Below, in pieces: positions 1 through 64,000 of a stretch of 64,000 nt of DNA. How positions within the stretch are numbered: position 1 is the first letter of the stretch; each line of letters opens with the position of its first letter. The translations under genes were made by a program, and so were the position numbers. Origin of the DNA: Pseudooceanicola nanhaiensis DSM 18065 (lineage in GTDB: Bacteria; Pseudomonadota; Alphaproteobacteria; Rhodobacterales; Rhodobacteraceae). The notes under the pieces were generated by a model. That model made no database searches, was not told the origin of the DNA, and saw nothing but the letters and a program-made list of their open reading frames with translations. The stretch lies in NCBI RefSeq assembly GCF_000688295.1, contig NZ_JHZF01000020.1:1-64000 (forward strand), written 5' to 3'.

Positions 1-847
1 CTAGGCTCTGGACTCATTGAGTTTCACAGCCAATAGATGACGATTGCAGCGAGAGCGATGGCAGAGAAGAATGCCTTTGGGCATCTGTCGTACCTGGTTG
101 CCACACGCCTCCAGTCCTTGAGCCTGCCGAACATGATCTCAATGCGGTTGCGGCGTTTGTAACGCCGCTTGTCGTATTTGACCGGGGTCTTGCGTTGGCT
201 CCGGCCTGGGATGCAGGCGCGGATCCCCTTGTCTTGCAGGGCTTCTCGGAACCAATCAGCGTCGTAGCCCCGATCCCCGAGCAGCCAATCGACGTTCGGT
301 AGGCTGCTGAGCAGCGCACGCGCACCGATGTAATCGCTGACCTGCCCCGCGGAGACGAAGAAGTTGATCGGGCGGCCTTTACTATCGCAGAGGGCGTGCA
401 GCTTGGTGTTCATGCCACCCTTCGTGCGACCGATCAGCCGACCACGCCCCCTTTTTTCACGCCCAGACTGGACGCAGTACGATGTGCCTTCAGGTAGGTC
501 GCATCGATCATCACTGTCTTCTTCTCGCCATGCCCGGCTGCCAACCCCGCCAGCATCAGCGCGAAGATGCCTTTGTCGCTCCAGCGCTTCCAACGGTTAT
601 AAAGCGTCTTGTGAGGACCATACTCCTTCGGCGCATCCCTCCAGCGCAAGCCATTGCGGTTTATGAATATAATCCCGCTCAGGACGCGCCGGTCGTCGAC
701 ACGCGGCTTGCCGTGGGACTTCGGGAAGTAGGGCTCCAACCGCGCCATCTGCGCGTCGCTCAGCCAGAAAAGATCAGACATGTCACCGCTCGTTTTCCGA
801 ACGCTGAATCATGCCCTTCGGCTGAAATCAATGGGTCCTGAGCCTAG
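1..847 (-). mobile_element. IS5-family (IS427-like) insertion sequence, complete
   Basis: The element is bounded by imperfect terminal inverted repeats: CTAGGCTCTGGACTCATTGA at 1-20 and, read on the minus strand from 847, CTAGGCTCAGGACCCATTGA (18 of 20 matches). It contains one transposase gene read in two frames on the minus strand. CTAG occurs at both ends, so the exact target duplication cannot be separated from the repeat. A related but decayed copy lies near 52560-53403. The left boundary coincides with the window edge, so flanking context on that side is unknown. Confidence 0.85.
24..781 (-). CDS. IS5-family DDE transposase made by programmed frameshift
   Basis: Reading starts at 781 with a DUF4096-type N-terminal domain (WLSDAQMARLEPYFP, then RVDDRRVLSGIIF). 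It would stop at 434, but the rest of the transposase (RGRLIGRTKGGMNTKL, WLLGDRGYDADWFREAL, KRRYKRRNRIEIMFGRLKDW) lies in the overlapping frame that ends at 24. A run of six A residues followed by G on the minus strand (452-457) is a natural slippery site, as known for the IS427 subgroup. Catalytic acidic residues are visible in MIDATYLKAH, GDRGYDAD and the RNRIE segment. The start ATG at 781 is the first in frame. The enzyme cuts and pastes this element and has no link to the neighbouring metabolism. It appears intact. Confidence 0.82.
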
Positions 848-878
848 CATCACACGCGCAGGCACAACGCCCAGCAGC

Positions 879-1691
879 TCAGTTTCGCTGTCCGGCCGCA
901 ATCGAAAGACGCCGCGCGACGTCCATCACCATGTCCTGATAGGATGCACGGTTCGCGATCCCGCGGTCCAGCGGAACTCCGATGAGCAGGGCGCCGATGA
1001 CATGGGACTGTCCGTCGTAAATCGGCGCGGCAATTCCCGCCGCTTCCGCCATTGCCTCTCCGGCCGTAAAGCAGACACCTCCGCGCCGCACCTCCTCAAG
1101 CGCGGCATGGATCTTCCCGGGGTCGGTGACCGTACGCGGGTTGAACTGTCGCAAGGGTTCTTCCGCCAAGTACCTCTCGCGCCACTCCGCGTCGGCATAG
1201 GCCAGAAGCACCTTTCCGCTAGCCGTGGCGAAGACCGGTCGGGTTGCGCCGATCGGAACCACGTAGCGGATGGAAAGATTGCTTTCGACGACGTCCTCGT
1301 ACACCACGACTCTTCTGTCCCGGTCCAGCGTGGTGAAAACGGAGGTCTCTCCGGTCAGGTCCCGCAGAAGCTTGAGATGGTGGCGCACCATCTGCGGGAA
1401 CCGCGACCGGGCAAGGATGGATGTCGCGAACTGGAACACCCGGGGGCCAAGACTGTACAGGCCATTCTCATGGATCAGGTAATCCTGATCGGCGAGCGGC
1501 CGCAGCATCGTCAGAAGAGAACTTTTCGGCGCCCCCAGAGAAACGCTGAGTTCGGCGAGTGTCATCGCCCCCTGTTCGGACTCCGCAATGTGCTCGAACA
1601 GGTTCATCAGGCGCTTGATTGAACGAGGCGGAGTCCGGCGCCCATCGGGCGTAGAACCGGACTTCGCCGAAGTGTGTTTTTCTCGGCTCAT
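879..1691 (-). CDS. IclR-family transcriptional regulator
   Basis: This 270-residue protein has the IclR layout: a winged helix-turn-helix at about residues 24-85 (SIKRLMNLFEHIAES, MTLAELSVSLGAPKSSL) and a GAF-like effector domain from about 95 to the end (RYVVPIGATRPVFATASGKV, GGLAAPI-like segment AAGIAAPIYDG). The start at 1691 was chosen because AAGGCG sits seven bases upstream and the extra N-terminal residues of the longer frame do not look like protein. It is transcribed divergently from the crotonase at 1794, and a perfect palindrome of the IclR operator type lies between them at 1745-1763, so it probably controls itself and that gene. Ligand unknown; IclR proteins of such neighbourhoods often sense aromatic or organic acids. 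Confidence 0.9.
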   Translation of the reverse strand: MSREKHTSAKSGSTPDGRRTPPRSIKRLMNLFEHIAESEQGAMTLAELSVSLGAPKSSLLTMLRPLADQDYLIHENGLYSLGPRVFQFATSILARSRFPQMVRHHLKLLRDLTGETSVFTTLDRDRRVVVYEDVVESNLSIRYVVPIGATRPVFATASGKVLLAYADAEWRERYLAEEPLRQFNPRTVTDPGKIHAALEEVRRGGVCFTAGEAMAEAAGIAAPIYDGQSHVIGALLIGVPLDRGIANRASYQDMVMDVARRLSIAAGQRN

Positions 1692-1744
1692 GCGACGCCT
1701 TCGCTTTGACCAGCCTGTCCGGCAGCCCTCAGGTGACCTGGACG

Positions 1745-1763
1745 CCGGAAATCCCATTTCCGG
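1745..1763. promoter_or_regulatory. Palindromic operator candidate between iclR and crotonase
   Basis: CCGGAAATCCCATTTCCGG has perfect 8-bp arms around three bases. The core GGAAAT-N3-ATTTCC closely resembles the classical E. coli IclR operator core (TGGAAAT-N-ATTTCCA). It lies between the divergent IclR gene (start 1691) and the crotonase (start 1794), 31 bp before the latter. Binding by the neighbouring IclR protein is an inference. Confidence 0.6.
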
Positions 1764-1793
1764 TTGTGGAATTCAAGCAGGGGAAAGCCGCTC

Positions 1794-2576
1794 ATGCCAG
1801 ACACCATCAAGATTTACAAAGAGAACGCCACGCTCGTGTTGGAACTTGCGCGCCCGAAGGTCTTCAACTGCCTGTCGATGCAGGTTTTCGCCGAGTTGCG
1901 GGACGGCCTGACGACCGCCGAGAAGGACAAGTCCATCCGCGCGGTGCTGATCCGGGCCGAGGGCAAGCACTTCTGTACGGGCGCCCAACTTGGCGAGGTG
2001 AAGGAGAAGATCGCCGACAAGGCCGAACTCGACGGCTTTCTCGCGCTTGGTCACGAGGTGCTGTGCCGATTCGAAGCAAGCCGTCTGCCGGTTGTCGGCC
2101 AGGTGCAGGGCCTGTGTCTGGCGGGCGGCTTGGAACTTGCCCTAGCCTGCGACGTCGTGATTGCGGGCCGTAGCGCGACTTTCGGAGATCAGCACGCCCA
2201 ATTCGGTCTTGTCCCTGGTTGGGGAGGGTCAGCGAGGCTGCCGCGGGCAGTAGGGATGGGGCGGGCCATGGACCTCTTCCTGTCGGTTCGCTGGCTGGAT
2301 GCCGAGACGGCCGAACGCTGGGGCCTCGTGAATTATGTCGTGGACGATTCGGACCTGGCCGCGACTTCGCTGGAATATTGTGCCAAGCTGGCCACCCGCT
2401 CGGGGCCGGGTCTTGCCGGAATGAAGCAGCTGGCCCGCGAGGGTATCGACACGAGCCTGGATGGAGCGCTGACGCTGGAGCGGTTGACGGCCCCCGACTT
2501 CCTGATGTCCGCCAACGTCGCGGAAGGTATCGCGGCGTTCGAAGGCAAGCGGGACCCGGTCTTTCCCGAAGCCTGA
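1794..2576 (+). CDS. Crotonase-fold protein (enoyl-CoA hydratase/isomerase family)
   Basis: A 260-residue crotonase. The oxyanion-hole segments are present (KHFCTGAQL near residue 60 and LCLAGGLELALACD near 110). The first catalytic glutamate position is kept (GGLELAL), but the second falls in DQHAQFGLVPGWGG, where the usual PEI motif is replaced, so it may not be a simple hydratase. An isomerase, hydrolase or lyase role is possible. Start 1794 follows AGGGGAAA at good spacing. It stands alone on the plus strand, divergent from the IclR gene and followed by a hairpin terminator, and acts on some acyl-CoA in the cytoplasm. Confidence 0.85.
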   Translation: MPDTIKIYKENATLVLELARPKVFNCLSMQVFAELRDGLTTAEKDKSIRAVLIRAEGKHFCTGAQLGEVKEKIADKAELDGFLALGHEVLCRFEASRLPVVGQVQGLCLAGGLELALACDVVIAGRSATFGDQHAQFGLVPGWGGSARLPRAVGMGRAMDLFLSVRWLDAETAERWGLVNYVVDDSDLAATSLEYCAKLATRSGPGLAGMKQLAREGIDTSLDGALTLERLTAPDFLMSANVAEGIAAFEGKRDPVFPEA

Positions 2577-2622
2577 ATGGCGGGGCAGGGGGCCGGGCAA
2601 TCGGTCAAGGCACGTAAATGCA

Positions 2623-2652
2623 AACGGCCTGCGGAGCGATCCGCAGGCCGTT
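2623..2652. terminator. Bidirectional hairpin terminator
   Basis: AACGGCCTGCGGA at 2623-2635, four-base loop GCGA, and the exact complement TCCGCAGGCCGTT at 2640-2652 give a 13-bp GC-rich stem. It sits between two convergent genes, the crotonase ending at 2576 and dctM ending at 2673. The T-run is weak on the plus side and short on the minus side. Confidence 0.75.
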
Positions 2653-2672
2653 CCGACATCTCTGCCGAAGGA

Positions 2673-3986
2673 TCAGCTGTAGAGCATCTTGTACGGCAGG
2701 TAGGTCGACAGTGCCGGGAATGGGATCAGCATGGCCATGATGAAAAGCTCGGCGACGAGGAACCACATGACGCCCTTGAAGATGGTGGGCAGAGCGATCG
2801 CATCGCCGACCACCCCCTTGACGACGTAGACGTTCAATCCGACCGGTGGCGTTATCATCCCAATCACCAGGTATTTCACCACGATCACGCCGGCCCAGAT
2901 CGGATCGATGTGTGCGGCCTTGAAGATCGGCAGGATCACCGGAAGCGTGAGCAGCAGAACGCCGAGCGGATCGAGGAACATCCCTAGCAGCAGGAACACG
3001 ACCGACAGACCCAGGATGATCGTAAGTTGGTCGACCCCCAGAAGCGCGATCTGCTGCGCGATGAAGCTCGGCACCCCGGCGAAGGCCAGGAACCGCGTAT
3101 AGAGCAGGGCGCCGATGGCCACGAAGAAGATCGAGGCGGTGCTTTCCAGCGCCTCGACAATGCTGTCCCGGATCGTCGTCCGCGTCAGATTCCGCTGCGC
3201 GGCGGCGATGATCGGAGCGAAGGTGCATCCCAGGGCAGCCGCCTCGGTCGCGGTCGCGATGCCGCTGTAGATGCTGCCCACGACACCCAGCACGAGCAGC
3301 GGGATGGGCCAGACGTTCAGCAGGATGCGCAACCTGTCGCCCCAGCTGACGTCCACGGCTGTCCTCGGACCCAGCTCGGGATTGATCGAGCAACGGATGT
3401 AGATCATCACCGAATAGACCGCAGCCGTCAGCAGCCCGGGAATGATCCCCGCCATGAGCAGGGCGCCGATTGAGGTTTCGGTGTACCAGCCGTAGAGGAC
3501 GAACATGATCGACGGCGGGATCAGCGCGCCGAGCGTGCCCGCGGCCGACACGCAGCCGGCGGCAAGGGCGGGACCGTATTTCTCCCTCAGCATCTCCGGG
3601 ATCGCGATGCGGCCCATTGCTGCGCAGGTGGCCAGCGACGAGCCGGACGCAGCGGCAAACCCGGCCGACGCGAAGTTGGTCGCGATCGCCAGCCCTCCGG
3701 GAAGCCATGACAGCCAGAGCCGGGCGGCTTCGAACAGACTCTTCGTCAGGCCCGTGTGAAAGGCGATCGCCCCCATGAAGATGAACATCGGGACCGCCGA
3801 CAACGACCAACTCGCCCCGAACTCCATCGGCAGATCGCCGAAGATGCCGAGGGCGGCACTGGTCCCGCGGATGAAGATCAGACCGATCAGGGAGAGAGCG
3901 CCAAGGGCCAGGGCAATTGGTACCCGGCAAGCGATGAGCAACAGAAGACAGGGGACCGACAGCAGGCCGATGGCAATGTTGGACAT
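2673..3986 (-). CDS. dctM: TRAP transporter large permease (DctM family)
   Basis: A 437-residue, strongly hydrophobic protein of the usual DctM length, with about a dozen membrane segments and family signatures such as GLIFIRGTSAALGIF near the start, AAASGSSLATCAAMG near 110, LGALIPPSIMFVLYG near 150 and ITPPVGLNVYVVKGV near 375. In a TRAP system it carries the substrate with Na+ across the inner membrane, using DctQ and a periplasmic DctP. Here the gene directly upstream is only the C-terminal end of dctQ fused to a dehydrogenase, and no dctP is in this operon, so the system is probably dead or needs an unlinked partner. The reading frame itself is intact. Start ATG 3986 has only a weak ribosome site. 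Confidence 0.92.
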   Translation of the reverse strand: MSNIAIGLLSVPCLLLLIACRVPIALALGALSLIGLIFIRGTSAALGIFGDLPMEFGASWSLSAVPMFIFMGAIAFHTGLTKSLFEAARLWLSWLPGGLAIATNFASAGFAAASGSSLATCAAMGRIAIPEMLREKYGPALAAGCVSAAGTLGALIPPSIMFVLYGWYTETSIGALLMAGIIPGLLTAAVYSVMIYIRCSINPELGPRTAVDVSWGDRLRILLNVWPIPLLVLGVVGSIYSGIATATEAAALGCTFAPIIAAAQRNLTRTTIRDSIVEALESTASIFFVAIGALLYTRFLAFAGVPSFIAQQIALLGVDQLTIILGLSVVFLLLGMFLDPLGVLLLTLPVILPIFKAAHIDPIWAGVIVVKYLVIGMITPPVGLNVYVVKGVVGDAIALPTIFKGVMWFLVAELFIMAMLIPFPALSTYLPYKMLYS

Positions 3987-4044
3987 GGGTACTTGCCAGC
4001 TTGAAGCGTGGGAATGGAGAGGAAGCGGACCGTCGACAGATGAC

Positions 4045-5064
4045 TTATTCGGTCATCATGGTGGCGGCCTTCTTGTCGGTCGTTGGTCTTCCCTCGCCGG
4101 TGAGGCCGAACCGGAAATCACGCAGGGCCTGCGCGATTAGGACAAGGGCCATGATCCCGAAGGCCACCACCAAGACCCAGCAGGACGGCCATACGGGCAT
4201 GTCGAAGAAGGTCACATCCTGGATTTCGTTCCGGTGCGTCGATTCCACCGCCTGTTCGAAAACGAGCCAGGTCAGCAGGCTGACGTAGATCCCGGGCCCA
4301 AAGGTTTCGAGGAACCGGCGGATCCCGCCGCTGCCACCCGACAGGTGATAGCTTTCGAACGGGCCGGTGATGCACCACTTGCGACCGGGACCCTCGACCA
4401 GCGCCTTGTCGATATCCTCGGCCGAGGCCACGCCTTCGACCAACAGGCTTACCGCCTCGCGCCACAAGGCTCCGGCAAGGCGATTGCCGATATGTCCGAA
4501 GACCTCGCGGTTCAGGCGCACCGGCACCTTTCCCCAGTGCGCATAGGTCGCGATGGCCGCGTCAACGGCGTCCGGATCAGTCTGGTCACCGCCGACCACC
4601 TCGACCAGACGCAGCAGGTGCGTCGGGGTAAAGGGATGACCCAGAACGCAGCGTTCGGGGTGACGGCAGAGCTGCTGCATCTCCGTCACCGGCAGCGAAG
4701 AGGTCGAGCTGGCGATCAGGACATCTGGCGGAAGCACCGCGTCCATCTCGGCGAGCAGCCGGCGCTTCAGGTCCAGTTGCTCGGCCGCGTTCTCCTGGAC
4801 GAAGTCGCAGCCCTTCATGGCCTGGGCCAAGTCCGTGAACACCCGGACCCGCGCGGGATCGGCGCCTGGCGCCAGATGGCCCCCGAGGTCGGGCCACATC
4901 CGCGCCACTGCGCCGTGCGGCTCGTCCTCCGCTTCCTGGCGGCGCACAAAGACCCGCACGTCAAGGCCGCGCGCCAGAAAGAAGGCGACCCACGCCGACC
5001 CGACATACCCGGTGGCCACGACGCCGACCGTCCCGATGGCGGCGCCCGATTTGTAGCGGCTCAT
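4045..5064 (-). CDS. In-frame chimera: 3-hydroxyacyl-CoA/L-carnitine dehydrogenase fused to a DctQ tail
   Basis: Residues 1 to about 255 are a 3-hydroxyacyl-CoA dehydrogenase of the L-carnitine dehydrogenase/lambda-crystallin type: Rossmann start (TVGVVATGYVGSAW, with a poor GxGxxG), ENAAEQLDLKRRLL, catalytic-His segment LGHPFTPTHLLRLVEVV and HIGNRLAGALWREA. From about residue 260 the protein becomes the last 80 residues of a TRAP small permease (VFEQAVESTHRNEI, FFDMPVWPSCWVLVVAFGIM), and dctM follows 58 bp later. The simplest reading is a deletion that removed the end of the dehydrogenase, any dctP and the start of dctQ, with a join near 4285 that kept the frame. The start overlaps the stop of the CoA-transferase upstream (ATGA). 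Enzyme activity is doubtful because the dimerisation domain is incomplete. Confidence 0.85.
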   Translation of the reverse strand: MSRYKSGAAIGTVGVVATGYVGSAWVAFFLARGLDVRVFVRRQEAEDEPHGAVARMWPDLGGHLAPGADPARVRVFTDLAQAMKGCDFVQENAAEQLDLKRRLLAEMDAVLPPDVLIASSTSSLPVTEMQQLCRHPERCVLGHPFTPTHLLRLVEVVGGDQTDPDAVDAAIATYAHWGKVPVRLNREVFGHIGNRLAGALWREAVSLLVEGVASAEDIDKALVEGPGRKWCITGPFESYHLSGGSGGIRRFLETFGPGIYVSLLTWLVFEQAVESTHRNEIQDVTFFDMPVWPSCWVLVVAFGIMALVLIAQALRDFRFGLTGEGRPTTDKKAATMMTE

Positions 5065-6245
5065 TCGGTGTCATCCCGGGATGAGGCGGCCGCAAGAATC
5101 TCTTCGGTATGTTCCCCGAGGCGCGGCGCAAGGCTGCGGATCCGTCCGGGCGAGGCCGAGAAGCTGGTGGTGATATCCATCGCGACGACAGAACCTTCGG
5201 TCGGATGATCCATCTCGCGAAAGAAGCCGACCTCGTCCAGGTAGGGGTCGGTCAGCAGGTCGGCCAGGTCATAGACTGGCCCGTGCGGAATATCGGCCTG
5301 GGCGAACAGGTCGTTCCACTCCGCCGTCGTGCGCAGGGCCACTGCCTCGGCCACGATGCCGTACAGGATGTCGATGTTGCGGGCCCGGTTGGCCGTGATG
5401 GCAAAGCGCGGATCTGTCGCCAGGTCGGGCTTGCCTATGGCGTCGTACAGGCGCCGGTACTGGGCATCGTTGTTGGCCATGACCGCGATATGCCCGTCGC
5501 GCGTGGCATAGGGGCGGCGATTCGGCGTGAACATCCGCAGATAGCCGACACCCTGTTCCGGTTCCCGCAATGTCGCGCCCCACAGATGCTCGGGCATGTT
5601 CAGCGCCACCATGCTGTCGAGCATCGGGACATGCACTTCCTGCCCTTCGCCGGTGCGCTCGCGCCAGAGCAGCGCCATCCCTATAGCGGACGCAAGGGCA
5701 TTGCCGCAGAACTTGTCCGCAAGCACCGTCGGCAGATAGCCCGGCCGCCCGGTGACGCGCCCGATCATCCCCGAGAGGCCGCAGCGTGCCTGGATTACAT
5801 CGTCGAACGCCGGGGCCTCGGCCAACGAGCTGCCGGGCCGGAAGCCGCCCGCCCAGGCGTAGACGATGCGCGGGTTCACCGCCTGAATCTGCTGATAGTC
5901 GATGCCGAGGCGCCTCGCGGCACTCGCCCGCATGGAATGGACGAAGACATCGGCCGTCGCAACCAGCGCCATCAGATGATCGCGCGCCTCGGGCTCCTTC
6001 AGGTTCAGCACGACGCTCTTCTTGTTCCGGTTCAGGTTCAGGAAGAAGGCGCCCATGGCCGGGCTGCGCGCTGGTCCGACGTGGCGGGTATAGTCCCCGC
6101 CCGGCTCCTCGATCTTGATCACTTCGGCCCCGAGGTCGCCCAGGTGCTGGGTGGCCAGCGGCCCCAGCACATTGATCGTCAGGTCGATGACCCGGAAGCC
6201 GGAGAGCGGTCCGTTCGCCGCAGGTCGACCGTTGGTCTGGCTCAC
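5061..6245 (-). CDS. CaiB/BaiF (class III) CoA-transferase
   Basis: A 394-residue family III CoA-transferase, the usual length. Typical segments are GFRVIDLTINVLGPLATQHL, LGDLGAEVIKIEEPGGDYTR and LNLNRNKKSVVLNLK, and the expected catalytic Asp is near residue 177 (TVLADKFCGN). It moves CoA between two carboxylic acids without ATP. I chose GTG at 6245 because AGGGGGGA lies seven to eight bases upstream; the longer frame to 6365 would add 40 non-conserved residues. Its stop overlaps the next start (ATGA), so the dehydrogenase chimera is translationally coupled. A shared palindromic site lies 93 bp upstream (6338-6351). With a carnitine-dehydrogenase-like partner, a betaine-type substrate is possible but not shown. 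Confidence 0.9.
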   Translation of the reverse strand: MSQTNGRPAANGPLSGFRVIDLTINVLGPLATQHLGDLGAEVIKIEEPGGDYTRHVGPARSPAMGAFFLNLNRNKKSVVLNLKEPEARDHLMALVATADVFVHSMRASAARRLGIDYQQIQAVNPRIVYAWAGGFRPGSSLAEAPAFDDVIQARCGLSGMIGRVTGRPGYLPTVLADKFCGNALASAIGMALLWRERTGEGQEVHVPMLDSMVALNMPEHLWGATLREPEQGVGYLRMFTPNRRPYATRDGHIAVMANNDAQYRRLYDAIGKPDLATDPRFAITANRARNIDILYGIVAEAVALRTTAEWNDLFAQADIPHGPVYDLADLLTDPYLDEVGFFREMDHPTEGSVVAMDITTSFSASPGRIRSLAPRLGEHTEEILAAASSRDDTE

Positions 6246-6337
6246 TCTGCTGTCCCCCCTGCATGTGCCAAGTGTCCGGGCCAGCATGGCCGCGACCTGC
6301 GCCTTCGGCAAGGGATCGGGCGGACAGGGCGCCGAAC

Positions 6338-6351
6338 CGCACGCATGTGCG
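6338..6351. promoter_or_regulatory. Shared palindrome CGCAC-N4-GTGCG, site 1
   Basis: CGCACGCATGTGCG has perfect 5-bp arms. It lies 93 bp before the GTG of the CoA-transferase at 6245 (minus strand) and 112 bp before the thioesterase at 6464 (plus strand), so it could serve both. It is one of twelve related sites in the window. Confidence 0.6.
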
Positions 6352-6463
6352 TTTCTGCCGCTCATCCGGTTGCATCTTCCGGTTCCGGTCCCCTGACATT
6401 GTGCGCGCCCCGGTCGCCGAATAGGTCCTGACCGGACGACCGAGCCAGAAATGATGCGCCGCG

Positions 6464-6910
6464 ATGAAGGCGAAGATCGATCTCGAAACCGTCCGGGCCT
6501 TCTGTGACCGGTGTCCCTTCAACCGCTGGCTGGGCCTGACGATTGTCGAGATCGGCGACAACTGGCTGCGCATGACCATGCCGTGGAAGACCGACCTGCT
6601 GTCGTCGCCCGAGCTTCAGCTGGTGCATGGCGGTGTCTTGGCGTCGCTGATCGACAGTGCCTGCGGTTATGCGGCGGCCCTCGTCGCCGGTCACACGGTC
6701 CCGACCGTCGATTTGGTGACCGATTATCACAAGGCCGCGGTCCCGGGCCCGCTGGAGGCCCGGGCCGAGGTGATCCGCGCCGGCCGCAGCCTCATCACCG
6801 CCCGGGCCGAGGTGCGCGACTGCGAGGGCAACCTGGTCGCCAGCGGGCGCATCGTGGCCTTCGGCGCGCGGGCGAACAATCTGGGCGGCAAGGTGCCCCC
6901 GCCCGCCTGA
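6464..6910 (+). CDS. PaaI-type hotdog-fold acyl-CoA thioesterase
   Basis: A 148-residue single hotdog domain of the PaaI group. The family core is visible: LVHGGVLASLIDSACGYAA near residues 53-71 (HGG followed by the Asp of the active-site helix) and TVDLVTDYHKAAVPGPLEARAEV after it. Such enzymes hydrolyse stalled acyl- or aryl-CoA and free CoA in the cytoplasm. It is divergent from the CoA-transferase operon and shares its upstream palindrome. N-terminal FCDRCPFNRWLGL is also typical. The frame is complete and undamaged. Confidence 0.88.
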   Translation: MKAKIDLETVRAFCDRCPFNRWLGLTIVEIGDNWLRMTMPWKTDLLSSPELQLVHGGVLASLIDSACGYAAALVAGHTVPTVDLVTDYHKAAVPGPLEARAEVIRAGRSLITARAEVRDCEGNLVASGRIVAFGARANNLGGKVPPPA

Positions 6911-6925
6911 CTTGAGCGCGGCGCT

Positions 6926-8420
6926 TTAGGCCTCATCCGCGTTCTGTGCGATGAAGGTGCTCCTCCGGCGGATGCCGGGGATCACCATCATCGCCACGGT
7001 GCCGACGGCCAGAAGCAGGAAGCACAGGCTTATCGGGCTGGTCACGAAGACGCTGAAGTCACCGTTCGAGATCAGAAGTGCGCGCCGGAAATACTCTTCC
7101 AGCATCGGACCGAAGACCAGCCCGAGGATGAAGAGCGCCGGGCTGCACCCGCATTTCACCGTCAGGAAGCCCAGCACGCCGAAGAAGGCGGCGACATAAA
7201 GGTCGAACCCCGACATGTTGACCGAGAAGACACCCATGCAGGCGAAGCCCATGATCAGGATATAGAGCCAGTGGTAGGGGATCCGCAGCATCCGCACCGA
7301 GAGCCCGACCAGCGGCAGGTTCAGCACCAGCAGCATCAGGTTGCCGATCCACATGCTGACGATCAGGTCCCAGAACAGGTTCGGATGGTCGGTGATGACC
7401 CGCGGCCCCGGCGCGATGCCCTGGATCATCAGCGCGCCCAGCATCAGCGCCATGGTCGGGCTGCCCGGAATGACCAGCGTCAGGGTCGGAATGAAGGCGG
7501 TCTGCGAGGCCGCGTTGTTGGCGGATTCAGGCGCCGCGACGCCCTGTATCGCCCCCTTGCCGAAGATGTCGGGGGTGCGCGAAATGGTCTTCTCAAGCAT
7601 GTAGGCCGCAAAGGCTGCGATCGACACGCCCGCACCTGGCAGAACGCCGAAGAATGACCCGATGGCGGTGCCGCGCAGGATCGCGGGAGAGGCGTCGCGC
7701 ATGTCCCGACGGGACGGCATCAGGGATCCGGTCGAGACCTTGAAGACGTTGCGGCTGTCGGGATCGTTGGCGGACATGATGATCTCGCTCAGGGCGAAGA
7801 AGCCGACGGCGACGATGACGAAGCTGATGCCCTCGTAGAGCTGCGGCAGATCGAACGCGAAGCGCGTCCGGCCCGATGTCAGGTCGGTGCCCACGGTCCC
7901 GAAGAGGATGCCAAGCATCGCGACCCCGATCCCCTTGACCAGCCCGCCACGCGCCAGCGCCGCCGTGGCCACCAGCGCAAAGACGATGAGCGTGGCATAT
8001 TCCGGCGCACGGAACTTCAGCGCGATCGAGGCGATGGCCGGCCCCGCGACGATGATCAGCGCGGTACCGATGGTGCCTGCGACGAACGACCCGATGGCAG
8101 CAATGGCGAGCGCCGGGCCCGCGCGCCCCTGCCGCGCCATCTGGTAGCCGTCGATGCAGGTGACCGCCGACGAGGTCTCTCCCGGCAGGTTGACCAGGAT
8201 CGAAGTGGTGGATCCGCCGTAGGCCGATCCGTAGTAGATACCGGCCAGCATGATCCATGCCGAAGGTCAGCGGCAGCAGCAGGCTGATCGAGACCTGTGG
8301 ACCCACCCCCGGCAGCACGCCGATGGCGGTTCCCAGCGTCACGCCCAGAAGGCAGTATAGCAGGTTCGTGGGCGCGGCCGCGACCTGCAGGCCAATCATC
8401 AGTCCGTTCAGAATGTCCAT
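6926..8420 (-). pseudogene. tctA: Broken tctA: TTT-family large permease with a small deletion
   Basis: The N-terminus (MDILNGLMIGLQVA, TLGTAIGVLPGVGPQVSISL) starts at 8420 in one frame and the rest (MLAGIYYGSAYGGSTTSILV through the C-terminus) is in another. At 8250 the sequence reads ATGGATCATGCTGGCC, where the family has MDPVSALIMLAGIYYG. A deletion of about 17 bases between two GATC tetramers explains both the missing residues and the shift. Without it the protein would be about 500 residues with a dozen membrane segments. The family imports carboxylates such as citrate or tartrate with TctB and TctC. The start overlaps tctB by 13 bases. A sequencing error is possible but would not remove 17 bases between repeats. 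Confidence 0.85.
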
Positions 8421-8860
8421 GCGTCCGGCACCAGTTTGAGCGGCAGGCCAAGGGCGGTTCCGAAGATCAGGATGACCACGCCCACCAGAACGACGCCGAC
8501 GATGAGAAGTTCGAGCGGCCGGCCACTGCGGTCGGCCTTCCAGGCGATCAGGGTCATAAGCACCAGGGCAGGCACGACCCCGAGGGATTCGACCGTGGCG
8601 CCGAAGACGACCACGGCCAGCAGGATCGCCGCGAATGGCCGCGCCACTGTGAAGACGAAGCGCGCGGCGCCTGCCTGGACCAGCGAGCGCACCGCCAGCA
8701 CCAGCCCCAGCACTGCCAGGATCGCCCCCGCGACGGCGGGCAGGAACCCCGGTCCCATCCGGGCGACCGAGCCGATCCCGTAGCTGATGTCGCCGATCAC
8801 CCCGGTCACGCCGAAACCGACGAACAGCGCCCCCAGCAGCATGTCCTCGCGCAGCTGCAT
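8408..8860 (-). CDS. tctB: TTT-family small permease TctB
   Basis: A 150-residue membrane protein with four predicted segments (LLGALFVGFGVTGVIGDISY; FLPAVAGAILAVLGLVLAV; PFAAILLAVVVFGATVESLG; LLIVGVVLVGVVILIFGTAL), typical of the TctB subunit. GFLPAVAGAIL matches the family. Start ATG 8860 is preceded by GGGAGGTGACG, a strong ribosome site, whereas the open frame to 8935 lacks one. It is the middle gene of a tctC-tctB-tctA operon on the minus strand. It is intact, but both partner genes are broken. Confidence 0.88.
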   Translation of the reverse strand: MQLREDMLLGALFVGFGVTGVIGDISYGIGSVARMGPGFLPAVAGAILAVLGLVLAVRSLVQAGAARFVFTVARPFAAILLAVVVFGATVESLGVVPALVLMTLIAWKADRSGRPLELLIVGVVLVGVVILIFGTALGLPLKLVPDAWTF

Positions 8861-8882
8861 CGTCACCTCCCGCTCCCACAGT

Positions 8883-9845
8883 TCATTCCGCCTTGATCCC
8901 GGTGGCGGCGATGACCTTCTTCCAGCGCGCGGCATCCTCGGTCACGACCTGCTCCAGGGCGCTGCCGGGTTCGGCAAGGACCGTTACGCCGAGACCCTTC
9001 ATCTTCTCCGCGACCGCCTCGGCCCGGACCGTGTCGATCAGCGCCGTTTCCAGACGCGTGCGTATGTCGTCGGGCGGGCCAGCGGGGACGAAGATGCCGT
9101 TCCAGATCGTCGCGGTGACGGCCGGATAGCCCACATCGCCCATCGTCGGCGTTTCGGGGATCAGGGCGTCGCGGTTCCTGGCGGCAATTGCGAGCGCACG
9201 AACCTGGCCGTTGGCAATATAGGGGGCCAACGTGGCGGGGGAGGAGATCTATAGGTTAACCTCTCCATCCAGCACAGCCTTGAAGGCCGGACCCGACCCG
9301 CCGTAGGGCACATGAACCATGCTGGCGCCGGCTTCGACATTGAACAGCTCTCCCACCAGGTGACCCGAGCTTCCGATGCCGGCGGACCCGAAGGTGATGC
9401 GATCCCCCGCCTTGATCTTTGCCATCAGCGCCGGGAAATTCGCGATCTCGGATTGCTCGGCCACGGCGAAGGCCAGCGCCGTCTCGTTCAGGAGCGCAAC
9501 GGGAACGAGGTCGGTGAACGGGTCATAGGTCATGTCGCTGCGCAAGTAGGGCGCGACCGAAATCCCGGCGGGAGTCGACAGGATCAACGTGTATCCATCG
9601 GGCTTCGAGCGCGCGACGAAGCCGTGGCCCACGGTCGTGCCGCCCCCGGTCTTGTTCTCGACCACGACAGTCCCGCCCAGTTGGCGGCCAAGCTCATCAG
9701 CCAGCAGACGGGCGATCGTGTCCTGCGATCCGCCCGGCGCATAGGGCACGATCAGCGATACCGGACGCGAGGGGAAGTCGTCCGCCGAGGCGACGGATCC
9801 GGCGGTCAGGCCAAGCGCGGCAAGCGCGGCCGCTAGAAATCTCAT
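8883..9845 (-). pseudogene. tctC: tctC: TTT solute-binding protein with in-frame amber stop
   Basis: The start at 9845 follows GGGAGGACATC and gives a signal peptide (MRFLAAALAALGLTAGSVAS) and a Bug/TctC domain (PSRPVSLIVPYAPGGSQDTI, RLLADELGRQLGGTVVVENK, ITFGSAGIGSSGHLVGELF). A TAG at 9249-9251 (codon 199) interrupts it, but the same frame continues with PYIANGQVRALAIAA and ends normally at 8883 as a 320-residue protein. The domain is complete apart from that codon, so the mutation looks recent, or the residue is read through at low level. The product would bind a carboxylate in the periplasm and deliver it to TctAB. Confidence 0.85.
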
Positions 9846-10021
9846 GATGTCCTCCCGTTCTGGCCGGCGCCCGGAACGGGGTGCGGCCATCGCCCCGCCT
9901 TCGTGGCGGGGTCCGGGCCAGCGTCGGGATTGTCCCCGCGTCGCTCAACATTTCCGTCGGCCGGACGGGGGGCATCAACATATCCGTGTTCCCTTGTCCG
10001 GCCTGCGAAAACCCGGCCGCC

Positions 10022-10811
10022 TCAGGTCGCGGTGAAGTCCGGCTTCCGCTTCTCCCGGAAGGCGGCGACCGCTTCCTTGTGGTCGTTGCTGCGGAACAGG
10101 AAAGGCTGGCTGTCGCGCTCGGCCCGGAAGCAATCTCCCACGGACCCGGCCGCCCCGTCGGCATAGATCGCCTTGGTCAGCGCGACCGCAAGCGGTGCCG
10201 AGGACGCGAAATCGCCCGCGACCTGCAGGGCCCGGTCGAGCGCCGCGCCGTCGTCGCAGAGTTCGTCCGCGATGCCGATGGCCAGCGCCTCTTCCGCGCG
10301 GATCATGTTCGCCATCATGATCAGGCGCTTGACCCGTCCCACGCCGACACGCTGCGGCGGGGTCCAGAACAGCCCCAGATCGGGGGCCAGACCAACCTTG
10401 GCGAAGGCCGCCGAATACCTGGCGCCGCGGGCGCTGACCACATAGTCCGAGGCGGCGGCAAGGGCCAGTCCGGCCCCCGCGGCCGGCTCCTCGACCGCGG
10501 CGATCACCGGTTTCGGCCCTGCCACGATGCACCGGGTGATCTTGTTGTTGCGCCAGATGCCGTTCCGGCTTTCGAGGATCTTCCGGTCGGATTTCATGTG
10601 GGCGATGTCTCCGCCCGAGCAGAAGGCGCCATGCCCCCCGGTCAGGACGATGACGCGGCAGGTCTCGTCGGCCACGAGGTCCTCGAAAGTGTCGAGAAGT
10701 CCGGCCAGCATGTTCGGGGAGCGCGTTGCGGGTGCGGGCATTGTCCATGGTGACCACGACGATGCCGCCGTCGTGCCGGTCCCTGCGGACCACGGATAGA
10801 TTTTCGGTCAC
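10022..10811 (-). pseudogene. Frameshifted crotonase (enoyl-CoA hydratase family)
   Basis: It starts with GTG at 10811, overlapping the original stop of the thiolase upstream (GTGA), and reads MTENLSVVRRDRHDGGIVVV and MDNARTRNAL. After about 10735 the protein continues in a different frame as PNMLAGLLDTFEDLVADETC, GAFCSGGDIAHMKSD, ending at 10022. Loss of two bases (or gain of one) in CTCCCCG would explain it, since the family has NALSPNM-like text here. Full length would be about 263 residues. It forms an operon with the thiolase and OB-fold genes. Probably not functional now. Confidence 0.82.
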
Positions 10812-11971
10812 AGTGTCGCCTCCGTTCCCATTATGAGCGTTGCCTGACTGGACAGCGTTCTGCCGTTGCCATGAGCCAGGGCCGCCTCGACATCGCGCAC
10901 CTGGCACTGACCTCCTTCGCCCCGTATCTAGGTGATTGCCTCGACCATCGTGAACAGGCCGTACATCCCCGGATGCACGCACGAGAGGCCGCCGCCGTCG
11001 GTGTTCACGGGCAGCGCACCGCCCGGGGCAATCTGCCCGTCCGACACGAAGGCGCCGCCCTCACCTTTGGCGCAGAAGCCGAGGTCTTCCAGGAACAGGA
11101 TCGTGTTGATCGTGAAGGCGTCGTAGAGCTCGACCACGTCGACATCCGACGGTCCGAGGCCGGCTGCCGCAAAGGCGCGTTTGCCCGGCCACTTCGCGCC
11201 GGTGACGGTCATGTCGGGCATCATGTAGATCTCGTTGTGCGTGACGCACTGTCCGGCGCCCAGCAGATAGGCCGGCCGGTCGGCCAGGTCGCGGGCGCGG
11301 TCCGCCCGCACAATCACCACCGCCGCGCCGCCGTCCGTGACAAGGCAACAGTCGGTCTTGCGCAAGGGGGTCGAAATGGGACGCGCCGCAAGACAATCCT
11401 CGATGCTCAGGTTCTGCCCATGCATGAAGGCGTCGGGGTTGAGATTGGCCCATTTCCGGGCCGCTACCGCGACCTCGGCCTGCTGTTCCGCCGTGGTCCC
11501 GTACTCGTGCATGTGCCGCGAGGCAGCCAGGGCATAGGCCGACAGCGGGATCATCGGTCGGAAGGGGCCGACATAGGGTGAGGGCTTGATCGACTGGATC
11601 AGCTTGCCGCCTTCGGTCCGTTGGTTGGATCCATAAGCGATCAGGGCCACGTCAATGGCGCCGGAGGCCAGCAGATGCGCCGCGGCGAAAGCATGGACCA
11701 GGAAGGCGGATCCGCCGGTCCGGTTGTTGTCCATGTAGCGCGGGTTGATGCCCAGCTGCTGGATGAAGGTCATCTGGTTGAGGTAGTCGTTCGGATGGCC
11801 CGTGAAGACGGCATCGACGTCGCCGGGTGTCAGGCCCGCGCAGTCGAGCGCCTTCAGCGCCGAGATCACCATCAGGTCCATCGAGCTGTAGCCGTGCGCC
11901 TCGCCCATCCCGTGGGTCGCGTGGCCAACGAAAGCTGTCTTGCCGCGGGGGAAGTCGCCGGTCTCCATCAT
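10808..11971 (-). pseudogene. SCP2-type thiolase/lipid-transfer protein with in-frame amber stop
   Basis: The start (ATG 11971, overlapping the OB-fold stop) gives a thiolase-superfamily protein (GKTAFVGHATHGMGEAHG, AGLTPGDVDAVFTGHPND, CLVTDGGAAVVIV, VELYDAFTINTILFLEDLGF, NTDGGGLSCVHPGMYGLF). A TAG at 10928-10930 (codon 348) follows MVEAIT, yet the frame goes on with IRGEGGQCQVRDVEAALAHG and ends at TGA 10808, which overlaps the next gene's GTG. That coupling shows the original gene ran to 10808 (387 residues). CAG to TAG is likely. Proteins of this kind with an adjacent OB-fold partner act as acyl-CoA thiolases or, in steroid side-chain breakdown, as retro-aldolases. Confidence 0.86.
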
Positions 11972-12345
11972 GCGCCCTCCGCCGGAGTGAAGACGACATG
12001 CGGGACGTCCTCGCCTTCTGCCCGGATTACCGCTGTCACCGGCATGCCGATCCGCACCTCTGCCGAGGCGATGCCGTCCACGCGCGTCATCATGCGAACC
12101 CCTTCGTCCAGCTCCACGATGGCGACGTTGTAGGGCTCTGCCGGAGGCCGTTGACCGACGACCGTGACCGCGTAGACGGTCCCCTTGCCGGAGACCTCGA
12201 CCCATTCCAGGTCGCGCGCGCCGGTGACAGGCTCGGCCACGCGGGGGTGAAAGACGAAACGGCCGCTGGACCGGCTGCGCTGGATCATGAACCGGCCGGC
12301 GCGCAGGTGCTCGGCATATTCGACGTCGGGTTTCGGGTAGCTCAT
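11968..12345 (-). CDS. DUF35/OB-fold acyl-CoA-associated protein lacking its zinc-ribbon cysteines
   Basis: A 125-residue protein of the DUF35 OB-fold family, always found beside SCP2-type thiolases, as here where the thiolase start overlaps its stop. The OB part is clear (DLEWVEVSGKGTVYAVTVVG, PYNVAIVELDEGVRMMTRV, IGMPVTAVIR). The N-terminal rubredoxin-like zinc ribbon normally has CxxC pairs, but here the stretch RFMIQRSRSSGRFVFHPR contains no cysteine at all, so metal binding there is lost. ATG 12345 was chosen because AGGGG precedes it and the upstream frame is unlike the family. It is first in the operon with thiolase and crotonase. A related palindrome lies 75 bp upstream (12420-12433). 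Confidence 0.82.
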   Translation of the reverse strand: MSYPKPDVEYAEHLRAGRFMIQRSRSSGRFVFHPRVAEPVTGARDLEWVEVSGKGTVYAVTVVGQRPPAEPYNVAIVELDEGVRMMTRVDGIASAEVRIGMPVTAVIRAEGEDVPHVVFTPAEGA

Positions 12346-12419
12346 TCCATGCCCCTGATGGTGGATACGCCGCATCGTGAATTTGCGGCCGGGGCACGGG
12401 AACGGGGCGCGGAAATTTC

Positions 12420-12433
12420 CGCACATATGCGCG
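12420..12433. promoter_or_regulatory. Shared palindrome, site 2
   Basis: CGCACATATGCGCG, one mismatch between arms, lies 75 bp before the OB-fold start at 12345 and belongs to the twelve-site family. It is followed by GG, giving CCGCACATATGCGCGG overall. Confidence 0.55.
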
Positions 12434-12470
12434 GAGAGGCGGGCCGCGCGCCCGCCGCCTTGGCATTATG

Positions 12471-13276
12471 TCAGGGCTTCTTCTGGGCCAGGAAGCCTGC
12501 CACCCGTTCGCGATGTTCGGGGGTGTTGCGCAGGACGGCCATGTGCGACGACATCATGTCGAGATGCGCGTCCAGCGCCATCGTCTGGGCCTGGTAGACT
12601 GCGCGCTTGTACATCCGGACCGCCTCCGGCGGCTGGCGGACGAAGGTGCCCGCCATCTCGATGGCGCGGGCCAGCGACTGCCCTTCCGGCGCGACCTCGG
12701 TCACCATTCCGATGCGCAGCGCCTCTTCCGCACCGACGGGCCGGGCGCTCCACAACAGTTCCAGCGCCCGGTCGATCCCGACGAGACGCGGCAGGTACCA
12801 GGCCCCGCCGTCGCCGGCGATCAGGCCCATGCTGATGTAGGATTCGGCCACGTTCGCCGTTTCGTCCATGATGCGGATGTCGCACATCAAAGCCATGTCG
12901 AGCCCCGCGCCACGCGCCACGCGCCACGCGCCACGCCGTTGATCGCGGCCAGCATCGGCTTGTCCATCCGTTCGAGCGTCAGGGCAATCGAATGGACGTA
13001 TTTCCAGAGGAAGTTCTTCTGTTCCACCAGATCGTTGTTGTCGGCCCGCTCGCTCATCCGTCCGGCATCGCCGCCGGCACAGAATGCCTTCCCGGCCCCG
13101 GTCAGGATCAGCGCCCGGACCGCAGGATCGGCCTCGGCCTGCACCAGGAGGTCGCGCCAGGCTAGGATCATCTCCAGCGTGAAGGCGTTGTAGCGGTCCG
13201 GCCGGTTCAGGGTCAGGATCGCGATCCCGTCGTCGCGAAGCTCGTACTTGACCAGGTCGGTATCGGTCGATGTCAT
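12471..13276 (-). pseudogene. Crotonase frameshifted by expansion of a 7-bp tandem repeat
   Basis: The N-terminal half starts at ATG 13276 (GAGGAA upstream): ILTLNRPDRYNAFTLEM, ILTGAGKAFCAGGDAGRMS, AAINGVARGA. The C-terminal half, in another frame, starts at GAGLDMALMCDIRIMDETAN and ends at 12471. The shift sits exactly in four copies of GTGGCGC (minus strand). Two copies would restore INGVARGAGLDMALMCD, so two extra copies (14 bp) were inserted. Five copies would also be in frame. The family member at 16842 is a close paralogue with an undamaged sequence. It is preceded by a CoA-transferase and two acyl-CoA dehydrogenases on the same strand, suggesting it was the hydratase of that operon. 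Confidence 0.88.
12907..12934. repeat. Heptanucleotide tandem repeat, four copies
   Basis: GCGCCAC repeats four times without error (GTGGCGC on the coding minus strand) inside a crotonase gene. Copy numbers 2 or 5 keep the gene in frame; 3 or 4 do not. Slippage could switch the gene on and off. Confidence 0.95.
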
Positions 13277-13295
13277 GCTTGTGTTCCTCGGTCTG

Positions 13296-14441
13296 TCAGT
13301 TCTGCGCCGTTTCAGTGGAAACCCCGACGCCGGCCAGGACAGAGGCGGTGTCGGCACCCAGTCCCGGCACGTCCGGGCTGACAGGCGCGTCGAAACCCGC
13401 GAACCGGAACGGCGCGTTCGGCACAAGGTAGCTGCCCGCCGGATCGGTGACGGTGCTGAAGCTGCCGCGCGCCAGGACCTGCGGATCGGCCATGGCTTCC
13501 CCCACGCGAAGGTAGCGGGTGCAGGGCACTGCGGCCGCAAGCAGCGCGTCCTCGCAAGCGGCCGAGGTGCGTTCCGTGGTCCATTCCTCGATCAGGCGCA
13601 TCAGGATATCCCAATGCTCCTCGCGGATCTTCGTGTGCACGAAACGGGGATCTGAAATCCATTCGGGATGGTCCAGAACCTTCGCCAGCGTCTCGAAGTT
13701 TCTCTGGCTGGTCGGCGCGACGACGACGAAGCCGTCCGTGGTCCGGAGCGGCTGGTAGGTCCTGAGCGGGGCAGGGGAGGGGGCCTGTTCTTCCTGCAGT
13801 TCGAAGATCAGCAGGTTGAGCATCGCGTCGAGCAGAGCCACGTCGATGTAGTGCCCGCGCCCCGAGACCGCCCTGTCGAAAAGCGCCGTCTGGATGGCGC
13901 CGAACCCGGCCAGTCCGCCCATCACGTCGGCGATGAAGATGGCGGAATTCGCGGGCTTCTCGGCCGTGCCGCCCTGGTAGGTCATCTGCGCCAGGTCATA
14001 GCCGCTGGCCGCATGGATGATCGGCGCATAGGCCGGGCGCATCGACTTCGGCCCCGATTGCCCAAAACCCGAGATCGAGCAGTAGATCGTATCGGGCCTG
14101 AGCCTGGCGACCGCATCGTAGCCCACGCCAAGCCGTTTCGCGACGCCTGGACGCCAATTCTCGATCACCACGTCGGCCTGCGCGGCGAGGGCCAGCGCCG
14201 CGCCCAGCCCGTCCTTCGACTTCAGGTCCAGCACGATGGACTTCTTGCCCGCGTTGATGTGGCCGAAGAAGCTGGAATGCCCCTCGCGGACCGGCCGGCG
14301 GGCGCGGTTGTGGTCGCCGGCCGGAGGCTCGACCTTCAGCACCAGAGCGCCGAGGTCGGCCAGCAGCCGGGTGCAATAGGGCCCCGCCAGCATGTTGGTG
14401 AAGTCGAGGACCGTGATCCCTTCGAGCGGAAGTCTTGCCAT
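13296..14441 (-). CDS. CaiB/BaiF (class III) CoA-transferase
   Basis: A complete 381-residue CoA-transferase: LEGITVLDFTNMLAGPYCTR, LADLGALVLKVEPPAGDHNR, GHINAGKKSIVLDLKS, and the presumed catalytic Asp near residue 172 (FIADVMGGLAG). Start ATG 14441 has AGGAGG about eight bases upstream and nearly abuts the stop of the acyl-CoA dehydrogenase gene before it (14444). The operon order is dehydrogenase (16686), dehydrogenase (15538), this transferase, then the repeat-broken crotonase. It would activate an acid by taking CoA from a pathway intermediate, feeding the two dehydrogenases. Confidence 0.9.
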   Translation of the reverse strand: MARLPLEGITVLDFTNMLAGPYCTRLLADLGALVLKVEPPAGDHNRARRPVREGHSSFFGHINAGKKSIVLDLKSKDGLGAALALAAQADVVIENWRPGVAKRLGVGYDAVARLRPDTIYCSISGFGQSGPKSMRPAYAPIIHAASGYDLAQMTYQGGTAEKPANSAIFIADVMGGLAGFGAIQTALFDRAVSGRGHYIDVALLDAMLNLLIFELQEEQAPSPAPLRTYQPLRTTDGFVVVAPTSQRNFETLAKVLDHPEWISDPRFVHTKIREEHWDILMRLIEEWTTERTSAACEDALLAAAVPCTRYLRVGEAMADPQVLARGSFSTVTDPAGSYLVPNAPFRFAGFDAPVSPDVPGLGADTASVLAGVGVSTETAQN

Positions 14442-14443
14442 GG

Positions 14444-15538
14444 TCATCCTCCTGCCAGTTCCTTCGGTCCCGCTGTCAGTGCCGGATCGGGCTTGACGAG
14501 GAAGGCCCAGAGCCCTTCGCCACCCACTTTCCCGGCGATGGCCCCCACCCAGTCGGACCATTCGGCCTCGGACCCGAATTCGTCCCGCCAGGACCAGAGG
14601 CGGCGGGTCAGGAAATGTAGGTGGTACTCGTGGGTGAACCCCACGGCACCATGCACCTGATGGGCAATGGCGGCGACTTCGCCGGCCGCCTCGCCGGCAC
14701 GAAGCTTGGCGCAGGCCGTCTCGAACCGCGCGGGGCCCAGGGACCGGGCATCCCCGGCCGCGTGGCTGGCGGCGCTGGCTGCGGCGGCCTCTCCGGCCAG
14801 GCGGGCGATCTGTTGCTGAACCGCTTGGAACTTCGAAATCGTGCGTCCGAACTGCGCGCGTTCCTTGGCATATGCGACCGTCATGTCCAGCACTCGCTCC
14901 ATCGCGCCGGCCATCTGCGCGGCCCGGAACAGGGCGCCATCGAAATGCAGGTCGTCCCGGCTTCCGCCTTCGCCGATGGCGGTGACGGAAACGCCGTCCA
15001 ACCGGAAGCTGTCGCGCGGCTCTCCGGCATAGTTTCGGTCGAGGGCTGCAGGATCGGGCGCGTCCATCCGCACGGTGCGCCATCCTTCCGCCGTCTGTGC
15101 GATGACCACCAGGACTCGGGCATGCCGGCCATGGGGCACCCGCCGGAGCGTTCCGCTCAACCGCCAGGTTCCGCCGTCGCGCAGAAGCTCTGGTGCATCT
15201 GACAGCAGAACCGGGGATATTGTCGCCGACGTCCCTTCCGGCAGCGGTTCCAGCCCGGCAGTAGCCAACGCCCGCTCGGCAAGCCAGGTTTCGACCAGCG
15301 GCACGGGCAGTGCATGCCGTCCCGCCAGCCGCGCCATGGCGCAGAGGTCGGCATCCGTCAGCCCGGCACCGCCGCGCGCCTCGGTGAGGGCGGCCAGGTC
15401 CAGCCCCAACTCGGCGCAGGCGTCCCACAGCCCGCCGGTTAAGCCGCCCTGGTCCGCCTCGTCGCGCACGGCTTTGGTCAGACGCTGGCCGAACAGCCGT
15501 TCGGCACTGTCCGCGAGCAGTCCCGCAATCTCGCTCAT
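14444..15538 (-). CDS. Acyl-CoA dehydrogenase, smaller partner subunit
   Basis: A 364-residue acyl-CoA dehydrogenase. The N-terminal helical part is short and divergent; the C-terminal part is clear (RVLDMTVAYAKERAQFGRTI, SKFQAVQQQIARLAGE, IAHQVHGAVGFTHEYHLHFL, TRRLWSWRDEFGSEAEW). It lacks the final GGT-x-EI-x-R motif that most members use to bind FAD, whereas the gene directly upstream has it. Pairs like this form mixed alpha/beta dehydrogenases in steroid and terpenoid side-chain pathways, so I infer a heteromer. Start ATG 15538 overlaps the upstream stop (ATGA), consistent with equal expression. A close relative, now broken, is at 46356. Confidence 0.88.
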   Translation of the reverse strand: MSEIAGLLADSAERLFGQRLTKAVRDEADQGGLTGGLWDACAELGLDLAALTEARGGAGLTDADLCAMARLAGRHALPVPLVETWLAERALATAGLEPLPEGTSATISPVLLSDAPELLRDGGTWRLSGTLRRVPHGRHARVLVVIAQTAEGWRTVRMDAPDPAALDRNYAGEPRDSFRLDGVSVTAIGEGGSRDDLHFDGALFRAAQMAGAMERVLDMTVAYAKERAQFGRTISKFQAVQQQIARLAGEAAAASAASHAAGDARSLGPARFETACAKLRAGEAAGEVAAIAHQVHGAVGFTHEYHLHFLTRRLWSWRDEFGSEAEWSDWVGAIAGKVGGEGLWAFLVKPDPALTAGPKELAGG

Positions 15539-16686
15539 CTCAATCCCAGCTCCCGTGCGATGATGCCGCGCAGGATCTCGCGCGTGCCGCCCCGGATGGA
15601 GTGCGACGGTGCATAGAGCGCGGCGTGGTCGATGGCGGCCAGACGCTCGGGGCCCAGGTCGGCCCGCCGTTCCTCGGTGATGAAGTCCCGCGCCGCCGCG
15701 GGGACCGCCTGGTCGAACGAAGTGCCTAGGTCCTTGACCAGCGCCGCCTCTGCCATGGGAACGACGCCCCGCTGGATCATGGCGGCAATGGCGAACGACA
15801 TCCTGTGCAAGGTCCACAGATGCGCCGTCAGACGACCGACCTGGCCGGCGCCGGCCTCCAGGTCGGCAGAGATGTCGGTCATTGCGACCAAGGCCCCGAA
15901 CGAATTGACCCAGCGTTCCGATCCCGAGCGTTCGTGCGCGAGTTCGGTCGAGACCTGGCCCCATGCGCCACCGACCTGTCCGATCAGCCGGGCTTCGGGA
16001 ATGAAGACGTCCTCGAAGACCACTTCGTTGAAGTCATGATCGCCCGCGATGTTCACGATGGGCCGGATCGAGACACCCGGCGATGCGAGATCGAGGATGA
16101 ACTGCGACACGCCGGCATGACGATGTTTCTCGTCCCGGGGCGAGGTCCGGGCGAAAAGGTTCATGTAGTGGGCGCGATGCGCGTAGCTGGTCCAGATCTT
16201 GCGGCCGTTGACCCTCCATCCCCGGTCCGAGCGCTCGGCCCGGGTGCGGATCGAGGACAGGTCGGACCCGCTGTCGGGCTCCGACAGTCCGGCGCAGAAG
16301 TAGCAGTCGCCGGCGGCGATCCTAGGCAGGTATTCGGCCTTCTGTTCCTCGCTGCCGTAGGCCAGGAACAGCGGGCCGATCTGCCGGTCGGCCAGCCAGT
16401 GCGCGCGCACCGGCGCACCGGAGGTCAACAGCTCCTCGGTCACGACGTAGCGTTCCAGCGACGTGCGGGCCCGACCGCCGTACTGTTCAGGCCAGGTCAT
16501 CCCGATCCAGCCTTTCGCGCCGATGCGTCGGCTGAAATCGGGATCGTAACGGTCCCAGCCGTCGGGTGTGCGTTCATAGTGGCCTGCCCGGCGCTCGTCG
16601 GACAGGAAGTCCCGCACCTCTTCGCGAAGGCGGTCAAGGTCGGGCGGCAGGGCCGCGTCCTGAAGGCTGAAGCTCTGGAACGTCAT
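15535..16686 (-). CDS. Acyl-CoA dehydrogenase, larger partner subunit
   Basis: A 383-residue dehydrogenase with full domain order: N-terminal helices (WDRYDPDFSRRIGAKGWIGM, TWPEQYGGRARTSLERYV), mid beta domain (CYFCAGLSEPDSGSDLSSIR, WRVNGRKIWTSYAHRAHYM), and C-terminal helices ending SIRGGTREILRGIIARELGL, which carries the FAD-binding GGT-x-EI motif. It introduces an alpha-beta double bond in an acyl-CoA with electron transfer to ETF. Start ATG 16686 has only a weak ribosome site. It is first gene of a four-gene operon on the minus strand and overlaps its partner subunit by four bases. Confidence 0.9.
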   Translation of the reverse strand: MTFQSFSLQDAALPPDLDRLREEVRDFLSDERRAGHYERTPDGWDRYDPDFSRRIGAKGWIGMTWPEQYGGRARTSLERYVVTEELLTSGAPVRAHWLADRQIGPLFLAYGSEEQKAEYLPRIAAGDCYFCAGLSEPDSGSDLSSIRTRAERSDRGWRVNGRKIWTSYAHRAHYMNLFARTSPRDEKHRHAGVSQFILDLASPGVSIRPIVNIAGDHDFNEVVFEDVFIPEARLIGQVGGAWGQVSTELAHERSGSERWVNSFGALVAMTDISADLEAGAGQVGRLTAHLWTLHRMSFAIAAMIQRGVVPMAEAALVKDLGTSFDQAVPAAARDFITEERRADLGPERLAAIDHAALYAPSHSIRGGTREILRGIIARELGLR

Positions 16687-16815
16687 GGCGGTTCGCTACT
16701 CCCGTCACACGCTCCCGTCGCCGGGCCTCGCGCGGGAAAACACGCTCATGTTCGCGCAGGAAGGGTTTGGAACACCGTTTGACAATCTGCAGGCCGTATG
16801 ACTATGCGCACATAA

Positions 16816-16829
16816 TTCATATTTATGAA
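16816..16829. promoter_or_regulatory. AT-rich palindrome upstream of crotonase
   Basis: TTCATATTTATGAA has perfect 6-bp arms around TT, centred about 20 bp before the ATG at 16842 in an otherwise GC-rich region shared by two divergent operons. A half-copy of the common site (CGCAC at 16807-16811) lies just before it. It may be an operator or part of the promoter. Confidence 0.45.
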
Positions 16830-16841
16830 CGCGAGGGATCC

Positions 16842-17612
16842 ATGAGCACCGAACCCCTGATGAAGCTCGAGGTCGAGGAGGGGGTGGCGACCCTGACCAT
16901 TAACCGGCCTCAGAAGATGAACGCCTTCACGGTGCCGCTGATTCGGGAATGGGACGCTTTACTAGGCCGGGTGCTGGAGGACGACGCGATCCGGGTGCTG
17001 ATCCTGACCGGCGCGGGCCGGGCCTTCTGCGCGGGCGGTGACATCGACGATATCGAGAACATTCTCGCCGGCGATGCGCTTTCCCGCAAACACTACCTCT
17101 GGCCGGTCGTTCACAACATCGCGGACAAGCTGGAACGACTGGATAAGCCGGTGATCGCGGCGCTGAACGGAACGGCGCGGGGCGCCGGGCTCGACATGGC
17201 GCTGATGTGCGACCTGCGCTTCGCCGCGCACTCGGTAACTGTCGCGGAAAGCTATATCAACCTTGCGCTGATCGCGGGCGACGGAGGCACCTGGTTCCTG
17301 CCCCGTATCGTCGGGACCTCGAACGCGCTCGACATGTTCTGGACCGGGGACCCGGTGAGCGCCGAGGAGGCTTTTCGCATCGGCCTGGTGAACAGGCTCT
17401 ATGACGACGACAAGCTGATGGACGAGACACGCGCCTACGCCTCGCGCCTTGCTGCTCAGCCGCAGGAGACGATCCGCATCTTCAAGCGGGCCACCTACCA
17501 AGGCATGACGATGAGTCGGCGGACCCATTTCGACATGATCTCGTCCCACATGTCGATGCTGTTCCACAGCGACGACCATCGGGCCAAACTGTCCCACATG
17601 CTGCAGCGCTGA
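16842..17612 (+). CDS. Crotonase-fold protein with non-canonical active site
   Basis: A 256-residue crotonase. The oxyanion segments are present (TGAGRAFCAGGDIDDIE near residue 60; LNGTARGAGLDMALMCD near 110), but the first catalytic Glu is Asp (GAGLDMAL) and the second is lost (VAESYINLALIAGDGGTWF). The broken gene at 12471 shares these changes and the C-terminal FDMISSHMS-like ending, so the two form a subfamily. The reaction is therefore uncertain: isomerase, hydrolase or decarboxylase are all possible. Start ATG 16842 follows GAGGGATCC. It is divergent from the dehydrogenase operon and followed 12 bp later by a MaoC hydratase. Confidence 0.87.
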   Translation: MSTEPLMKLEVEEGVATLTINRPQKMNAFTVPLIREWDALLGRVLEDDAIRVLILTGAGRAFCAGGDIDDIENILAGDALSRKHYLWPVVHNIADKLERLDKPVIAALNGTARGAGLDMALMCDLRFAAHSVTVAESYINLALIAGDGGTWFLPRIVGTSNALDMFWTGDPVSAEEAFRIGLVNRLYDDDKLMDETRAYASRLAAQPQETIRIFKRATYQGMTMSRRTHFDMISSHMSMLFHSDDHRAKLSHMLQR

Positions 17613-17624
17613 GGGAGAGGACCC

Positions 17625-18482
17625 ATGCCCCTCGATCCCGATACACTCCTCAACTGGAATTTCGGCAAGGTCGAGCAGACCTTCAGCCGGAAGGATGCGA
17701 TGCTCTATGCGCTCGGCATCGGATTGGGCGCCGACCCGCTGGACAGGGACCAGCTGCGCTACGTCTACGAGCGCGAACTGGCCGCCTTTCCGACCCTGCC
17801 GGTCGTGCTTGGCACGCCCGGGGCCTGGCTGGCGAACCCGGCGACCACGGTGACGCGCCGCAAGGTTGTGCATGGAGAGATCCGATTGGACCTGCACGGA
17901 CCGATACCTGTCGAAGGCACGATCCGCGCCGAGCCCCGCGTTACCGGCCTGACCGACAAGGGGGCCGACAAGGGCGCGCTGATCTTCCAGGAGCGGCGGA
18001 TCACGGATGCGGCCGATGGCCGCCCGATCGCCACGGTCCGGGGTGTCACCTTCGCCCGGGCCGACGGGGGGTTCGGCGGCGATCCCGCCCCGCTGCGCGG
18101 CCTGCCTCCCGTCCCGGACCGCGCGCCGGACGAGCGGCTGACGGCCCGCACCTTCCCGTGGCAGGCGTTGCTCTACAGGCTGAGCGGCGACATGAACCCG
18201 CTGCATGCCGACCCCGATGCGGCACGAAATGCAGGCTACGATCGCCCCATCCTTCACGGGCTGGCCACCTTCGGCGTGCTCGCCGTGCCGCTACTTGGTC
18301 ACATCTGCGATGGCGATCCGGCGCGGCTGGCCACATTGGAGGGTCGATTTTCGGCGCCGGTCATGTCAGGCGACGCGCTTGTCCTGGATGTCTGGCACAC
18401 GGAGGACGGAGCCGCCTTCGAAGCGCGGGTTCCTGATCGCGAAGTGACCGTATTCAACCGAGGCCGCCTGATTGCCCGCTGA
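17625..18482 (+). CDS. Double-hotdog MaoC-type enoyl-CoA hydratase
   Basis: A 285-residue protein with an N-terminal degenerate hotdog (about 1-150) and a C-terminal MaoC hotdog. The hydratase-2 motif is complete: YRLSGDMNPLHADPDAARNA with catalytic Asp near 189 and His near 194, then GYDRPILHGLATFGV. It adds water to 2-enoyl-CoA, usually giving the R-3-hydroxyacyl-CoA. Start ATG 17625 follows GGGAGAGG and lies 12 bp after the crotonase, so the two are co-transcribed. A truncated paralogue forms part of the chimera at 31571. The frame is intact. Confidence 0.9.
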   Translation: MPLDPDTLLNWNFGKVEQTFSRKDAMLYALGIGLGADPLDRDQLRYVYERELAAFPTLPVVLGTPGAWLANPATTVTRRKVVHGEIRLDLHGPIPVEGTIRAEPRVTGLTDKGADKGALIFQERRITDAADGRPIATVRGVTFARADGGFGGDPAPLRGLPPVPDRAPDERLTARTFPWQALLYRLSGDMNPLHADPDAARNAGYDRPILHGLATFGVLAVPLLGHICDGDPARLATLEGRFSAPVMSGDALVLDVWHTEDGAAFEARVPDREVTVFNRGRLIAR

Positions 18483-18485
18483 CTG

Positions 18486-19101
18486 TCACGGGATCGCGCG
18501 ATAGGTCTGGGTGTATTCGCCTGACAATTTCGCGGCCGTGTCCTGCACCATCGGAATCAGCCGTTGCAGGTCGCGCTTTATGCGCGAGAGCGGTCCCGTC
18601 AGCAACAACGCGACCGCCACGTTGCCGTCCGGATCGCGTATCGGTGCGGACAGCCCACCGACATCCTCGACCGTGTCGCCCAGACTGATATCATATCCCT
18701 TCGCGGGCAACTCCTCGAGGCGCTTGCGCAACGCCTTTAGGTCGGTAGGGGTATCAGGCGTCAGTTGCCTGAGCTTCTCGGCCTTCAGGTAGCCATCACG
18801 AAATTCCTTCGGGGCGAAGGCAAGTAAGACCCTTCCCGCGGCAGTGGAATAGATCGGCCGCACGCTGCCCACAGGAACCGAGAATCGGACTGACTGCGAA
18901 CCATCCACAACCTCCACGTAGGTGATGGTTCGGGACTTCTGGTTCAGGGTGACCAGGATCACAGTCTCACGCGAGTCACGCGCCAGCGCCTCAAGATAGC
19001 CTCGTGCCATGATCTGGGTGCGACGGTTGCCCAGAATATCGGATGCCATCCGCACTGCGGCGGGACCGAGGGTGTAGTGAGATGCCGATTGGACAAGAAA
19101 C
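18486..19101 (-). pseudogene. IclR-family regulator truncated at its N-terminus by an IS3 remnant
   Basis: The effector domain is complete (YLEALARDSRETVILVTLNQ, SVPVGSVRPIYSTAAGRVLL, EDVGGLSAPIRDPDGNVA), and the frame can be read upstream through FLVQSASHYTLGPAAVRMAS to about 19101. There the terminal repeat of an IS3-type element begins, and the winged helix-turn-helix is missing. A shortened protein could only start at an internal codon and would not bind DNA in the normal way. The gene converges with the MaoC gene, three bases apart. It was probably the local regulator of the crotonase/MaoC or the TRAP operon. Confidence 0.85.
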
Positions 19102-19440
19102 TGAACCGCACTGGGTTTGCCGGAGGCTGATTACGGTTAGTTACGCGGCCATGTCTTCATTTTCCAGAGCCGCGTAGAAGCTGGCCTCAGCCTCGGCTGG
19201 CGGGATGTTCCCGATGGGCTCGAGAAGACGGCGGTTGTTGAACCAGTCGACCCATTCAAGCGTCGCGTATTCGACGGCCTCGAAGCTGCGCCAAGGCCCT
19301 CGGCGATGGATGACTTCGGCTTTGAAGAGGCCATTGATAATCTCTGCGAGAGCATTGTCATAGCTGTCCCCGACGCTGCCGACGGAGGGTTCGATGCCGG
19401 CGTCGGCCAGACGCTCAGTGCAGGCTCGATGGATCCGGTC
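19102..19440 (-). mobile_element. IS3-family remnant (terminal repeat and transposase C-terminus)
   Basis: From 19102 the sequence matches the left terminal repeat of the complete IS3 element at 51170 (TGAACCGC, then GGGTTTGCCGGAGGCTG), followed on the minus strand by the end of its Orf[40 protein letters not shown]. The match fades near 19425-19450, so only about the last quarter of the element survives. The exact inner boundary is uncertain. It marks the deletion that removed the start of the IclR gene. Confidence 0.85.
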
Positions 19441-19449
19441 ATCACCTTT

Positions 19450-19463
19450 CGCACATACATGTT
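19450..19463. promoter_or_regulatory. Shared palindrome, site 3 (weaker right arm)
   Basis: CGCACATACATGTT keeps the left arm but only part of the right. It lies 99 bp before the dctP start at 19562, the same spacing as the better sites, at the edge of the IS3 remnant. Confidence 0.4.
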
Positions 19464-19561
19464 GGTCTGCCCCCGATCACCCGCCTGAAATGGCAAACGT
19501 CAGACCCATTGGCCACGCTGTGCGCTGACAACGACAACCTGCACCGGAAAGGGAGGACGCG

Positions 19562-20575
19562 ATGCGCAAGGCATCCACGATTTCGACGATTGCACTCATG
19601 GCGGCTGGCGCCATGCCCGCCGCGACGATGGCGGACACCTTCACCTTCGCGCACAGCTTCCCGCCCCACCACACGGTGACGACCGAGGGCTACGAGCCCT
19701 GGATGGCATGCGTGGGCGAAAAGCTGCCGGGCACCACCTTTACCCATTTCCCCGGCGGACAAATCGTCAAGGGTCCCGAGACACTGGACGGGCTGGTGAA
19801 CGGGCTGGCGGACATCACCGCGGTGATGATCGGCTATGTCAGCAGCAAGCTGCCGCTGTCGGGGGTCGCCTACCTGCCGGGCCTCGGCAATGACGCGGCT
19901 CACGTCGCCCGCGCTTTCGAGAAGACCGTGCGCATGGCGCCGGTGGCGGACGAATTCGCCGCAAACGGCATCCATCCGATCTGGGTCTATTCCATGCCGG
20001 TCTATCAGCTGGTGTCTTCCAAAGGCGAGCTGCACAAGCCGGAGGACTTCAAGGGCAAGGTGCTGCGGTCGAGCGGCGGGGCCATGACGCTGACCATCAG
20101 CGCGCTCGGCGCCGCGCCTACCGAGATGCCGATCGGCGATCTCTATGTCGCGATGGAGCGGGGAACGGTCGAAGGCACGATGCTCTCGCTGTCCTCGATC
20201 AAGCCCTACAACGTCGAGACGCTGATGAATGCGATGAGCACCAACGCATCGCTCGGCGCCTATACCGTCGCGGTCTCCATGAAGACCGACAAGTGGCAAG
20301 CGCTCTCCGAGGAGACGCGCACTGCCCTGACCGAGTGCGGGTTGCAGGCCGGCGAGCGGCTTTCGGCCTTCTTCGACGAGGAGGGCCAGGCCCTGACAAA
20401 GGAATTCGCGGACGCCGGCGTGTCGATGTATGAATTCACGCCAGAAGAGCTGGAGTGGATCAACCAGGCGGTCGCTCCGGTTGCCGATGACTGGGTGAAG
20501 CGGCTCGAAGATCGCGGGGCACCGGCGCAGGAGGCGCTTGACGTCTACAAGAAGCTTCTGGCCGAAACCGAGTGA
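19562..20575 (+). CDS. dctP: TRAP transporter periplasmic binding protein
   Basis: A 337-residue DctP protein with a clear signal peptide (about residues 1-24, ending PAATMA before DTFTFAHSFPP). The mature part shows the family: FAHSFPPHHTVTTEGYEPWM, FKGKVLRSSGGAMTLTISAL and GDLYVAMERGTVEGTMLSL, the last including the region where an Arg or its substitute pairs with the substrate carboxylate. It binds an organic acid in the periplasm and passes it to DctQM. Start ATG 19562 follows GGGAGGACGCG. It heads the only complete TRAP operon in the window, with dctQ and dctM directly downstream. Confidence 0.93.
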   Translation: MRKASTISTIALMAAGAMPAATMADTFTFAHSFPPHHTVTTEGYEPWMACVGEKLPGTTFTHFPGGQIVKGPETLDGLVNGLADITAVMIGYVSSKLPLSGVAYLPGLGNDAAHVARAFEKTVRMAPVADEFAANGIHPIWVYSMPVYQLVSSKGELHKPEDFKGKVLRSSGGAMTLTISALGAAPTEMPIGDLYVAMERGTVEGTMLSLSSIKPYNVETLMNAMSTNASLGAYTVAVSMKTDKWQALSEETRTALTECGLQAGERLSAFFDEEGQALTKEFADAGVSMYEFTPEELEWINQAVAPVADDWVKRLEDRGAPAQEALDVYKKLLAETE

Positions 20576-20583
20576 GGCCGGGC

Positions 20584-21114
20584 ATGCCGCACCTCGCGAA
20601 TGTGGTGGGCCGTGTCTGGTCCGGCCTCGAAACCGCCGCAGCCTGCATTGCGGGCGTCGCGATGGTCTGCGCCATGCTGCTGGTGACCGCGGATGCTTTG
20701 TTGCGGCATCTGTTCGACAACCCGCTCACCTTCCAGATCGCCCTGACCGAGAAGTACCTGCTGGTGACGATGATCCTCATGGCCATGCCATGGGGATTTC
20801 GCACCGGAGGGTACATCCGCATCGACGAACTCACCCGGCGGCTGCCGATCCCGGTGGCCGAGGTCGTACTGCGGGCGGGATTGGTCGCCTCGGCCGTCTA
20901 CATCGCGCTCCTAGCGCTGCGGTCCTGGACGCGGTTCCACGAGGCCCTGCTGCGCGACGAGGTCGTGCTGGGCGTGATCGACTGGCCGGTCGCGTGGTCG
21001 TGGTTCCCGTTGCCCGTCGGCCTCGGGATGCTCTCGGTCCGCCTGCTGATCGAAGCTTGCCGACCGCAGACCGGCCCCGCGGCCCACGCGCCGCACGCCT
21101 CGGCCGAACCCTGA
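20584..21114 (+). CDS. dctQ: TRAP transporter small permease
   Basis: A 176-residue DctQ with four membrane segments (TAAACIAGVAMVCAMLLVTA; LTEKYLLVTMILMAMPWGFR; VAEVVLRAGLVASAVYIALL; WSWFPLPVGLGMLSVRLLI) and the family patterns VTADALLRHLFDNPLTFQ and GGYIRIDELTRRL. Two starts are possible: GTG 20572, overlapping the dctP stop as GTGA, or ATG 20584, which has GAGG six bases upstream and is preferred. It anchors DctP docking and stabilises DctM. The gene is intact. Confidence 0.9.
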   Translation: MPHLANVVGRVWSGLETAAACIAGVAMVCAMLLVTADALLRHLFDNPLTFQIALTEKYLLVTMILMAMPWGFRTGGYIRIDELTRRLPIPVAEVVLRAGLVASAVYIALLALRSWTRFHEALLRDEVVLGVIDWPVAWSWFPLPVGLGMLSVRLLIEACRPQTGPAAHAPHASAEP

Positions 21115-21133
21115 CAAGTCATCGGAGCCTGAT

Positions 21134-22423
21134 GTGATATTCCTAGCCGGACTGGCCATTCTTGTCGGCGCCATCGTGGTGGGCATCCCCATCGGATTTG
21201 CCCTTGGACTCTCGGGCATCCTCAGCCTGATGCTGGTCGTGAACTGGACGGTCATCCAGGCGCTGATGGCACAGGTCGTGCACGAGGCGGCTGCGAACTT
21301 CGTCATCCTGACCATACCGATGTTCATCCTGATGGCGGAATTCCTCAGCGCCGGTGGCATCGCCCGCGACCTCATGATCGCCTGGAACAAGGCCATGCGC
21401 GGGCTGCGCGGCGGCCTGGCCGTGGCGGCCGTGGTGACCGGGGTGATCCTGGCCGCCACCTCGGGCAGCTCGACCGCCTCGGTCGCGAGCATCACTCGAG
21501 CGGCATTCCCGACGATGCGCGCCTTCGGCTACAACCCGGGCTTCGCCATCGGCCTGATCTCGATCACCGGAACGCTGGCCATCCTGATCCCGCCCTCCAT
21601 CGCGCTGGTCGTCTTCGGGCTGATGACTTCGGAGCCGATCGGCGACCTCTTCATCGCGGGATTGCTGCCCGGCCTGCTGACGGCGGGCGGCTACATCCTG
21701 ACGGTGGCGCTGGTCGCACGATTCCGGCCCGACTACATCCCCGCCGTGAAATCGGTGACGGAGATCAAGGAACTTTCCGACAAGGTTGGCGGCCCGGTCT
21801 GGCCGATCGTGCTGCTCGTGGTGCTGGTACTGGGCGGTCTCTATGGTGGTGTCGCCACCCCGTCCGAGATCGGCGCGATCGGGGCACTGGGCGCCGGGGT
21901 CATCGCCTTGGCGCTCGGCCGAATGACGTGGTTCTACTTCGTCCAGTCAGTCGGAAATGCGCTCCGATCCAGCGCGATGATCATCACGATCATCTTTTCG
22001 GCTTCGCTGTTCGGCTACTTCATCACGTTTTCGCACGTCACCGACTCGATCCTGGACTGGATTGCCGAAGCTGGTCTGTCACCCTATGCGGTGTTGACCC
22101 TCCTAATCCTGATATACCTCGTCCTCGGCATGGTTATGGACCAGTTTGCAATCCTAGTGCTGACCGCGCCGATCACTCATGCCATCGTCACCGGTCTGGG
22201 GTTCGACGGGGTCTGGTTCGGGATCATCATGGTCAAGACTGCCGAGATCGGGCTGGTCACGCCCCCTCTTGGCTTGAACGTGTTCATCGGCTCCTCGACC
22301 GGCGGCGTCCCCCCGAGGGAGGCATTCCGGGGTGTCGTTCCGTTCATAGTCGCCGAACTCGTGATCCTAGCCATCCTCATTGTCTTTCCCGGCGTCGTGA
22401 CGTGGCTGCCAACGGTCATGTAG
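21134..22423 (+). CDS. dctM: TRAP transporter large permease
   Basis: A 429-residue DctM with about twelve membrane helices and family blocks: VHEAAANFVILTIPMFILMA, ATSGSSTASVASITRAAFPT, ILIPPSIALVVFGLMTSEPI, VKTAEIGLVTPPLGLNVFIG. It starts with GTG 21134 (GGAG upstream), 19 bp after dctQ, and ends with TAG after WLPTVM. It completes an intact dctPQM operon for Na+-driven carboxylate uptake. The natural use of TAG here argues that TAG still means stop in this organism. The substrate cannot be read from the sequence; neighbouring CoA enzymes suggest a carboxylic acid. Confidence 0.93.
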   Translation: MIFLAGLAILVGAIVVGIPIGFALGLSGILSLMLVVNWTVIQALMAQVVHEAAANFVILTIPMFILMAEFLSAGGIARDLMIAWNKAMRGLRGGLAVAAVVTGVILAATSGSSTASVASITRAAFPTMRAFGYNPGFAIGLISITGTLAILIPPSIALVVFGLMTSEPIGDLFIAGLLPGLLTAGGYILTVALVARFRPDYIPAVKSVTEIKELSDKVGGPVWPIVLLVVLVLGGLYGGVATPSEIGAIGALGAGVIALALGRMTWFYFVQSVGNALRSSAMIITIIFSASLFGYFITFSHVTDSILDWIAEAGLSPYAVLTLLILIYLVLGMVMDQFAILVLTAPITHAIVTGLGFDGVWFGIIMVKTAEIGLVTPPLGLNVFIGSSTGGVPPREAFRGVVPFIVAELVILAILIVFPGVVTWLPTVM

Positions 22424-22461
22424 GCCAGTTCAAGCTTCGGCCGCAGGTACAACGACAATGG

Positions 22462-22475
22462 CACACGGTTGTGTC
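22462..22475. promoter_or_regulatory. Shared palindrome, site 4
   Basis: CACACGGTTGTGTC, with CACAC and GTGT arms, lies 79 bp before the crotonase start at 22554, between it and the end of dctM. Confidence 0.5.
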
Positions 22476-22553
22476 GGGAGCTGGCCCGACGCTTCCGGCA
22501 CCCGGCAGAGCAAGCCATCAAGGTTGGCGCAACTCTGCCGCGGAGCATCCGAG

Positions 22554-23381
22554 ATGAGCGATGAATTCGCCTATGACGTGACAGACGGCATCGCGACGCT
22601 GCGACTGTGTCGGCCCGACAAGGGCAATGTGCTGAGCCGCTCCGGCCTCATCGGGCTTGCCGCGGCGGTGGATGCCGCGGATCGCGACGATGCGGTTCGA
22701 GCGATCATCTTCACCGGCGAAGGGACTTCCTTTTGCAACGGAATCGACATCTCTGCCGGTAACACCTTTCAGACGGATCCCGCACCCGGCGAAATCCGCC
22801 GAGGTCCCGGCGGCCTGCTGTCGCTGCGGATTTTCGAGTGCACCAAACCGGTGATCGGCGCCGTGAATGGAACGGCGGTCGGAATCGGCGCTACGATGCT
22901 GTTGCCCATGGACATCCGCGTCGCGGCAAACACGGCTCGGTTCGGCTTCGTCTTTACCCGCCGTGGCATCGTGCCCGAAGCCTGTTCGACATGGTTCCTG
23001 CCCCGAGCCGTCGGAATTTCTCGCTCATTGAAATGGACCTATGGCGGCAGTCTGGTTCCTGCTGCCGAGGCTCTGGAGGCGGGTCTGGTGCTGGTGTTGA
23101 CGGAAAAAGACGTTCTCTACGACCGTGCCGTCGAACTGGCGCGCGACATCGCGGTTTCGACTTCGGCAGTCTCGGTCGCGCTGACCCGGCAAATGATGTG
23201 GAGGATGCTTGGCGCCGACCACCCGATGTAGGCGCGGGCGATGATGGCTATGGGGCAGGGGTCCGATTCCGCAGAAGGCGTGGCATCGTTCCGCGAAAAG
23301 CGCCGGCCGAATTTCCAGATGCGGGTCAGCCGAGACATGCCGGACTTCTATCCCTGGTGGCAGAACCGGGAGTTTAGTTGA
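22554..23381 (+). pseudogene. Crotonase with in-frame amber stop near its C-terminus
   Basis: The frame starts at ATG 22554 (GGAG upstream): DGIATLRLCRPDKGNVLSRS, TGEGTSFCNGIDISAG, AVNGTAVGIGATMLLPMDIR, RRGIVPEACSTWFLPRAVG. TAG at 23229-23231 (codon 226) follows GADHPM. The same frame continues with SDSAEGVASFREKRRPNFQM and DMPDFYPWWQNREFS and stops at 23381, so the original protein had 275 residues. Family members with this ending (MPDFYPWW) are annotated as crotonase/enoyl-CoA isomerase proteins. The stop removes the C-terminal helix needed for trimer packing, so activity is doubtful without readthrough. Confidence 0.86.
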
Positions 23382-23404
23382 ACCGTTGCTCCGGGCACGG
23401 AAAT

Positions 23405-23418
23405 CGCACATTGTTGCG
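23405..23418. promoter_or_regulatory. Shared palindrome, site 5 (no gene behind it)
   Basis: CGCACATTGTTGCG, one mismatch between arms and extendable to ATCGCA/TGCGAT, lies between the crotonase end and the IS3 element at 23481. The gene it once served may have been removed or displaced by the insertion. Confidence 0.5.
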
Positions 23419-23556
23419 ATTGGACGCCTCAAATCGCCTTGGGGGTCAGCCCGGGACGGGGGACTTCGTAGCCTGTGCTCTGCCCCCTGAAAACTGGACC
23501 GTTTGAAGCTGGAGTTTTCGGCTAAGCTTTCCTGGCTGGGAGAGGAGCGGAAACGC

Positions 23557-23823
23557 ATGAAGGCATCGAAGTTCACGGAGGCGCAGAAGGCGTTCATCCT
23601 GAAGCAGGGCGAGCAGGGAACGCCGGTCGCGGAGATCTGCCGTAAAGCGGGCATTAGCCAGGTGACCTACTTCAATTGGAAGAAGAAGTATGGCGGGCTG
23701 CTGCCGGACGAAATGCGTCGACTGAAGGCGCTCGAGGACGAGAATACGCGCCTGAAGAAGATCGTGGCAGACCTGACGTTGGATCGTGAGATGCTTCAGG
23801 ACGTCATTCGGCGAAAGCTCTGA
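23557..23823 (+). CDS. IS3-family (IS407-like) transposase OrfA
   Basis: An 88-residue OrfA: helix-turn-helix at about residues 5-45 (FTEAQKAFILKQGEQGTPVA, EICRKAGISQVTYFNWKKKY), then a leucine-zipper-like coiled coil (MRRLKALEDENTRLKKIVAD). It recognises the IS ends and is joined to OrfB by -1 frameshifting near its end. Start ATG 23557 has GGAGAGGAG upstream. The sequence is intact. Confidence 0.85.
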   Translation: MKASKFTEAQKAFILKQGEQGTPVAEICRKAGISQVTYFNWKKKYGGLLPDEMRRLKALEDENTRLKKIVADLTLDREMLQDVIRRKL

Positions 23824-23846
23824 AGCCTGGACGTCTGCGCGAGATC

Positions 23847-24656
23847 GTGACCGGGATGTGTGTCGACTGGGGCGTGTCGATCCGGAAGGCTTGTGGGGCC
23901 ATCTGCTTCGACACGTCCAGTTACCACTACAAGTCCCGGCGGACGCACCAGGCTGCCGTCGAAAGGCGGATCAGGGAGATCTGCGAGACACGTGTGCGGT
24001 ATGGCTATCGCCGCGTGCATGTCCTGCTGCGACGCGAAGGATGGATGATCAATATGAAGAAGACCCGTAGGATATACAACGAGTTGGGCCTTCAGCTGAG
24101 GAACAAGCATCCCAAGCGGCGCGTGAAGGCAAAGTTGCGGGAGGACCGACAGGAGGCCATCGGTCCGAACGATGTGTGGGCCATGGACTTCGTGCACGAC
24201 CAGCTCGCCATGGGCAAGAAGCTCCGCATCCTGACGGTCGTAGACACCCATTCCCGGCTCTGTCCGGCGGCCGATCCCCGCTTCACCTACCGCGGCGAGG
24301 ACGTCGTTCAGACGCTGGAGAAGGTCTGCGCCAGGATCGGCTACCCGAAGACCATTCGGGTCGATGGCAGCGAGTTCATCTCTCGTGACCTCGACCTATG
24401 GGCCTATGCAAACGACGTCACGTTGGACTTCTCACGACCCGGGAAGCCGACGGATAATGGCTTCATCGAGGCGTTCAACAGCAAGCTCCGGTCCGAGTGC
24501 CTGAACGCCCACTGGTTCATGAGCCTTGCCGACGCCCGCGAAAAGCTGGAAGATTGGCGTAGACACTACAACGAAGACCGACCTCACAGCGCGATCGGAT
24601 ACAACGTCCCGATCGCCATGCATTATCCCGATGGCGTCACCAGCCCGTCATCGTGA
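23847..24656 (+). CDS. IS3-family (IS407-like) transposase OrfB, one residue missing at the active site
   Basis: A 269-residue DDE integrase domain. First Asp in VWAMDFVHDQLAMGK, second in TIRVDGSEFISRDL, Glu in TDNGFIEAFNSKLRSE. In close IS407 relatives the second block reads VDNGSEF; here one codon (Asn) is absent, next to the catalytic Asp, without breaking the frame. That may cripple the enzyme even though the gene looks whole. The natural product is an OrfAB fusion made by frameshifting from 23820 or so; 23847 is merely the first ATG. Confidence 0.82.
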   Translation: MTGMCVDWGVSIRKACGAICFDTSSYHYKSRRTHQAAVERRIREICETRVRYGYRRVHVLLRREGWMINMKKTRRIYNELGLQLRNKHPKRRVKAKLREDRQEAIGPNDVWAMDFVHDQLAMGKKLRILTVVDTHSRLCPAADPRFTYRGEDVVQTLEKVCARIGYPKTIRVDGSEFISRDLDLWAYANDVTLDFSRPGKPTDNGFIEAFNSKLRSECLNAHWFMSLADAREKLEDWRRHYNEDRPHSAIGYNVPIAMHYPDGVTSPSS

Positions 24657-24702
24657 GACAGCCGGGAAAATCCAGCTTCCGGCGGTCCAGGATTGGGTAG
24701 CA

Positions 24703-24985
24703 GTGCAATCAACCTGCGGACTCTCTCGGAAACCGGAGGAGAGTCGGGTCTCAGGTCATGACCAGTGCCGTGGAGGCAGTTCTCTGACCTCGTAGATAAT
24801 GTTCGGGCCTTCTGCTTGGGATTTGGGATCTCGTATTAAGGACGGTGAGGGCCGCCATCGCGCGTACCCTGTGTTTGCTATGGATGAGATCATTTCTTGA
24901 CGGCAGAGTCCGTCTGGGCAACCTTATCAAGGTATCCGGTCCGCCGGATGCCACACGACCTGCTGACCTCAGCAGCCGGATTTTC
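24703..24985. other. Gene-free stretch between two IS elements
   Basis: About 280 bases with no credible protein frame. It holds a less GC-rich segment (around 24780-24900). The 13-mer CTGACCTCAGCAG occurs at 24963-24975 and again at 25003-25015, spanning the truncated end of the next element and possibly marking a deletion or an old insertion. Nothing else was recognised. Confidence 0.5.
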
Positions 24986-25861
24986 CCGACATAGGACGTT
25001 GTCTGACCTCAGCAGGAACGGCGCCTCGACGCGGCCGAGCGTGCCGAACCTGGCGATGAGCGCGTGCTCGAGAGCTGCGCTGGCAGTGCTTGCCTTGCCG
25101 GAGCGCGATAGAAATGCCAGCCCAGCAACTCCCGGGTATGGCAATCGATCACGAGCGCGAGCGAGGCCCAGCCATCCCTGCCGGTCCAGATGCGGGCGAT
25201 ATCCGTGGACCAGCGTTCGTTCGGCGCCGTGGCGACGGATGGAATGGCCTGGATGCGGGGCCGCATGCCGACGGCCCGCATCCGGACCTGCCAGCCCTTG
25301 AGCCGGAAGATCCGCTGCACCGTGTTCTTGTTGAAGCCCGGGAGCCAAGCCACGGTGCGACAACCGAAGGAGGGCTCCTCCTCGATCATCGCCTTGATCG
25401 GCTCGGAGAAGCGCGGATCGATCCGCGGAGCGGCCTTCACCGGCTTGTAGTAGACCGTGCGGCGCGGCACGCCGAACCAGGCACAGGCCTGGCGATCGAC
25501 ACCGTGATGCCCTCGGCGCTGAGGCCCTGCTGAATGCGACGGATCAATTCCCGTCCTGCGCATCCAGCAGGGCCTGCAACTTTTTTCACGCCCGGAGCTC
25601 CAGCATGGCCTCGCCGCAGGCCTCCTGAAGGTCCTTGAGCTGCTTCTCGTATTGCTCCCGAATGTCGAGCGGATTGGCCCGCAGCGAGTTCTCCATCCCC
25701 CGCTTCGCGTCTTCGACCCAGCCCTCGATCTCGGAAGGTGCCAGGTCAAACGACCGGCTCGCCTCCGCAACCGTCGTCTTGCCCTGGATGATCTCGATCA
25801 CCAGCGCCGTCTTACGCTTCGCCGTCCAACGCTTGATGCTGTCGTCCATCGTCATACTCAT
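24986..25861 (-). pseudogene. IS3-family transposase OrfA and OrfB remnants
   Basis: OrfA spans 25861 to 25586 (MDDSIKRWTAKRKTALVIEI, EASRSFDLAPSEIEGWVEDA). OrfB follows in shifted frames: VDRQACAWFGVPRRTVYYKP, PSFGCRTVAWLPGFNKNTVQ, APNERWSTDIARIWTGRDGW with the first catalytic Asp, then after a further frame change near 25110 SGKASTASAALEHALIARFG and LRSDN, where homology stops. The third catalytic residue is lost. It is a dead transposase. Confidence 0.78.
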
Positions 25862-25877
25862 CGCTACGTTCTCCCTT
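24986..25877 (-). mobile_element. Truncated IS3-family element inserted in dctP
   Basis: The element begins next to the broken dctP at about 25877 and runs leftward. OrfA starts at ATG 25861; OrfB text continues to LIARFGTLGRVEAPFLLRSDN, where it is cut near 24986, before its third catalytic residue. The right terminal repeat could not be delimited exactly. The left end is missing, so it can no longer move on its own. Confidence 0.75.
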
Positions 25878-26343
25878 GTAGCATGAGCAGATTCCGCTGG
25901 GTCGATACATAGGTGCCGAAGTTGATGACATTGTGCACGGCGAACTCTTCGGTGCATTCGGGGCAGTCGAGCAGCCGCATTGCGTTCACAGCCGTGGCCA
26001 TGATCCGCGCATCCTCGCCCATCACAAATGCATCGGACAGCAGGGCCGAAACGGGCAGCGCGGCGGGCATGTAGATGTCCACGATCTGAGCCACGTCGGC
26101 ACCCTGCTTCTCTACCAGCGACAGCAGGGTACTAGCCTTGCCCACCGATTCAGTGCCGAAGTACTTGATGACGACCCGCCCGTCCGTCGCAGTCCGGACC
26201 CGTTCGAAGAACGGCAACAGACCCAGCGAATAGGTCGAATGGGTCTCTGGCAGTGACGAGGCATAGATGTATTCGTCCGTCGCCGCGGGTGCTCCGCCCG
26301 CGGCCAGAAGCAGGGCAAACCCTGCATGTCTCAGCTGTCGCAT
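25878..26343 (-). pseudogene. dctP: dctP N-terminal half, cut by an IS3 element
   Basis: Start ATG 26343 follows GGAGGAGACACG. A signal peptide (MRQLRHAGFALLLAAGGAPA) is followed by a DctP-like mature part (DEYIYASSLPETHSTYSLGL, FFERVRTATDGRVVIKYFGT, SVGKASTLLSLVEKQGADVA). After STQRNLLML the homology ends near 25878 and IS sequence begins, so about half of the protein is missing. The tandem paralogue upstream on the same strand (26561-27697) is similar in sequence. A shared palindrome lies 108 bp upstream. Confidence 0.85.
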
Positions 26344-26450
26344 CGTGTCTCCTCCATCTCGGGGTGGCGGCGCCGGATCGGCAACCGTGCTCAAGACTAA
26401 CGCGGCATGGCAGGAACAGCGTCCTGCCGCTCACTTCCGGACCCGCGCGC

Positions 26451-26464
26451 GCCACATATGTGTG
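26451..26464. promoter_or_regulatory. Shared palindrome, site 6
   Basis: GCCACATATGTGTG contains the perfect 10-bp palindrome CACATATGTG. It lies 108 bp before the truncated dctP start at 26343. Confidence 0.55.
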
Positions 26465-26560
26465 GCCAGACAGGTCAACGGCCCGGTACCAGATGCAACG
26501 GGCCGCCGCAGATCGCTCCGCGGCAGGCCTCGAGGTTTTGTCCCGTCGAGCGGTTGTCGC

Positions 26561-27697
26561 TCAGGGCTTGTATCTGGAGTAGATCTCTTCCTGTGCCTTG
26601 GCCTCGTAGGCCTGCCACTGGTCTTCCGACCAGGTCCCGGTCCCGATCGTCTTCGACGATCCGGGTCCACTTCCCGACCAGGGCGATAAAACGGTCGGCG
26701 TCTTCCTCGGGCGTCAGGGCGCCACGATCCTTTCCGGTCGCGACCACACGGTCCCGATCTTTAACGGCCTGCGCGGCAACCGCATCGGCGTAGTCGGTTT
26801 CGCCCGGGCCGAACGTGATCCCCTTCTCCTTCTCCTTCACCTGTTCGATGACTGTGGCGTCGTCGGTCTCGTAGGCTTCGGCAATGTTGCGCATCATTCG
26901 CGGCATCCGGTCGAGGAGCATCTGCCGCTCGGCATCCGTCAACCCTTGCCAGGCGCCCGCATTGAAGTTGATCAGGACGCTGCCGTGGAAGGTGCCGAGC
27001 GCGGTCGTGTTGACCGATTTCACCATGTCCCAGAGAGGGTAGGTCTTGAGCCAGGGGATCGACCCTGCGACGCAGTCGAGGACGCCGCGCTGCATGCCCT
27101 CATACATCTCGGTCGTCTGCAGGTTGACAGGGCTGGCGCCCAGGGCCGCCATCAGCTAACCCATGCCGCCGGTCCCCCGCACCTTCTTGCCTTGGACTGC
27201 CTGGAAGCTGGACACATCGCCATCCTTGCACATCAGTGCATAAGGTGTGGTCGAATACATCATCAGCGGAACAATGTCCCGTTCGGTGTATTCGGCGAGG
27301 CAGTTCTGGCAAGCCAGCAGCAGGTTCTCGTTGATCGCGGCGGTCATCACTCGCGAATCCTTGCCCAGCGTGCCGAAGTCCGACAGGACGACAGAGTTGG
27401 GCAGTTCGGCAGGTGTATAGAAGTCGGCGATCATGCCCATGTCGATCGCGCTGTTGGACAGGGCCTTCAGCGTGACGCGAACCGACCCGAGCGCGCCGCC
27501 TGGCACGATGTTGATGGTCAGCTCACCGCCCGACGCCTTTGCGATGTCCTCGGCCAGCGGCGTGGCCACGGCCACCACGGATGGATGGATCGCCGGCAGG
27601 CCGATCCCGTAAACCAGTTCCTTGGCGAAAGCGCCGGTCCCTGGCTGGATCGCCAGCGCCGCAGCCGCCAGTAGGCTCAGTCTTCTTCTCGTGACAT
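26561..27697 (-). pseudogene. dctP: dctP-type TRAP binding protein with amber stop and frameshifts
   Basis: The N-terminal region reads TRRRLSLLAAAALAIQPGTG, ELVYGIGLPAIHPS, DFYTPAELPNSVVLSDFGTL; the only nearby ATG (27697) is out of frame, so either a non-standard start or a one-base loss has occurred. TAG at 27156-27158 follows RGTGGMG, with MAALGASPVNLQTTEMYEGM continuing in frame. Near 26640 another shift separates GKWTRIVED from GTGTWSEDQWQAYEAKAQEE, the true ending at TGA 26561. The damage makes it non-functional. It once formed a TRAP binding protein next to the shorter one downstream. Confidence 0.84.
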
Positions 27698-28080
27698 TAA
27701 TCGGGTCCTCTCGTCGGCCCGAACGGGGCCAGGTGATTCAGGTTGCGGGACGATGTTCTTCCGACCGCCAGCGGGAAACCTGCGCGTGAAGCCCGGCCAT
27801 CGTTGTACACGTATGTACGGGATTGGCATGGTCCTGCCTGCGCCTGACGTCCCCGCTTCTGCGGCACGAACTCCCCCTGCTTCTCCGTTGCGGGCGGGCG
27901 GAACGGGGAGTCCGCGCAGAGGTCAGGCCAGCTGACCGCCCGGGATCGCTTCAACTGTATCCGTTTTTCACCCCCGGTCCCAGGCCCACCGCATGGACAG
28001 GCCCGCGACCGGCCCGCATCCGGGATGCACATGGCCCGCGCGGCTCGGTGCGGGCGGCTTCAACCAGACAGGGGTACCAT
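27698..28080. other. Intergenic region between dctP pseudogene and SDR fragment
   Basis: About 380 bases between two divergent broken genes. It holds the shared palindrome at 27806-27819. No protein frame here looks real and no hairpin was obvious. Confidence 0.5.
27806..27819. promoter_or_regulatory. Shared palindrome, site 7
   Basis: TACACGTATGTACG, inside the wider palindrome GTAC-ACGTAT-GTAC, lies 109 bp before the dctP pseudogene start near 27697. Confidence 0.5.
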
Positions 28081-28390
28081 ATGACGATCCGATACGACGG
28101 CAGGGTGGCGGTAGTGACCGGCGCAGGCGCCGGGCTTGGCCGGTCCCACGCGATGCTGCTGGCTTCGCGCGGCGCCAAGGTGGTGGTGAACGATCCCGGC
28201 GGCGCGGTGGACGGTGCCGGCGGCAACGCTGCTGTGGCCGATCAAGTGGTGAAGGAGATCCGGGATGCAGGCGGCATCGCGGTCGCCAACTATGCCTCGG
28301 TCGCCGACCGGGCCGGAGCCGCCTCTATCGTTCAGCAGGCGATCGCCGGCCCGGACGGTGCCGTCGCCGTCGACGCGCTGATGGTGCTGA
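28081..28390 (+). pseudogene. SDR dehydrogenase, N-terminal fragment only
   Basis: ATG 28081 opens a short-chain dehydrogenase of the multifunctional-enzyme type: RVAVVTGAGAGLGRSHAMLL, ASRGAKVVVNDPGGAVDGAG, EIRDAGGIAVANYASVADRA, SIVQQAI. The NAG motif, catalytic Ser and YxxxK are absent; from about 28350-28395 the sequence becomes the start of a crotonase on the opposite strand. An inversion or deletion joined the two. Such proteins oxidise 3-hydroxyacyl-CoA. Confidence 0.8.
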
Positions 28391-28396
28391 ACGTCG

Positions 28397-28533
28397 GCTT
28401 CTGCCGCGACGAACGCTGCAATGAGCGCGTCGAGCGTCGCGTAGCTGACCGAATTGCGACGCTCTGGCCGGTTGCGGGTCAGTACCGCGACTGCACCCTG
28501 GCGGGCGACCGTGACTTCGGGCCGGTCTTCCAC
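28397..28533 (-). pseudogene. Crotonase, N-terminal fragment only
   Basis: On the minus strand the text VEDRPEVTVARQGAVAVLTR, NRPERRNSVSYATLDALIAA and FVAAEAD is the first fifth of an enoyl-CoA hydratase family protein. It would start at GTG 28533 just after the stop of the CoA-transferase gene (28536). Homology ends near 28397, where it runs head-on into the SDR fragment. No active-site region is left. Confidence 0.75.
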
Positions 28534-28535
28534 CG

Positions 28536-29758
28536 TCAGACAATTCCGCTCAGGCGCAGTTTCTCGCGCGCACCTGCGTCGTAGCCCAGCCGTTCCAACA
28601 GTGTATCCGTATCCGCAACCATCAAAGGCGGAGCCGTTGTCGGGCCGATCGGCGTGCCCTAAAAATGCAGGGGATTGCCCACCAGGTCGATGGAACCGGC
28701 ATGCGGGTGCGCCACGCTCCATTTCATGCCGCGCGCGACGTCTGCGGGTCGTCGAAAACCTACTGGAAATCGTTGATCGGCCCGCAGGGGACGCCCTCTT
28801 CGCACAGCGCCGCCAGCCATCGGGCGGTGTCGTCCGTCAGGAACAGCGCCTGGACCTCGGCGCTCAGCGCGTAGCGGCTGGCGATCCGGGGGGCCGTCCT
28901 TGAACCGCGGGTCGGCCAGAAACTGCGGCGCCCCGAGCGCGGCACAGAGCTTGCGGAACTGGTTGTCGTTGCCGTCGGTCAGCATCAGCCCGCCATCCCG
29001 GGTGTAGAACATCTGCGATGGCACGCTGCCGTTTCCCTGCGTGCCGCGCTGGAAAGGCACCACGCCCGAGGTCAGGTAGATCTGCGCACAGTGCGACATC
29101 GCTGCCACGCCGCTGTCATAGAGCGCAAGGTCGACCTGCTGGCCGGTCCCACCGTTCGCATCCCGGTGATAGAGTGCCGCCGTGATCCCGATCACGGCAT
29201 TCAGCCCGCACAGGATATCGACGATCGAGGGCCCGACCTTCATGGGTCCCGCGCCCGGCTCTCCCTCTGCGATTCCGGTGACACTCATCAGTCCGCACAT
29301 GCCCTGGAAGACCGCATCGTAGCCGGGTTGCTGCGCATAGGGTCCGGTCTGCCCGAAGCCCGTGACCGAACAGTAGATCAGGCGGGAAAGTCCTTGTGCT
29401 GGCTCTCGAAATCGAGGCCGTAGCGCTTCAGGTCGCCGACCTTGTAATTTTCGAACAGGACGTCGCTCTCACCGGCAAGCCGAGGGACCGTCTCCTGCCC
29501 CCCGGGTTTCGAGATGTCGAGCGTCATGGACAACTTGCCGCGGTTGCACGACAGGTGGAAGAAATTCTCGGAACTCTGGCTGCCGTCGTCGTGGGTGATA
29601 TAGGGCGGGCCGTAGTAACGCGCGTCGTCGCCCGCGCCGGCGCGTTCCACCTTGATTACCTCGGCGCCTAGGTCAGCCAGATACTGGCCGGCCCAGGGAC
29701 CGGCAAGGATGCGCGACATGTCTAGAACGCGGAACCCCTCCAGCGGCCTGTCAGCCAT
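28536..29758 (-). pseudogene. CaiB/BaiF CoA-transferase with two amber stops and three frameshifts
   Basis: Start ATG 29758 (AAGGGGACGAC upstream): RPLEGFRVLDMSRILAGPWA, LADLGAEVIKVERAGAGDDA, FENYKVGDLKRYGLDF. Near 29380 one base is missing (a C run) before LIYCSVTGFGQTGPYAQQPG. Near 28890 one C is extra before ASRYALSAEVQALFL. TAG at 28760-28762 replaces the second Gln of NDFQQVFDD. Another shift follows near 28737 before KWSVAHPHAGSIDLVGNPL, then TAG at 28659-28661 and the original end at TGA 28536 (EKLRLSGIV). The many lesions show long-standing loss of function. It is downstream of a MaoC and an acyl-CoA dehydrogenase gene on the same strand. Confidence 0.87.
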
Positions 29759-29781
29759 TGTCGTCCCCTTCGACCGTCTGC

Positions 29782-30252
29782 TCAGTGCGTGCCATCGGTC
29801 CGGGCGTGGACCATCCGGGTGGGCGTGTATTCCAGCACCAGTTCGCCGCGCTGGTTCAGGACCCGGTTGCGGGTTTTGACGATCCCGGTGTGCGGGCGGC
29901 TCTTCGAGCGGCGCGCCTCCAGCACCTCGACCTCGCAATGCAGCGTGTCGCCGGCGACGGTGGGGCCGTGTACCTTGTATTCCATCTCGAGGAAGGCGAA
30001 GCCGGTGTGCTGCATCGAGCACTGTACCAGCAGGCCCTCCATGAAGCAGTAGACCAGCGCGCCGGGCACGACCCGGCCCTTCAGCACCGACTCTTCCTCC
30101 TGGAACTCGTAATTCACGAACAGCACCTCGGTCATGCCGGTGCAGGTGACGAAGTTGATGATGTCTGCTTCGGTGATCGTCCGCCCGATGGTCTTGAACT
30201 GGCGACCGACAGTGGCGTCCTCGAAGAAGAGGCCGAGGCCAAGCGTTTCCAT
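29782..30252 (-). CDS. MaoC-family hotdog dehydratase
   Basis: A 156-residue single hotdog of the MaoC/mesaconyl-CoA-hydratase-like group: GLGLFFEDATVGRQFKTIGR, TITEADIINFVTCTGMTEVL, VVPGALVYCFMEGLLVQCSM, HTGFAFLEMEYKVHGPTVAG, and a C-terminal RNRVLNQRGELVLEYTPTRM. Family members hydrate enoyl-CoA or related dicarboxylic CoA esters. Start ATG 30252 follows AAAGGACACTAC. It lies 40 bp after an acyl-CoA dehydrogenase and 23 bp before a CoA-transferase pseudogene, so it was the hydratase of a three-gene pathway. The frame is intact. Confidence 0.87.
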   Translation of the reverse strand: METLGLGLFFEDATVGRQFKTIGRTITEADIINFVTCTGMTEVLFVNYEFQEEESVLKGRVVPGALVYCFMEGLLVQCSMQHTGFAFLEMEYKVHGPTVAGDTLHCEVEVLEARRSKSRPHTGIVKTRNRVLNQRGELVLEYTPTRMVHARTDGTH

Positions 30253-30292
30253 GTAGTGTCCTTTCATTGTCTCGCGTGGTCGCTCAGCGCCA

Positions 30293-31438
30293 TCAGCGCA
30301 GGACGTTGCGCGAGATGATGTTGCGCTGGATCTGGTTGGTGCCTTCGATGATCTGGAGCACCTTGGCGTCGCGGAAGTAACGGTTGATTCCGTATTCGTT
30401 GGAGATGCCGGCGGCTCCGAAGAGCTGGACCGCATCGGTGGCCACCTTCATGGCAGTATCGGTCGAGAAACACTTGGCGATCGCTGCCATCTGACCCAGT
30501 GCGTGTCCTCTGACGCCTGCGTCCACGGCCGCCGCCGCCTGGTACACGAGCAGGCGTGCTGCCTGGGTCTGGGTTTCCATATCCGCGACCATCCACCTGA
30601 TCCCCTGAAAATCGGCGATGGACTGACCAAAGGCATGGCGGTCCTTGATGAAGGCAACCGAATGATCGAGAGCGCCCTGGGCGCAGCCGACGGCTCGCGC
30701 ACCGATGATAGGGCGGCTTTCGTTGAGCGCTGCCATGGCGACGCGAAAGCCCGTTTCCTCGTCGCCCAGCATCGCGGTGGCGGGAACGCGGCAATCCTCC
30801 AGGTAGACCGAATGCGATGGCACGCCGCGTGCGCCCATCTTATCCTCCTTGGGGCCAACGTTGAAGCCTGGGGTGTCGGTATCGACGATGAAGAGGTTGA
30901 TCTTGCCGCGGTCGTCGCCCGTGCCGGTTCTGGCTGCCACCAGAACGAAATCCGCCATGCCCGAGTTGGTGCACCAGATCTTGTTGCCGTTCAGGACATA
31001 GTGATCACCGTCGCGCACTGCACGGGTCTTGAGACCGGCAAGGTCCGATCCGCTTTGCGGTTCGGTGAGGGAAATGGCGCCACGCAGGTCTCCTGCGGCA
31101 AGTCCGGGAAGGTATTTCTTCTTCTGTTCTTCGGTGCCGCCAGCCATGATGGCACCGATCGGCACCCACTGGACAAGCAGAAGATAGGCCGTGTTGTAGC
31201 AGACCCGACCGAATTCCTCGACAGCGACGCAGGCCGACAGCATCGAGTTCGCTCCGCCGAATTCCTCGGGGAAAGGCAGCAGGAACAGGCCCAGCTCCTT
31301 CAACATGTCGAACATGTCCTGCGGATACTCGGCCGTCCGGTCGATCTCCTGCGCGCGCGGCGCGACCTTCTCGCGCGCCACGCGACGGACGAGTTCCTGA
31401 ACTTGCAACTGATCTTCGCCGAGAGTGAAATGGGACAA
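30293..31438 (-). CDS. Acyl-CoA dehydrogenase, canonical
   Basis: A 381-residue dehydrogenase of standard layout: FTLGEDQLQVQELVRRVARE, LGLFLLPFPEEFGGANSMLS, GAISLTEPQSGSDLAGLKTR, YVLNGNKIWCTNSGMADFVL, IKDRHAFGQSIADFQGIRWM, and KVLQIIEGTNQIQRNIISRN, which carries the catalytic Glu (IIEGT). I set the start at TTG 31438, with AGAGGAAA nine bases upstream and the expected length; the frame also runs to another TTG at 31495. It oxidises an acyl-CoA using FAD, passing electrons to ETF. It heads an operon with the MaoC gene and the broken CoA-transferase, and a shared palindrome lies 104 bp upstream. Confidence 0.9.
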   Translation of the reverse strand: MSHFTLGEDQLQVQELVRRVAREKVAPRAQEIDRTAEYPQDMFDMLKELGLFLLPFPEEFGGANSMLSACVAVEEFGRVCYNTAYLLLVQWVPIGAIMAGGTEEQKKKYLPGLAAGDLRGAISLTEPQSGSDLAGLKTRAVRDGDHYVLNGNKIWCTNSGMADFVLVAARTGTGDDRGKINLFIVDTDTPGFNVGPKEDKMGARGVPSHSVYLEDCRVPATAMLGDEETGFRVAMAALNESRPIIGARAVGCAQGALDHSVAFIKDRHAFGQSIADFQGIRWMVADMETQTQAARLLVYQAAAAVDAGVRGHALGQMAAIAKCFSTDTAMKVATDAVQLFGAAGISNEYGINRYFRDAKVLQIIEGTNQIQRNIISRNVLR

Positions 31439-31541
31439 TTCGGTTTCCTCTTCGCCTGCTGTACCGGTGCGCAGGCAGATCTGCGCTTTCGGCAAGGATG
31501 TCTGGGCTGCCGTCCCGCCCTCAATCGGACGGAAACGGAAT

Positions 31542-31555
31542 CACACGGATGTGCG
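31542..31555. promoter_or_regulatory. Shared palindrome, site 8
   Basis: CACACGGATGTGCG, one mismatch between arms, lies 104 bp before the acyl-CoA dehydrogenase start at 31438. Confidence 0.55.
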
Positions 31556-31570
31556 AGTTGGCGGCGCGTT

Positions 31571-32368
31571 TCAGGGTGCGATGACGGCGCGGCCGTTGCC
31601 GATGACGGTCACTCCGCGTTCGGGCACGCTGACCCGGAAGCTCGCCACCGGACCATCGACCCAGATCTCGGTGCGGATCGTCTCTCCGGGGTAGGCGGGG
31701 GCGGTGAAGCGGCCTCGAAGCCCGGTCATCCGGGCCGGGTCATAGCCGCAGACCTCTTTCAGCACCGCGTGGCCCGCGACGCCCCACGTGGCCACCCCAT
31801 GCAAGATCGGGCGGTCGAAACCCGCCTTCTTCGCGACATCGGGATCGGCGTGCAGCGGGTTCATGTCCGCGTTCAGGCGATAGATCAAGGCGATCTGGTC
31901 GACGGTCGGGAGGTCGCTGACGATGTCGGGCTCGCGGTCGGGCAGGGGGTGCGGCGCATCGCCAGGCTCCCCGGCTGACCCGCAGCCGCCATCCCCCCGA
32001 GCAAAGGTGGCCTGCCGCACTCGCGCCAGCACATCGCCTGTTGCCTTGTCGGTGATCTCGCGTTCGGCAAAGGTCAGCGCCCCGCGGCCTTCGCCCTTGT
32101 CGGAGACGCCCGTCACCCGGGTCTTGCCGATCACGGTCGCCTCGGGCGGCAGCGGCTTCAGCGCCGCGCGGTCCGAGATGTCGACCTTGTAGAAGTCCGC
32201 CTGTCCGCCGTCCGTCCCGATCTCGGTCACTACAGCGGCGCCAGCTGCCTCGTTCATGTCGAAGATGCCGACCTTGCTGCCTTCCGCTGCCAGGCGTCTC
32301 GCTGTGGCCCGTCCGATGCCGCTGGCGCCCCCGGTGACGATGACTGTCCTGCCTTCCAATCCACGCAT
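31571..32368 (-). CDS. In-frame chimera: SDR N-terminus fused to a MaoC hydratase
   Basis: Residues 1-68 are the start of a short-chain dehydrogenase (RGLEGRTVIVTGGASGIGRA, EGSKVGIFDMNEA), close to 2-hydroxyacyl-type BadH proteins. From about residue 71 the protein is the last 195 residues of a double-hotdog MaoC hydratase like that at 17625: ATVIGKTRVTGVSDKGEGRG, AEREITDKATGDVLARVRQA, YRLNADMNPLHADPDVAKKA with catalytic Asp near 168 and His near 173, RPILHGVATWGVAGHAVLKE. The SDR lacks its active site, while the MaoC active domain is whole, so weak hydratase activity is conceivable. The join near 32158 kept the frame, implying a deletion. It is divergent from the IclR gene at 32625. Confidence 0.87.
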   Translation of the reverse strand: MRGLEGRTVIVTGGASGIGRATARRLAAEGSKVGIFDMNEAAGAAVVTEIGTDGGQADFYKVDISDRAALKPLPPEATVIGKTRVTGVSDKGEGRGALTFAEREITDKATGDVLARVRQATFARGDGGCGSAGEPGDAPHPLPDREPDIVSDLPTVDQIALIYRLNADMNPLHADPDVAKKAGFDRPILHGVATWGVAGHAVLKEVCGYDPARMTGLRGRFTAPAYPGETIRTEIWVDGPVASFRVSVPERGVTVIGNGRAVIAP

Positions 32369-32460
32369 GCGCCCAACTCCGTTTCGTGTCGCTGTTTGCG
32401 CCTGAATCTAGGCGACACCCCGGGACCGAGAAACCGAAGGCCGGCATCATGGTCAGGCAT

Positions 32461-32474
32461 CGCACATACCTGCG
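32461..32474. promoter_or_regulatory. Shared palindrome, site 9
   Basis: CGCACATACCTGCG, one mismatch between arms, lies 93 bp before the SDR-MaoC chimera start (32368) and 151 bp before the divergent IclR gene (32625). Confidence 0.58.
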
Positions 32475-32624
32475 GAATCCAACTCTTTTTCATATCGAGA
32501 GACCTGGAGGCCAGGCAGCTTCCGACCAGGCGGATCGTAGCGGTTTGTTAACCTCTTGACCTTTTCGTCTCTCAACGTTCACAATAGCGCACGCCATTCT
32601 ATATGTCGCATTTGGGAGGAGACG

Positions 32625-33482
32625 ATGTTGGATGAGAGGGCGGCGGCCACTGGCCGTCAGAACCATGTGGTCAAATCGGTCGCCAGAACACTGGAGTCCC
32701 TTGAACTCTTTGATGAATTGCGGCGGCCGGTGAGCATCGTCGAGGTGTCGAACCACCTGGGCTACCCGCAGTCGAGCACCGCGGCACTGCTCAAGAGCAT
32801 GGTGTCCATGGGCTTCCTGATCTACGACCGGAAGAATCGCACCTACTTCCCGACCGATCGCGTCCCGCTGATCGGCAGCTGGATGAGTCCGGCGCTTTTT
32901 GCCAATGGAACGCTGCTGCACCTTGTCGACACCGTGGTCGAGCGCAGCGGACTCCTGTGTCTGCTGGGGGCGCAAAACGGCGACCAGGCACTCTACTATC
33001 ATGTGAAGATGCCGCCGAAGCCGCTGACACACCACATCGCAGTCGGTACTCGGAGGCCGCTCGGCACTTCCGGGGTCGGTCACGTCCTGCTATCCACCAT
33101 GCAGGACGACGAGGTCCGAAGGATGTACCGTCGTGTCAATGCCTACCGCTCCGACGGATCGGAAGCGATCGACATCCCGAAGCTGATCTCTTCTATCGAG
33201 GATGTGCGCAGCAAGGGCTACTTCGTCTCCATCGACCAGGTGGTCCGGGGCTCGGGCCTGATTGCCATGCTGGTGCCGCGCGAATGCACCGACCGGCCGC
33301 TGGCCATCGGGCTGGGCGCGCCGACGACAACGATCCTCGAGCGCAAGCTGGAACTCGTCGCCATTCTGCGCGAAGAGATCGACCGCCACTTCGGCCGTTA
33401 CGTCGCCATCGCCGCACGGCGGAAGGCGCCGGAGTTCCAGCTGCCGAACGGACGCAAGATCCGCGCCGCCGGAATGCGCTGA
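32625..33482 (+). CDS. IclR-family transcriptional regulator
   Basis: A complete 285-residue IclR protein. Helix-turn-helix at about residues 16-75 (VVKSVARTLESLELFDELRR, EVSNHLGYPQSSTAALLKSM); effector domain from about 90 (SGLLCLLGAQNGDQALYYHV, THHIAVGTRRPLGTSGVGHV, GSGLIAMLVPRECTDRPLAI). The end is basic and longer than usual (RYVAIAARRKAPEFQLPNGR). Start ATG 32625 follows GGGAGGAGACG. It is divergent from the SDR-MaoC gene with a shared palindrome between, and with 879-1691 is one of two intact IclR proteins that could control the palindrome family. Ligand unknown. Confidence 0.9.
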   Translation: MLDERAAATGRQNHVVKSVARTLESLELFDELRRPVSIVEVSNHLGYPQSSTAALLKSMVSMGFLIYDRKNRTYFPTDRVPLIGSWMSPALFANGTLLHLVDTVVERSGLLCLLGAQNGDQALYYHVKMPPKPLTHHIAVGTRRPLGTSGVGHVLLSTMQDDEVRRMYRRVNAYRSDGSEAIDIPKLISSIEDVRSKGYFVSIDQVVRGSGLIAMLVPRECTDRPLAIGLGAPTTTILERKLELVAILREEIDRHFGRYVAIAARRKAPEFQLPNGRKIRAAGMR

Positions 33483-33509
33483 GACCGATGCGCGACGGTC
33501 GCGGGGCGA

Positions 33510-35612
33510 TCAGCCCCGCGGCTCGATCACGGCATCCAGGGCCACGACGCCCCGGCCCTTCTCCAGGACCAGCACCGGATTGAGGTCAATGCTTTCGACC
33601 CCTTCGGCATTCGCGGCGGCAAAGATCGACACATCGCGGAGAAGTCGTGCCAAGGCCTCGGTATCGGCGGGCGCCGCGCCGCGATAGCCGTCCAGCAGGG
33701 GCCAGGACCTGATCCGGCGGATCATCTCCCGTGCAGTGCTCAGGTCGAACGGAGCCGTCTGGAAGGTCACGTCGGGCATCAGCTCGACCAGGACACCACC
33801 TAGGCCGAACATCACCACCGGCCCGAAGACGGCATCGCTCACCGTTCCGACGATCACCTCGATCCCCTTGGGGGCCATCGGCGCCACGAGGATGCCGTCG
33901 AGCCGGGCGCCCGGTGCCTTGTCCCGCACATTGCGGGACAGGCGGTCAAAGGCGTCGCGCACGGCGTCGGCGCCGGCGACGTTCAGGGCCACGCCCCCGA
34001 TCTCGGTCTTGTGCTGGATATCGGCCGAGGCGACCTTCATTGCCACCGGGCCCCCGGCTGCCTCGGCCGCCGCCACCGCGGCCGCCGCGTCCTGCGCCAA
34101 GACTTCGGTCAGGAAGGGAACGCCCGCCGCACCCAGCACCCGCTTGGCGGCATACTCCGACATCGGATCGCCGCCCTTGGCGAGCGTCGGCGAGGGCAGG
34201 AACGGGGCCACCGGCACTTCGCCCGCGAACACCCGACCGAAGTCCGTCAGCGCCCCCGCGATCTGCACGGCGCGGTCGGCGTCCTGATAGACGAGGAAGC
34301 CCATGTCCTTGTAGCTCTGCCGGATCTCCTTGGTCGCGCCCATGCACAGGACGACCAGCTTGTCGCGCTTCCCTTCCAGCCCGTTCAAGATCGCGTCACG
34401 GACCGGGATCGTATAAGCCTCGGCCGCGGGTGTCGTTGTCAGGAAGAAGACGATCATGTCGTATCCTCCTTCGTCGAGAACGATGCGGATGTTCTCGGAC
34501 AGCAGCGACATGTCGTTCATCACCTGCGCGGTGGTGTCGATCGGATTGCCGACGGCGGCGAAGGGCAGCAGTTTCTTGAGTTTGCGCCCCGCCTCCTCTG
34601 GCATTGGCGCGACGTCGAGGCCATAGACTTCGGCCGCGTCGCACATCTGGACGCCGACGCCGCCCGACAGGGTGATGATGCCGACCCGGTTTCCCTTCGG
34701 CATAACGCCGTTCAGGCAGGCCTCGGCCAGGTCCAGCTGCTGGTCCGTCGTCCGTGTGCGGTACACGCCGTATTCGCGGAAGACGGCATCGTAGACGTCA
34801 TCCGATCCGGCGAGAGAGGCCGTGTGCGACTGCGCCGCCCGGGTCCCCGCGGCCGAGCGCCCGACCTTCATGGCGATCACCGGCTTTCCCGCCGCGCGCG
34901 CTCGGGCCAGCCCCTCGCGGAAGGCCGGCCCCTTGCGGACCCCTTCGAGGTAGAGGGCGATGACCTTGACGTCGTCGCGCCCGGCCAGCCACGCGATGCA
35001 TTCGCCCACCTCGAGGTCGGCCTCATTGCCGGTGGTGATCCAGTAATTGATCCCCAGGCCCCGCTGGCTGGCAAGATAGGCGATGTAGCCGCCGTAGGCG
35101 CCACTCTGCGAGACGACCGCGACACCGCCAGGGGGGGGCACGTCGCGGTCGATGGACTGCGTGAAGGTGCCGTAGAACCCGATCTCGGTCGCGAAGAGGC
35201 CGACGCAGTTCGGCCCGATCAGGCGGATCCCGCCCTCGCGCGCAACCGCCTGGATTTCCTCCTGCATCGCGGCGCCCTCGTCGCCCGCCTCGGCAAAGCC
35301 CGACGACATGATGATCGCGCCCTTCAGCCCGACCGCCGCACCCTCCCTCAGGGTGTCGGCCACCAGTGAGGCAGGAATGGCTAGGATCGCCACGTCCGGC
35401 GCCTCCGGCAGCGCGGACAGTGACGGATACGCCTTCATCCCCTGCACGACCTCACGTCTGGGATTGATGGGATAGATCCGCCCCTGGTACCCGCGCTCGA
35501 TCAGATAGCGCAGCGGCCGCGCAGAGATGCGCGACGCATCGTCGGATGCGCCGACCACGGCGACCGATGAGGGGCGGAAGATCTTGTCGAGGGCGGGATC
35601 GGGAAAGGTCAT
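33510..35612 (-). CDS. Acyl-CoA synthetase (NDP-forming), acetate-CoA ligase family
   Basis: A 700-residue fused synthetase: CoA-binding domain at about 8-110 (FRPSSVAVVGASDDASRISA), succinyl-CoA-ligase-like domains with GPNCVGLFATEIGFYG, VVSQSGAYGGYIAYL and the phosphorylated-His region SHTASLAGSDDVYDAVF, and an ATP-grasp domain from about 480 (GGPVAMKVASADIQHKTEIG, FGPVVMFGLGGVLVELM, SIDLNPVLV). It joins CoA to a carboxylic acid with ATP, releasing ADP and phosphate. Start ATG 35612 has a weak ribosome site. It is divergent from the crotonase at 35825. This is the largest intact gene of the accessory region. Confidence 0.9.
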   Translation of the reverse strand: MTFPDPALDKIFRPSSVAVVGASDDASRISARPLRYLIERGYQGRIYPINPRREVVQGMKAYPSLSALPEAPDVAILAIPASLVADTLREGAAVGLKGAIIMSSGFAEAGDEGAAMQEEIQAVAREGGIRLIGPNCVGLFATEIGFYGTFTQSIDRDVPPPGGVAVVSQSGAYGGYIAYLASQRGLGINYWITTGNEADLEVGECIAWLAGRDDVKVIALYLEGVRKGPAFREGLARARAAGKPVIAMKVGRSAAGTRAAQSHTASLAGSDDVYDAVFREYGVYRTRTTDQQLDLAEACLNGVMPKGNRVGIITLSGGVGVQMCDAAEVYGLDVAPMPEEAGRKLKKLLPFAAVGNPIDTTAQVMNDMSLLSENIRIVLDEGGYDMIVFFLTTTPAAEAYTIPVRDAILNGLEGKRDKLVVLCMGATKEIRQSYKDMGFLVYQDADRAVQIAGALTDFGRVFAGEVPVAPFLPSPTLAKGGDPMSEYAAKRVLGAAGVPFLTEVLAQDAAAAVAAAEAAGGPVAMKVASADIQHKTEIGGVALNVAGADAVRDAFDRLSRNVRDKAPGARLDGILVAPMAPKGIEVIVGTVSDAVFGPVVMFGLGGVLVELMPDVTFQTAPFDLSTAREMIRRIRSWPLLDGYRGAAPADTEALARLLRDVSIFAAANAEGVESIDLNPVLVLEKGRGVVALDAVIEPRG

Positions 35613-35712
35613 GTGGTTCGCTTCGATGTTCAGGGGGCGCACCGGATGACCGGGCGCGTCGTTCTGAACCTCCGCGCGGAGCGGCGCCGCTGCACGAGCC
35701 CCGTTCCGCATT

Positions 35713-35726
35713 CGCGCATCTGTGTG
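35713..35726. promoter_or_regulatory. Shared palindrome, site 10 (weaker)
   Basis: CGCGCATCTGTGTG matches the pattern with two changes. It lies 99 bp before the crotonase at 35825 and 101 bp before the divergent synthetase at 35612. Confidence 0.4.
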
Positions 35727-35824
35727 GATTTCGGCCCTCTCCGCCCGGTCGCGGGCCGCCGGGCTTCCGGTCGGGGAACGCACGGGGCAGAAAGGCCCCC
35801 AACCGGCAGTCAGAGGAGAGAGCC

Positions 35825-36647
35825 ATGTCCGACCAGACGGTATTGTACGAGGCCGCAGAGGGTATCGCGACGGTGACGCTGAACCGGCCCGACCGGATGA
35901 ACTCGATCACCGACGAGATGACGATGGCGCTTCATGCCGCGATGCAGCGTGCCGACAGCGATCCCTAGGCCCGGGTCATCATCCTGACCGGCGCCGGCCG
36001 CGCTTTCTGTGCCGGGGGCGACATCGGCGGTTTCGGCGACAACGATTCGCGCAAGCTGCCCTACAAGCTTCCCCGGCCTTTCGACATGAACGAAAGGCCG
36101 GACTTCCAGTCCCGGCACCTCTACTTCCCGCAACTGCGCAAACCGGTGATCGGCATGATCAACGGCCCTTTGGCGGGGCTGGGCATGGCCTACGCGCTGT
36201 CCTGCCACGTCCGCTTCGCGTCGGACAAGGCCGTATTCACAACGGCCTATGCCAAGATCGGTCTGTCCGCCGAATACGGGACCGGATGGATGCTGCGCCA
36301 GGTGGTCGGCCATGCCAATGCGCTGGACCTGCTGCTGTCATGCCGCAGGGTCGATGCGGCCGAGGCGCGCGACATGGGCCTCTACAACAAGGTCTGGCCG
36401 GCGGACGAACTGGTCGAGCGCACCCGCGCCTATGCCCGCGACATGGCCAGCTCCTGCGCGCCGCGCTCGCTGCGCGCTGAAGCGGCAGGTGTGGGACGGT
36501 TCCATGCAGACGCTGCACGAAGCCACGATGTGGGCCAATCGCGACATGATCAAAGCCAACGCGTCGCCCGACTTCAAGGAGGGGGTGAAGGCCTTCGGCG
36601 AAAAGCGCAAGCCCGCCTTCCGGTCCATAGAGGAGGTGGACGAATGA
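35825..36647 (+). pseudogene. Crotonase with amber stop and frameshift
   Basis: ATG 35825 follows GAGGAGAGAGCC. DGIATV-like text (EGIATVTLNRPDRMNSITDE) is followed by TAG at 35966-35968 (codon 48) after RADSDP, while the frame goes on: RVIILTGAGRAFCAGGDIGG, MINGPLAGLGMAYALSCHVR. Near 36475 one base is missing; the C-terminus (KRQVWDGSMQTLHEATMWAN, EGVKAFGEKRKPAF) is in the next frame and ends at 36647, overlapping the next start (ATGA). The original protein would have about 273 residues. CAG to TAG is likely for the stop. It was the first gene of an operon with the quinone-oxidoreductase-like gene. Confidence 0.86.
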
Positions 36648-37702
36648 GCCTGCCCGGACGCATGTCGGCGCTTGTCGTCCGCAAGTACGGGGACTGGCAC
36701 GATGCCGCTGTCGAGACGGTCGCGGTGCCGGTCCCTGCCCCCGGCGAGGTCCTGATCCGGACCGAAGCCGCGTCGCTGAACTTCGCCGACCTGCTGATGA
36801 TCGAGGGCGGTTACCAGGTGAAGCCCGACCTGCCCTTCGTGGCCGGGCGCGATGCCGCCGGCACGGTCGTGGCGATCGGAGAAGGCGTGCGCGACATCGC
36901 AGTCAGCGACCGGGTCTGCGCGCAGGCCTCGACGGGCGCATTCGCAGAATACGATAGTGCCGGGGACTGGGCCTGCACCAGGCTCCCCGACGGCATCGAC
37001 CTGCGCGACGCCGCGGCCTGCGCCACCGCCATCACCACCGTCGTCGGGGCGATGAAGCTGCGCGCCGACTTCCAGCCCGGCCAGAGCGTGATCGTGACCG
37101 GCGCCGCGGGCGGGGTGGGGTCGATGGGGCTGCAATATGCGCGCCTGCTAGGAGCGGACCCGATCGCCGTCGTCTCTTCCGCCGCCAAGGCGGACGCGGC
37201 GCGCGAGATGGGCGCGGCGGCCGTCGTCGTGACCGGAGACATGGCCGACCCGCAGCGCGAGATCCGTGCGGCGCTCAAGGACCAGGGTTTCGGCCAGGTC
37301 GATGCCGTGGTCGACATGGTCGGCGGCACGATCGGCGAAGCCGCGCTGCGCTGCATCCGCCCGGGCGGACGGTTCGTCATCGTGGGGTTCGCCAGCGGCG
37401 ACCAGCCCAAGCTGACCCCCGGCTACCTGCTGGTGAAGGACGTCATGGTCTTCGGCTCGTCTCTGGAGCGGCTGATGCGGGCCCGCGATCCGGCGCTGAC
37501 CGATGGAATGCGCGAGGCCTTCGCCGCACTCGCCGATGGCCGGCTCCGCGCACAGGTAGACGCGGTGCTGCCGCTGTCGCAATTCCACGAGGGGGCGGAG
37601 CGGATGGCCGGGCGACAGGCCATCGGCAAAGTCGTGTTCGGCACCCGGGGGCGACACCTTCAGGCGATGGAGCGGTATTCCTTGACGCCGGGGGCGTTGT
37701 AG
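36644..37702 (+). CDS. Zinc-independent MDR oxidoreductase (NADPH:quinone reductase family)
   Basis: A 352-residue medium-chain reductase: GroES-like N-terminal domain (MSALVVRKYGDWHDAAVETV, EASLNFADLL-type motif RTEAASLNFADLLMIEGGYQ, GRDAAGTVVAIGEGV), then the Rossmann domain with TGAAGGVGSMGLQYARLLGA and VDAVVDMVGGTIGEAAL. There are no zinc ligands. Family members reduce quinones or enoyl thioesters with NADPH, and a role in reducing an enoyl-CoA is possible here. The start overlaps the crotonase stop and has AGGAGGTG upstream. Its last 43 bases overlap the convergent NUDIX gene, and its tail after GKVVFGTRG is longer than usual, so the ending may be non-native. Confidence 0.88.
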   Translation: MSLPGRMSALVVRKYGDWHDAAVETVAVPVPAPGEVLIRTEAASLNFADLLMIEGGYQVKPDLPFVAGRDAAGTVVAIGEGVRDIAVSDRVCAQASTGAFAEYDSAGDWACTRLPDGIDLRDAAACATAITTVVGAMKLRADFQPGQSVIVTGAAGGVGSMGLQYARLLGADPIAVVSSAAKADAAREMGAAAVVVTGDMADPQREIRAALKDQGFGQVDAVVDMVGGTIGEAALRCIRPGGRFVIVGFASGDQPKLTPGYLLVKDVMVFGSSLERLMRARDPALTDGMREAFAALADGRLRAQVDAVLPLSQFHEGAERMAGRQAIGKVVFGTRGRHLQAMERYSLTPGAL

Positions 37703-38361
37703 AAGAACCGCACGTTCTCCGGCGGTCCGTCATGACCGATCGCAGCCGCCACATCGTCCAGCACGACATTGGTGATATGCGGCAGCTTGAAGTTGCGCGC
37801 CTCGTCGAGCGGGATCCACTGGAGATAGGACAGCTCGCTGTCCGCCCGAGAGAAGTCGTCCGGATCGGTCTTCAACAGGGCGGCATCCGCCATGAGGAAG
37901 CGGGCATCGAACCGTTTGGGCAGGACGGTCGGCGTAATCGCCCGGAACAGGTAGGTCAGCCCCTCGCCGGTCGGCCGGTGGCCGGTGGCGGCAAAGGTCT
38001 CCCACCCTTTCGGCGGCGTGGTGTCCCAGCCCCCGGGCGTACCGAGGATCAGGCCCGTCTCTTCCCACAATTCGCGGATCGCCGCAGCAACCAGGCCGCC
38101 GGTCAGGTCCGGCTCGGCGTCGTGTCGAGCGAGGCGGGCGAGGCAGGTGGCATTCATTGGAGCAGCCAGCGGAACGGTCCAGTCGGACTTGTCCACGGCA
38201 CCTCCCGGAAAGACGAAGCGCGACGGGAAGAACGACGCCGTCGCACCGCGCTGGCCCATCAGCACCTGCGGACGGGTCTCGCGGTCGCGAATCAGGATCA
38301 GGGTCGCCGCGTCCCGGGGAATTGCGGGCACTTCCGGTTCGGGGCCATCGAGGTTTTCCAT
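37660..38361 (-). CDS. NUDIX hydrolase
   Basis: A 233-residue NUDIX protein of the CoA-diphosphatase/NUDT19-like group by layout: RDAATLILIRDRETRPQVLM, PSRFVFPGGAVDKSDW, then the NUDIX box AAAIRELWEETGLILG with the REL-EE core. The Glu normally eight residues before the box Arg is not seen, as in some long-insert members. Likely role: cleaving a nucleoside-diphosphate compound such as CoA or an acyl-CoA. The ribosome site is weak at ATG 38361. It stands alone and converges with the reductase gene. Confidence 0.82.
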   Translation of the reverse strand: MENLDGPEPEVPAIPRDAATLILIRDRETRPQVLMGQRGATASFFPSRFVFPGGAVDKSDWTVPLAAPMNATCLARLARHDAEPDLTGGLVAAAIRELWEETGLILGTPGGWDTTPPKGWETFAATGHRPTGEGLTYLFRAITPTVLPKRFDARFLMADAALLKTDPDDFSRADSELSYLQWIPLDEARNFKLPHITNVVLDDVAAAIGHDGPPENVRFFYNAPGVKEYRSIA

Positions 38362-38468
38362 TGTCTGCTCCTGCTGTTAGACCTGCCTTGCGGTCGCTGG
38401 CCGCCCGGGGATCGGGCGACCGTCATGGCTGGCGAGCAGGCCGGGGACGGCCTGCCGAAGTCTTGTTG

Positions 38469-38787
38469 TTACGGGTGGTATCTCGAGAAGATCTCGTCGT
38501 TCAGCTTCTGCTCATATGCGTCCCATTGCGCCTCGGTCCAGGTGCCTTCTCGAATATCGGCGACGATACCCGTCCACTTCGTCACGATCTCCGCGAAGCG
38601 GGTCACATCCGCTTCCGGTGTCTTCGCCCCACGCTCGAGCGCGGCCGAGATTACCCGGGCCTTGTCGTTCTCCTGTTGAGAGAGAATCCCGGCCTTGAGC
38701 CCGTCATCGGCCGGGCCGAAAGCGACGCCGCGCTTGGTGGCCTCCTCGATCGCCGCCAGATCGTCCTGAAGGTAGACGCGTCGCCTC
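38469..38787 (-). pseudogene. dctP C-terminal fragment
   Basis: Only the last hundred residues of a TRAP binding protein remain: QDDLAAIEEATKRGVAFGPA, GILSQQENDKARVISAALER, RFAEIVTKWTGIVADIREGT and EAQWDAYEQKLNDEIFSRYH. There is no signal peptide or ligand-binding core upstream, where the SDR gene of the opposite strand begins. It resembles the ending of the pseudogene at 26561, so it may be a copy or its relocated relative. Confidence 0.82.
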
Positions 38788-38913
38788 AAACATGGTCGAT
38801 CCCTTGCGGGGATTTCCACATGTATCGGTTTTTTGGCACGCCTCTTTGAGGCGCCGATGGACAACGGCGCGTCCTGAAGGAGGCATCGTTCCAAACAGGA
38901 TCGGAGGAAGTAA

Positions 38914-39654
38914 ATGCGGAAAAGCGGCTTGGCCGTTGTGACCGGCGGCGGCACCGGATTGGGCCGGTCCATCGCGGAGCGCTTTCTGGCGGATGGCTTC
39001 GAGGTCTTGATCACCGGCCGCGATGGCGTTCGGCTGGCCCAGGCCGCGCGGGAAATGGGCGCAACTGCGCTCTCGGGCGACGTCGCGGATGCCGAGGATG
39101 TTGCGGCTTTGGCAGAGGAGGTGCGCGGGCATGGGGTGCTTCTGCGCGTTCTGGTCAAAAATGCCGGCGTCATGCCCATGTCACGACTTTCGGACCGGGT
39201 TGATCGGCTGTTCTCCGACCGGGACCAGGCAATGCGTATCAACCTGACCGGAACCCTGCGTGTCACCCACGCCCTGGCACCTCTGATCGCCGCACCTGGC
39301 GGGCGGATCGTCAACCTCTCCTCCATCGTTGCCCGGACGGGCGGCAGCGCACCGGGATTGCTGGCCTATACCGCGACCAAGGGCGGGATCGACGGGCTGA
39401 CCTTCGCGCTGGCGCGCGAGCTGGCGGAACGGGGAATTACGGTGAACGCCGTGGCGCCGGACAGCATGGACGGCACCGCGATGACCGCCGACCTGGGCGA
39501 CGAGCGCAAGGCGCGGATCAACGCGAACATTCCGCTCGGCGCGCTTGGCACGCCGGGCGACATTCCGGGCGCCGTCGCCTATCTGGCCGGCCCCGGCGGT
39601 GGATATGTGACCGGCCAGGTTCTGCATGTGAACGGAGGCTGGCGTTTTGGATAG
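38914..39654 (+). CDS. SDR-family dehydrogenase/reductase
   Basis: A complete 246-residue classical SDR: cofactor motif TGGGTGLGRSIAERFLADGF near residue 10, NAG present as KNAGVMPMSRL, Ser and YxxxK in VNLSSIVARTGGSAPGLLAY and TATKGGIDGLTFALARELA, C-terminal YVTGQVLHVNGGWRFG. It ends with TAG, and that stop overlaps the TTG start of the next SDR, so TAG truly terminates here. Start ATG 38914 follows GGAGGAAGTAA. Together the two SDRs probably oxidise hydroxyacyl-CoA or hydroxy acids; the substrate is unknown. A weak version of the shared palindrome lies about 90 bp upstream. Confidence 0.9.
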   Translation: MRKSGLAVVTGGGTGLGRSIAERFLADGFEVLITGRDGVRLAQAAREMGATALSGDVADAEDVAALAEEVRGHGVLLRVLVKNAGVMPMSRLSDRVDRLFSDRDQAMRINLTGTLRVTHALAPLIAAPGGRIVNLSSIVARTGGSAPGLLAYTATKGGIDGLTFALARELAERGITVNAVAPDSMDGTAMTADLGDERKARINANIPLGALGTPGDIPGAVAYLAGPGGGYVTGQVLHVNGGWRFG

Positions 39655-40432
39655 GCTCGAGAATTCGCTTTTTGACATGACGGGCCTGCGGGCGCTCGTC
39701 ACCGGGTCGAGCCGCGGCATCGGACGCGCCACCGCCGAACGGTTCGCGCAGCATGGCGCGCAGGTCGTCGTATCGGGGCGGAAGATCGGCCCGGCGGAAG
39801 AGACCGCCGCGGCGATCAATGCCACCTTCGGGCGCCCGGCCGCGCAGGCCGTGGCTGCGAACATCGCCGACAGGGACAGCCTGGCAGCGCTGATCGACGA
39901 AAGTGTCAGGATCATGGGCGGCATCGACGTGCTGGTCTGCAACGCGGCCATCCACCCTTACGTCGGCCCGGCGATGGAAACTCCAGACAGCGTGATGCGC
40001 AAGATGATGGACGCCAACGTCATGGGCAACCATTGGCTCTGCCAGATGGTCCTGCCCGGGATGGCCGACCGCGGCTTCGGGCGGATCGTCATGGTTTCGT
40101 CCATCGCCGGACACATGGGGAGCGGGACGTTTTATTCCTATTCCATCTCCAAGGCGGCGGACATGGAAATGGCGCGCTGCCTCGCGGCGGAATACGGCGC
40201 CCGAAACATCCGGGTGAACGTTATCGCGCCGGGGACGGTCAAGACCTCGATGGCCGCGGCGGTGATGAACGACGAGGCCTTGATGCGGCGCGAGATGCGG
40301 CGCAACACCACCGGCCGCTTGGGCGAACCGGACGGGAGCGCGGGCGTTGCCGTGATGCTGGCCGCGCCGGCGGGGGCTTACCTGAATGGTCAGGTGATCG
40401 ACGTCGACGACGGATTTATCATGTCATACTGA
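39647..40432 (+). CDS. SDR-family dehydrogenase/reductase
   Basis: A 261-residue SDR starting with TTG at 39647, eight bases inside the previous gene and preceded by GGAGG. Cofactor motif TGSSRGIGRATAERFAQHGA near 19-38, CNAAIHPYVGPAME in place of NNAG, catalytic Ser and Tyr in VMVSSIAGHMGSGTFYSYSI, Lys in SKAADMEMARCLAAEYGARN, C-terminal YLNGQVIDVDDGFIMSY. It is intact and forms a two-gene operon. Related members oxidise 3-hydroxyacyl-CoA or sugars. Function beyond the family is not clear. Confidence 0.9.
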   Translation: MDRLENSLFDMTGLRALVTGSSRGIGRATAERFAQHGAQVVVSGRKIGPAEETAAAINATFGRPAAQAVAANIADRDSLAALIDESVRIMGGIDVLVCNAAIHPYVGPAMETPDSVMRKMMDANVMGNHWLCQMVLPGMADRGFGRIVMVSSIAGHMGSGTFYSYSISKAADMEMARCLAAEYGARNIRVNVIAPGTVKTSMAAAVMNDEALMRREMRRNTTGRLGEPDGSAGVAVMLAAPAGAYLNGQVIDVDDGFIMSY

Positions 40433-40437
40433 GGACC

Positions 40438-41620
40438 TCACGACGGGGCGGCAGGCCGGATCCGGCGCAGCCACAGCATCCACAGCGCCAGCGCCAGGCA
40501 GGCGGCCGAGGCAGAGGGGCCCAGCATCCTGATCCCGGCCAGATCGACGATCGTCCCTGCCACCACCGGACCGACTGCCGCGCCAGCAAACATCATCGAC
40601 GCATTGACCGGAAAGAGCCGCGCGGTCAGGTCCGGCGCAAGCTGCGACAGGCGATGTTGTGCCGCAGGGGCAAAAGTTGAACAGAGCCGCCCCCGTCGCA
40701 AGGCACAGCACAGCCCCGGTGACGGGGCCCCACGCCAGGGCCGTCAGGGCGAAGGTCACGGGCACGCCCAGCCCGAACTGGATCGCCATCACTCACAATG
40801 GTCCGATATGGTCCAGCAACATCCCCGTCGCCAGCGTTCCGACCAGCACTCCTCTCCCCATCACCACGAGCAATTGCGGAACCCATTCGAACCCGACCTG
40901 AGCGGCGATGATTGCGGCGACGAAGGTGTAGATGAAGTTCGTTGCAAGCGAGCAGGCCGCCGTCATCGCCAATGCCAGACCGACGCCGGGCCGTGCCAAT
41001 GCCCCGCGCAGGTCGGATGCACCTGCACCGGCGACAGGGCGTACAGCAGGCACGACGACAAGCAGCGCCAGCGCCATCACAGCTGCCATCGCCGCGACGG
41101 CCGTGAAGCTGACCCGCCATCCGACGTGGATCGCCAGCCAGGCCCCCAACGGAATGCCTACGATCTGCGACAGCGAAACGCCCAGATAGATCGCCGTCAG
41201 CACCCGGCCCCGGGCATCGGGCATCGTTTTCTCGACGGCCAATGCGGCTGCCGTCGGGGTGTAGAGCGCCGAGCCAATCGCGGCGCACATCCGCGCACCG
41301 ATCAGCACCAGAAGAGCAGGGGCCAGCGACGAAGCCAGCGCGGCTGCGGCGCAGATCGCCATTGCCAGAGTCAGGGCGCGACGATAGCCGAGGTATGTCG
41401 TCACCATTCCCAGCATGGGCGATGCAATGGCGTAGGTCGTCGTGAAAGCCGCGACCAGCAGCCCGGCCGCGGTCGCCGAAAGGTCGAATTCGGCCCTCAG
41501 TTGCGGCAGGAAGCCCACCAGCACAAAGCCGGACAGTACCGAGACGAAATTGAACAGCACGAGGGTCGGCAGCAGGATGCGCGGCCGGCCCGGATGTAGC
41601 CCCGGAAGTAGCGTCGTCAC
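40438..41620 (-). pseudogene. MFS transporter with opal stop and frameshift
   Basis: Starts with GTG 41620, overlapping the ligase stop (GTGA). Membrane segments follow one another (ILLPTLVLFNFVSVLSGFVL, YAIASPMLGMVTTYLGYRRA, SALYTPTAAALAVEKTMPDA, VSFTAVAAMAAVMALALLVV). TGA at 40793-40795 interrupts after LLDHIGPL; the same frame continues VMAIQFGLGVPVTFALTALA. Near 40670 a T run is one base too long and the last part (LTARLFPVNASMMFAGAAVG, PVVAGTIVDLAGIRMLGPSA) is in another frame, ending at 40438. The original would have about 395 residues and twelve segments, exporting or importing a small molecule. Confidence 0.84.
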
Positions 41621-42945
41621 CCGACCAGCACCTCGATCCCTGGTCCGGGTTCGTCCGCATAGAGAGCGTCGACCAGAGCGGCACGTCGGGCGAGCACCGT
41701 ATTCTGACTGATGGCCCGCTTGTCCGACAGCTCTCCGGTCTCGATATTCGGCAGTTCCGCTGTCAGGACGTAGCGGCGGATGGTGCGCGACCCGGGCCCG
41801 TCCGCGGTCTGTAAGCTGCCCATGCGGGACGAGATCTCGCGACGCAGGGCAGGGTGCGATACCACGTCTGCAAGCGGGGCGTCGGACGGCAATCCAGCCA
41901 GTTTCCGGCAGGCACCCGGCTCAGGGAACAGAATAGCGGTCAGGTGCGGCCGGTCGGGGGCGCAGATGACGACATCGGAGCAGAGCGGCGCGAAAACGCC
42001 GATGATTGCCGCCCGCAGGTCGGCGACCTGCACCCAGGTGCCCGAGGCCAGCTTGAAGTTCTCGGCGATCCGGCCGTCGAACCGCAGGCCGAGCGCCTTG
42101 TCCTCGCTGTCGATCCAGGCCACGGCATCGCCGGTGCGGTAATAGCCTTCCGCATCGAACGCTTCAGCCGTCTTGTCGGGGCTGCGCCAGTAGCCGGGCG
42201 TGACGCAGGGACCCTTGAGCCGCAGCTCCAGCTTTTCGCCCACCGGGGCGATGCGCACCGCGACCGCCGGCACCGGGATGCCGACCAGCGCCTTGAAGTC
42301 CGGGGCGAAATTCGCGCTCATCGGGGTCGGCCGGCCTCGGTGCAGTCGACACCTGAGGTGATCATCACTCTTCGGCCCGTCTCTTCCACCGCATGTGTAT
42401 CCAGCGAACGCCACGCATGCTGGGGCAGCACCGCCCCGCCACAGTAGATCAGCTTGAGAACGCGATAGGAAGTCGCGCGCAATTCGCGGTCTGTCGCCAG
42501 TGCCTCGACCAGCAGGCCGAGTTCGCCGGGCGTGTTCAGATAGAGGTTGGTCGGCACTTCGCGCAGGTTGCGCAGCGTGGCGTCGAATTCGCCCGGCATG
42601 GGGCGCCCGTTGTCGATCCTGAGGTGCCCGCCGGAATAGAGGACCATGCCGAATTGTGCGTGCCGCCGAACGGGTGGTGCCAGGGCAGCCAGTCCACCAT
42701 CCGCGCGGGTTCGTCCAGCAGCATACGGAAGGTCTGGGCGACCTGCTGGCGCTGACTGGTCAGCATCCGCTGTGGAAAGATCACGGCCTTGGGCATCCCA
42801 GTCGTGCCCGAGGTGAAGAGGAGCTTGCCGATGCTGTCCGGGGTCAGTGCAGCATGCGCGGCCTCGACGGCGTCCGTCGCACGCCCCTCCTCGAGCGCCA
42901 CGAATGGCGTCACCTCGCGACCCCCGGTCGGGCTTGGGGGGAGCG
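41617..42945 (-). pseudogene. Feruloyl-CoA-synthetase-like AMP-forming ligase, truncated and frameshifted
   Basis: The frame first readable near 42945 (TPFVALEEGRATDAVEAAHA) reaches the P-loop KLLFTSGTTGMPKAVIF and VDWLPWHHPFGGTHN. One base is missing near 42660 before FGMVLYSGGHLRIDNGRPMP, and another near 42325 before DFKALVGIPVPAVAVRI. The end is intact (GEKLELRLKGPCVTPGYWRS, RTGDAVAWIDSEDKALGLRF, DGRIAENFKLASGTWVQVAD). The WLPW-H--FGG-HN block is typical of feruloyl-CoA synthetases. The first 150 or so residues are absent, replaced by scraps of other genes. It was coupled to the MFS transporter. Confidence 0.84.
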
Positions 42946-42952
42946 TCCATTG

Positions 42953-43211
42953 TCAGCGTCCCCTGAACACGGGCTTGCGCTTGTCCTTGAACGCCGCGAC
43001 CGCCGGCATCGTAGTCGACGTTGCCGGCGATGCGCCCCATCTCGGCAAAACTGCCGGTATCGAACAATGCCTCAACCCGTTCGCGGGCCGACAGGCGGCC
43101 GCGGGAATGCTGCCCGGCCTCTGCCTCAGCGCCGCCCATCTCGCGGCCGATGCGGCGGCGGGCGTGCAGTTCTGCCGCATTCTCGCGTTCGGGGGGGCGT
43201 TCGGCGCTCAT
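42953..43211 (-). pseudogene. Composite scrap: carboxyltransferase N-terminus joined to a crotonase C-terminus
   Basis: From ATG 43211 the first 60 or so residues (NAAELHARRRIGREMGGAEA, SRGRLSARERVEALFDTGSF, AEMGRIAG) match the start of a biotin-dependent acyl-CoA carboxylase beta subunit. Near 43010 this gives way to a different frame with VAAFKDKRKPVFRGR and a stop at 42953, the very end of a crotonase. Both are remnants left by deletions. The whole stretch precedes the truncated ligase, and a shared palindrome lies 75 bp upstream, so it marks the head of a former operon. Confidence 0.72.
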
Positions 43212-43285
43212 GGCAAGGGTACTCCCGGTTTGTAAGGCCAACTTCTCAGGCCGAAGCGCTGGCAATAATCGCATTTTGGTGCGGT

Positions 43286-43299
43286 CGCACGTATCTGCG
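43286..43299. promoter_or_regulatory. Shared palindrome, site 11
   Basis: CGCACGTATCTGCG, one mismatch between arms, lies 75 bp before the carboxyltransferase remnant start at 43211. Confidence 0.58.
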
Positions 43300-43302
43300 T
43301 TC

Positions 43303-44067
43303 TCAGCGCCCCAGCCAGCGCGGCGGACGCTTCTCGGCGAACGCCAGCGCCCCTTCACGCGCATCCGCCGACGCCATGATCCGGTCGGCGATGGCGTCCT
43401 GGATCGGGATGCTTTCCGCGACCGTCCAATCCTGCTGGCGCAGCATCACATCCTTGCTGGCCTCGACGGACAGGGGCGCATTGGCGGCGATGCCCCGGGC
43501 CAATTCCCGAGCCGCGGCCAGAGCCTGTTCCGCCGGAACCAGCCGGTTCACAAGGCCAAGCTGCGCGGCCTGGGGCGCGTCCAGCATGTCGCCGGTCAGG
43601 GCAAGCTCCATCGCGATGTTCTGCGGGATCTTGCGTGGCAGCCGGAAGAGGCCCCCGCCGGTCGCCGCCAACCCGCGCCGCACCTCGGGCAGGCCGAAGT
43701 GTGCAGTGTCGCCCGCAACCACCAGATCGCAGTTCAGCACTGTCTCGAATCCTCCCGCCACTGCGGGCCCCTCGAGGGCTGCTATCACCGGCTTGGCCAG
43801 GACCGCATCGTTGAAACCGAAGAGGCCGCGCTCCCCGATCCGCGGGTCCTCACCCCTGGCAAATGCCTTCAGTTCCATTCCCGAGCAGAAGCAGCCGCCC
43901 GTCCCGCTGATGATCGCGACGCGCAACGCGGGGTCAGCTTCGAACCCGAGGATGGCGGCTGCGACCGCCTCGGACAGGGCGCGGTTCGCGGCATTGCGCA
44001 CTTCGGGGCGGTTGAGGGTGATGGTCAGGATCCCGTCGCGGTGATCCAGCAGGCAAATGTCCGTCAC
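43303..44067 (-). CDS. Enoyl-CoA hydratase/isomerase (crotonase), both catalytic glutamates kept
   Basis: A 254-residue crotonase: ILTITLNRPEVRNAANRALS, GTGGCFCSGMELKAFA (oxyanion hole), ALEGPAVAGGFETVLNCDLV and LPEVRRGLAATGGGLFRLPR, which carry the two Glu positions of true hydratases. The ending FAEKRPPRWLGR is typical. I chose GTG 44067 (GGAG seven bases upstream); ATG 44124 is an alternative that adds 19 residues. It probably adds water to a 2-enoyl-CoA. A shared palindrome lies 84 bp upstream. The gene is intact and alone on its strand here. Confidence 0.87.
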   Translation of the reverse strand: MTDICLLDHRDGILTITLNRPEVRNAANRALSEAVAAAILGFEADPALRVAIISGTGGCFCSGMELKAFARGEDPRIGERGLFGFNDAVLAKPVIAALEGPAVAGGFETVLNCDLVVAGDTAHFGLPEVRRGLAATGGGLFRLPRKIPQNIAMELALTGDMLDAPQAAQLGLVNRLVPAEQALAAARELARGIAANAPLSVEASKDVMLRQQDWTVAESIPIQDAIADRIMASADAREGALAFAEKRPPRWLGR

Positions 44068-44150
44068 GAGGTGCTCCGGGTCGGATGTCTGCCGAACCCT
44101 CGCGCCGTCTCTGCCGTTTGCCATGGCGAAACGGAGGTCTGTCCGCATCC

Positions 44151-44164
44151 CGCACGTATGTAGG
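44151..44164. promoter_or_regulatory. Shared palindrome, site 12
   Basis: CGCACGTATGTAGG keeps the left arm and most of the right. It lies 84 bp before the crotonase (44067, minus) and 89 bp before the metallo-hydrolase (44253, plus), so it may act in both directions. Confidence 0.5.
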
Positions 44165-44252
44165 AAAAGGCGCGAGTGCCGCTGCTTCGGGTTCCGCCGC
44201 GATGCGGGACGCCGAATTATCCCGCTTGAAGCGGGCAGCGGAAGGCTCCGTC

Positions 44253-45153
44253 ATGCATCTTGCACTCGACACCCTGCGGATCGACGTTCTTCCCGAGATC
44301 GCGCATCTGATGGTCCCGAAAGCCTTCCTGTTCGAGGGGCTGACCCCCGAGGACGGGGCCCGCAACGCGGACTGGCTGGGGCCGGAGTTCATCGCCCCCG
44401 ACACGCTGGAGCTGGGCATGGCCTTCCAGAGCGTCGTTCTGCGCTTCGGCAGGGAGGTGGTGCTGGTGGACAGCTGCAACGGCAACCACAAACAACGGCC
44501 GACCGCGCAATGGCAGCACGACCTGCGCTCGGACGCTTTCCTGCACAATCTCGCAGCGCTCGGCCTTGCGCCAGGGGATGTGACGATGGTGATCTGCACG
44601 CACCTCCATTGCGATCACGTCGGCTGGAACACCCGGCTTGAGGACGGCCGCTGGGTTCCGACCTTCCCGAAGGCGCGTTACCTGTTCGGGCGCACGGGTG
44701 ACGAGCATTTCGAATGCGCTTCACCGGGCGGGGCAGGTGGTGAACCACGGCTCGTTCACCGACAGCGTGCTTCCGGTGGTCGAGGCAGGGCTGGCGAAGC
44801 TGGTGGCCGACGATGCCGTCATCGCCACAGAGGTGGCGGAGCGAGTATTTCTGCGTGCGGCACCAGGTCATTGCGTGGGTCACGTCTGCGTCCATGCCGA
44901 GGCAGGCGCCCGGTCGGCCATCGTCGCGGGCGACGCGCTGCATCACCCGATCCAGTTCGACCTTCCCGACCTCGTGCTGCGCGCCGATGCGGACCCGGGC
45001 GAGGCGATCCGCACCCGCCGTTCGCTGATGGAGCTATGTGCGGGGAGCAGCACCGTCCTTGTGGTCGGCCATATACCGCACTGGACCATCGGCCGGGTCG
45101 TACCGCACGGTGACCGGTTCCGACTTCACGACGCCTCGGCCCAGAGCCGGTAG
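44253..45153 (+). pseudogene. Metallo-beta-lactamase-fold hydrolase with frameshift
   Basis: ATG 44253 follows GGAAGG. The first part includes TLELGMAFQSVVLRFGREVV, LVDSCNGNHKQ and the metal-binding motif VTMVICTHLHCDHVGWNTRL (HxHxDH). Near 44712 the frame changes; the rest reads AGQVVNHGSFTDSVLPVVEA, RAAPGHCVGHVCVHAEAGAR, IVAGDALHHPIQFDLPDLVL, with the expected later His and Asp, ending at 45153. The original would have about 300 residues. The family includes lactonases and thioester hydrolases. Its tail overlaps the convergent amidohydrolase gene by 28 bases. Confidence 0.83.
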
Positions 45154-46178
45154 ACCTCGGTCGCTGTCCCGGCAAAGAGCCGCGCGCGCTCGTCCGCGCT
45201 GAAGGAGGCGGTGATCTTCTTGAACGTGTTCCAGAGGACGGTCCAGCCGACTGATCCCTTGTCCACCGGGAAGTTGCTTTCGAACATCGCCCGCGCCGGG
45301 CCGACGGTCTCTATCGCGGTCTCGACAATGGGTGCCCAGAGGCGGGCAAGCTCGTCCGACCCCGGCGGCCTATCCCGCGCGAAAAGGTCGAACCCACCAA
45401 GCCGCATGCCCAGTCCGCCAAGCTTCACGCGGACGTTGGGCAGGTCCCTTAGCGTCGCAAGGCAACGGCGCCAATCGGCAAAACTCTCCCCCAGGCGGCC
45501 CGAGAAGGGGCCGGTGCCGACCGGGCCGCCGAAATGGTTCAGCACGATGGCGGTTTCGGAATACGAGCGGGAGAGGTCCGCCAGCTCCTCGATCTGGGTG
45601 TGATAGATCCACGCGTCGAACGACAGGCCTGCGGGCGCCAGCCGGGCGAAGCCTGCGCGGAAGGCGGGGTCCGACAGCAGCCCCCGCGGCGCGGCGGTGA
45701 AGCCGCTGACGACCCGCGGATCGGGATGCCAGGCCGCAAACTGGCGGATGCCGCGCAGTGCTGCAGAGGCTGTGGCATGAGCCTCAAGCGCCGCGGCAGT
45801 GGCGTCGCCCTGCGTGAGGTCGGCCCTGGCCACCAGCGCCGCGCAGAGGTGCCCATCGCCATAGCGCCCTGCATGCGCCTCCGTACGGACTCGCTCGGCA
45901 AACCGTGTTTCGCCTACCGGCCTCAGGTGCAGAGGTCCGGCCAGGTCGGCACCATATCCACATTCCACGTGGACCGAGGCGCTCAGGAGGTGCCCGGCGG
46001 TGCATTCGGCGGCATATTCCTCGGCCATGTATCGCGAACCGGGGCGAGCCCAGAGGTGATGGTGGGCATCGACGATCGACAGACCCGGGTCGATGGCCGG
46101 CTCCGAGACCAGAGAAAGCCAGTCATCACGGATCGGCAGCGGGACATACCCGGTCGCACCATCGGGGGCCTTTGCCAT
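45126..46178 (-). CDS. Amidohydrolase-2 family metal-dependent hydrolase
   Basis: A 350-residue TIM-barrel hydrolase of the amidohydrolase-2 group (includes 2-pyrone-4,6-dicarboxylate lactonase and fucono-lactonases). The N-terminal metal motif is LSIVDAHHHLWARPG; later SASVHVECGYG, AAWHPDPRVVSGFTAAPRGL, IVLNHFGGPVGTGPFSGRLG with the expected His, and MFESNFPVDKGSVGWTVLWN with the Asp or Asn region. It likely opens a lactone or cleaves a cyclic acid. Start ATG 46178 is preceded by AGGAGGAGGAG. The gene is intact and divergent from an acyl-CoA dehydrogenase pseudogene. Confidence 0.87.
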   Translation of the reverse strand: MAKAPDGATGYVPLPIRDDWLSLVSEPAIDPGLSIVDAHHHLWARPGSRYMAEEYAAECTAGHLLSASVHVECGYGADLAGPLHLRPVGETRFAERVRTEAHAGRYGDGHLCAALVARADLTQGDATAAALEAHATASAALRGIRQFAAWHPDPRVVSGFTAAPRGLLSDPAFRAGFARLAPAGLSFDAWIYHTQIEELADLSRSYSETAIVLNHFGGPVGTGPFSGRLGESFADWRRCLATLRDLPNVRVKLGGLGMRLGGFDLFARDRPPGSDELARLWAPIVETAIETVGPARAMFESNFPVDKGSVGWTVLWNTFKKITASFSADERARLFAGTATEVYRLWAEAS

Positions 46179-46355
46179 GTCCCTGCTCCTCCTCCTGACC
46201 TGTCCGAAAGGGTGCAATGCCGTCTCGCACAAGCCAAGGCGGGGGACAGTCGTGTCAGTGTTTTCGTCAGCTTGAAACCGGCCGCAAGGAGCGTCGGGAC
46301 AGTGTCGGCCGTGGTTCGATCTGGTATCTCGACGGCGGCAGCAGGGATAGCAGAC

Positions 46356-47413
46356 ATGGACGACATCAAGGACCTGGTGACGCAGAGCGCGACGCGGCTG
46401 TTCGCAGGAGCCGGTACGCTCGATATCCGCACGACGGGGTGCCGAGAGCCCCTAGATCGCGCCTTGTGGGACGAGCTCGAAGCATCCGGTTTCGTCAACG
46501 CCCTGGCAGGTGCGGAAGGCGGCACGTTCCTCGCTGCCACTCCGGAGGCCATTCGTGTCGCGGCCGACCACGCGGCACCGGTTCCGCTCGCCGAAACTCT
46601 CCTGGCGGCATACCTGCTGCGGTATGCTGGCCTCGACCAGCCTGAGGGTGTGCTGACGGTCGCACCTGTCACCGCGGGCGACAGGCTGGAGTGGAATGCC
46701 AATGGAGCCGACTGGATCTTGACCGGCGACGCCCGCCGCGTGCCTTTTGGGGGGACGAGGCCGACAGGGTCGTGGTCGTCGCACCCGAAGGCGGTGCGCC
46801 GGGCCGCAACCGCATCGGTGTGATCTGTCGCGGCAGCTGGACCGCGAGGCATGGGCGCAATATCGCTGGAGAACCGCGCGACGACCTGACCTTCGACGCG
46901 GCGGTTGCCGATTTCAGTGCACCGCGACCCGGCGATGCGCCGATGCAGGTGCGCAAGGCAGGTGGGGCGATCCGGGCCATACAGATCGCGGGAGCGGCGC
47001 GCAGGACGCTGGAACTGACGGCGCGCTATTCGTCGGAGCGACGGCAGTTCGGGCGTCCGATCAACCGGTTCCAGGCCTTACAGGGCAACTTGGCGGTCAT
47101 CGCCACGGAAACGGCGGCGACCACCGCCGCGGGGGACGCCGCCGCCGCGGCCTTCGACCAGGGGCTGCCGGATTTCGCAATCGCCGCCGCGCAGGCCCGC
47201 GCCAGCAAGGCGGCTTCCATCATTGCTGCGCTCGGCCATCAGGTGCACGGCGCCATGGGGTTCACATCAGAATACCGGCTGCATCGGCTGACCCGCCGCC
47301 TCTGGTCCTGGCGGGACGAATTCGGGTCCGAAGCCGAATGGAACCGGATGAACGGCCGGGCAATCGCCGCGGCCGGTGCGGACCACATCTGGGCGACGCT
47401 CAGCGCCGGCTGA
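46356..47413 (+). pseudogene. Acyl-CoA dehydrogenase (small partner type) with frameshift
   Basis: ATG 46356 opens DIKDLVTQSATRLFAGAGTL and RALWDELEASGFVNALAGAE. Around 46745, in a T4G6 run, the frame changes before DEADRVVVVAPEGG; the rest reads RTLELTARYSSERRQFGRPI, NRFQALQGNLAVIATETAAT, LGHQVHGAMGFTSEYRLHRL and WSWRDEFGSEAEWNRM, ending at 47413. The original had about 350 residues and resembles the partner subunit at 14444, also without the GGT-x-EI tail. A homopolymer error is possible, but nearby genes carry other kinds of damage. Confidence 0.83.
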
Positions 47414-47422
47414 CGGCGTCCC

Positions 47423-48163
47423 TCAGATCGTTGCGCCGCCGTCGATCTCGTAGGCGCCGCCGGTCTGGAAGCTGGCACCGTCGCTGAGCAACCAGGCGAT
47501 GAAGCCTGCTATTTCGGCTGGATCAGCCGTTCTGGGGATAGGGCGCTGGGTGTAGTCCATGCGCCAGCCGGCGGCCGAACAGGTCTGGTCGGCCAGCGCA
47601 CTCATGCCGGTGTTCACCGAACCGGGCAGGATGGCGTTCACCCGGATGCCATCGGGTCCGTATTCCACGGCGGCCGTGTTCGTCAGACCGATGACCGCAT
47701 GTTTGGAGCTGTTGTAGGCCACCCGCCCGGGGTTTGCCCGCCGCGCATTCAGCGACGAGATATTGACGATCGCACCCCCGGATTTCTGTGCCAGCATCTG
47801 CCGGATGGCGGCAGCCATCGACAGGAACATGCCACGGACGTTCACTGTCATGACCGCGTCGAAATCCGCGACCGGTAGCTCGTGGATCGGCAGGGCCGTG
47901 CCGCGGATGCCGGCGCAGGTGACCAGCGCGTGGACCCCGCCGAACCGCGTGACTGCCGCCTCGACCATCGCAGCGGCCCCCGCCTCGGTGGCCAGGTCGG
48001 CCTCGACCCCGAGCCACCTGTCGCCCTCGTGTCGCGATGGCTGCACGTCGGCCGAAACCACTCTCATCCCCTCCGCCAGCAGCCTGCGGACGGTCGCGGC
48101 CCCGATCCCCTGAGCGCCGCCCGTCACGAGGGCGACCTTTCCCGACAAGCCTTCCAACGCCAT
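47423..48163 (-). CDS. SDR-family dehydrogenase/reductase
   Basis: A complete 246-residue SDR: TGGAQGIGAATVRRLLAEGM near residue 15, TCAGIRGTALPIHEL in place of NNAG, catalytic Ser in VNISSLNARRANPGRVAYNS with YNSSK following, C-terminal SFQTGGAYEIDGGATI. It is coupled to the CoA-transferase whose gene ends two bases before its start (48165 and 48163). It converges with the dehydrogenase pseudogene. It probably oxidises a hydroxyacyl-CoA made from the transferase product. Confidence 0.9.
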   Translation of the reverse strand: MALEGLSGKVALVTGGAQGIGAATVRRLLAEGMRVVSADVQPSRHEGDRWLGVEADLATEAGAAAMVEAAVTRFGGVHALVTCAGIRGTALPIHELPVADFDAVMTVNVRGMFLSMAAAIRQMLAQKSGGAIVNISSLNARRANPGRVAYNSSKHAVIGLTNTAAVEYGPDGIRVNAILPGSVNTGMSALADQTCSAAGWRMDYTQRPIPRTADPAEIAGFIAWLLSDGASFQTGGAYEIDGGATI

Positions 48164-48164
48164 C

Positions 48165-49433
48165 TCATCCCCCTGTCTGCCGGGGCGGGATGGCCCCGGC
48201 GGTTTCCAGTTCGCGCAATCTGTCCGCGTCGTAGCCCAGCATGTCGCGCAGGACCTCTTCAGTATGTTCGCCCAAAAGTGGCGGCGCCGAAGGCGCTACG
48301 ATGGGCGTGTCCTGCATCGCGTAGGGCGGCGCGATGTTCGGCACCTCGCCGGCCGTCGGGTGGCGGATCCTCGACAACAGGCCCCGGGCGCGGATCTCCG
48401 GCGATCGGTAGGCCTCGAAAATGCTGCGCACCGGGCCGGCAGGGAGACCCGCGCCCTTCAGCAAAGTGACCCATGCTTCGCGACTGCGGGTGGAGAAGAT
48501 CGCCTGAAGCTCGTCGATCAGCGCTTCGCGGCTCTCGGCCCGGGCGGCAACGGTTGCATAGGCAGGATCGCTGGCCATCGCATCGCGCCCGATGATTCGG
48601 CAGAGCAGACCGAACATCCGGTCGTTTCCGACGCTCAGATAGAAGCTTCCATCCGAGGCGCGGAAGTTCCCGATCGGCACGTTACCCAGGGGGGCATGGC
48701 CATAGCGCACCTGTTCCTCGCCGGAAATCAGATAGTTGTGTCCGTAATAGGTCGTCAGCATCACGGCCGTGTCGTAGAGAACCACGTCGACCTGCTGGCC
48801 GCGCCCACTGACCTGCCGCGCCATCAGCGCGGCAAGTATCATGTTGGTCGCAAGCATCCCGGTGCTCATGTCGACGAAAGGCAGATTGGTGCGCACCGGC
48901 TCGTGCTCGGGCAGGCCGTTCATCGTCATGATCCCGGTCTCTGCCTGCATGACCGGATCGTAGCCCGCTCGATCGCTGAATTCGCCAGTGCGCCCGTAGG
49001 CAGAGATCGAACAGTAGACCAGCCGCGGTTTGATTGCGGCAACGGTTGCGTGATCGAGCCCGAGCCGCGCCATCACGCCAGGGCGGAAGTTCTCCACCAG
49101 CACATCGGCGCGGCTGACGATGTCCAAAGCGACGGCCCGTCCCTCGGGCTTGCCGAGGTCGATCGCGACGCTGCGCTTGCCGCGGTTGTAGGCCAGGAAG
49201 GCGCTGACATTGCCACCTGCCCGCGGATGCCGGAACGACCGCGTTTCGTCACCGCCGCGCGGGTTCTCGATCTTGACGACGTCTGCCCCCAGATCGGCCA
49301 GGGTCTGGGGGCAGACGGGCCCCGCGATCACCCGAGAGAAATCTGCAACGACAAGCCCGTGTAACGCAGGCACCGCCGCCGACTGACTTTCGGCGGCGTC
49401 GGGCAGGTCGCGCATTGGCACATGTTCGGTCAT
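48165..49433 (-). CDS. CaiB/BaiF (class III) CoA-transferase
   Basis: A complete 422-residue CoA-transferase: ALHGLVVADFSRVIAGPVCP, TLADLGADVVKIENPRGGDE, AYNRGKRSVAIDLGKPEGRA, presumed catalytic Asp near residue 188 (LPFVDMSTGMLATN), GRGQQVDVVLYDTAVMLTTY, and C-terminal APPLLGEHTEEVLRDMLGYD. I took ATG 49433, with AGGAAGG upstream, instead of the far longer open frame. It is the first gene of a two-gene operon with the SDR. It is divergent from the acyl-CoA dehydrogenase at 49637. Confidence 0.9.
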   Translation of the reverse strand: MTEHVPMRDLPDAAESQSAAVPALHGLVVADFSRVIAGPVCPQTLADLGADVVKIENPRGGDETRSFRHPRAGGNVSAFLAYNRGKRSVAIDLGKPEGRAVALDIVSRADVLVENFRPGVMARLGLDHATVAAIKPRLVYCSISAYGRTGEFSDRAGYDPVMQAETGIMTMNGLPEHEPVRTNLPFVDMSTGMLATNMILAALMARQVSGRGQQVDVVLYDTAVMLTTYYGHNYLISGEEQVRYGHAPLGNVPIGNFRASDGSFYLSVGNDRMFGLLCRIIGRDAMASDPAYATVAARAESREALIDELQAIFSTRSREAWVTLLKGAGLPAGPVRSIFEAYRSPEIRARGLLSRIRHPTAGEVPNIAPPYAMQDTPIVAPSAPPLLGEHTEEVLRDMLGYDADRLRELETAGAIPPRQTGG

Positions 49434-49636
49434 GCAAAAGGCCTTCCTGCCGGTCATTCGCGATGCCCTGATAATCACCGACGCACGGACGCCAGCAACC
49501 GGCTGCACTGCTGTGCCGAAGGCTTTTAAATAGGCGAAAGCGCCGAGCCGTGATGGTCTGGCCAAGACCGCTGGCATAGACCTTTGCATGAGCCGGCCCG
49601 CTGTGTTGCGTGGCCAGTCAGCAAAGGGGGAGGTCC

Positions 49637-50788
49637 ATGGTTCTCGACTATGACCAGGACGACGTGGCCTTTTGGGAAGAGGTACGCGATTGGCTCCAGA
49701 CCAATGCTCCGCGCGAGCGACGCCCCGAGGCCGGGCCGGAAATGCGCGCCTTTCTCCTGGCGTGGCAGCCGCGCCAGTACGATGGCGGATGGGCTGGCCT
49801 GGCCTGGCCGAAAGAGCCCGGCGGACAGGGCCTGTCGCTGATCTGGCACGAGGAATATGCCGCCGCAAAGGCCCCGCCCATCGGGTGTCTGTTCGTGGCG
49901 ATGAACCACGGTGGCCCCACGCTGATCGCTTGGGGAACGGACGCGCAGAAAGCGTTCCACCTCCCGAAGATCCTCAAGGGCGAGTCAGTCTGGTGCCAGG
50001 GCTTCTCGGAGCCGGGCGCGGGGTCGGACCTTGCCTCGATCTCCAGCCGTGCGGTGATCGACGGGGACGATCTGGTGGTGTCGGGCCAGAAGATCTGGAC
50101 CAGCTACGGCCATGTCGCCGACTATCAGGAACTGCTGGTCCGAACCTCTCGCGGCGAGAAGAAGCATGACGGACTGACATGGGTGATCTGCCCGATGGAC
50201 GCGCCCGGCATCGAGGTGCGCACGATCACCACGATTTCGGGCAGCCAGCACTTCTGCGAGATATTCTACGACAATGTCCGCATTCCCATGGCGAACGTGG
50301 TAGGCTAGGTTGACCGGGGATGGGAGACGGCGATGACCACTCTGTCGTTTGAACGCGGCGTGGGTCTGGCTGGCTGGCAGATCGAACTGGCCCGCAATGT
50401 CGAGATGCTGATCGAACTTGCCCGCACCACCCGACGCGGAAACCGGTGGGTCATCGACGATGACGAGATCGCCAGTCGCCTGGCCACCATCCGGGCCGAG
50501 GTCAAGGCCCTGCGCGCGATGACCTACATACTGGTGTCGAAAGTGGCGCGGGGCACTGCGGGGGCCGAGGGGACGGTTGTCGGCCTCCACTTCGCTGAAC
50601 TGGCCAAGCGCTTCCATCGCCTTTCGCTTGATGTGCTGGGACTCGATGCGATCGAGCGCCGGCCGGAGGAGGGGGACTGAACGACGCTCTTCCTCGAATG
50701 CTTCCGGCACGTGATCGCCGGGGGCACATCGCAAATTCGCCGCAACATCATCGGGGAGCGCCTGCTCGGTCTCCCAAGGAGCCGCTGA
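49637..50788 (+). pseudogene. Acyl-CoA dehydrogenase with amber and opal in-frame stops
   Basis: ATG 49637 follows GGGGGAGG: DDVAFWEEVRDWLQTNAPRE, LIWHEEYAAAKAPPIGCLFV, CQGFSEPGAGSDLASISSRA, VVSGQKIWTSYGHVADYQEL. TAG at 50306-50308 (codon 224) follows IPMANVVG; the frame goes on VDRGWETAMTTLSFERGVGL. TGA at 50678-50680 (codon 348) follows RRPEEGD; again the frame continues, RHVIAGGTSQIRRNIIGERL, to the original stop at 50788 (383 residues). The final motif GGTSQIRRNIIGERLLGLP confirms this ending. CAG or GAG to TAG and TGG to TGA are the simplest changes. It is divergent from the CoA-transferase and was followed by a partner subunit. Confidence 0.9.
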
Positions 50789-50789
50789 C

Positions 50790-51100
50790 ATGGTCGACCT
50801 GGTCCCGAACGAAGACGAACAGCAGGTGATCGACAGCATCGACGCCTGGCTAGCCGCCGAATTGCCGCTGGACCGGCTGCGCGTCCCGGGCGGCGCCATG
50901 ACCGAGGCCACCCGCTGGACCGAGATGGCCGACCTGGGTTGGTTCGCGCTCGGCATCCCGGAGGTCGTGGGCGGCGTCGGCCTGTCCGTGGTCGAGGAGA
51001 CGATGCTTCTGCGCGCGTGTGGACGAACTCTGACGATGCCATCGATGGTGGCGACCGTGCTGTCGGGCCACGTCGCCGCGCGGGCGCGGAAGAAGGATGT
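50790..51100 (+). pseudogene. Acyl-CoA dehydrogenase, N-terminal fragment cut near an IS3 element
   Basis: ATG 50790 follows AAGGAGCCGCTGAC. The text VDLVPNEDEQQVIDSIDAWL, RVPGGAMTEATRWTEMADLG, WFALGIPEVVGGVGLSVVEE, TMLLRACGRTLTMPSMVATV is the N-terminal domain of a dehydrogenase partner subunit. Homology ends after SGHVAAR near 51090, 80 bp before the IS3 element at 51170. The FAD and catalytic domains are absent. It would have been the second subunit next to the preceding gene. Confidence 0.82.
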
Positions 51101-51208
51101 CAACCGTCGGTAACGGACTCGCCTTAGTCAAGCGATTTTGCTCAATCAAATTGGGCCGCCAAGGCGGTTTGAACCGCGCCGGGTTTGCCGGAGGCTGGAT
51201 GGTTTGAG

Positions 51209-52114
51209 TCACGCCACCATAGCGAACTCGTCTGATTGTGCATAGAAGCGGGCTTCCGCTTCTGCGGGCGGGATGTTTCCGATGGGTTCGAGTAGGCGCC
51301 GGTTATTGAACCAATCCACCCATTCCAGCGTTGCGAACTCGACCGCCTCGAAGCTGCGCCATGGCCCGCGACGATGAATGACCTCGGCCTTGAAGAGCCC
51401 GATCACTGTCTCGGCGAGGGCATTGTCATAGGAATCCCCGACGCTGCCGACGGACGGCTCGATGCCCGCTTCGGCCAGTCGCTCGGTGTACTTGATCGAC
51501 ACGTACTGGCTGCCTCGGTCGCTGTGGTGGATGAGCCCGCCGCCATCGACGGGCCGCCGTTCGTGCAGAGCCTGTTCCAGAGCGTCGAGCACGAACTCAG
51601 CCTGCATGGAACGAGACACGCGCCAGCCGACGATCCGTCTGGCAAAGACATCGATAACCAAGGCCACGTAGACAAACCCACTCCAGGTCGCGACATAGGT
51701 GAAGTCGGACAGCCAGAGCATGTTCGGCGCCGGGGCATGGAACTCTCGGTTCACACGATCCTCAGGGCATGGCGCGGAGGGATCGGAAACCGTTGTTTTC
51801 CGGGCCTTTCCTCGGATCACTCCCGCCAGCCCCATGTCATTCATCAGGCGCGAGACCGTGCACCTGGCGACCGCGATCCCCTCACGGTTCAATTGCCGCC
51901 AGACCTTGCGGGCGCCGTAGACCTGGAAGTTCTCGTCCCAGACCCGCCGGATCTCCGGGCGCAGCTCGGCATCGCGCCAGGCGCGGTCGGACAGCTTTGC
52001 AGGATCGGCCCGGCCCGCGGCATGGGCGCGATAGGTGGACGGGGCGATCGGCAGCACACGGCAGATCGGCTCGATCCCATACTGGTCGCGATGCTCATCG
52101 ATGAACATCTTCAT
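51209..52114 (-). CDS. IS3-family transposase OrfB (integrase)
   Basis: A 301-residue DDE integrase: HTH_21-like N-terminal part ([60 protein letters not shown]), then catalytic Asp in [20 protein letters not shown], Asp in [20 protein letters not shown], and Glu in [20 protein letters not shown]. The end ([20 protein letters not shown]) matches the family. It is made as a fusion with OrfA by frameshifting; the two frames overlap by four bases (52111-52114). It appears functional. Confidence 0.9.
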
Positions 52115-52437
52115 TTCCTCGTAGGGCGGTCGAGCTCCGCCTGAGCGAAAAAAGCGGACGCCTTGCGGAGGATCTCGTTGGCCTGCCGGAGCTCCCGGTT
52201 TTCCTTCTCCAGCTGCTTGAGGCGCGCAAGCTGATCGCTGGTCGGCCCCGGGCGTTGCCCGTTGTCACGCTCCTCGCGTCGCACCCACTTCCGCAACGTC
52301 TCGGCCGTGCAGCCGATCTTTGGCGCAATCGAGCAGATCGCCGCCCACTGCGAAGCGTGATCGGCCTCATGTTCCAGAACCATACGCACCGCGCGAGCAC
52401 GCACCTCGGATGAATATCGATTGGATGTCTTCGTCAT
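52111..52437 (-). CDS. IS3-family transposase OrfA
   Basis: A 108-residue OrfA with a helix-turn-helix ([40 protein letters not shown]) and a coiled coil ([20 protein letters not shown]). It ends four bases inside OrfB, the usual arrangement for -1 frameshift fusion. A run of six T residues on the minus strand just before the end (AAAAAA at 52149-52154 on the plus strand) is close to where slippage may occur. Intact. Confidence 0.88.
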
Positions 52438-52559
52438 GGCTCCACCTTCTCAAGGTTGGGAGCCTCCGGCAAACCCGGCGCGGTTCATGGCGACAGCGCG
52501 GCGCTGATCTGACAAGTGGCAACGGCGGTGCGTGACGCAGGCCCCCGTTACAGCATCTC

Positions 52560-53403
52560 GTTCTCGGTTCATAGCCGGAATATGACGACGGCGGCGAGGG
52601 CGATGGCGGAGAGGAACACCTTCGGGCTTCTGTCGTAGCGGATGGCAACCCGTCGCCAGTCCTTGAGCCTGCCGAACATGTTCTCGATCCGGTTGCGGCG
52701 TTTGTAGCGACGCTTGTCGTAGCGGACGGGCTTGGCGCGAGACTTCCGGCCCGGGATGCACGCCCGCATCCCCTTGTCTTCCAACGCTTCTCGGAACCAG
52801 TCGGCGTTATAGCCCCGGTCGGCCAGCAGCCACTCTGCCGATTGCAGGCCACCCAGCAGGGCCGCCGCGCCGGTGTAGTCGCTGACCTGGCCCGCGGTCA
52901 TGAAGAAGCGGATCGGGCGTCCGTCGGCGTCGGCGACGGCATGCAGTTTGGTGTTCATGCCGCCCTTAGCTCGACCGATCAGCCGGCCGCGTTGGTCATC
53001 GGATCCCCATTTTTCGAACGCAGGCTGGTCGCCGTGCGGTGCGCCTTCAGGTAGGTCGCGTCGATCATCAGCGTCCTCGGAACAGCCGCCTCCGACGCCA
53101 GCCCATCCACTATCCGGGCAAAGATGCCCTTGTCGCTCCATCGCTTCCAACGGTTGTAGAGCGTCTTCGCTGGGCCTTAATCCTTCGGCGAATCACGCCA
53201 CCGCAAGCCGTTGCGATTGATGAAAATTATCCCGCTGAGAACACGTCGGTCATCAACCCGCGGCTTGCCACGGCTCTTGGGGAAGAAGGGCTGAAGCCGG
53301 GCCATCTGCGCGTCCGACAGCCAGAAAAGGTTGCTCATTGGTCAGTCTCCCTACGGAGCCTGAATCATGCCGCAAGCGCAAGATCATTGGGTCCTGACCC
53401 TAG
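52560..53403 (-). mobile_element. IS5-family element, decayed, inserted in an IS110 transposase
   Basis: A relative of the element at 1-847. The right repeat is clear (minus strand from 53403, CTAGGGTCAGGACCCAATGA), but the matching left repeat is not recognisable around 52500-52560. The right end cuts the IS110 gene. The 72 bases between this and the IS3 element hold nothing recognised. Confidence 0.8.
52569..53338 (-). pseudogene. IS5-family transposase with ochre stop
   Basis: ATG 53338 begins WLSDAQMARLQPFFPKSRGK and RVDDRRVLSGIIFINRNGLR. TAA at 53177-53179 stands where the intact relative has Tyr (RDAPKEYGPHKTL); the frame continues KTLYNRWKRWSDKGIFARIV and LMIDATYLKAHRTATSLRSK. As in the intact copy, the second half is in an overlapping frame (RGRLIGRAKGGMNTKLHAVA, LLADRGYNADWFREALEDKG, RNRIENMFGRLKDWRRVAIR) ending at 52569. 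The stop kills the frameshift product. Confidence 0.85.
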
Positions 53404-54158
53404 AGCGCTTCGCGGACCCTCCCCCTGCCGCCCCAAATGCGTCGCGATCCGCGCCAGGTTTCGCTTCCCTGCGCACGCGGCGCAAGGCCTGCGAGCGAGG
53501 CGATGCGCCGTCGATCCAGCCGACCGAGTTCCGGTAGCTCTCCAAGCAAGACGGCCAGGACTGTGGGGCCGATGCGGGGGACGGCGCGCAGGAGCGCGGC
53601 CTGCCGTTCAAGGCCGGGATCGCTCGCGATGAGGTCGGCGATGGTCCTGTCCATCGTCTCGACACGCCGGTCCAGGATTCGGATCATCCGGTCGATCTCC
53701 GCCCGGATATCGGCGCTGCCTGCATTCTGGCGGCGGATCTTTTCCGCCTTGCGCATCTCGACCAGCTGCCTGCGGCGGCGGAGCAGGTCGCTCAGCCGGA
53801 CCCGGGCCGGGGACCGGGGAACGGTCGGCGTCAGGTCCAGCTTCTCCCCCATCTGGGCAAGGATTCGGGCATCGACGCGATCGGTCTTGGCCTGCACGCC
53901 GATCGCCCGGGTGAACTCTCGGGCCTGCCGGGGATTGACGCGCGCGTAGGCGAGGCCGCGCCTGGAGAGGGTGGCGATGAGAGGCCCGTCGCATCCGCTG
54001 GTTGCTTCAAAGACGACCAGCGCGTCCTCCGGCAGAGAGGTGGCCCATCGGATGATCGCGTCCGGCGTGTTCTTGATCCTCGCTGTGGCGCCGGACGGAA
54101 GGGAATGGGTATCGATCCAGCCACGGGCGAGGTCGCAGCCGATGAAGGTCTGTGGCAT
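53400..54158 (-). pseudogene. IS110-family transposase truncated by the IS5 element
   Basis: A DEDD transposase of the IS110 family: Asp near residue 9 (FIGCDLARGWIDTHSLPSG), Glu near 51 (ALVVFEATSGCDGPLIATLS), Asp residues near 93 and 96 (QAKTDRVDARILAQMGEKL), and the C-terminal domain with LRAVPRIGPTVLAVLLGELP and RRIASLAGLAPRAQGSETWR. Text stops at GRVREAL, about 60-80 residues short, exactly where the IS5 repeat begins. Start ATG 54158. The missing end is not seen on the other side of the IS5 copy. Confidence 0.86.
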
Positions 54159-54333
54159 GGTATGGGCTCCTGTCCGTGTCGTGCGGGATCGGGGCCAACC
54201 GTCCCAAGCAACTGTTCAGTTTGATCGTGACGTGGAAGGGACCCTTGCTCCCACACGGGCTCACGGGCCTTGGGGAGGACGGCTCCCTTCCACACCCGTG
54301 TTCCTACAACATCGCCAACAGACAGGGGGGCCG

Positions 54334-55995
54334 TCAGGCGTCGGTGCCGGTCCCCAGCTTCTTGTATAGGTAGGAGCGGGACACCCCGAGATGCTCGGCC
54401 GCCTTCTTCTTGTTGCCCTTGAACCGGATCACCGCGTCGTGGATCAGATGCAGCTCGAGGTCCTCCAGCGCGTCCTTGAGCGAGCCGCCGCCGCTGGTCG
54501 AGAAGGAGGTCGCCCGCTCCGTATCCGGCGCAGTGTCGTCGCCGGGTCCGGACTCGAAATCCTCGAGCTTCAGCTTGCTGCCTTCCGCGAAGACGAAGGC
54601 GCGTTCGACCACGTGGCGCAATTGGCGGACGTTGCCGGGCCAGGACCGCTCCATTAGGTGATGGGCGATCTCCATCTCGACCTCCGGCACGTCGCGGCCA
54701 TACTGGGCGGCAAGCTCGGCCACGAAGTGGTTCAGCAGCAGCGGGATATCCTCGCGGCGCTGGTCCAGCGGCGGGATCTGGATGGTGACCGGGCTGATCC
54801 GGTAATAGAGGTCCAGCCGGAACTTCTCCTGCTCGACAAAGGCCTCCAGATCGCGGTTCGTGGCGCTGCAGAGCCTGAAATCCACCCGCTTGGGCTTGTC
54901 GCCGCCGACCCGTTCGACGATCCGGTCCTGCAGAACCCGCAACAGTTTTGTCTGCACCTCGAGCGGCATGTCCCCGATCTCGTCCAGAAAGATCGTGCCC
55001 TTGTCGGCCTGTTCGAACTTGCCCACGCGGCCCTTGCGGTCGGCGCCGGTGAACGAGCCGGCCTCGTAGCCGAACAGTTCGCTTTCCACGAGCGAGACGG
55101 GCAGGGCGGCGGCGTTGACCGTCACCATCCGCTGGTCCTTGCGAGAGCTCAGCTGATGCAACGCCTGCGCGACCAGTTCCTTGCCGGTGCCGCTTTCGCC
55201 CTGGATCAGGACGGGGATGTCGAGCGGGGCGATCTTGCGGATCTGGTCCCTGAGCGACCGCATGGCGAGGCTGTTGCCGATGATCGCGTCCAGGAAATCG
55301 ACCGGCCCGCTTTCCTTGGTCTTGCGGGCGTTCGACTTGTAGGTCTCGATCTGCCCTTCCAGATCGCTGATCTTGCGCGCCATCGCCTCCAACTGCTGGG
55401 GGCCCTTGAACATCACCCGACCGATGGCGCCGACGATCTTCTTGCCGTGGCGGATCGGGTAGCGCGACACGACGCGGTCGACGCCCTTCATCCGCTGGAC
55501 CTGCCCAACCTCGGCGACGCCGGTCTTCAGCGTCAGGTGCAGGCGCGTGTTCTCGATCACGTCGCGCACCGGCTTGCCGACACCGCCGCCCGGTTCGAGG
55601 CCGAAGAACTTTTCATGGACGGGCGAGATATAGGCCATCTTGGCGTTCGCATCGACGATGGTCATTGCGTCGTAGGGATCGTTCAGGATGTGGTTCAGGA
55701 TGTCATAGGCGAAATCCACGCGCATCACGAACTGCAGGACAGTGTCCGCGGGCGGCGAAGAAATCAGGACGACATACCCGGCGGGATAGGGTGAAACGAA
55801 CCCGACGAACCGGGCGTCGTTCAGCAGGATCGGCACGAAACGGCGTTCGGCGGCATCCTCCAGCCATTCGGAGTCGGAAATGATCGCACGGATTCGGACA
55901 TCTTCGGCCGCGCCGGAGGCGAGCAGGCATTTCCCTTTGTTATCAGTGACAAGGACGCCCTTTATCCCGGTGTCTTCACCGCTTTCGGCACTCAT
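54334..55995 (-). CDS. PAS-type sigma54 enhancer-binding activator (AAA+, Fis HTH)
   Basis: A 553-residue activator. The N-terminal 95 residues are an unnamed sensor, followed by a PAS domain at about 100-200 ([56 protein letters not shown]), a short coiled linker, then the AAA+ domain: Walker A GESGTGKE at 266-273, sigma54-contact loop GSFTGA at 313-318 (usual GAFTGA with Ser), Walker [11 protein letters not shown] at 333-342, and [19 protein letters not shown] near 470. The C-terminus is a Fis-type helix ([20 protein letters not shown]). Start ATG 55995 follows GGGAGGGTTGC. It is divergent from rpoN and surely governs the -24/-12 promoters nearby. The signal is unknown; no receiver domain, so no phosphorelay partner is implied. 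Confidence 0.93.
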
Positions 55996-56040
55996 GCAAC
56001 CCTCCCATGGCGACACATTCTCCAATCGCCGACATTAGGT

Positions 56041-56066
56041 GTGTCCTTGACATGGACACTTGTCAA
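56041..56066. promoter_or_regulatory. Inverted repeats: candidate upstream activating site
   Basis: Two overlapping inverted repeats: GTGTCC-TTGACAT-GGACAC (56041-56059) and TTGACA-N8-TGTCAA (56047-56066); a further TGTCC follows at 56074. They lie about 65-90 bp before the -24 element of rpoN and 46-71 bp before the divergent activator start, the usual place for an enhancer-binding protein. Binding is inferred. Confidence 0.5.
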
Positions 56067-56130
56067 TCAAACCTGTCCACAAAGTAGCTTGATGCGTGAC
56101 CTCAATAAATGCAAAGGTGCGACTCGGTGT

Positions 56131-56147
56131 TTGGCATGTCTATTGCT
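56131..56147 (+). promoter_or_regulatory. Sigma54 promoter (-24/-12) of rpoN
   Basis: TTGGCATGTCTATTGCT has GG at 56133-56134 and GC at 56145-56146, spaced by ten bases, and matches the TGGCAYG-N4-TTGC consensus. It leaves a leader of about 105 bp to the ATG at 56264. This predicts that the sigma factor drives its own gene, with help of the divergent activator. Confidence 0.82.
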
Positions 56148-56263
56148 TTCAAGGGCACCAACCGGTCGAGGAGGGGCGGCGCTTTGAAATGCGCGGCCTG
56201 ACCGGAGCACCCCGAAAGGGGATGGCCCGCACAAAGCCGGGTCGGGGAAGAAGGGGGGAAGAC

Positions 56264-57679
56264 ATGGAACTCAGGCCGAACCAGTTTCAGCAGCAACGGC
56301 AGTCGCTGTCGATCACCGGGCAGGTGATCCAGTCGATCCGGCTGCTGCAATACGGCAACCACGAACTCGAGGAATTCCTGCGCGAACAGGCGGACGACAA
56401 CCCGTTGATAAAGGTCGTCGGCGGCGCGTCGGACATGCCCGCGAAAAGCGAGGCGGCGCGCGGTGTCGAGAACAATCGCCAGTCCTGCCCGAACGCCGCG
56501 CTGCGGCTGCCGATCTCTGGCGCAGGCGACGATATGCCGGGGCCGGACCAGTATATCGAGGCGCGCGTCTCGCTGCGGGATCACCTGATCGCACAGGTCG
56601 ACCTGATGCTGGACGCGCCCGTCGATCGCCTGATCGCGCGCGAGATCGTCGAGTCGCTGGACGCCGACGGATACCTGCGCCGCGACACGGAGATCATGGC
56701 GGATCTGCTGGGTGTGCCTGCGGACCGGTTCGATGCCGTCCTGCGCACCGTGCAGTCCTGCGAGCCGACCGGCGTCGCCGCGCGCGATCTGGCCGAGTGC
56801 CTGTCGCTCCAGCTTGCGGAACGTGACCGCCTGACAGCCCCGATGCGCGCGCTGCTCGGCAATCTCGGGCTGCTCGGCGACTACAAGATCGACGCGCTGG
56901 CCCGTGTCTGCGGCGTGGATGCTGCAGGCGTCATGGAACTGGCCCGCCAGATCCGCGAACTCGATCCCCGTCCGGGCCTGCAATTCGATGCCGAACCGGT
57001 CGTGATGGCCCTGCCGGACATTCACGTCGAGATGGCCGAGGACGGCACGCTGAGCGTCGCGCTGAACACGGATGTCATGCCGCGCGTGCTGATCGACCGG
57101 GAATATCACGCCCGGATCAGCGCCCGCATCGACGGCACGGCCGAGCAGCGCTTCATGATCGACTCCATGCGCAACGCGAACTGGCTGGCGCGCAATATCG
57201 ACCAGCGGGCGCAGACGATCCTGCGGGTCGCGACCGAGATCGTGACGAAGCAGAGCGACTTCTTCCGCTACGGCGCGGGCAGCCTGAAGCCGCTGTCGCT
57301 CAAGGACATCGCGGCCGAGGTCGATCTGCATGAATCCACCGTGTGTCGCGCCGTCGCGGACAAATACATGATGACCCCGCGCGGCATGTTCGAGCTGAAG
57401 TTCTTCTTCACCAACGCGCTCGGCGTGGTGGATGGCGACGACATGCTGTCCGTCGAAACCGTCCGCCATCGCATCCGGCAACTGGTGGAGGCAGAAAAGC
57501 CCACCGACATCCTGTCGGATCAGGCGATCATGGACACGCTGAGGTCCGAAGGCATCGACATCGCGCGGCGGACCGTCGCGAAATACCGCGAGATGATGGA
57601 CATTCCGACCTCGCGGAAACGCAAGCGGCTCAAGGCTCCGTTGCCTCTGGCCCGTGGTGTCCTGGCGGCGGCGGAGTGA
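56264..57679 (+). CDS. rpoN: RNA polymerase sigma54 factor (RpoN)
   Basis: A 471-residue sigma54. N-terminal Gln-rich activator region (RPNQFQQQRQSLSITGQVIQ, SIRLLQYGNHELEEFLREQA), a linker, the core-binding domain (LDADGYLRRDTEIMADLLGV, PTGVAARDLAECLSLQLAER), the HTH (LKDIAAEVDLHESTVCRAVA) and the RpoN box near the end (ARRTVAKYREMMDIPTSRKR). ATG 56264 follows AAGGGGGGAAG; the open frame upstream adds residues unlike the family and would run over the promoter. It is unlikely to be the housekeeping copy: it lacks the usual lptB/hpf/ptsN neighbours, is transcribed from a -24/-12 promoter, and sits between its activator and a catabolic operon. Whether a second rpoN exists elsewhere cannot be seen. 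Confidence 0.93.
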   Translation: MELRPNQFQQQRQSLSITGQVIQSIRLLQYGNHELEEFLREQADDNPLIKVVGGASDMPAKSEAARGVENNRQSCPNAALRLPISGAGDDMPGPDQYIEARVSLRDHLIAQVDLMLDAPVDRLIAREIVESLDADGYLRRDTEIMADLLGVPADRFDAVLRTVQSCEPTGVAARDLAECLSLQLAERDRLTAPMRALLGNLGLLGDYKIDALARVCGVDAAGVMELARQIRELDPRPGLQFDAEPVVMALPDIHVEMAEDGTLSVALNTDVMPRVLIDREYHARISARIDGTAEQRFMIDSMRNANWLARNIDQRAQTILRVATEIVTKQSDFFRYGAGSLKPLSLKDIAAEVDLHESTVCRAVADKYMMTPRGMFELKFFFTNALGVVDGDDMLSVETVRHRIRQLVEAEKPTDILSDQAIMDTLRSEGIDIARRTVAKYREMMDIPTSRKRKRLKAPLPLARGVLAAAE

Positions 57680-57749
57680 AGTGGCGCGCCTGCGCGGGGT
57701 ACTGCCGGTCCGGGGAATCCCTCCACCTGTAAAGTCGTGGCGCCGCATT

Positions 57750-57767
57750 TTGGCACGGGCATTGCAT
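57750..57767 (+). promoter_or_regulatory. Sigma54 promoter (-24/-12) of the catabolic operon
   Basis: TTGGCACGGGCATTGCAT is almost perfect consensus: GG at 57752-57753, GC at 57764-57765, ten bases apart. The first gene starts about 35-45 bp later. There is no other promoter-like element before 64000, so all six genes are probably read from here. Confidence 0.9.
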
Positions 57768-57800
57768 CTGTAGTTCGGTGACAGACAAGAGATGTGGGCC

Positions 57801-59033
57801 ATGACAAACCAGCCAAGTGCAGAGCAGCAGCAATCGACCGGATTGCCCTATGAAACCCTGCCGATCGTGGAGTCGGGACAGACCTTCGGCTTTCTGAACG
57901 GCGTCCGTGTCCTCGACCTGACGACGTCGGTCGCCGGTCCCTATGCGACGATGCTGTTGTCCGATTTCGGGGCCGAGATCATCAAGGTCGAACGCCCTGC
58001 CGGTGACGATGCCCGCGCCTGGGGCCCGCCGTTCCTGCACGGGCAGGCGCTGTGGTTCGCTGCGGTGAACCGCAACAAGCGCAGTGTCGTGATCGATGCA
58101 CAGACCGAACAGGGCCGCGCCGACCTGCTGGCGCTGGTGCGGACCGCCGACGTGGTCGTGACGAACCAGCCGCCGTCGGTGCAGAAGAAGCTGGGCCTCG
58201 ACTACGACACGCTGAAGCAGGAGCGCGAGGGCCTGATCTTTGTCGCCATCACCGGCTTCGGACTTGAAGGCGAGCGGGCGAACCTGACCTGCTACGACCT
58301 GATCGCCGAGGGCTATTCCGGGATCATGGACATCACCGGCCCCGCCGGGGCCGAGCCGCAGAAGATCGGCGCTCCGGCGGCGGACATGCTGGCCGGTCAG
58401 GACGCGGCGATGGCGACGATGGCCGCACTGGCCGGACGTCACCAGAACGGCGGGCAGGGCCAGTGCATCGACGTCAGCCTTGTCGAGAGCATGACCCGCT
58501 TCCTGTCGTGCCGGATTTCCCCCTACCTCGGCGCGGGCGAGATCCCCGAGCGGACGGGCGGGCGCGACAGCGTCATCGCGATCTACCAGCCGTTCGAGAC
58601 GGCGGATCATCCGATCACGCTGGGCCTCGGGTCCGATGCGATCTGGAGCCGGTTCTGGAAAGCGCTCGGCGATCCCGAATTCGCGGCCCGCGAGGACTTC
58701 CGCAGCAACGCCGACCGCCGCGAGAACCGCGTCGAGATCGTCGAGCGGATCCAGTCGCTGCTGCTCAAGGAAACCCGCGCGCACTGGCTGGACGTCTTCC
58801 GCGACGCCCGCGTGCCCGCCGGGCCGATCAACCGCGTGGACGAGGTCGCCGCGGACGAACATCTGCGGGCGCGCGATCTTTTCTATGCAGTCGAGGACGA
58901 TGAGGGCAGGATCCTGCCGCAGATCGGTCTTGGCATCCGCATCAACGGGCAGGCCAGCACCGCGCGCCTCGCCCCGCCGCGTCTCGGCGCGGACACGCAG
59001 GCGATCCTGCGCGATCTCAAACCGTCCGAGTGA
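57801..59033 (+). CDS. CaiB/BaiF CoA-transferase of the sigma54 operon
   Basis: A 410-residue class III CoA-transferase: GVRVLDLTTSVAGPYATMLL, SDFGAEIIKVERPAGDDARA, NRNKRSVVIDAQTEQGRADL, presumed catalytic Asp near residue 195 (APAADMLAGQDAAMATMAAL), GQGQCIDVSLVESMTRFLSC. ATG 57801 has AAGAG nine bases upstream and is preferred to ATG 57792, where AAGAG would be too close. It is the first gene after the -24/-12 promoter. It could exchange CoA between the substrate acid and a late product such as a dicarboxylyl-CoA, complementing the ligase two genes on. The gene is undamaged, like all genes of this cluster. Confidence 0.9.
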   Translation: MTNQPSAEQQQSTGLPYETLPIVESGQTFGFLNGVRVLDLTTSVAGPYATMLLSDFGAEIIKVERPAGDDARAWGPPFLHGQALWFAAVNRNKRSVVIDAQTEQGRADLLALVRTADVVVTNQPPSVQKKLGLDYDTLKQEREGLIFVAITGFGLEGERANLTCYDLIAEGYSGIMDITGPAGAEPQKIGAPAADMLAGQDAAMATMAALAGRHQNGGQGQCIDVSLVESMTRFLSCRISPYLGAGEIPERTGGRDSVIAIYQPFETADHPITLGLGSDAIWSRFWKALGDPEFAAREDFRSNADRRENRVEIVERIQSLLLKETRAHWLDVFRDARVPAGPINRVDEVAADEHLRARDLFYAVEDDEGRILPQIGLGIRINGQASTARLAPPRLGADTQAILRDLKPSE

Positions 59034-59068
59034 CGGGTCCCGAACAGAACATGAAGGAAGGACAAGAC

Positions 59069-59848
59069 ATGGCTTTCAAGGAAATCATTTATCAGGAAGA
59101 CGGCCCGATCGGGACCATCACGATGAACCGCCCGGACGACGGCAACATGTTCACCGAGACGATGTGCCACGAGATCCGCGACTGCATCGAGGGCATCCGC
59201 CGCGAGACGCGGACCCGTGTCGTCGTGCTGACCGGCGCGGGCGACCGGTTCTTCTGCATCGGCGGATCCAAGGACGGGATGGAAAAGACCAAGCTCTATG
59301 CCGGCACCCTGCCGACGCTGGAGATGTACGAGGCCATCGACAAGCTGCAGAAGCCGGTGATCGCCAGCGTGAACGGCTTTGCCGTCGGCGGCGGCAACGT
59401 GCTGCAGATGGTCTGCGACGTCACCATCGCCAAGGAATCCGCGATCTTCCGTCAGGTCGGTCCGATGATGGGTTCGTTCGATGCGGGCTATGGCACGTGG
59501 TATCTCGAAGACCTGGTCGGCAAGAAGAAGGCCAAGGAGATGTGGTACGCGAACCCCAAGCTGACCGCGGCGCAGGCGATGGAGATCGGCCTGATCAACC
59601 GTGTCGCCCCGGATGCGGAACTGGCCGAAAAGACCAAGGAGTTCGCACTGGAGATCGCGGATCGCGGTGCCTTCGCGCTTGCCTCGATCAAGGGTGCGTT
59701 CAACGCCCGTCACGGCGGCGTCGGCGGCCTGTCCCGCGTGACCCACGACCTGCTGCTCAGCCAGTATCTGGGCACCGAGGAATCGAAGGAGCTCAAGGAG
59801 AGCTTCGCCGGGCGGCGCCAGCCGGATGCGACCAAGTTCGGGCACTGA
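59069..59848 (+). CDS. BadI/MenB-type ring-cleaving beta-ketoacyl-CoA hydrolase
   Basis: A 259-residue crotonase that matches BadI (2-ketocyclohexanecarboxyl-CoA hydrolase) and MenB rather than hydratases: GAGDRFFCIGGSKDG for the oxyanion hole, SVNGFAVGGGNVLQMVCDVT without the hydratase Glu, then FRQVGPMMGSFDAGYGTWYL, where GSFD-GYG is the BadI/MenB signature with its catalytic Asp, and KKKAKEMWYANPKLTAAQAM. BadI opens the cyclohexanone ring by a reverse Dieckmann reaction, giving pimelyl-CoA. Start ATG 59069 follows GGAAGGACAAG. It lies 35 bp after the CoA-transferase. A MenB role is unlikely, as no other menaquinone gene is near. Confidence 0.85.
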   Translation: MAFKEIIYQEDGPIGTITMNRPDDGNMFTETMCHEIRDCIEGIRRETRTRVVVLTGAGDRFFCIGGSKDGMEKTKLYAGTLPTLEMYEAIDKLQKPVIASVNGFAVGGGNVLQMVCDVTIAKESAIFRQVGPMMGSFDAGYGTWYLEDLVGKKKAKEMWYANPKLTAAQAMEIGLINRVAPDAELAEKTKEFALEIADRGAFALASIKGAFNARHGGVGGLSRVTHDLLLSQYLGTEESKELKESFAGRRQPDATKFGH

Positions 59849-59857
59849 GGCGGACAC

Positions 59858-61477
59858 ATGAAACCATTCCTCACGCTTCATGATCCCCAGACGGCACGAG
59901 AGTTCTACGCCCGCGGGCTGTGGAAGGACGACACGTTCTATTCGCTGATGAACGATCACGCGGACCGTCGCCCCGACGATATCGCGCTGGTGGACGGGCT
60001 GACCTCGCTGCCGTGGTGTGCCTTGAAGGCGAGGGTGGACGCCATGGCCGACAGCCTGCTGTCGCAGGGTATCGGCGCCGGCGACCGTGTGGCGATCTGG
60101 ATGTCGAACAGGATCGAGGCGGTGATCACCTTCCTCGCCTGCTCGCGGGAGGGGATTGCCTGCAATCCCTCCCTCCACCGTACCTACACCTGCGGCGAGA
60201 TCGTCGAACTGCTGACCGAACTGTCGGCCAGCGCGCTGGTGACCGAGGACGGCTGGGGCGCGGATCGTGATACGGTCGACCTTTACGAACTGCTGAAGGA
60301 CCTGCCGTTCCTCAAGAAGGTCTACACGCCCGATACCTTCCCGCAGTACATCACCGGCGTCGACCGGACGCCGCATTCGAACCCGGACAGCGTCGTCTAC
60401 CTCGCCTTCACCTCGGGCACGACGGGCAAGCCCAAGTGCGTCATGCACTCGTGCAACACGCTGCTGTCCAACGCCCGCGACCTCGCGCGGGACTGGGCGC
60501 TGTCGGAACAGACGGTGCTGCTGACGCTCAGCCCGCTGTCGCACCACATCGCCTGGGTGGCCTGCGGGCAATGGCTGGTCTCGGGCGGCCGCTTCGTCAC
60601 CGATCATCCGCCCGAGGGCATGGACCGGCTGGCGTGGATCGTGGAATCCGGCGCGACCTACGTGCTGGGCGTGCCGACCCACGCGATGGACATCCTCGCC
60701 GAACAGAAGCGGCAGGGCATGGAACGGCTGGGACAGGTCCAGACCTTTTACATGGCAGGCTCCGCGATCCCCGAGGTCGTGGCGCAGGCCTTCGTGGATC
60801 AGGGGATCACGCCGCAGAACATCTACGGCATGACCGAATGCTCGTCGCACCAGTACACCCATCCCAGCGACCCCAAGGAGGTCTGGATCCAGACCTGCGG
60901 ACGGGGCGGACCGGCCTACGAGGTCAAGATCTGGGATCCGGCGAACCCGGACGTGGAACTGCCGCGCGGCCAGACCGGCAACATCGGCGGGCGCGGCGCG
61001 GCGATGATGCTGGGCTATTTCGCCAACCAGGCCGCGACCGAGAAGACGATGAACCGGCACGGCTACCTGCTGTCCGGCGACCTCGGATCGTTCGACATCA
61101 ACGGCAACCTGCGGATCGAGGGGCGGATCAAGGACGTCATCATCCGCGGCGGCCACAACATCAATCCCTCGCGGATCGAGTCCCTGACGCTTGAACACAA
61201 GCGGGTCGAGAAGGCGGCCGTCTTCGGCCTGCCCGACGACCGGCTGGGCGAAAAGGTCTGCCTTGCGGTCATCGGCGATGTCTCGCCCGAGGAGATGCTG
61301 GCGCATCTCGCCCGTGAAGGCCTGTCGAAATACGACATGCCGGAATGGTTCCTCGATGTGCGGGCGATGCCCCTCACCGCCAGCGGCAAAATCCTGAAAC
61401 GCGAAATGATCGACATGGTGGGGCGCGGCGAACTGAGCCCGCTGCCGGTCCGCTACAAGATGGCGAGGGCGGAGTAA
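59858..61477 (+). CDS. AMP-forming acyl-CoA ligase
   Basis: A 539-residue adenylate-forming ligase with all core motifs: P-loop VYLAFTSGTTGKPKCVMHSC near 184-203, LLTLSPLSHHIAWVACGQWL, IYGMTECSSHQYTHPSDPKE (A5), GYLLSGDLGSFDINGNLRIE (A7), GRIKDVIIRGGHNINPSRIE (A8) and the catalytic Lys in LTASGKILKREMIDMVG (A10). In R. palustris the corresponding step is AliA, cyclohexanecarboxylate-CoA ligase; I propose the same role by context. It is part of a tight operon with gaps below 40 bp. The exact acid cannot be read from the motifs. Confidence 0.9.
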   Translation: MKPFLTLHDPQTAREFYARGLWKDDTFYSLMNDHADRRPDDIALVDGLTSLPWCALKARVDAMADSLLSQGIGAGDRVAIWMSNRIEAVITFLACSREGIACNPSLHRTYTCGEIVELLTELSASALVTEDGWGADRDTVDLYELLKDLPFLKKVYTPDTFPQYITGVDRTPHSNPDSVVYLAFTSGTTGKPKCVMHSCNTLLSNARDLARDWALSEQTVLLTLSPLSHHIAWVACGQWLVSGGRFVTDHPPEGMDRLAWIVESGATYVLGVPTHAMDILAEQKRQGMERLGQVQTFYMAGSAIPEVVAQAFVDQGITPQNIYGMTECSSHQYTHPSDPKEVWIQTCGRGGPAYEVKIWDPANPDVELPRGQTGNIGGRGAAMMLGYFANQAATEKTMNRHGYLLSGDLGSFDINGNLRIEGRIKDVIIRGGHNINPSRIESLTLEHKRVEKAAVFGLPDDRLGEKVCLAVIGDVSPEEMLAHLAREGLSKYDMPEWFLDVRAMPLTASGKILKREMIDMVGRGELSPLPVRYKMARAE

Positions 61478-61480
61478 CCA

Positions 61481-62251
61481 ATGCCTGTAGAACTGAAGAA
61501 GGACGGCGATTTCGCCGTCCTCACCCTCAATCGTCCCGAGGCACTGAACGCGCTGTCGTTCTCGATCCTCGGTGACATCGGCCGCGCGTTGGACGAGGTC
61601 GCGGCGATGAAGGACATCCGCGCGCTGCTGGTCACCGGCGCGGGCGACAAGGCGTTCTGCGCCGGCGCGGACATCAAAGAACTGCGCAACCGCCCGCTGA
61701 TCGACCAGAAGCGCGGGGCCGAACTGGGCCAGTCGGTCTTTGCCAAGCTCGGCACCCTGCCGGTCGCTTCGGTGGCACTGGTCAACGGCTATGCCTTCGG
61801 CGGCGGGTCGGAACTGGCGCTGGCCTGCACCTTCCGGCTGGCCTCGCCGAACGCGATCTTCGGCCTGCCCGAGATCAAGCTGGGCCTGATCCCCGGCTAC
61901 GGAGGCACGCAGCGCCTGCCGCGTCTGGTGGGCGAGGGCCGCGCGCTTGAGATCATCATGACCGGCCGCAACGTGAAGGCCGACGAGGCCGAGCGCATCG
62001 GGCTGGTGAACGCGGTGGTCGAGGGCGACCTGATGCAAGCGGGCCGCGACTTCGCGGGCAAGTTCACCCGCTACAGCCTGCCGGTGCTGGAATTCGCGCG
62101 CCGCGCGGTCCAGCGGGCGGGCGACGTCACGCTTGAGGAAGGGCTGCGGATCGAGGCCGACCTGTCGACGCTCGCCTATCGCACGGCGGATGCCGAGGAA
62201 GGCATGGCCGCCTTCGAAGAGAAACGCAAAGCGGAGTTCAGGGATGGCTGA
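61481..62251 (+). CDS. Enoyl-CoA hydratase, canonical (BadK-like role)
   Basis: A 256-residue hydratase with both catalytic Glu: LVNGYAFGGGSELALACTFR and FGLPEIKLGLIPGYGGTQRL, and the oxyanion segment TGAGDKAFCAGADIKELRNR. So it is a genuine hydratase, unlike several crotonases elsewhere in the window. In the Ali/Bad route the matching enzyme BadK hydrates cyclohex-1-ene-1-carboxyl-CoA. The start is three bases after the ligase stop, and the end overlaps the next start by eight bases. Confidence 0.9.
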   Translation: MPVELKKDGDFAVLTLNRPEALNALSFSILGDIGRALDEVAAMKDIRALLVTGAGDKAFCAGADIKELRNRPLIDQKRGAELGQSVFAKLGTLPVASVALVNGYAFGGGSELALACTFRLASPNAIFGLPEIKLGLIPGYGGTQRLPRLVGEGRALEIIMTGRNVKADEAERIGLVNAVVEGDLMQAGRDFAGKFTRYSLPVLEFARRAVQRAGDVTLEEGLRIEADLSTLAYRTADAEEGMAAFEEKRKAEFRDG

Positions 62252-62948
62252 AGGACAGATCATCGTGACCGGCGCCTCCAAGGGCATCGGCGCCGCCATC
62301 GCGACGGAACTGGACGGGCGCGGCTTTGACGTCGTTTGCCTGTCGCGCAGCGGCACCGCGCCCAAGGGGCACGGCATCGCCTGCGACATGACCGACGAAG
62401 CCGCGGTGCGTGACGCCATGGCCGAGGTCGCGAAACGCGGGCCCGTCGCGGGGCTGGTCAACAACGCGGGCGTCCACATCGCCGGGCCGATCGCGACGCT
62501 CGACACAAGGGACTTCGACCGGACGATGGCGCTGAACGCGACCGCCGTGATGGTCGCCGCGCGCGAAGTCTATCCGCACCTGAAGGCGGCGGGCGGGATC
62601 ATCGTCAACATCGGGTCCTTCTTCGACCGGATGGGCGTGCCCGACAACCTGTCCTACTGCGCCTCCAAGGCCGCCGTCGCCGCGATGACGCGCTGCATGG
62701 CGGTGGAATGGGCGCGCGACGGAATCCGGGTGATGAACGTCGCGCCGGGCTATATCGAAACCGACCTGAACCGCGACTACCTCGCGCGGGAAAAGGTCAA
62801 GGCGTGGATGGCGCAGCGCATCCCGACCGGCGGCGCCGGATCGGTGGATGACGTCGCCCGGCTGGTGACCGCCATCTTCGCCGAGAACATCGGCTACCTG
62901 ACCGGCGAAACGATCTACGTCGACGGGGCTCAGGGGATCAATCACTGA
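62244..62948 (+). CDS. SDR dehydrogenase (BadH-like role)
   Basis: A 234-residue SDR with the cofactor motif TGASKGIGAAIATELDGRGF at 9-28, NNAG at 73-76, catalytic Ser 125, Tyr 138 and Lys 142 (IVNIGSFFDRMGV, NLSYCASKAAVAAMTR), and C-terminal YLTGETIYVDGAQGINH. ATG 62244 follows GGAG and overlaps the hydratase end; its stop overlaps the next ATG. By position it would oxidise the 2-hydroxy group made by the hydratase to the 2-keto compound that the BadI-like enzyme cleaves. The exact substrate is inferred only from context. Confidence 0.88.
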   Translation: MAEGQIIVTGASKGIGAAIATELDGRGFDVVCLSRSGTAPKGHGIACDMTDEAAVRDAMAEVAKRGPVAGLVNNAGVHIAGPIATLDTRDFDRTMALNATAVMVAAREVYPHLKAAGGIIVNIGSFFDRMGVPDNLSYCASKAAVAAMTRCMAVEWARDGIRVMNVAPGYIETDLNRDYLAREKVKAWMAQRIPTGGAGSVDDVARLVTAIFAENIGYLTGETIYVDGAQGINH

Positions 62949-64000
62949 TGAACATGTACGACAAGCTGCAACGTTCCAGGTCCTGGAGCGACGAGGAACG
63001 TGCGATCCTCGATCAGGTCCAGCGGATGACGGACGAGGTCATCGCGCCGAACGCCGAACATATCGACGCGACCGGCGAATTCCCGTGGAAGAACGTCGAG
63101 GCTATCAACGCGCTTGGCCTGAACGCGGTCTTCGTGCCCGAGGCCTATGGCGGGATGCCGATGTCCTTCCGCCTGTACCTGGAGATCGTGGCGATCATAT
63201 CCGAGGCCTGCGCCTCGACCGGCATCATCTACGCCACGAACTACCACGGGATGAAGCCGCTGATCGAATACGGCTCGGAAGAGCAGAAGGCCCGCCTGCT
63301 GCCCTGCATCGCCGAAGGCGGGCTGGGTGCGCTGGCGATCACCGAACCGACCGCCGGGTCGGACGCGACGGGGATGAAGACCAGCTTCACCCCCGATGGC
63401 GACGACATCATCCTGAAGGGCAACAAGGTGTTCATCTCGAACGGCGACGTGGCGGACCGCTATCTCGTGTTCGGGAAATGGGCGGGCGTCGACGATCCGA
63501 AAAAGGCGATCTCGGCCCTGATCCTCGAAAAGGGGGCCGAGGGCTTCAGCGTCATCGGCAAGGAAAAGAAGATGGGCCACAACGGCTCGTCCACCTGCGC
63601 GCTGTCGTTCGACAATGTCCGCGTGCCCCGCGCCAACCTGCTGATGGAACCGGGCGACGGGCTGAAGATCCTTCTCGGCTCGCTCAACCGGTCCCGCCCC
63701 TCTGTCGCGGCACATGCGCTCGGCATCGCCCGCGCGGCGTTCAAGGACATGGTCGCCTACGGCAATGACCGGGTGCAGAGCCGCAAGAAGGTTCTGGAGT
63801 TCCAGGGCAACCAGTTCACGCTGGCCGACCTCGCAGGTGAGCTGCTGATGGTCGAGACATGGCTCGACTACGTCGCGGGCCTCGTCGACGGGGGCGAGCC
63901 CGATTTCGGCATGGAGGCCTCGATGGCCAAGCTGCGCGCCTCGGACCTCGCCATGAAGATGGCGACCGAGTGTGTCCAGTTCCACGGCGGCTATGGCTAC
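62948..64000 (+). CDS. Acyl-CoA dehydrogenase (AliB-like role), continues past the window
   Basis: The first 351 residues of a dehydrogenase: SDEERAILDQVQRMTDEVIA, LGLNAVFVPEAYGGMPMSFR, GALAITEPTAGSDATGMKTS, ILKGNKVFISNGDVADRYLV, NRSRPSVAAHALGIARAAFK, and ECVQFHGGYGY at the window edge, just before the expected FAD-binding tail. Its ATG overlaps the SDR stop (TGATG). In the proposed route it oxidises the ring-carboxyl-CoA to the 1-ene before hydration. No damage is seen. The rest of the gene and further operon members lie beyond 64000. Confidence 0.9.
   Translation, partial: MNMYDKLQRSRSWSDEERAILDQVQRMTDEVIAPNAEHIDATGEFPWKNVEAINALGLNAVFVPEAYGGMPMSFRLYLEIVAIISEACASTGIIYATNYHGMKPLIEYGSEEQKARLLPCIAEGGLGALAITEPTAGSDATGMKTSFTPDGDDIILKGNKVFISNGDVADRYLVFGKWAGVDDPKKAISALILEKGAEGFSVIGKEKKMGHNGSSTCALSFDNVRVPRANLLMEPGDGLKILLGSLNRSRPSVAAHALGIARAAFKDMVAYGNDRVQSRKKVLEFQGNQFTLADLAGELLMVETWLDYVAGLVDGGEPDFGMEASMAKLRASDLAMKMATECVQFHGGYGY

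Follow-up and report, generated by a model that had tools for sequence, protein, structure and literature searches.

A probably acquired island of Pseudooceanicola carrying a putative ring-acid-CoA pathway and its own sigma54-activator pair

Results

Gene content of the locus

The window, that is, the whole stretch of 64,000 nucleotides of Pseudooceanicola nanhaiensis DSM 18065 that was analysed, ends with the genes for a PAS-type activator and, on the opposite strand, sigma54, followed by the beginning of a catabolic operon (Table 1; the likely starts of rpoN, the activator and the SDR gene were read off the translations of the open reading frames).

Table 1. Genes and sites of the locus, in window coordinates
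Feature	Position	Strand	Basis or remark
PAS-AAA+-Fis activator (sigma54-dependent bEBP)	54334..56025	-	Pfam PF00989, PF00158, PF02954; likely ATG start 55995
Palindrome TGTCC-N7-GGACA, candidate UAS	56042..56058	.	sole perfect match in the window
sigma54 -24/-12 site, one mismatch	56132..56147	+	132 bp upstream of the likely rpoN start
rpoN (sigma54)	56096..57679	+	TIGR02395; likely ATG 56264 (MELRPNQ...), 471 aa
Perfect sigma54 -24/-12 match, TGGCACGNNNNTTGCW / TGGCACGGGCATTGCA	57751..57766	+	41 bp upstream of CaiB1
CaiB1, family III CoA-transferase	57792..59033	+	PF02515, 378.9 bits
Ring hydrolase (RH), MenB/BadI-type crotonase	59069..59848	+	tree and active-site positions
AMP-forming acyl-CoA ligase	59858..61477	+	PF00501, PF13193; under the AliA cut-off
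Enoyl-CoA hydratase (ECH)	61481..62251	+	PF00378
SDR dehydrogenase	62244..62948	+	PF13561, PF00106; likely ATG 62244; 8-base overlap with the hydratase end
Acyl-CoA dehydrogenase (ACAD)	62948..64000	+	PF02771, PF02770, PF00441; cut by the window end

The sequence-only reading had seen here a self-contained operon of six adjacent intact genes. All six enzyme classes are indeed present, but ACAD is cut by the window end (the full protein has 388 aa, with the stop at contig position 64114), which leaves five complete genes, and the apparent self-containment is an artefact of the same boundary. The operon comprises ten genes (contig 57792-69179), ACAD being followed, with gaps or overlaps of a few bases, by two 3-hydroxyacyl-CoA dehydrogenases (HAD1 and HAD2), another CaiB and a reductase of the quinone-oxidoreductase type. 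Beyond it there are additional operons, also with sigma54-type sites, as well as two TRAP transporters. For CaiB1, formyl-CoA and succinate-hydroxymethylglutarate CoA-transferases are among the best-scoring solved structures. Although inspection by eye showed inverted repeats behind positions 69179 and 73673, no hairpin terminators are claimed for the gaps between operons, since a terminator scan gave 8 against 7.5 expected, with none at these repeats.

The locus is the left part of a probably acquired catabolic island of Pseudooceanicola, a member of the Roseobacter group. A plasmid search with window positions 1-25000 returned 263 records, none covering 80%, and the ten shown were mostly insertion sequences.

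The sigma54, its activator and their candidate promoters

The rpoN product scores 385.9 bits against NCBIfam TIGR02395 (cut-off 277.35) and has the three sigma54 domains (activator-interacting, core-binding and DNA-binding) as well as the RpoN box ARRTVAKYR; no second copy was found in the genome. The activator combines an AAA+ domain carrying a GSFTGA loop with a Fis-type HTH, and it is the only one of the 12 PF00158 matches in the genome with a GxFTGA loop, so that the only such activator adjoins the only rpoN, as expected of a private pair. The palindrome upstream of the activator has 0.04 perfect matches expected in the window. In 89 loci, 19 perfect copies were found, 11 of them no more than 35 bp away from where the activator is projected to start (on 10 distinct contigs, L196 being the same contig as L113). 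It lies 1.7 kb from the promoter at 57751, and no perfect copy was found near the other promoters of the island.

Matches to the -24/-12 consensus of sigma54 are over-represented in the island. All three perfect matches in the 4.66-Mb genome fall within it (P about 6e-7). When sites with a single mismatch are counted as well, there are 23 matches, of which five lie in the island (P 1e-6) and 18 outside. The promoter pair within the window is in itself only mildly unusual (two matches, perfect or with one mismatch, against 0.52 expected, with 9 of 100 shuffles as high). The perfect match 41 bp upstream of CaiB1 recurs in the genomes G018, G004 and G290, the last two of which also have perfect sites upstream of rpoN, and the site at 56132 is a candidate for rpoN autoregulation. 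All perfect matches of G018 (five) and G290 (three) lie in the module island, four of the six of G004 are on other contigs, and G317 has none, its CaiB1 site ending in TTGCG; seven rpoN-less congeners have three perfect matches together. More widely, TGGCAC-N5-TTGC occurs upstream of the operon in 34 of the 77 named loci whose start region could be read, compared with 1.5% of random 360-bp pieces from the same loci. It should be noted that the 89-locus surveys of promoters and neighbourhoods contain three duplicates, since L195, L196 and L197 are, by their equal lengths, the contigs of L116, L113 and L099, and that 54 of the 109 sites in the promoter survey are not upstream of a tracked gene.

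Distribution of the module and phylogeny of its rpoN

Within the genus, RH with at least 93% identity was found in three genomes out of 22, and in each of these the activator, rpoN and CaiB1 genes adjoin one another. With at least 85% identity, RH occurs in four of 394 genomes of the family, each with rpoN on the same contig. The copies of the genes in Oceanicola sp. 22II-s10i (L098) are 95-100% identical. Across Alpha-, Beta- and Gammaproteobacteria the gene neighbourhood is conserved, and RH identity is 77-100% in the 80 loci kept of 240. Among 50 loci with full flanks, 23 have no such activator within reach and only 11 have rpoN (>35% identity), and module-borne rpoN is therefore a trait of a sub-lineage. 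The transporters of the relatives vary (LIV-type ABC, TRAP, TctC). Further genes were recognised by eye, namely what we take to be TctA in G018, molybdate-transport genes in L047, and insertion sequences beyond the two that were scanned. A type II dehydroquinase was seen near the module in Cupriavidus basilensis.

In a tree of rpoN, the window copy and 11 module-near copies from Rhodobacterales and Rhizobiales (12 of 12) form a single clade with support of 100/100, and 46 others fall outside. These 46 were kept of 55 offered, the omissions being copies of module rows (L026-L028, L082), copies of other rows (L077, L080) and sequences with a stop in the aligned stretch (L035, L075, L083); of the 12 module loci, that of Tropicibacter (L106) was likewise omitted for a stop within the aligned stretch. 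A second tree placed 17 module rows in one clade, again with 100/100 (18 other rows were omitted; 16 loci were added, from which L270 and L273 were dropped for a stop and L279 as a copy of L109). The association has exceptions: the rpoN found near the module in Bradyrhizobium mercantei (L135) is divergent (28%) and stands on a long branch outside the clade, and Tianweitania (L101) has module and activator with a single rpoN from the housekeeping-type group.

That rpoN is simply the general sigma54 of the host, standing beside a catabolic operon by chance, would fit its being the only copy in the genome. This is very improbable, however, given that 18 of the 22 genomes of the genus lack rpoN (four have it), that no other GxFTGA activator is among the PF00158 matches, that no perfect promoter match lies beyond the island, and that a second rpoN, from another group, is present in three of the carriers, namely Chelativorans, Brucella sp. 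21LCYQ03 and Falsochrobactrum. The suspicion that "dedicated rpoN" overstated the case was dropped on the grounds of the single rpoN, the one GxFTGA activator, the confinement of perfect promoters to the island and the rpoN-less congeners. The -24/-12 promoter, rpoN and PAS activator of the sequence-only reading all proved real. Its proposal that the pathway brings along a sigma gene for its own sigma54 control is strongly supported by sequence features, which recur in relatives, and the case is stronger than that reading had put it.

The ring hydrolase and its relation to BadI and MenB

RH belongs to the MenB/BadI superclade, which is separated from six other crotonase rows with support of 100/98 and to which the signature QxGPxxGSxDxG also assigns it. 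Within the superclade it forms a third clade, outside all BadI, BadI-type and MenB rows; its join with MenB (91/95) is flagged by the tree tool as a meeting of two long branches. Because RH is inside the superclade and yet outside both the BadI and the MenB rows, the tree neither clearly contradicts nor clearly upholds the BadI/MenB assignment that had been staked on it.

The residues Q154, G156, P157, G160, S161, D163 and G165 (E. coli MenB numbering) are kept in all 24 RH rows, with Gly156 replaced by Glu in four of the six other crotonases. R91, Y97 and K158 of MenB are not kept; Thr or Ser stands at the position of Tyr97, Met replaces K158 in 23 of 24 rows, and a Tyr near MenB Tyr258 is offset by one residue. 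For this comparison, MenB active-site residues are presumed to have the roles usually given to them. RH as MenB was rejected, as it scores 208.0 bits against the MenB model TIGR01929 (cut-off 342.7) and forms a separate clade; the ligase scores 196.6 bits against the menE model (cut-off 330.15). RH and MenB (1,4-dihydroxy-2-naphthoyl-CoA synthase), which may be sister clades, share the seven active-site-region residues, whereas RH is encoded in a catabolic operon and lacks the other three.

Comparison with the bad-ali enzymes

The enzymes had been equated with the cyclohexanecarboxylate (bad-ali) pathway; the classes are the same, but the enzymes are different. The case for this part of the sequence-only reading is weaker than stated. 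RH scores 203.9 bits against the badI model TIGR03210 (cut-off 467.6), the ligase 224.3 bits against the AliA model TIGR03208 (cut-off 792.3) and ACAD 115.0 bits, over 350 of its 388 aa, against the AliB model TIGR03207 (cut-off 575.35), all three less than half the respective cut-off. For the SDR, the highest score was 146.0 bits, and the BadH model TIGR03206 (cut-off 431.2) was not among the best 25 of its 214 families. By comparison, a bad-ali cluster from the same family (G068), taken as control, passes with badI (501.0), AliA (820.1) and AliB (590.1), its BadH (384.3 bits) being itself under the cut-off. Identities to the enzymes of BadI-linked clusters are 28-30% for the ligase, 27-29% for ACAD and 26-31% for the SDR. 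The control cluster has a divergent MarR gene, whereas no MarR-type badR was found at the present locus, where the neighbouring regulators are the sigma54 activator and rpoN.

A straight bad-ali pathway was therefore rejected on model scores, low identities and the control. A true cyclohexanecarboxylate pathway in which sigma54 control has replaced the MarR repressor would account for the adjacency of the same five enzyme classes and for the kinship of RH with BadI and MenB, as orthology could be masked by divergence. It is nevertheless improbable, since a cluster of the same family passes all three models that these enzymes miss by far, and since descriptions of the bad-ali clusters of Gram-negatives include badR (PMC9795900).

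Discussion

The locus probably belongs to an acquired or mobile island in which, judging from sequence, a ring-acid-CoA pathway would be combined with a private sigma54-activator pair and an enzyme set separate from that of bad-ali. What the sequence shows of the predicted control system is one sigma54 gene, one competent activator, a recurring palindrome and -24/-12 matches before several operons and, with one mismatch, before rpoN. The PAS activator would respond to a ring carboxylic acid or to the corresponding CoA ester. At TGTCC-N7-GGACA, it would drive RNA polymerase that contains the sigma54 encoded by the module, which would in turn feed back positively on rpoN, and the ten-gene operon would be switched on along with those for the transporters. 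The substrate would be taken up by TRAP, loaded with CoA by the ligase, dehydrogenated in the ring by ACAD, hydrated by ECH and oxidized by the SDR or HAD1; RH would then open the ring hydrolytically by a retro-Claisen reaction as in BadI, after which the CaiB transferases would shuffle CoA and beta-oxidation would proceed via HAD1, HAD2 and others. Rather than plain cyclohexanecarboxylate, the pathway probably takes an alicyclic acid that bears an additional substituent or double bond. Following the catalytic logic of family III CoA-transferases, CaiB1 is at least as likely to transfer CoA intramolecularly as to provide the second, ATP-free way of CoA loading that had been suggested.

It is also conceivable, albeit rather unlikely, that sigma54 control is correctly assigned and the chemistry is not alicyclic, with RH catalysing another MenB-type C-C reaction (for example, a condensation, or cleavage of an acyclic or branched beta-oxoacyl-CoA) in the use of branched or aromatic-derived dicarboxylic acids. 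The joining of RH to MenB rather than BadI, flagged as unsure, points in this direction, as do the Met at Lys158 and the Thr or Ser at Tyr97, the four CaiB-type transferases and the di/tricarboxylate-type transporters (TRAP here, TctC in G018). However, the combination of ligase, ACAD, ECH, SDR and hydrolase follows the logic of ring opening after oxidation beside the carboxyl group, and for acyclic substrates an ordinary thiolase would presumably suffice.

The alicyclic reading with a private sigma54 can be set beside three known systems. The bad-ali clusters of Rhodopseudomonas palustris and Aromatoleum sp. CIB (PMC9795900) share the clustering of ligase, acyl-CoA dehydrogenase, hydratase, SDR and BadI-like hydrolase; here, both curated models and identity values indicate different enzyme families, the gene set is extended by CaiB transferases, a reductase and two 3-hydroxyacyl-CoA dehydrogenases, and sigma54 with its activator stands in place of the MarR repressor BadR. 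In the related Cereibacter (Rhodobacter) sphaeroides, sigma54 paralogues likewise have specific partner activators, each pair serving a single gene set (RpoN1-NifA, RpoN2-FleQ, RpoN3-AprX; PMC11999139), the targets being nif, flagella and a regulator, whereas here a catabolic module unites sigma54, activator and targets and is carried by hosts that lack any other sigma54 as well as by hosts that have their own. The thn cluster for anaerobic naphthalene degradation, from an anaerobic sulfate-reducing culture, also combines acyl-CoA dehydrogenases, a CoA-transferase and ring-dicarboxyl-CoA intermediates in one operon, but its intramolecular transferase ThnP is of family I, unlike the family III enzyme CaiB1 (PMC11659651). 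Neither a sigma54-controlled alicyclic-acid pathway nor a module-bound rpoN was found in titles and abstract openings of the open-licence PubMed Central papers retrieved.

A wider proposal can be put forward only tentatively. A distinct sigma54 lineage may reside in a mobile module, so that sigma54, activator, palindrome and promoters move jointly between orders and provide a private channel in sigma54-less hosts, together with a new pathway of ring opening that has a third MenB/BadI-type hydrolase at its centre. The substrate may be a substituted alicyclic polycarboxylate, a class of compounds of which marine dissolved organic matter contains much and of which little is understood.

Sigma54 is usually viewed as a host-wide regulator. 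A sigma54 clade tied to one catabolic module, if true, would mean that a whole transcription channel is transferable with a pathway, and the combination of one sigma54, one competent activator and a handful of promoters would offer a simple natural set for studies of mechanism and for engineering. In addition, the conserved RH may mark a widespread ring-acid pathway that is directly testable for its substrate.

Gene layout

All the genes described in the sequence-only reading were found: an activator, rpoN, the family III CoA-transferase CaiB1, the MenB/BadI-type ring hydrolase RH, a ligase, an enoyl-CoA hydratase, a short-chain dehydrogenase (SDR) and an acyl-CoA dehydrogenase (ACAD). The description as a self-contained operon of six intact genes holds for the genes named, but not for the ACAD gene, which is cut at the window end, nor for the self-containment, because the operon continues on the contig (103 kb, in a genome of 4.66 Mb), with successive genes from ACAD to HAD2 overlapping or only a few bases apart (table). 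The surrounding island of about 40 kb is flanked by insertion-sequence genes on both sides. Directly to the left of these, at 49610-51113, lie two short ACAD frames of 232 and 107 amino acids, both N-terminal parts, the first resembling the N-terminal half of the model for the pimeloyl-CoA dehydrogenase large subunit (154.3 bits, cut-off 623.85).

Features of the island (contig positions, equal to window positions up to 64000)
Feature	Position	Strand	Remark
Insertion-sequence genes, left	51209-54158		51209-52114 integrase core by Pfam; rest by eye
Activator	54334-56025	minus	
Palindrome TGTCC-N7-GGACA	56042		
Sigma54 match	56132		one mismatch; before rpoN
rpoN	56096-57679		
Sigma54 match	57751		perfect; before CaiB1
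RH	59069-59848		
ACAD	ends 64114		beyond window end
HAD1, 3-hydroxyacyl-CoA dehydrogenase	ends 65613		
CaiB2	65617-66750		
QOR, PIG3-like reductase	66747-67739		
HAD2	67746-69179		
Sigma54 match	69297		perfect; before CaiB3
CaiB3 + TRAP transporter	to 73673		after HAD2
Sigma54 match	73791		one mismatch; before second TRAP set
Second TRAP transporter + CaiB4	to 78204		
Sigma54 match	78354		perfect; before enoyl-CoA hydratase gene
Further acyl-CoA gene set			downstream of second TRAP/CaiB4 set
Insertion-sequence genes, right	93981-98582		L041 13981-18582; Mutator-type transposase by Pfam; rest by eye

A sigma factor and its activator

The rpoN of the window is the only one of the genome, and just one of its 12 sigma54-activator domain matches, the activator of the module, carries the GxFTGA loop, which bears out the earlier proposal of a dedicated rpoN with a PAS activator. 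Within the genus, rpoN occurs in 4 of 22 genomes. Three of the 22 (this one and the congeners G004 and G018) contain RH at 93% identity or more, and all three have rpoN and the same order of activator, rpoN and CaiB1; a fourth genome, G012, has an RH relative at 39% only. The fourth rpoN of the genus (G007) belongs to another group and adjoins NifA, NifV, NifS and NifU, near molybdate-transport-like genes identified by eye (L047, G007:C4:524001-544000); it perhaps belongs to another private pairing of sigma54 and activator, one serving nitrogen fixation. On G000:C11 (L003, L004, L005, L007), NtrC-family proteins lack the GxFTGA loop, which fits activators that have lost their dependence on sigma54, in a genus mostly without rpoN.

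Promoters were searched with TGGCACGNNNNTTGCW, built from the -24/-12 consensus, and the reversed pattern served as control. The genome contains three perfect matches, all within the island, and the near-perfect promoter proposed ahead of the operon is the perfect match before CaiB1. With up to one mismatch there are 23 matches (5 in the island, 18 elsewhere) and 25 for the reversed pattern. Under even scatter and an island of 38.7 kb, the chance is about 6e-7 for three of three perfect matches and about 1e-6 for five of 23. A 28-kb part of the G018 island contains all five perfect matches of that genome; they precede CaiB1, CaiB3, the hydratase, one gene recognised by eye as TctA-like and one assigned to TctC by Pfam. 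The island holds three of three in G290 (before rpoN, CaiB1 and the hydratase), two of six in G004 (before rpoN and CaiB1; the other four on different contigs) and one of three in G303, which has three rpoN genes. G317 has no perfect match, its CaiB1 site ending in TTGCG, and seven rpoN-less congeners have three altogether. TGGCAC-N5-TTGC was counted 109 times across 89 loci, three of them duplicates, and its reversal once; 54 of these 109 sites are not ahead of a tracked gene. Among the 77 of 80 named loci with a readable start region, 34 have the motif within 300 bp before the operon, versus 1.5% of random pieces.

The candidate activator site is a palindrome with a single match in the window (0.04 expected), located in the activator-rpoN interval, 90 bp ahead of the promoter match at 56132. 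The 89 loci contain 19 matches, 11 of them (on 10 distinct contigs, from Hoeflea, Roseovarius, Stappia, Bradyrhizobium, Afipia and others) at most 35 bp from the projected activator start; 41 of the 89 contain an activator more than 40% identical. In five loci (L131, L135, L159, L162, L174) the palindrome precedes the TGGCAC-N5-TTGC site by 143-145 bp. A weak point of this reading is that in the window 1.7 kb, including rpoN, separates the palindrome from the promoter at 57751. The arrangement of sigma54 gene, activator, palindrome and promoter matches is directly visible, and the island very probably constitutes a private sigma54 regulon.

Lineage and spread of the module

In a tree of 58 sequences, the window's rpoN and 11 others near the module (from Rhodobacterales, Chelativorans, Brucella sp., Falsochrobactrum and Stappia) form one group (100/100), with the 46 others outside; the near-module rpoN of L106 was omitted, having a stop within the aligned stretch. 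The near-module rpoN-like gene of L135 (Bradyrhizobium mercantei, 1166-2173), some 2 kb away from the activator, is divergent and falls outside on a long branch. A second tree, to which rpoN of carriers were added, extends the group to 17 rows (100/100): it now takes in rpoN from two Celeribacter, Mangrovicoccus, Roseovarius pacificus and Martelella that were fetched from elsewhere in the respective genomes. A separate group of housekeeping type holds the second rpoN that Chelativorans, Brucella, Falsochrobactrum and Martelella each have, along with the sole rpoN of Tianweitania. Three Burkholderiales and Bradyrhizobium carriers were searched (Cupriavidus L139, Paraburkholderia L133, L135); none of the four placed among their five rpoN falls in the module group, and one P. 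xenovorans rpoN stayed outside the trees. The group may be confined to module carriers; the trees cover some of the 127 rpoN-bearing genomes (of 394 in the family).

The best 80 of 240 loci from named genomes (77-100% identity) range from Roseobacters to Burkholderiales, Bradyrhizobium, Sphingomonadales and Gammaproteobacteria. The neighbour counts in 50 full-flank loci are lower bounds because flanks stop at 10 kb: ligase 47, hydratase 46, ACAD 46, HAD1 45, SDR 44, CaiB2 37, CaiB1 35, activator 27, QOR 26, HAD2 16 and rpoN 11. On Cupriavidus basilensis pRK1-1, the module has a type II 3-dehydroquinate dehydratase gene in its vicinity (L178 14512-14982), with relatives in two more loci; this is a hint at hydroxylated cyclohexane acids. 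Plasmid relatives of RH occur in 17 records, five of them actinobacterial at 52%. On the one of these examined, Rhodococcus opacus B4 pROB02 (L182), the relative adjoins 3-hydroxyacyl-CoA dehydrogenases and CoA-transferases; an IclR-type gene is nearby and no sigma54 activator is among the genes listed within 18 kb, so that RH chemistry may operate in Actinobacteria without sigma54.

The putative ring hydrolase and its pathway

RH forms a group of its own (24 of 24 rows, 100/100) inside a MenB/BadI/RH superclade (100/98 versus six other crotonases); it thus belongs with BadI and MenB, but within neither group. The tree tool marks the RH-MenB join (91/95) as a possible meeting of two long branches. 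All 24 rows match E. coli MenB at Q154, G156, P157, G160, S161, D163 and G165, pointing to C-C chemistry of the same type. Position Lys158 is Met in 23 of 24 RH rows versus Lys in 26 of 26 BadI-type and MenB rows, and the three RH rows inspected have a Tyr resembling MenB Tyr258, shifted by one residue towards the N-terminus. On balance, RH probably opens a ring. Two further well-supported pairs near BadI, distinct from RH, come from Rhodobacteraceae (L055, L059, L065, L067), in stretches that show no ligase immediately beside the hydrolase.

The proposed identity with AliA, AliB and BadI of the cyclohexanecarboxylate pathway was not upheld: ligase, ACAD and RH do not reach the cut-offs of the curated models, whereas a bad-ali cluster from a genome of the same bacterial family (G068) passes all three and comes near the cut-off for BadH, a model absent from the best 25 families for the SDR. 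That cluster differs in having a MarR gene; such clusters are reported to have MarR regulators in Gram-negative and TetR regulators in Gram-positive bacteria (PMC9795900). In seven of 11 BadI-type stretches, those with ligase and ACAD nearby, identities to the window are 39-42% (RH), 28-30% (ligase) and 27-29% (ACAD); the SDR, adjacent in five, is 26-31% identical. Plain cyclohexanecarboxylate is quite unlikely to be the main substrate.

Proposed working

Private sigma54-activator pairs are known from Cereibacter sphaeroides (PMC11999139), as are species with several rpoN (PMC3162934, PMC12316311). Among the papers listed in searches of open-licence PubMed Central full texts, none, going by title and opening of the abstract, links a sigma54 clade to a mobile catabolic module or describes this third MenB/BadI-type hydrolase clade. 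CaiB1 is as likely to catalyse intramolecular CoA transfer, as described for ThnP, IaaL and Mct (PMC11659651), as ATP-free loading. The signal, activation, feedback and chemistry of the module are as we infer them: a ring acid would be imported and converted to its CoA ester, the ring would be dehydrogenated, hydrated, oxidised and then opened by RH, and the dicarboxyl-CoA product would be processed by CaiB transferases and 3-hydroxyacyl-CoA dehydrogenases.
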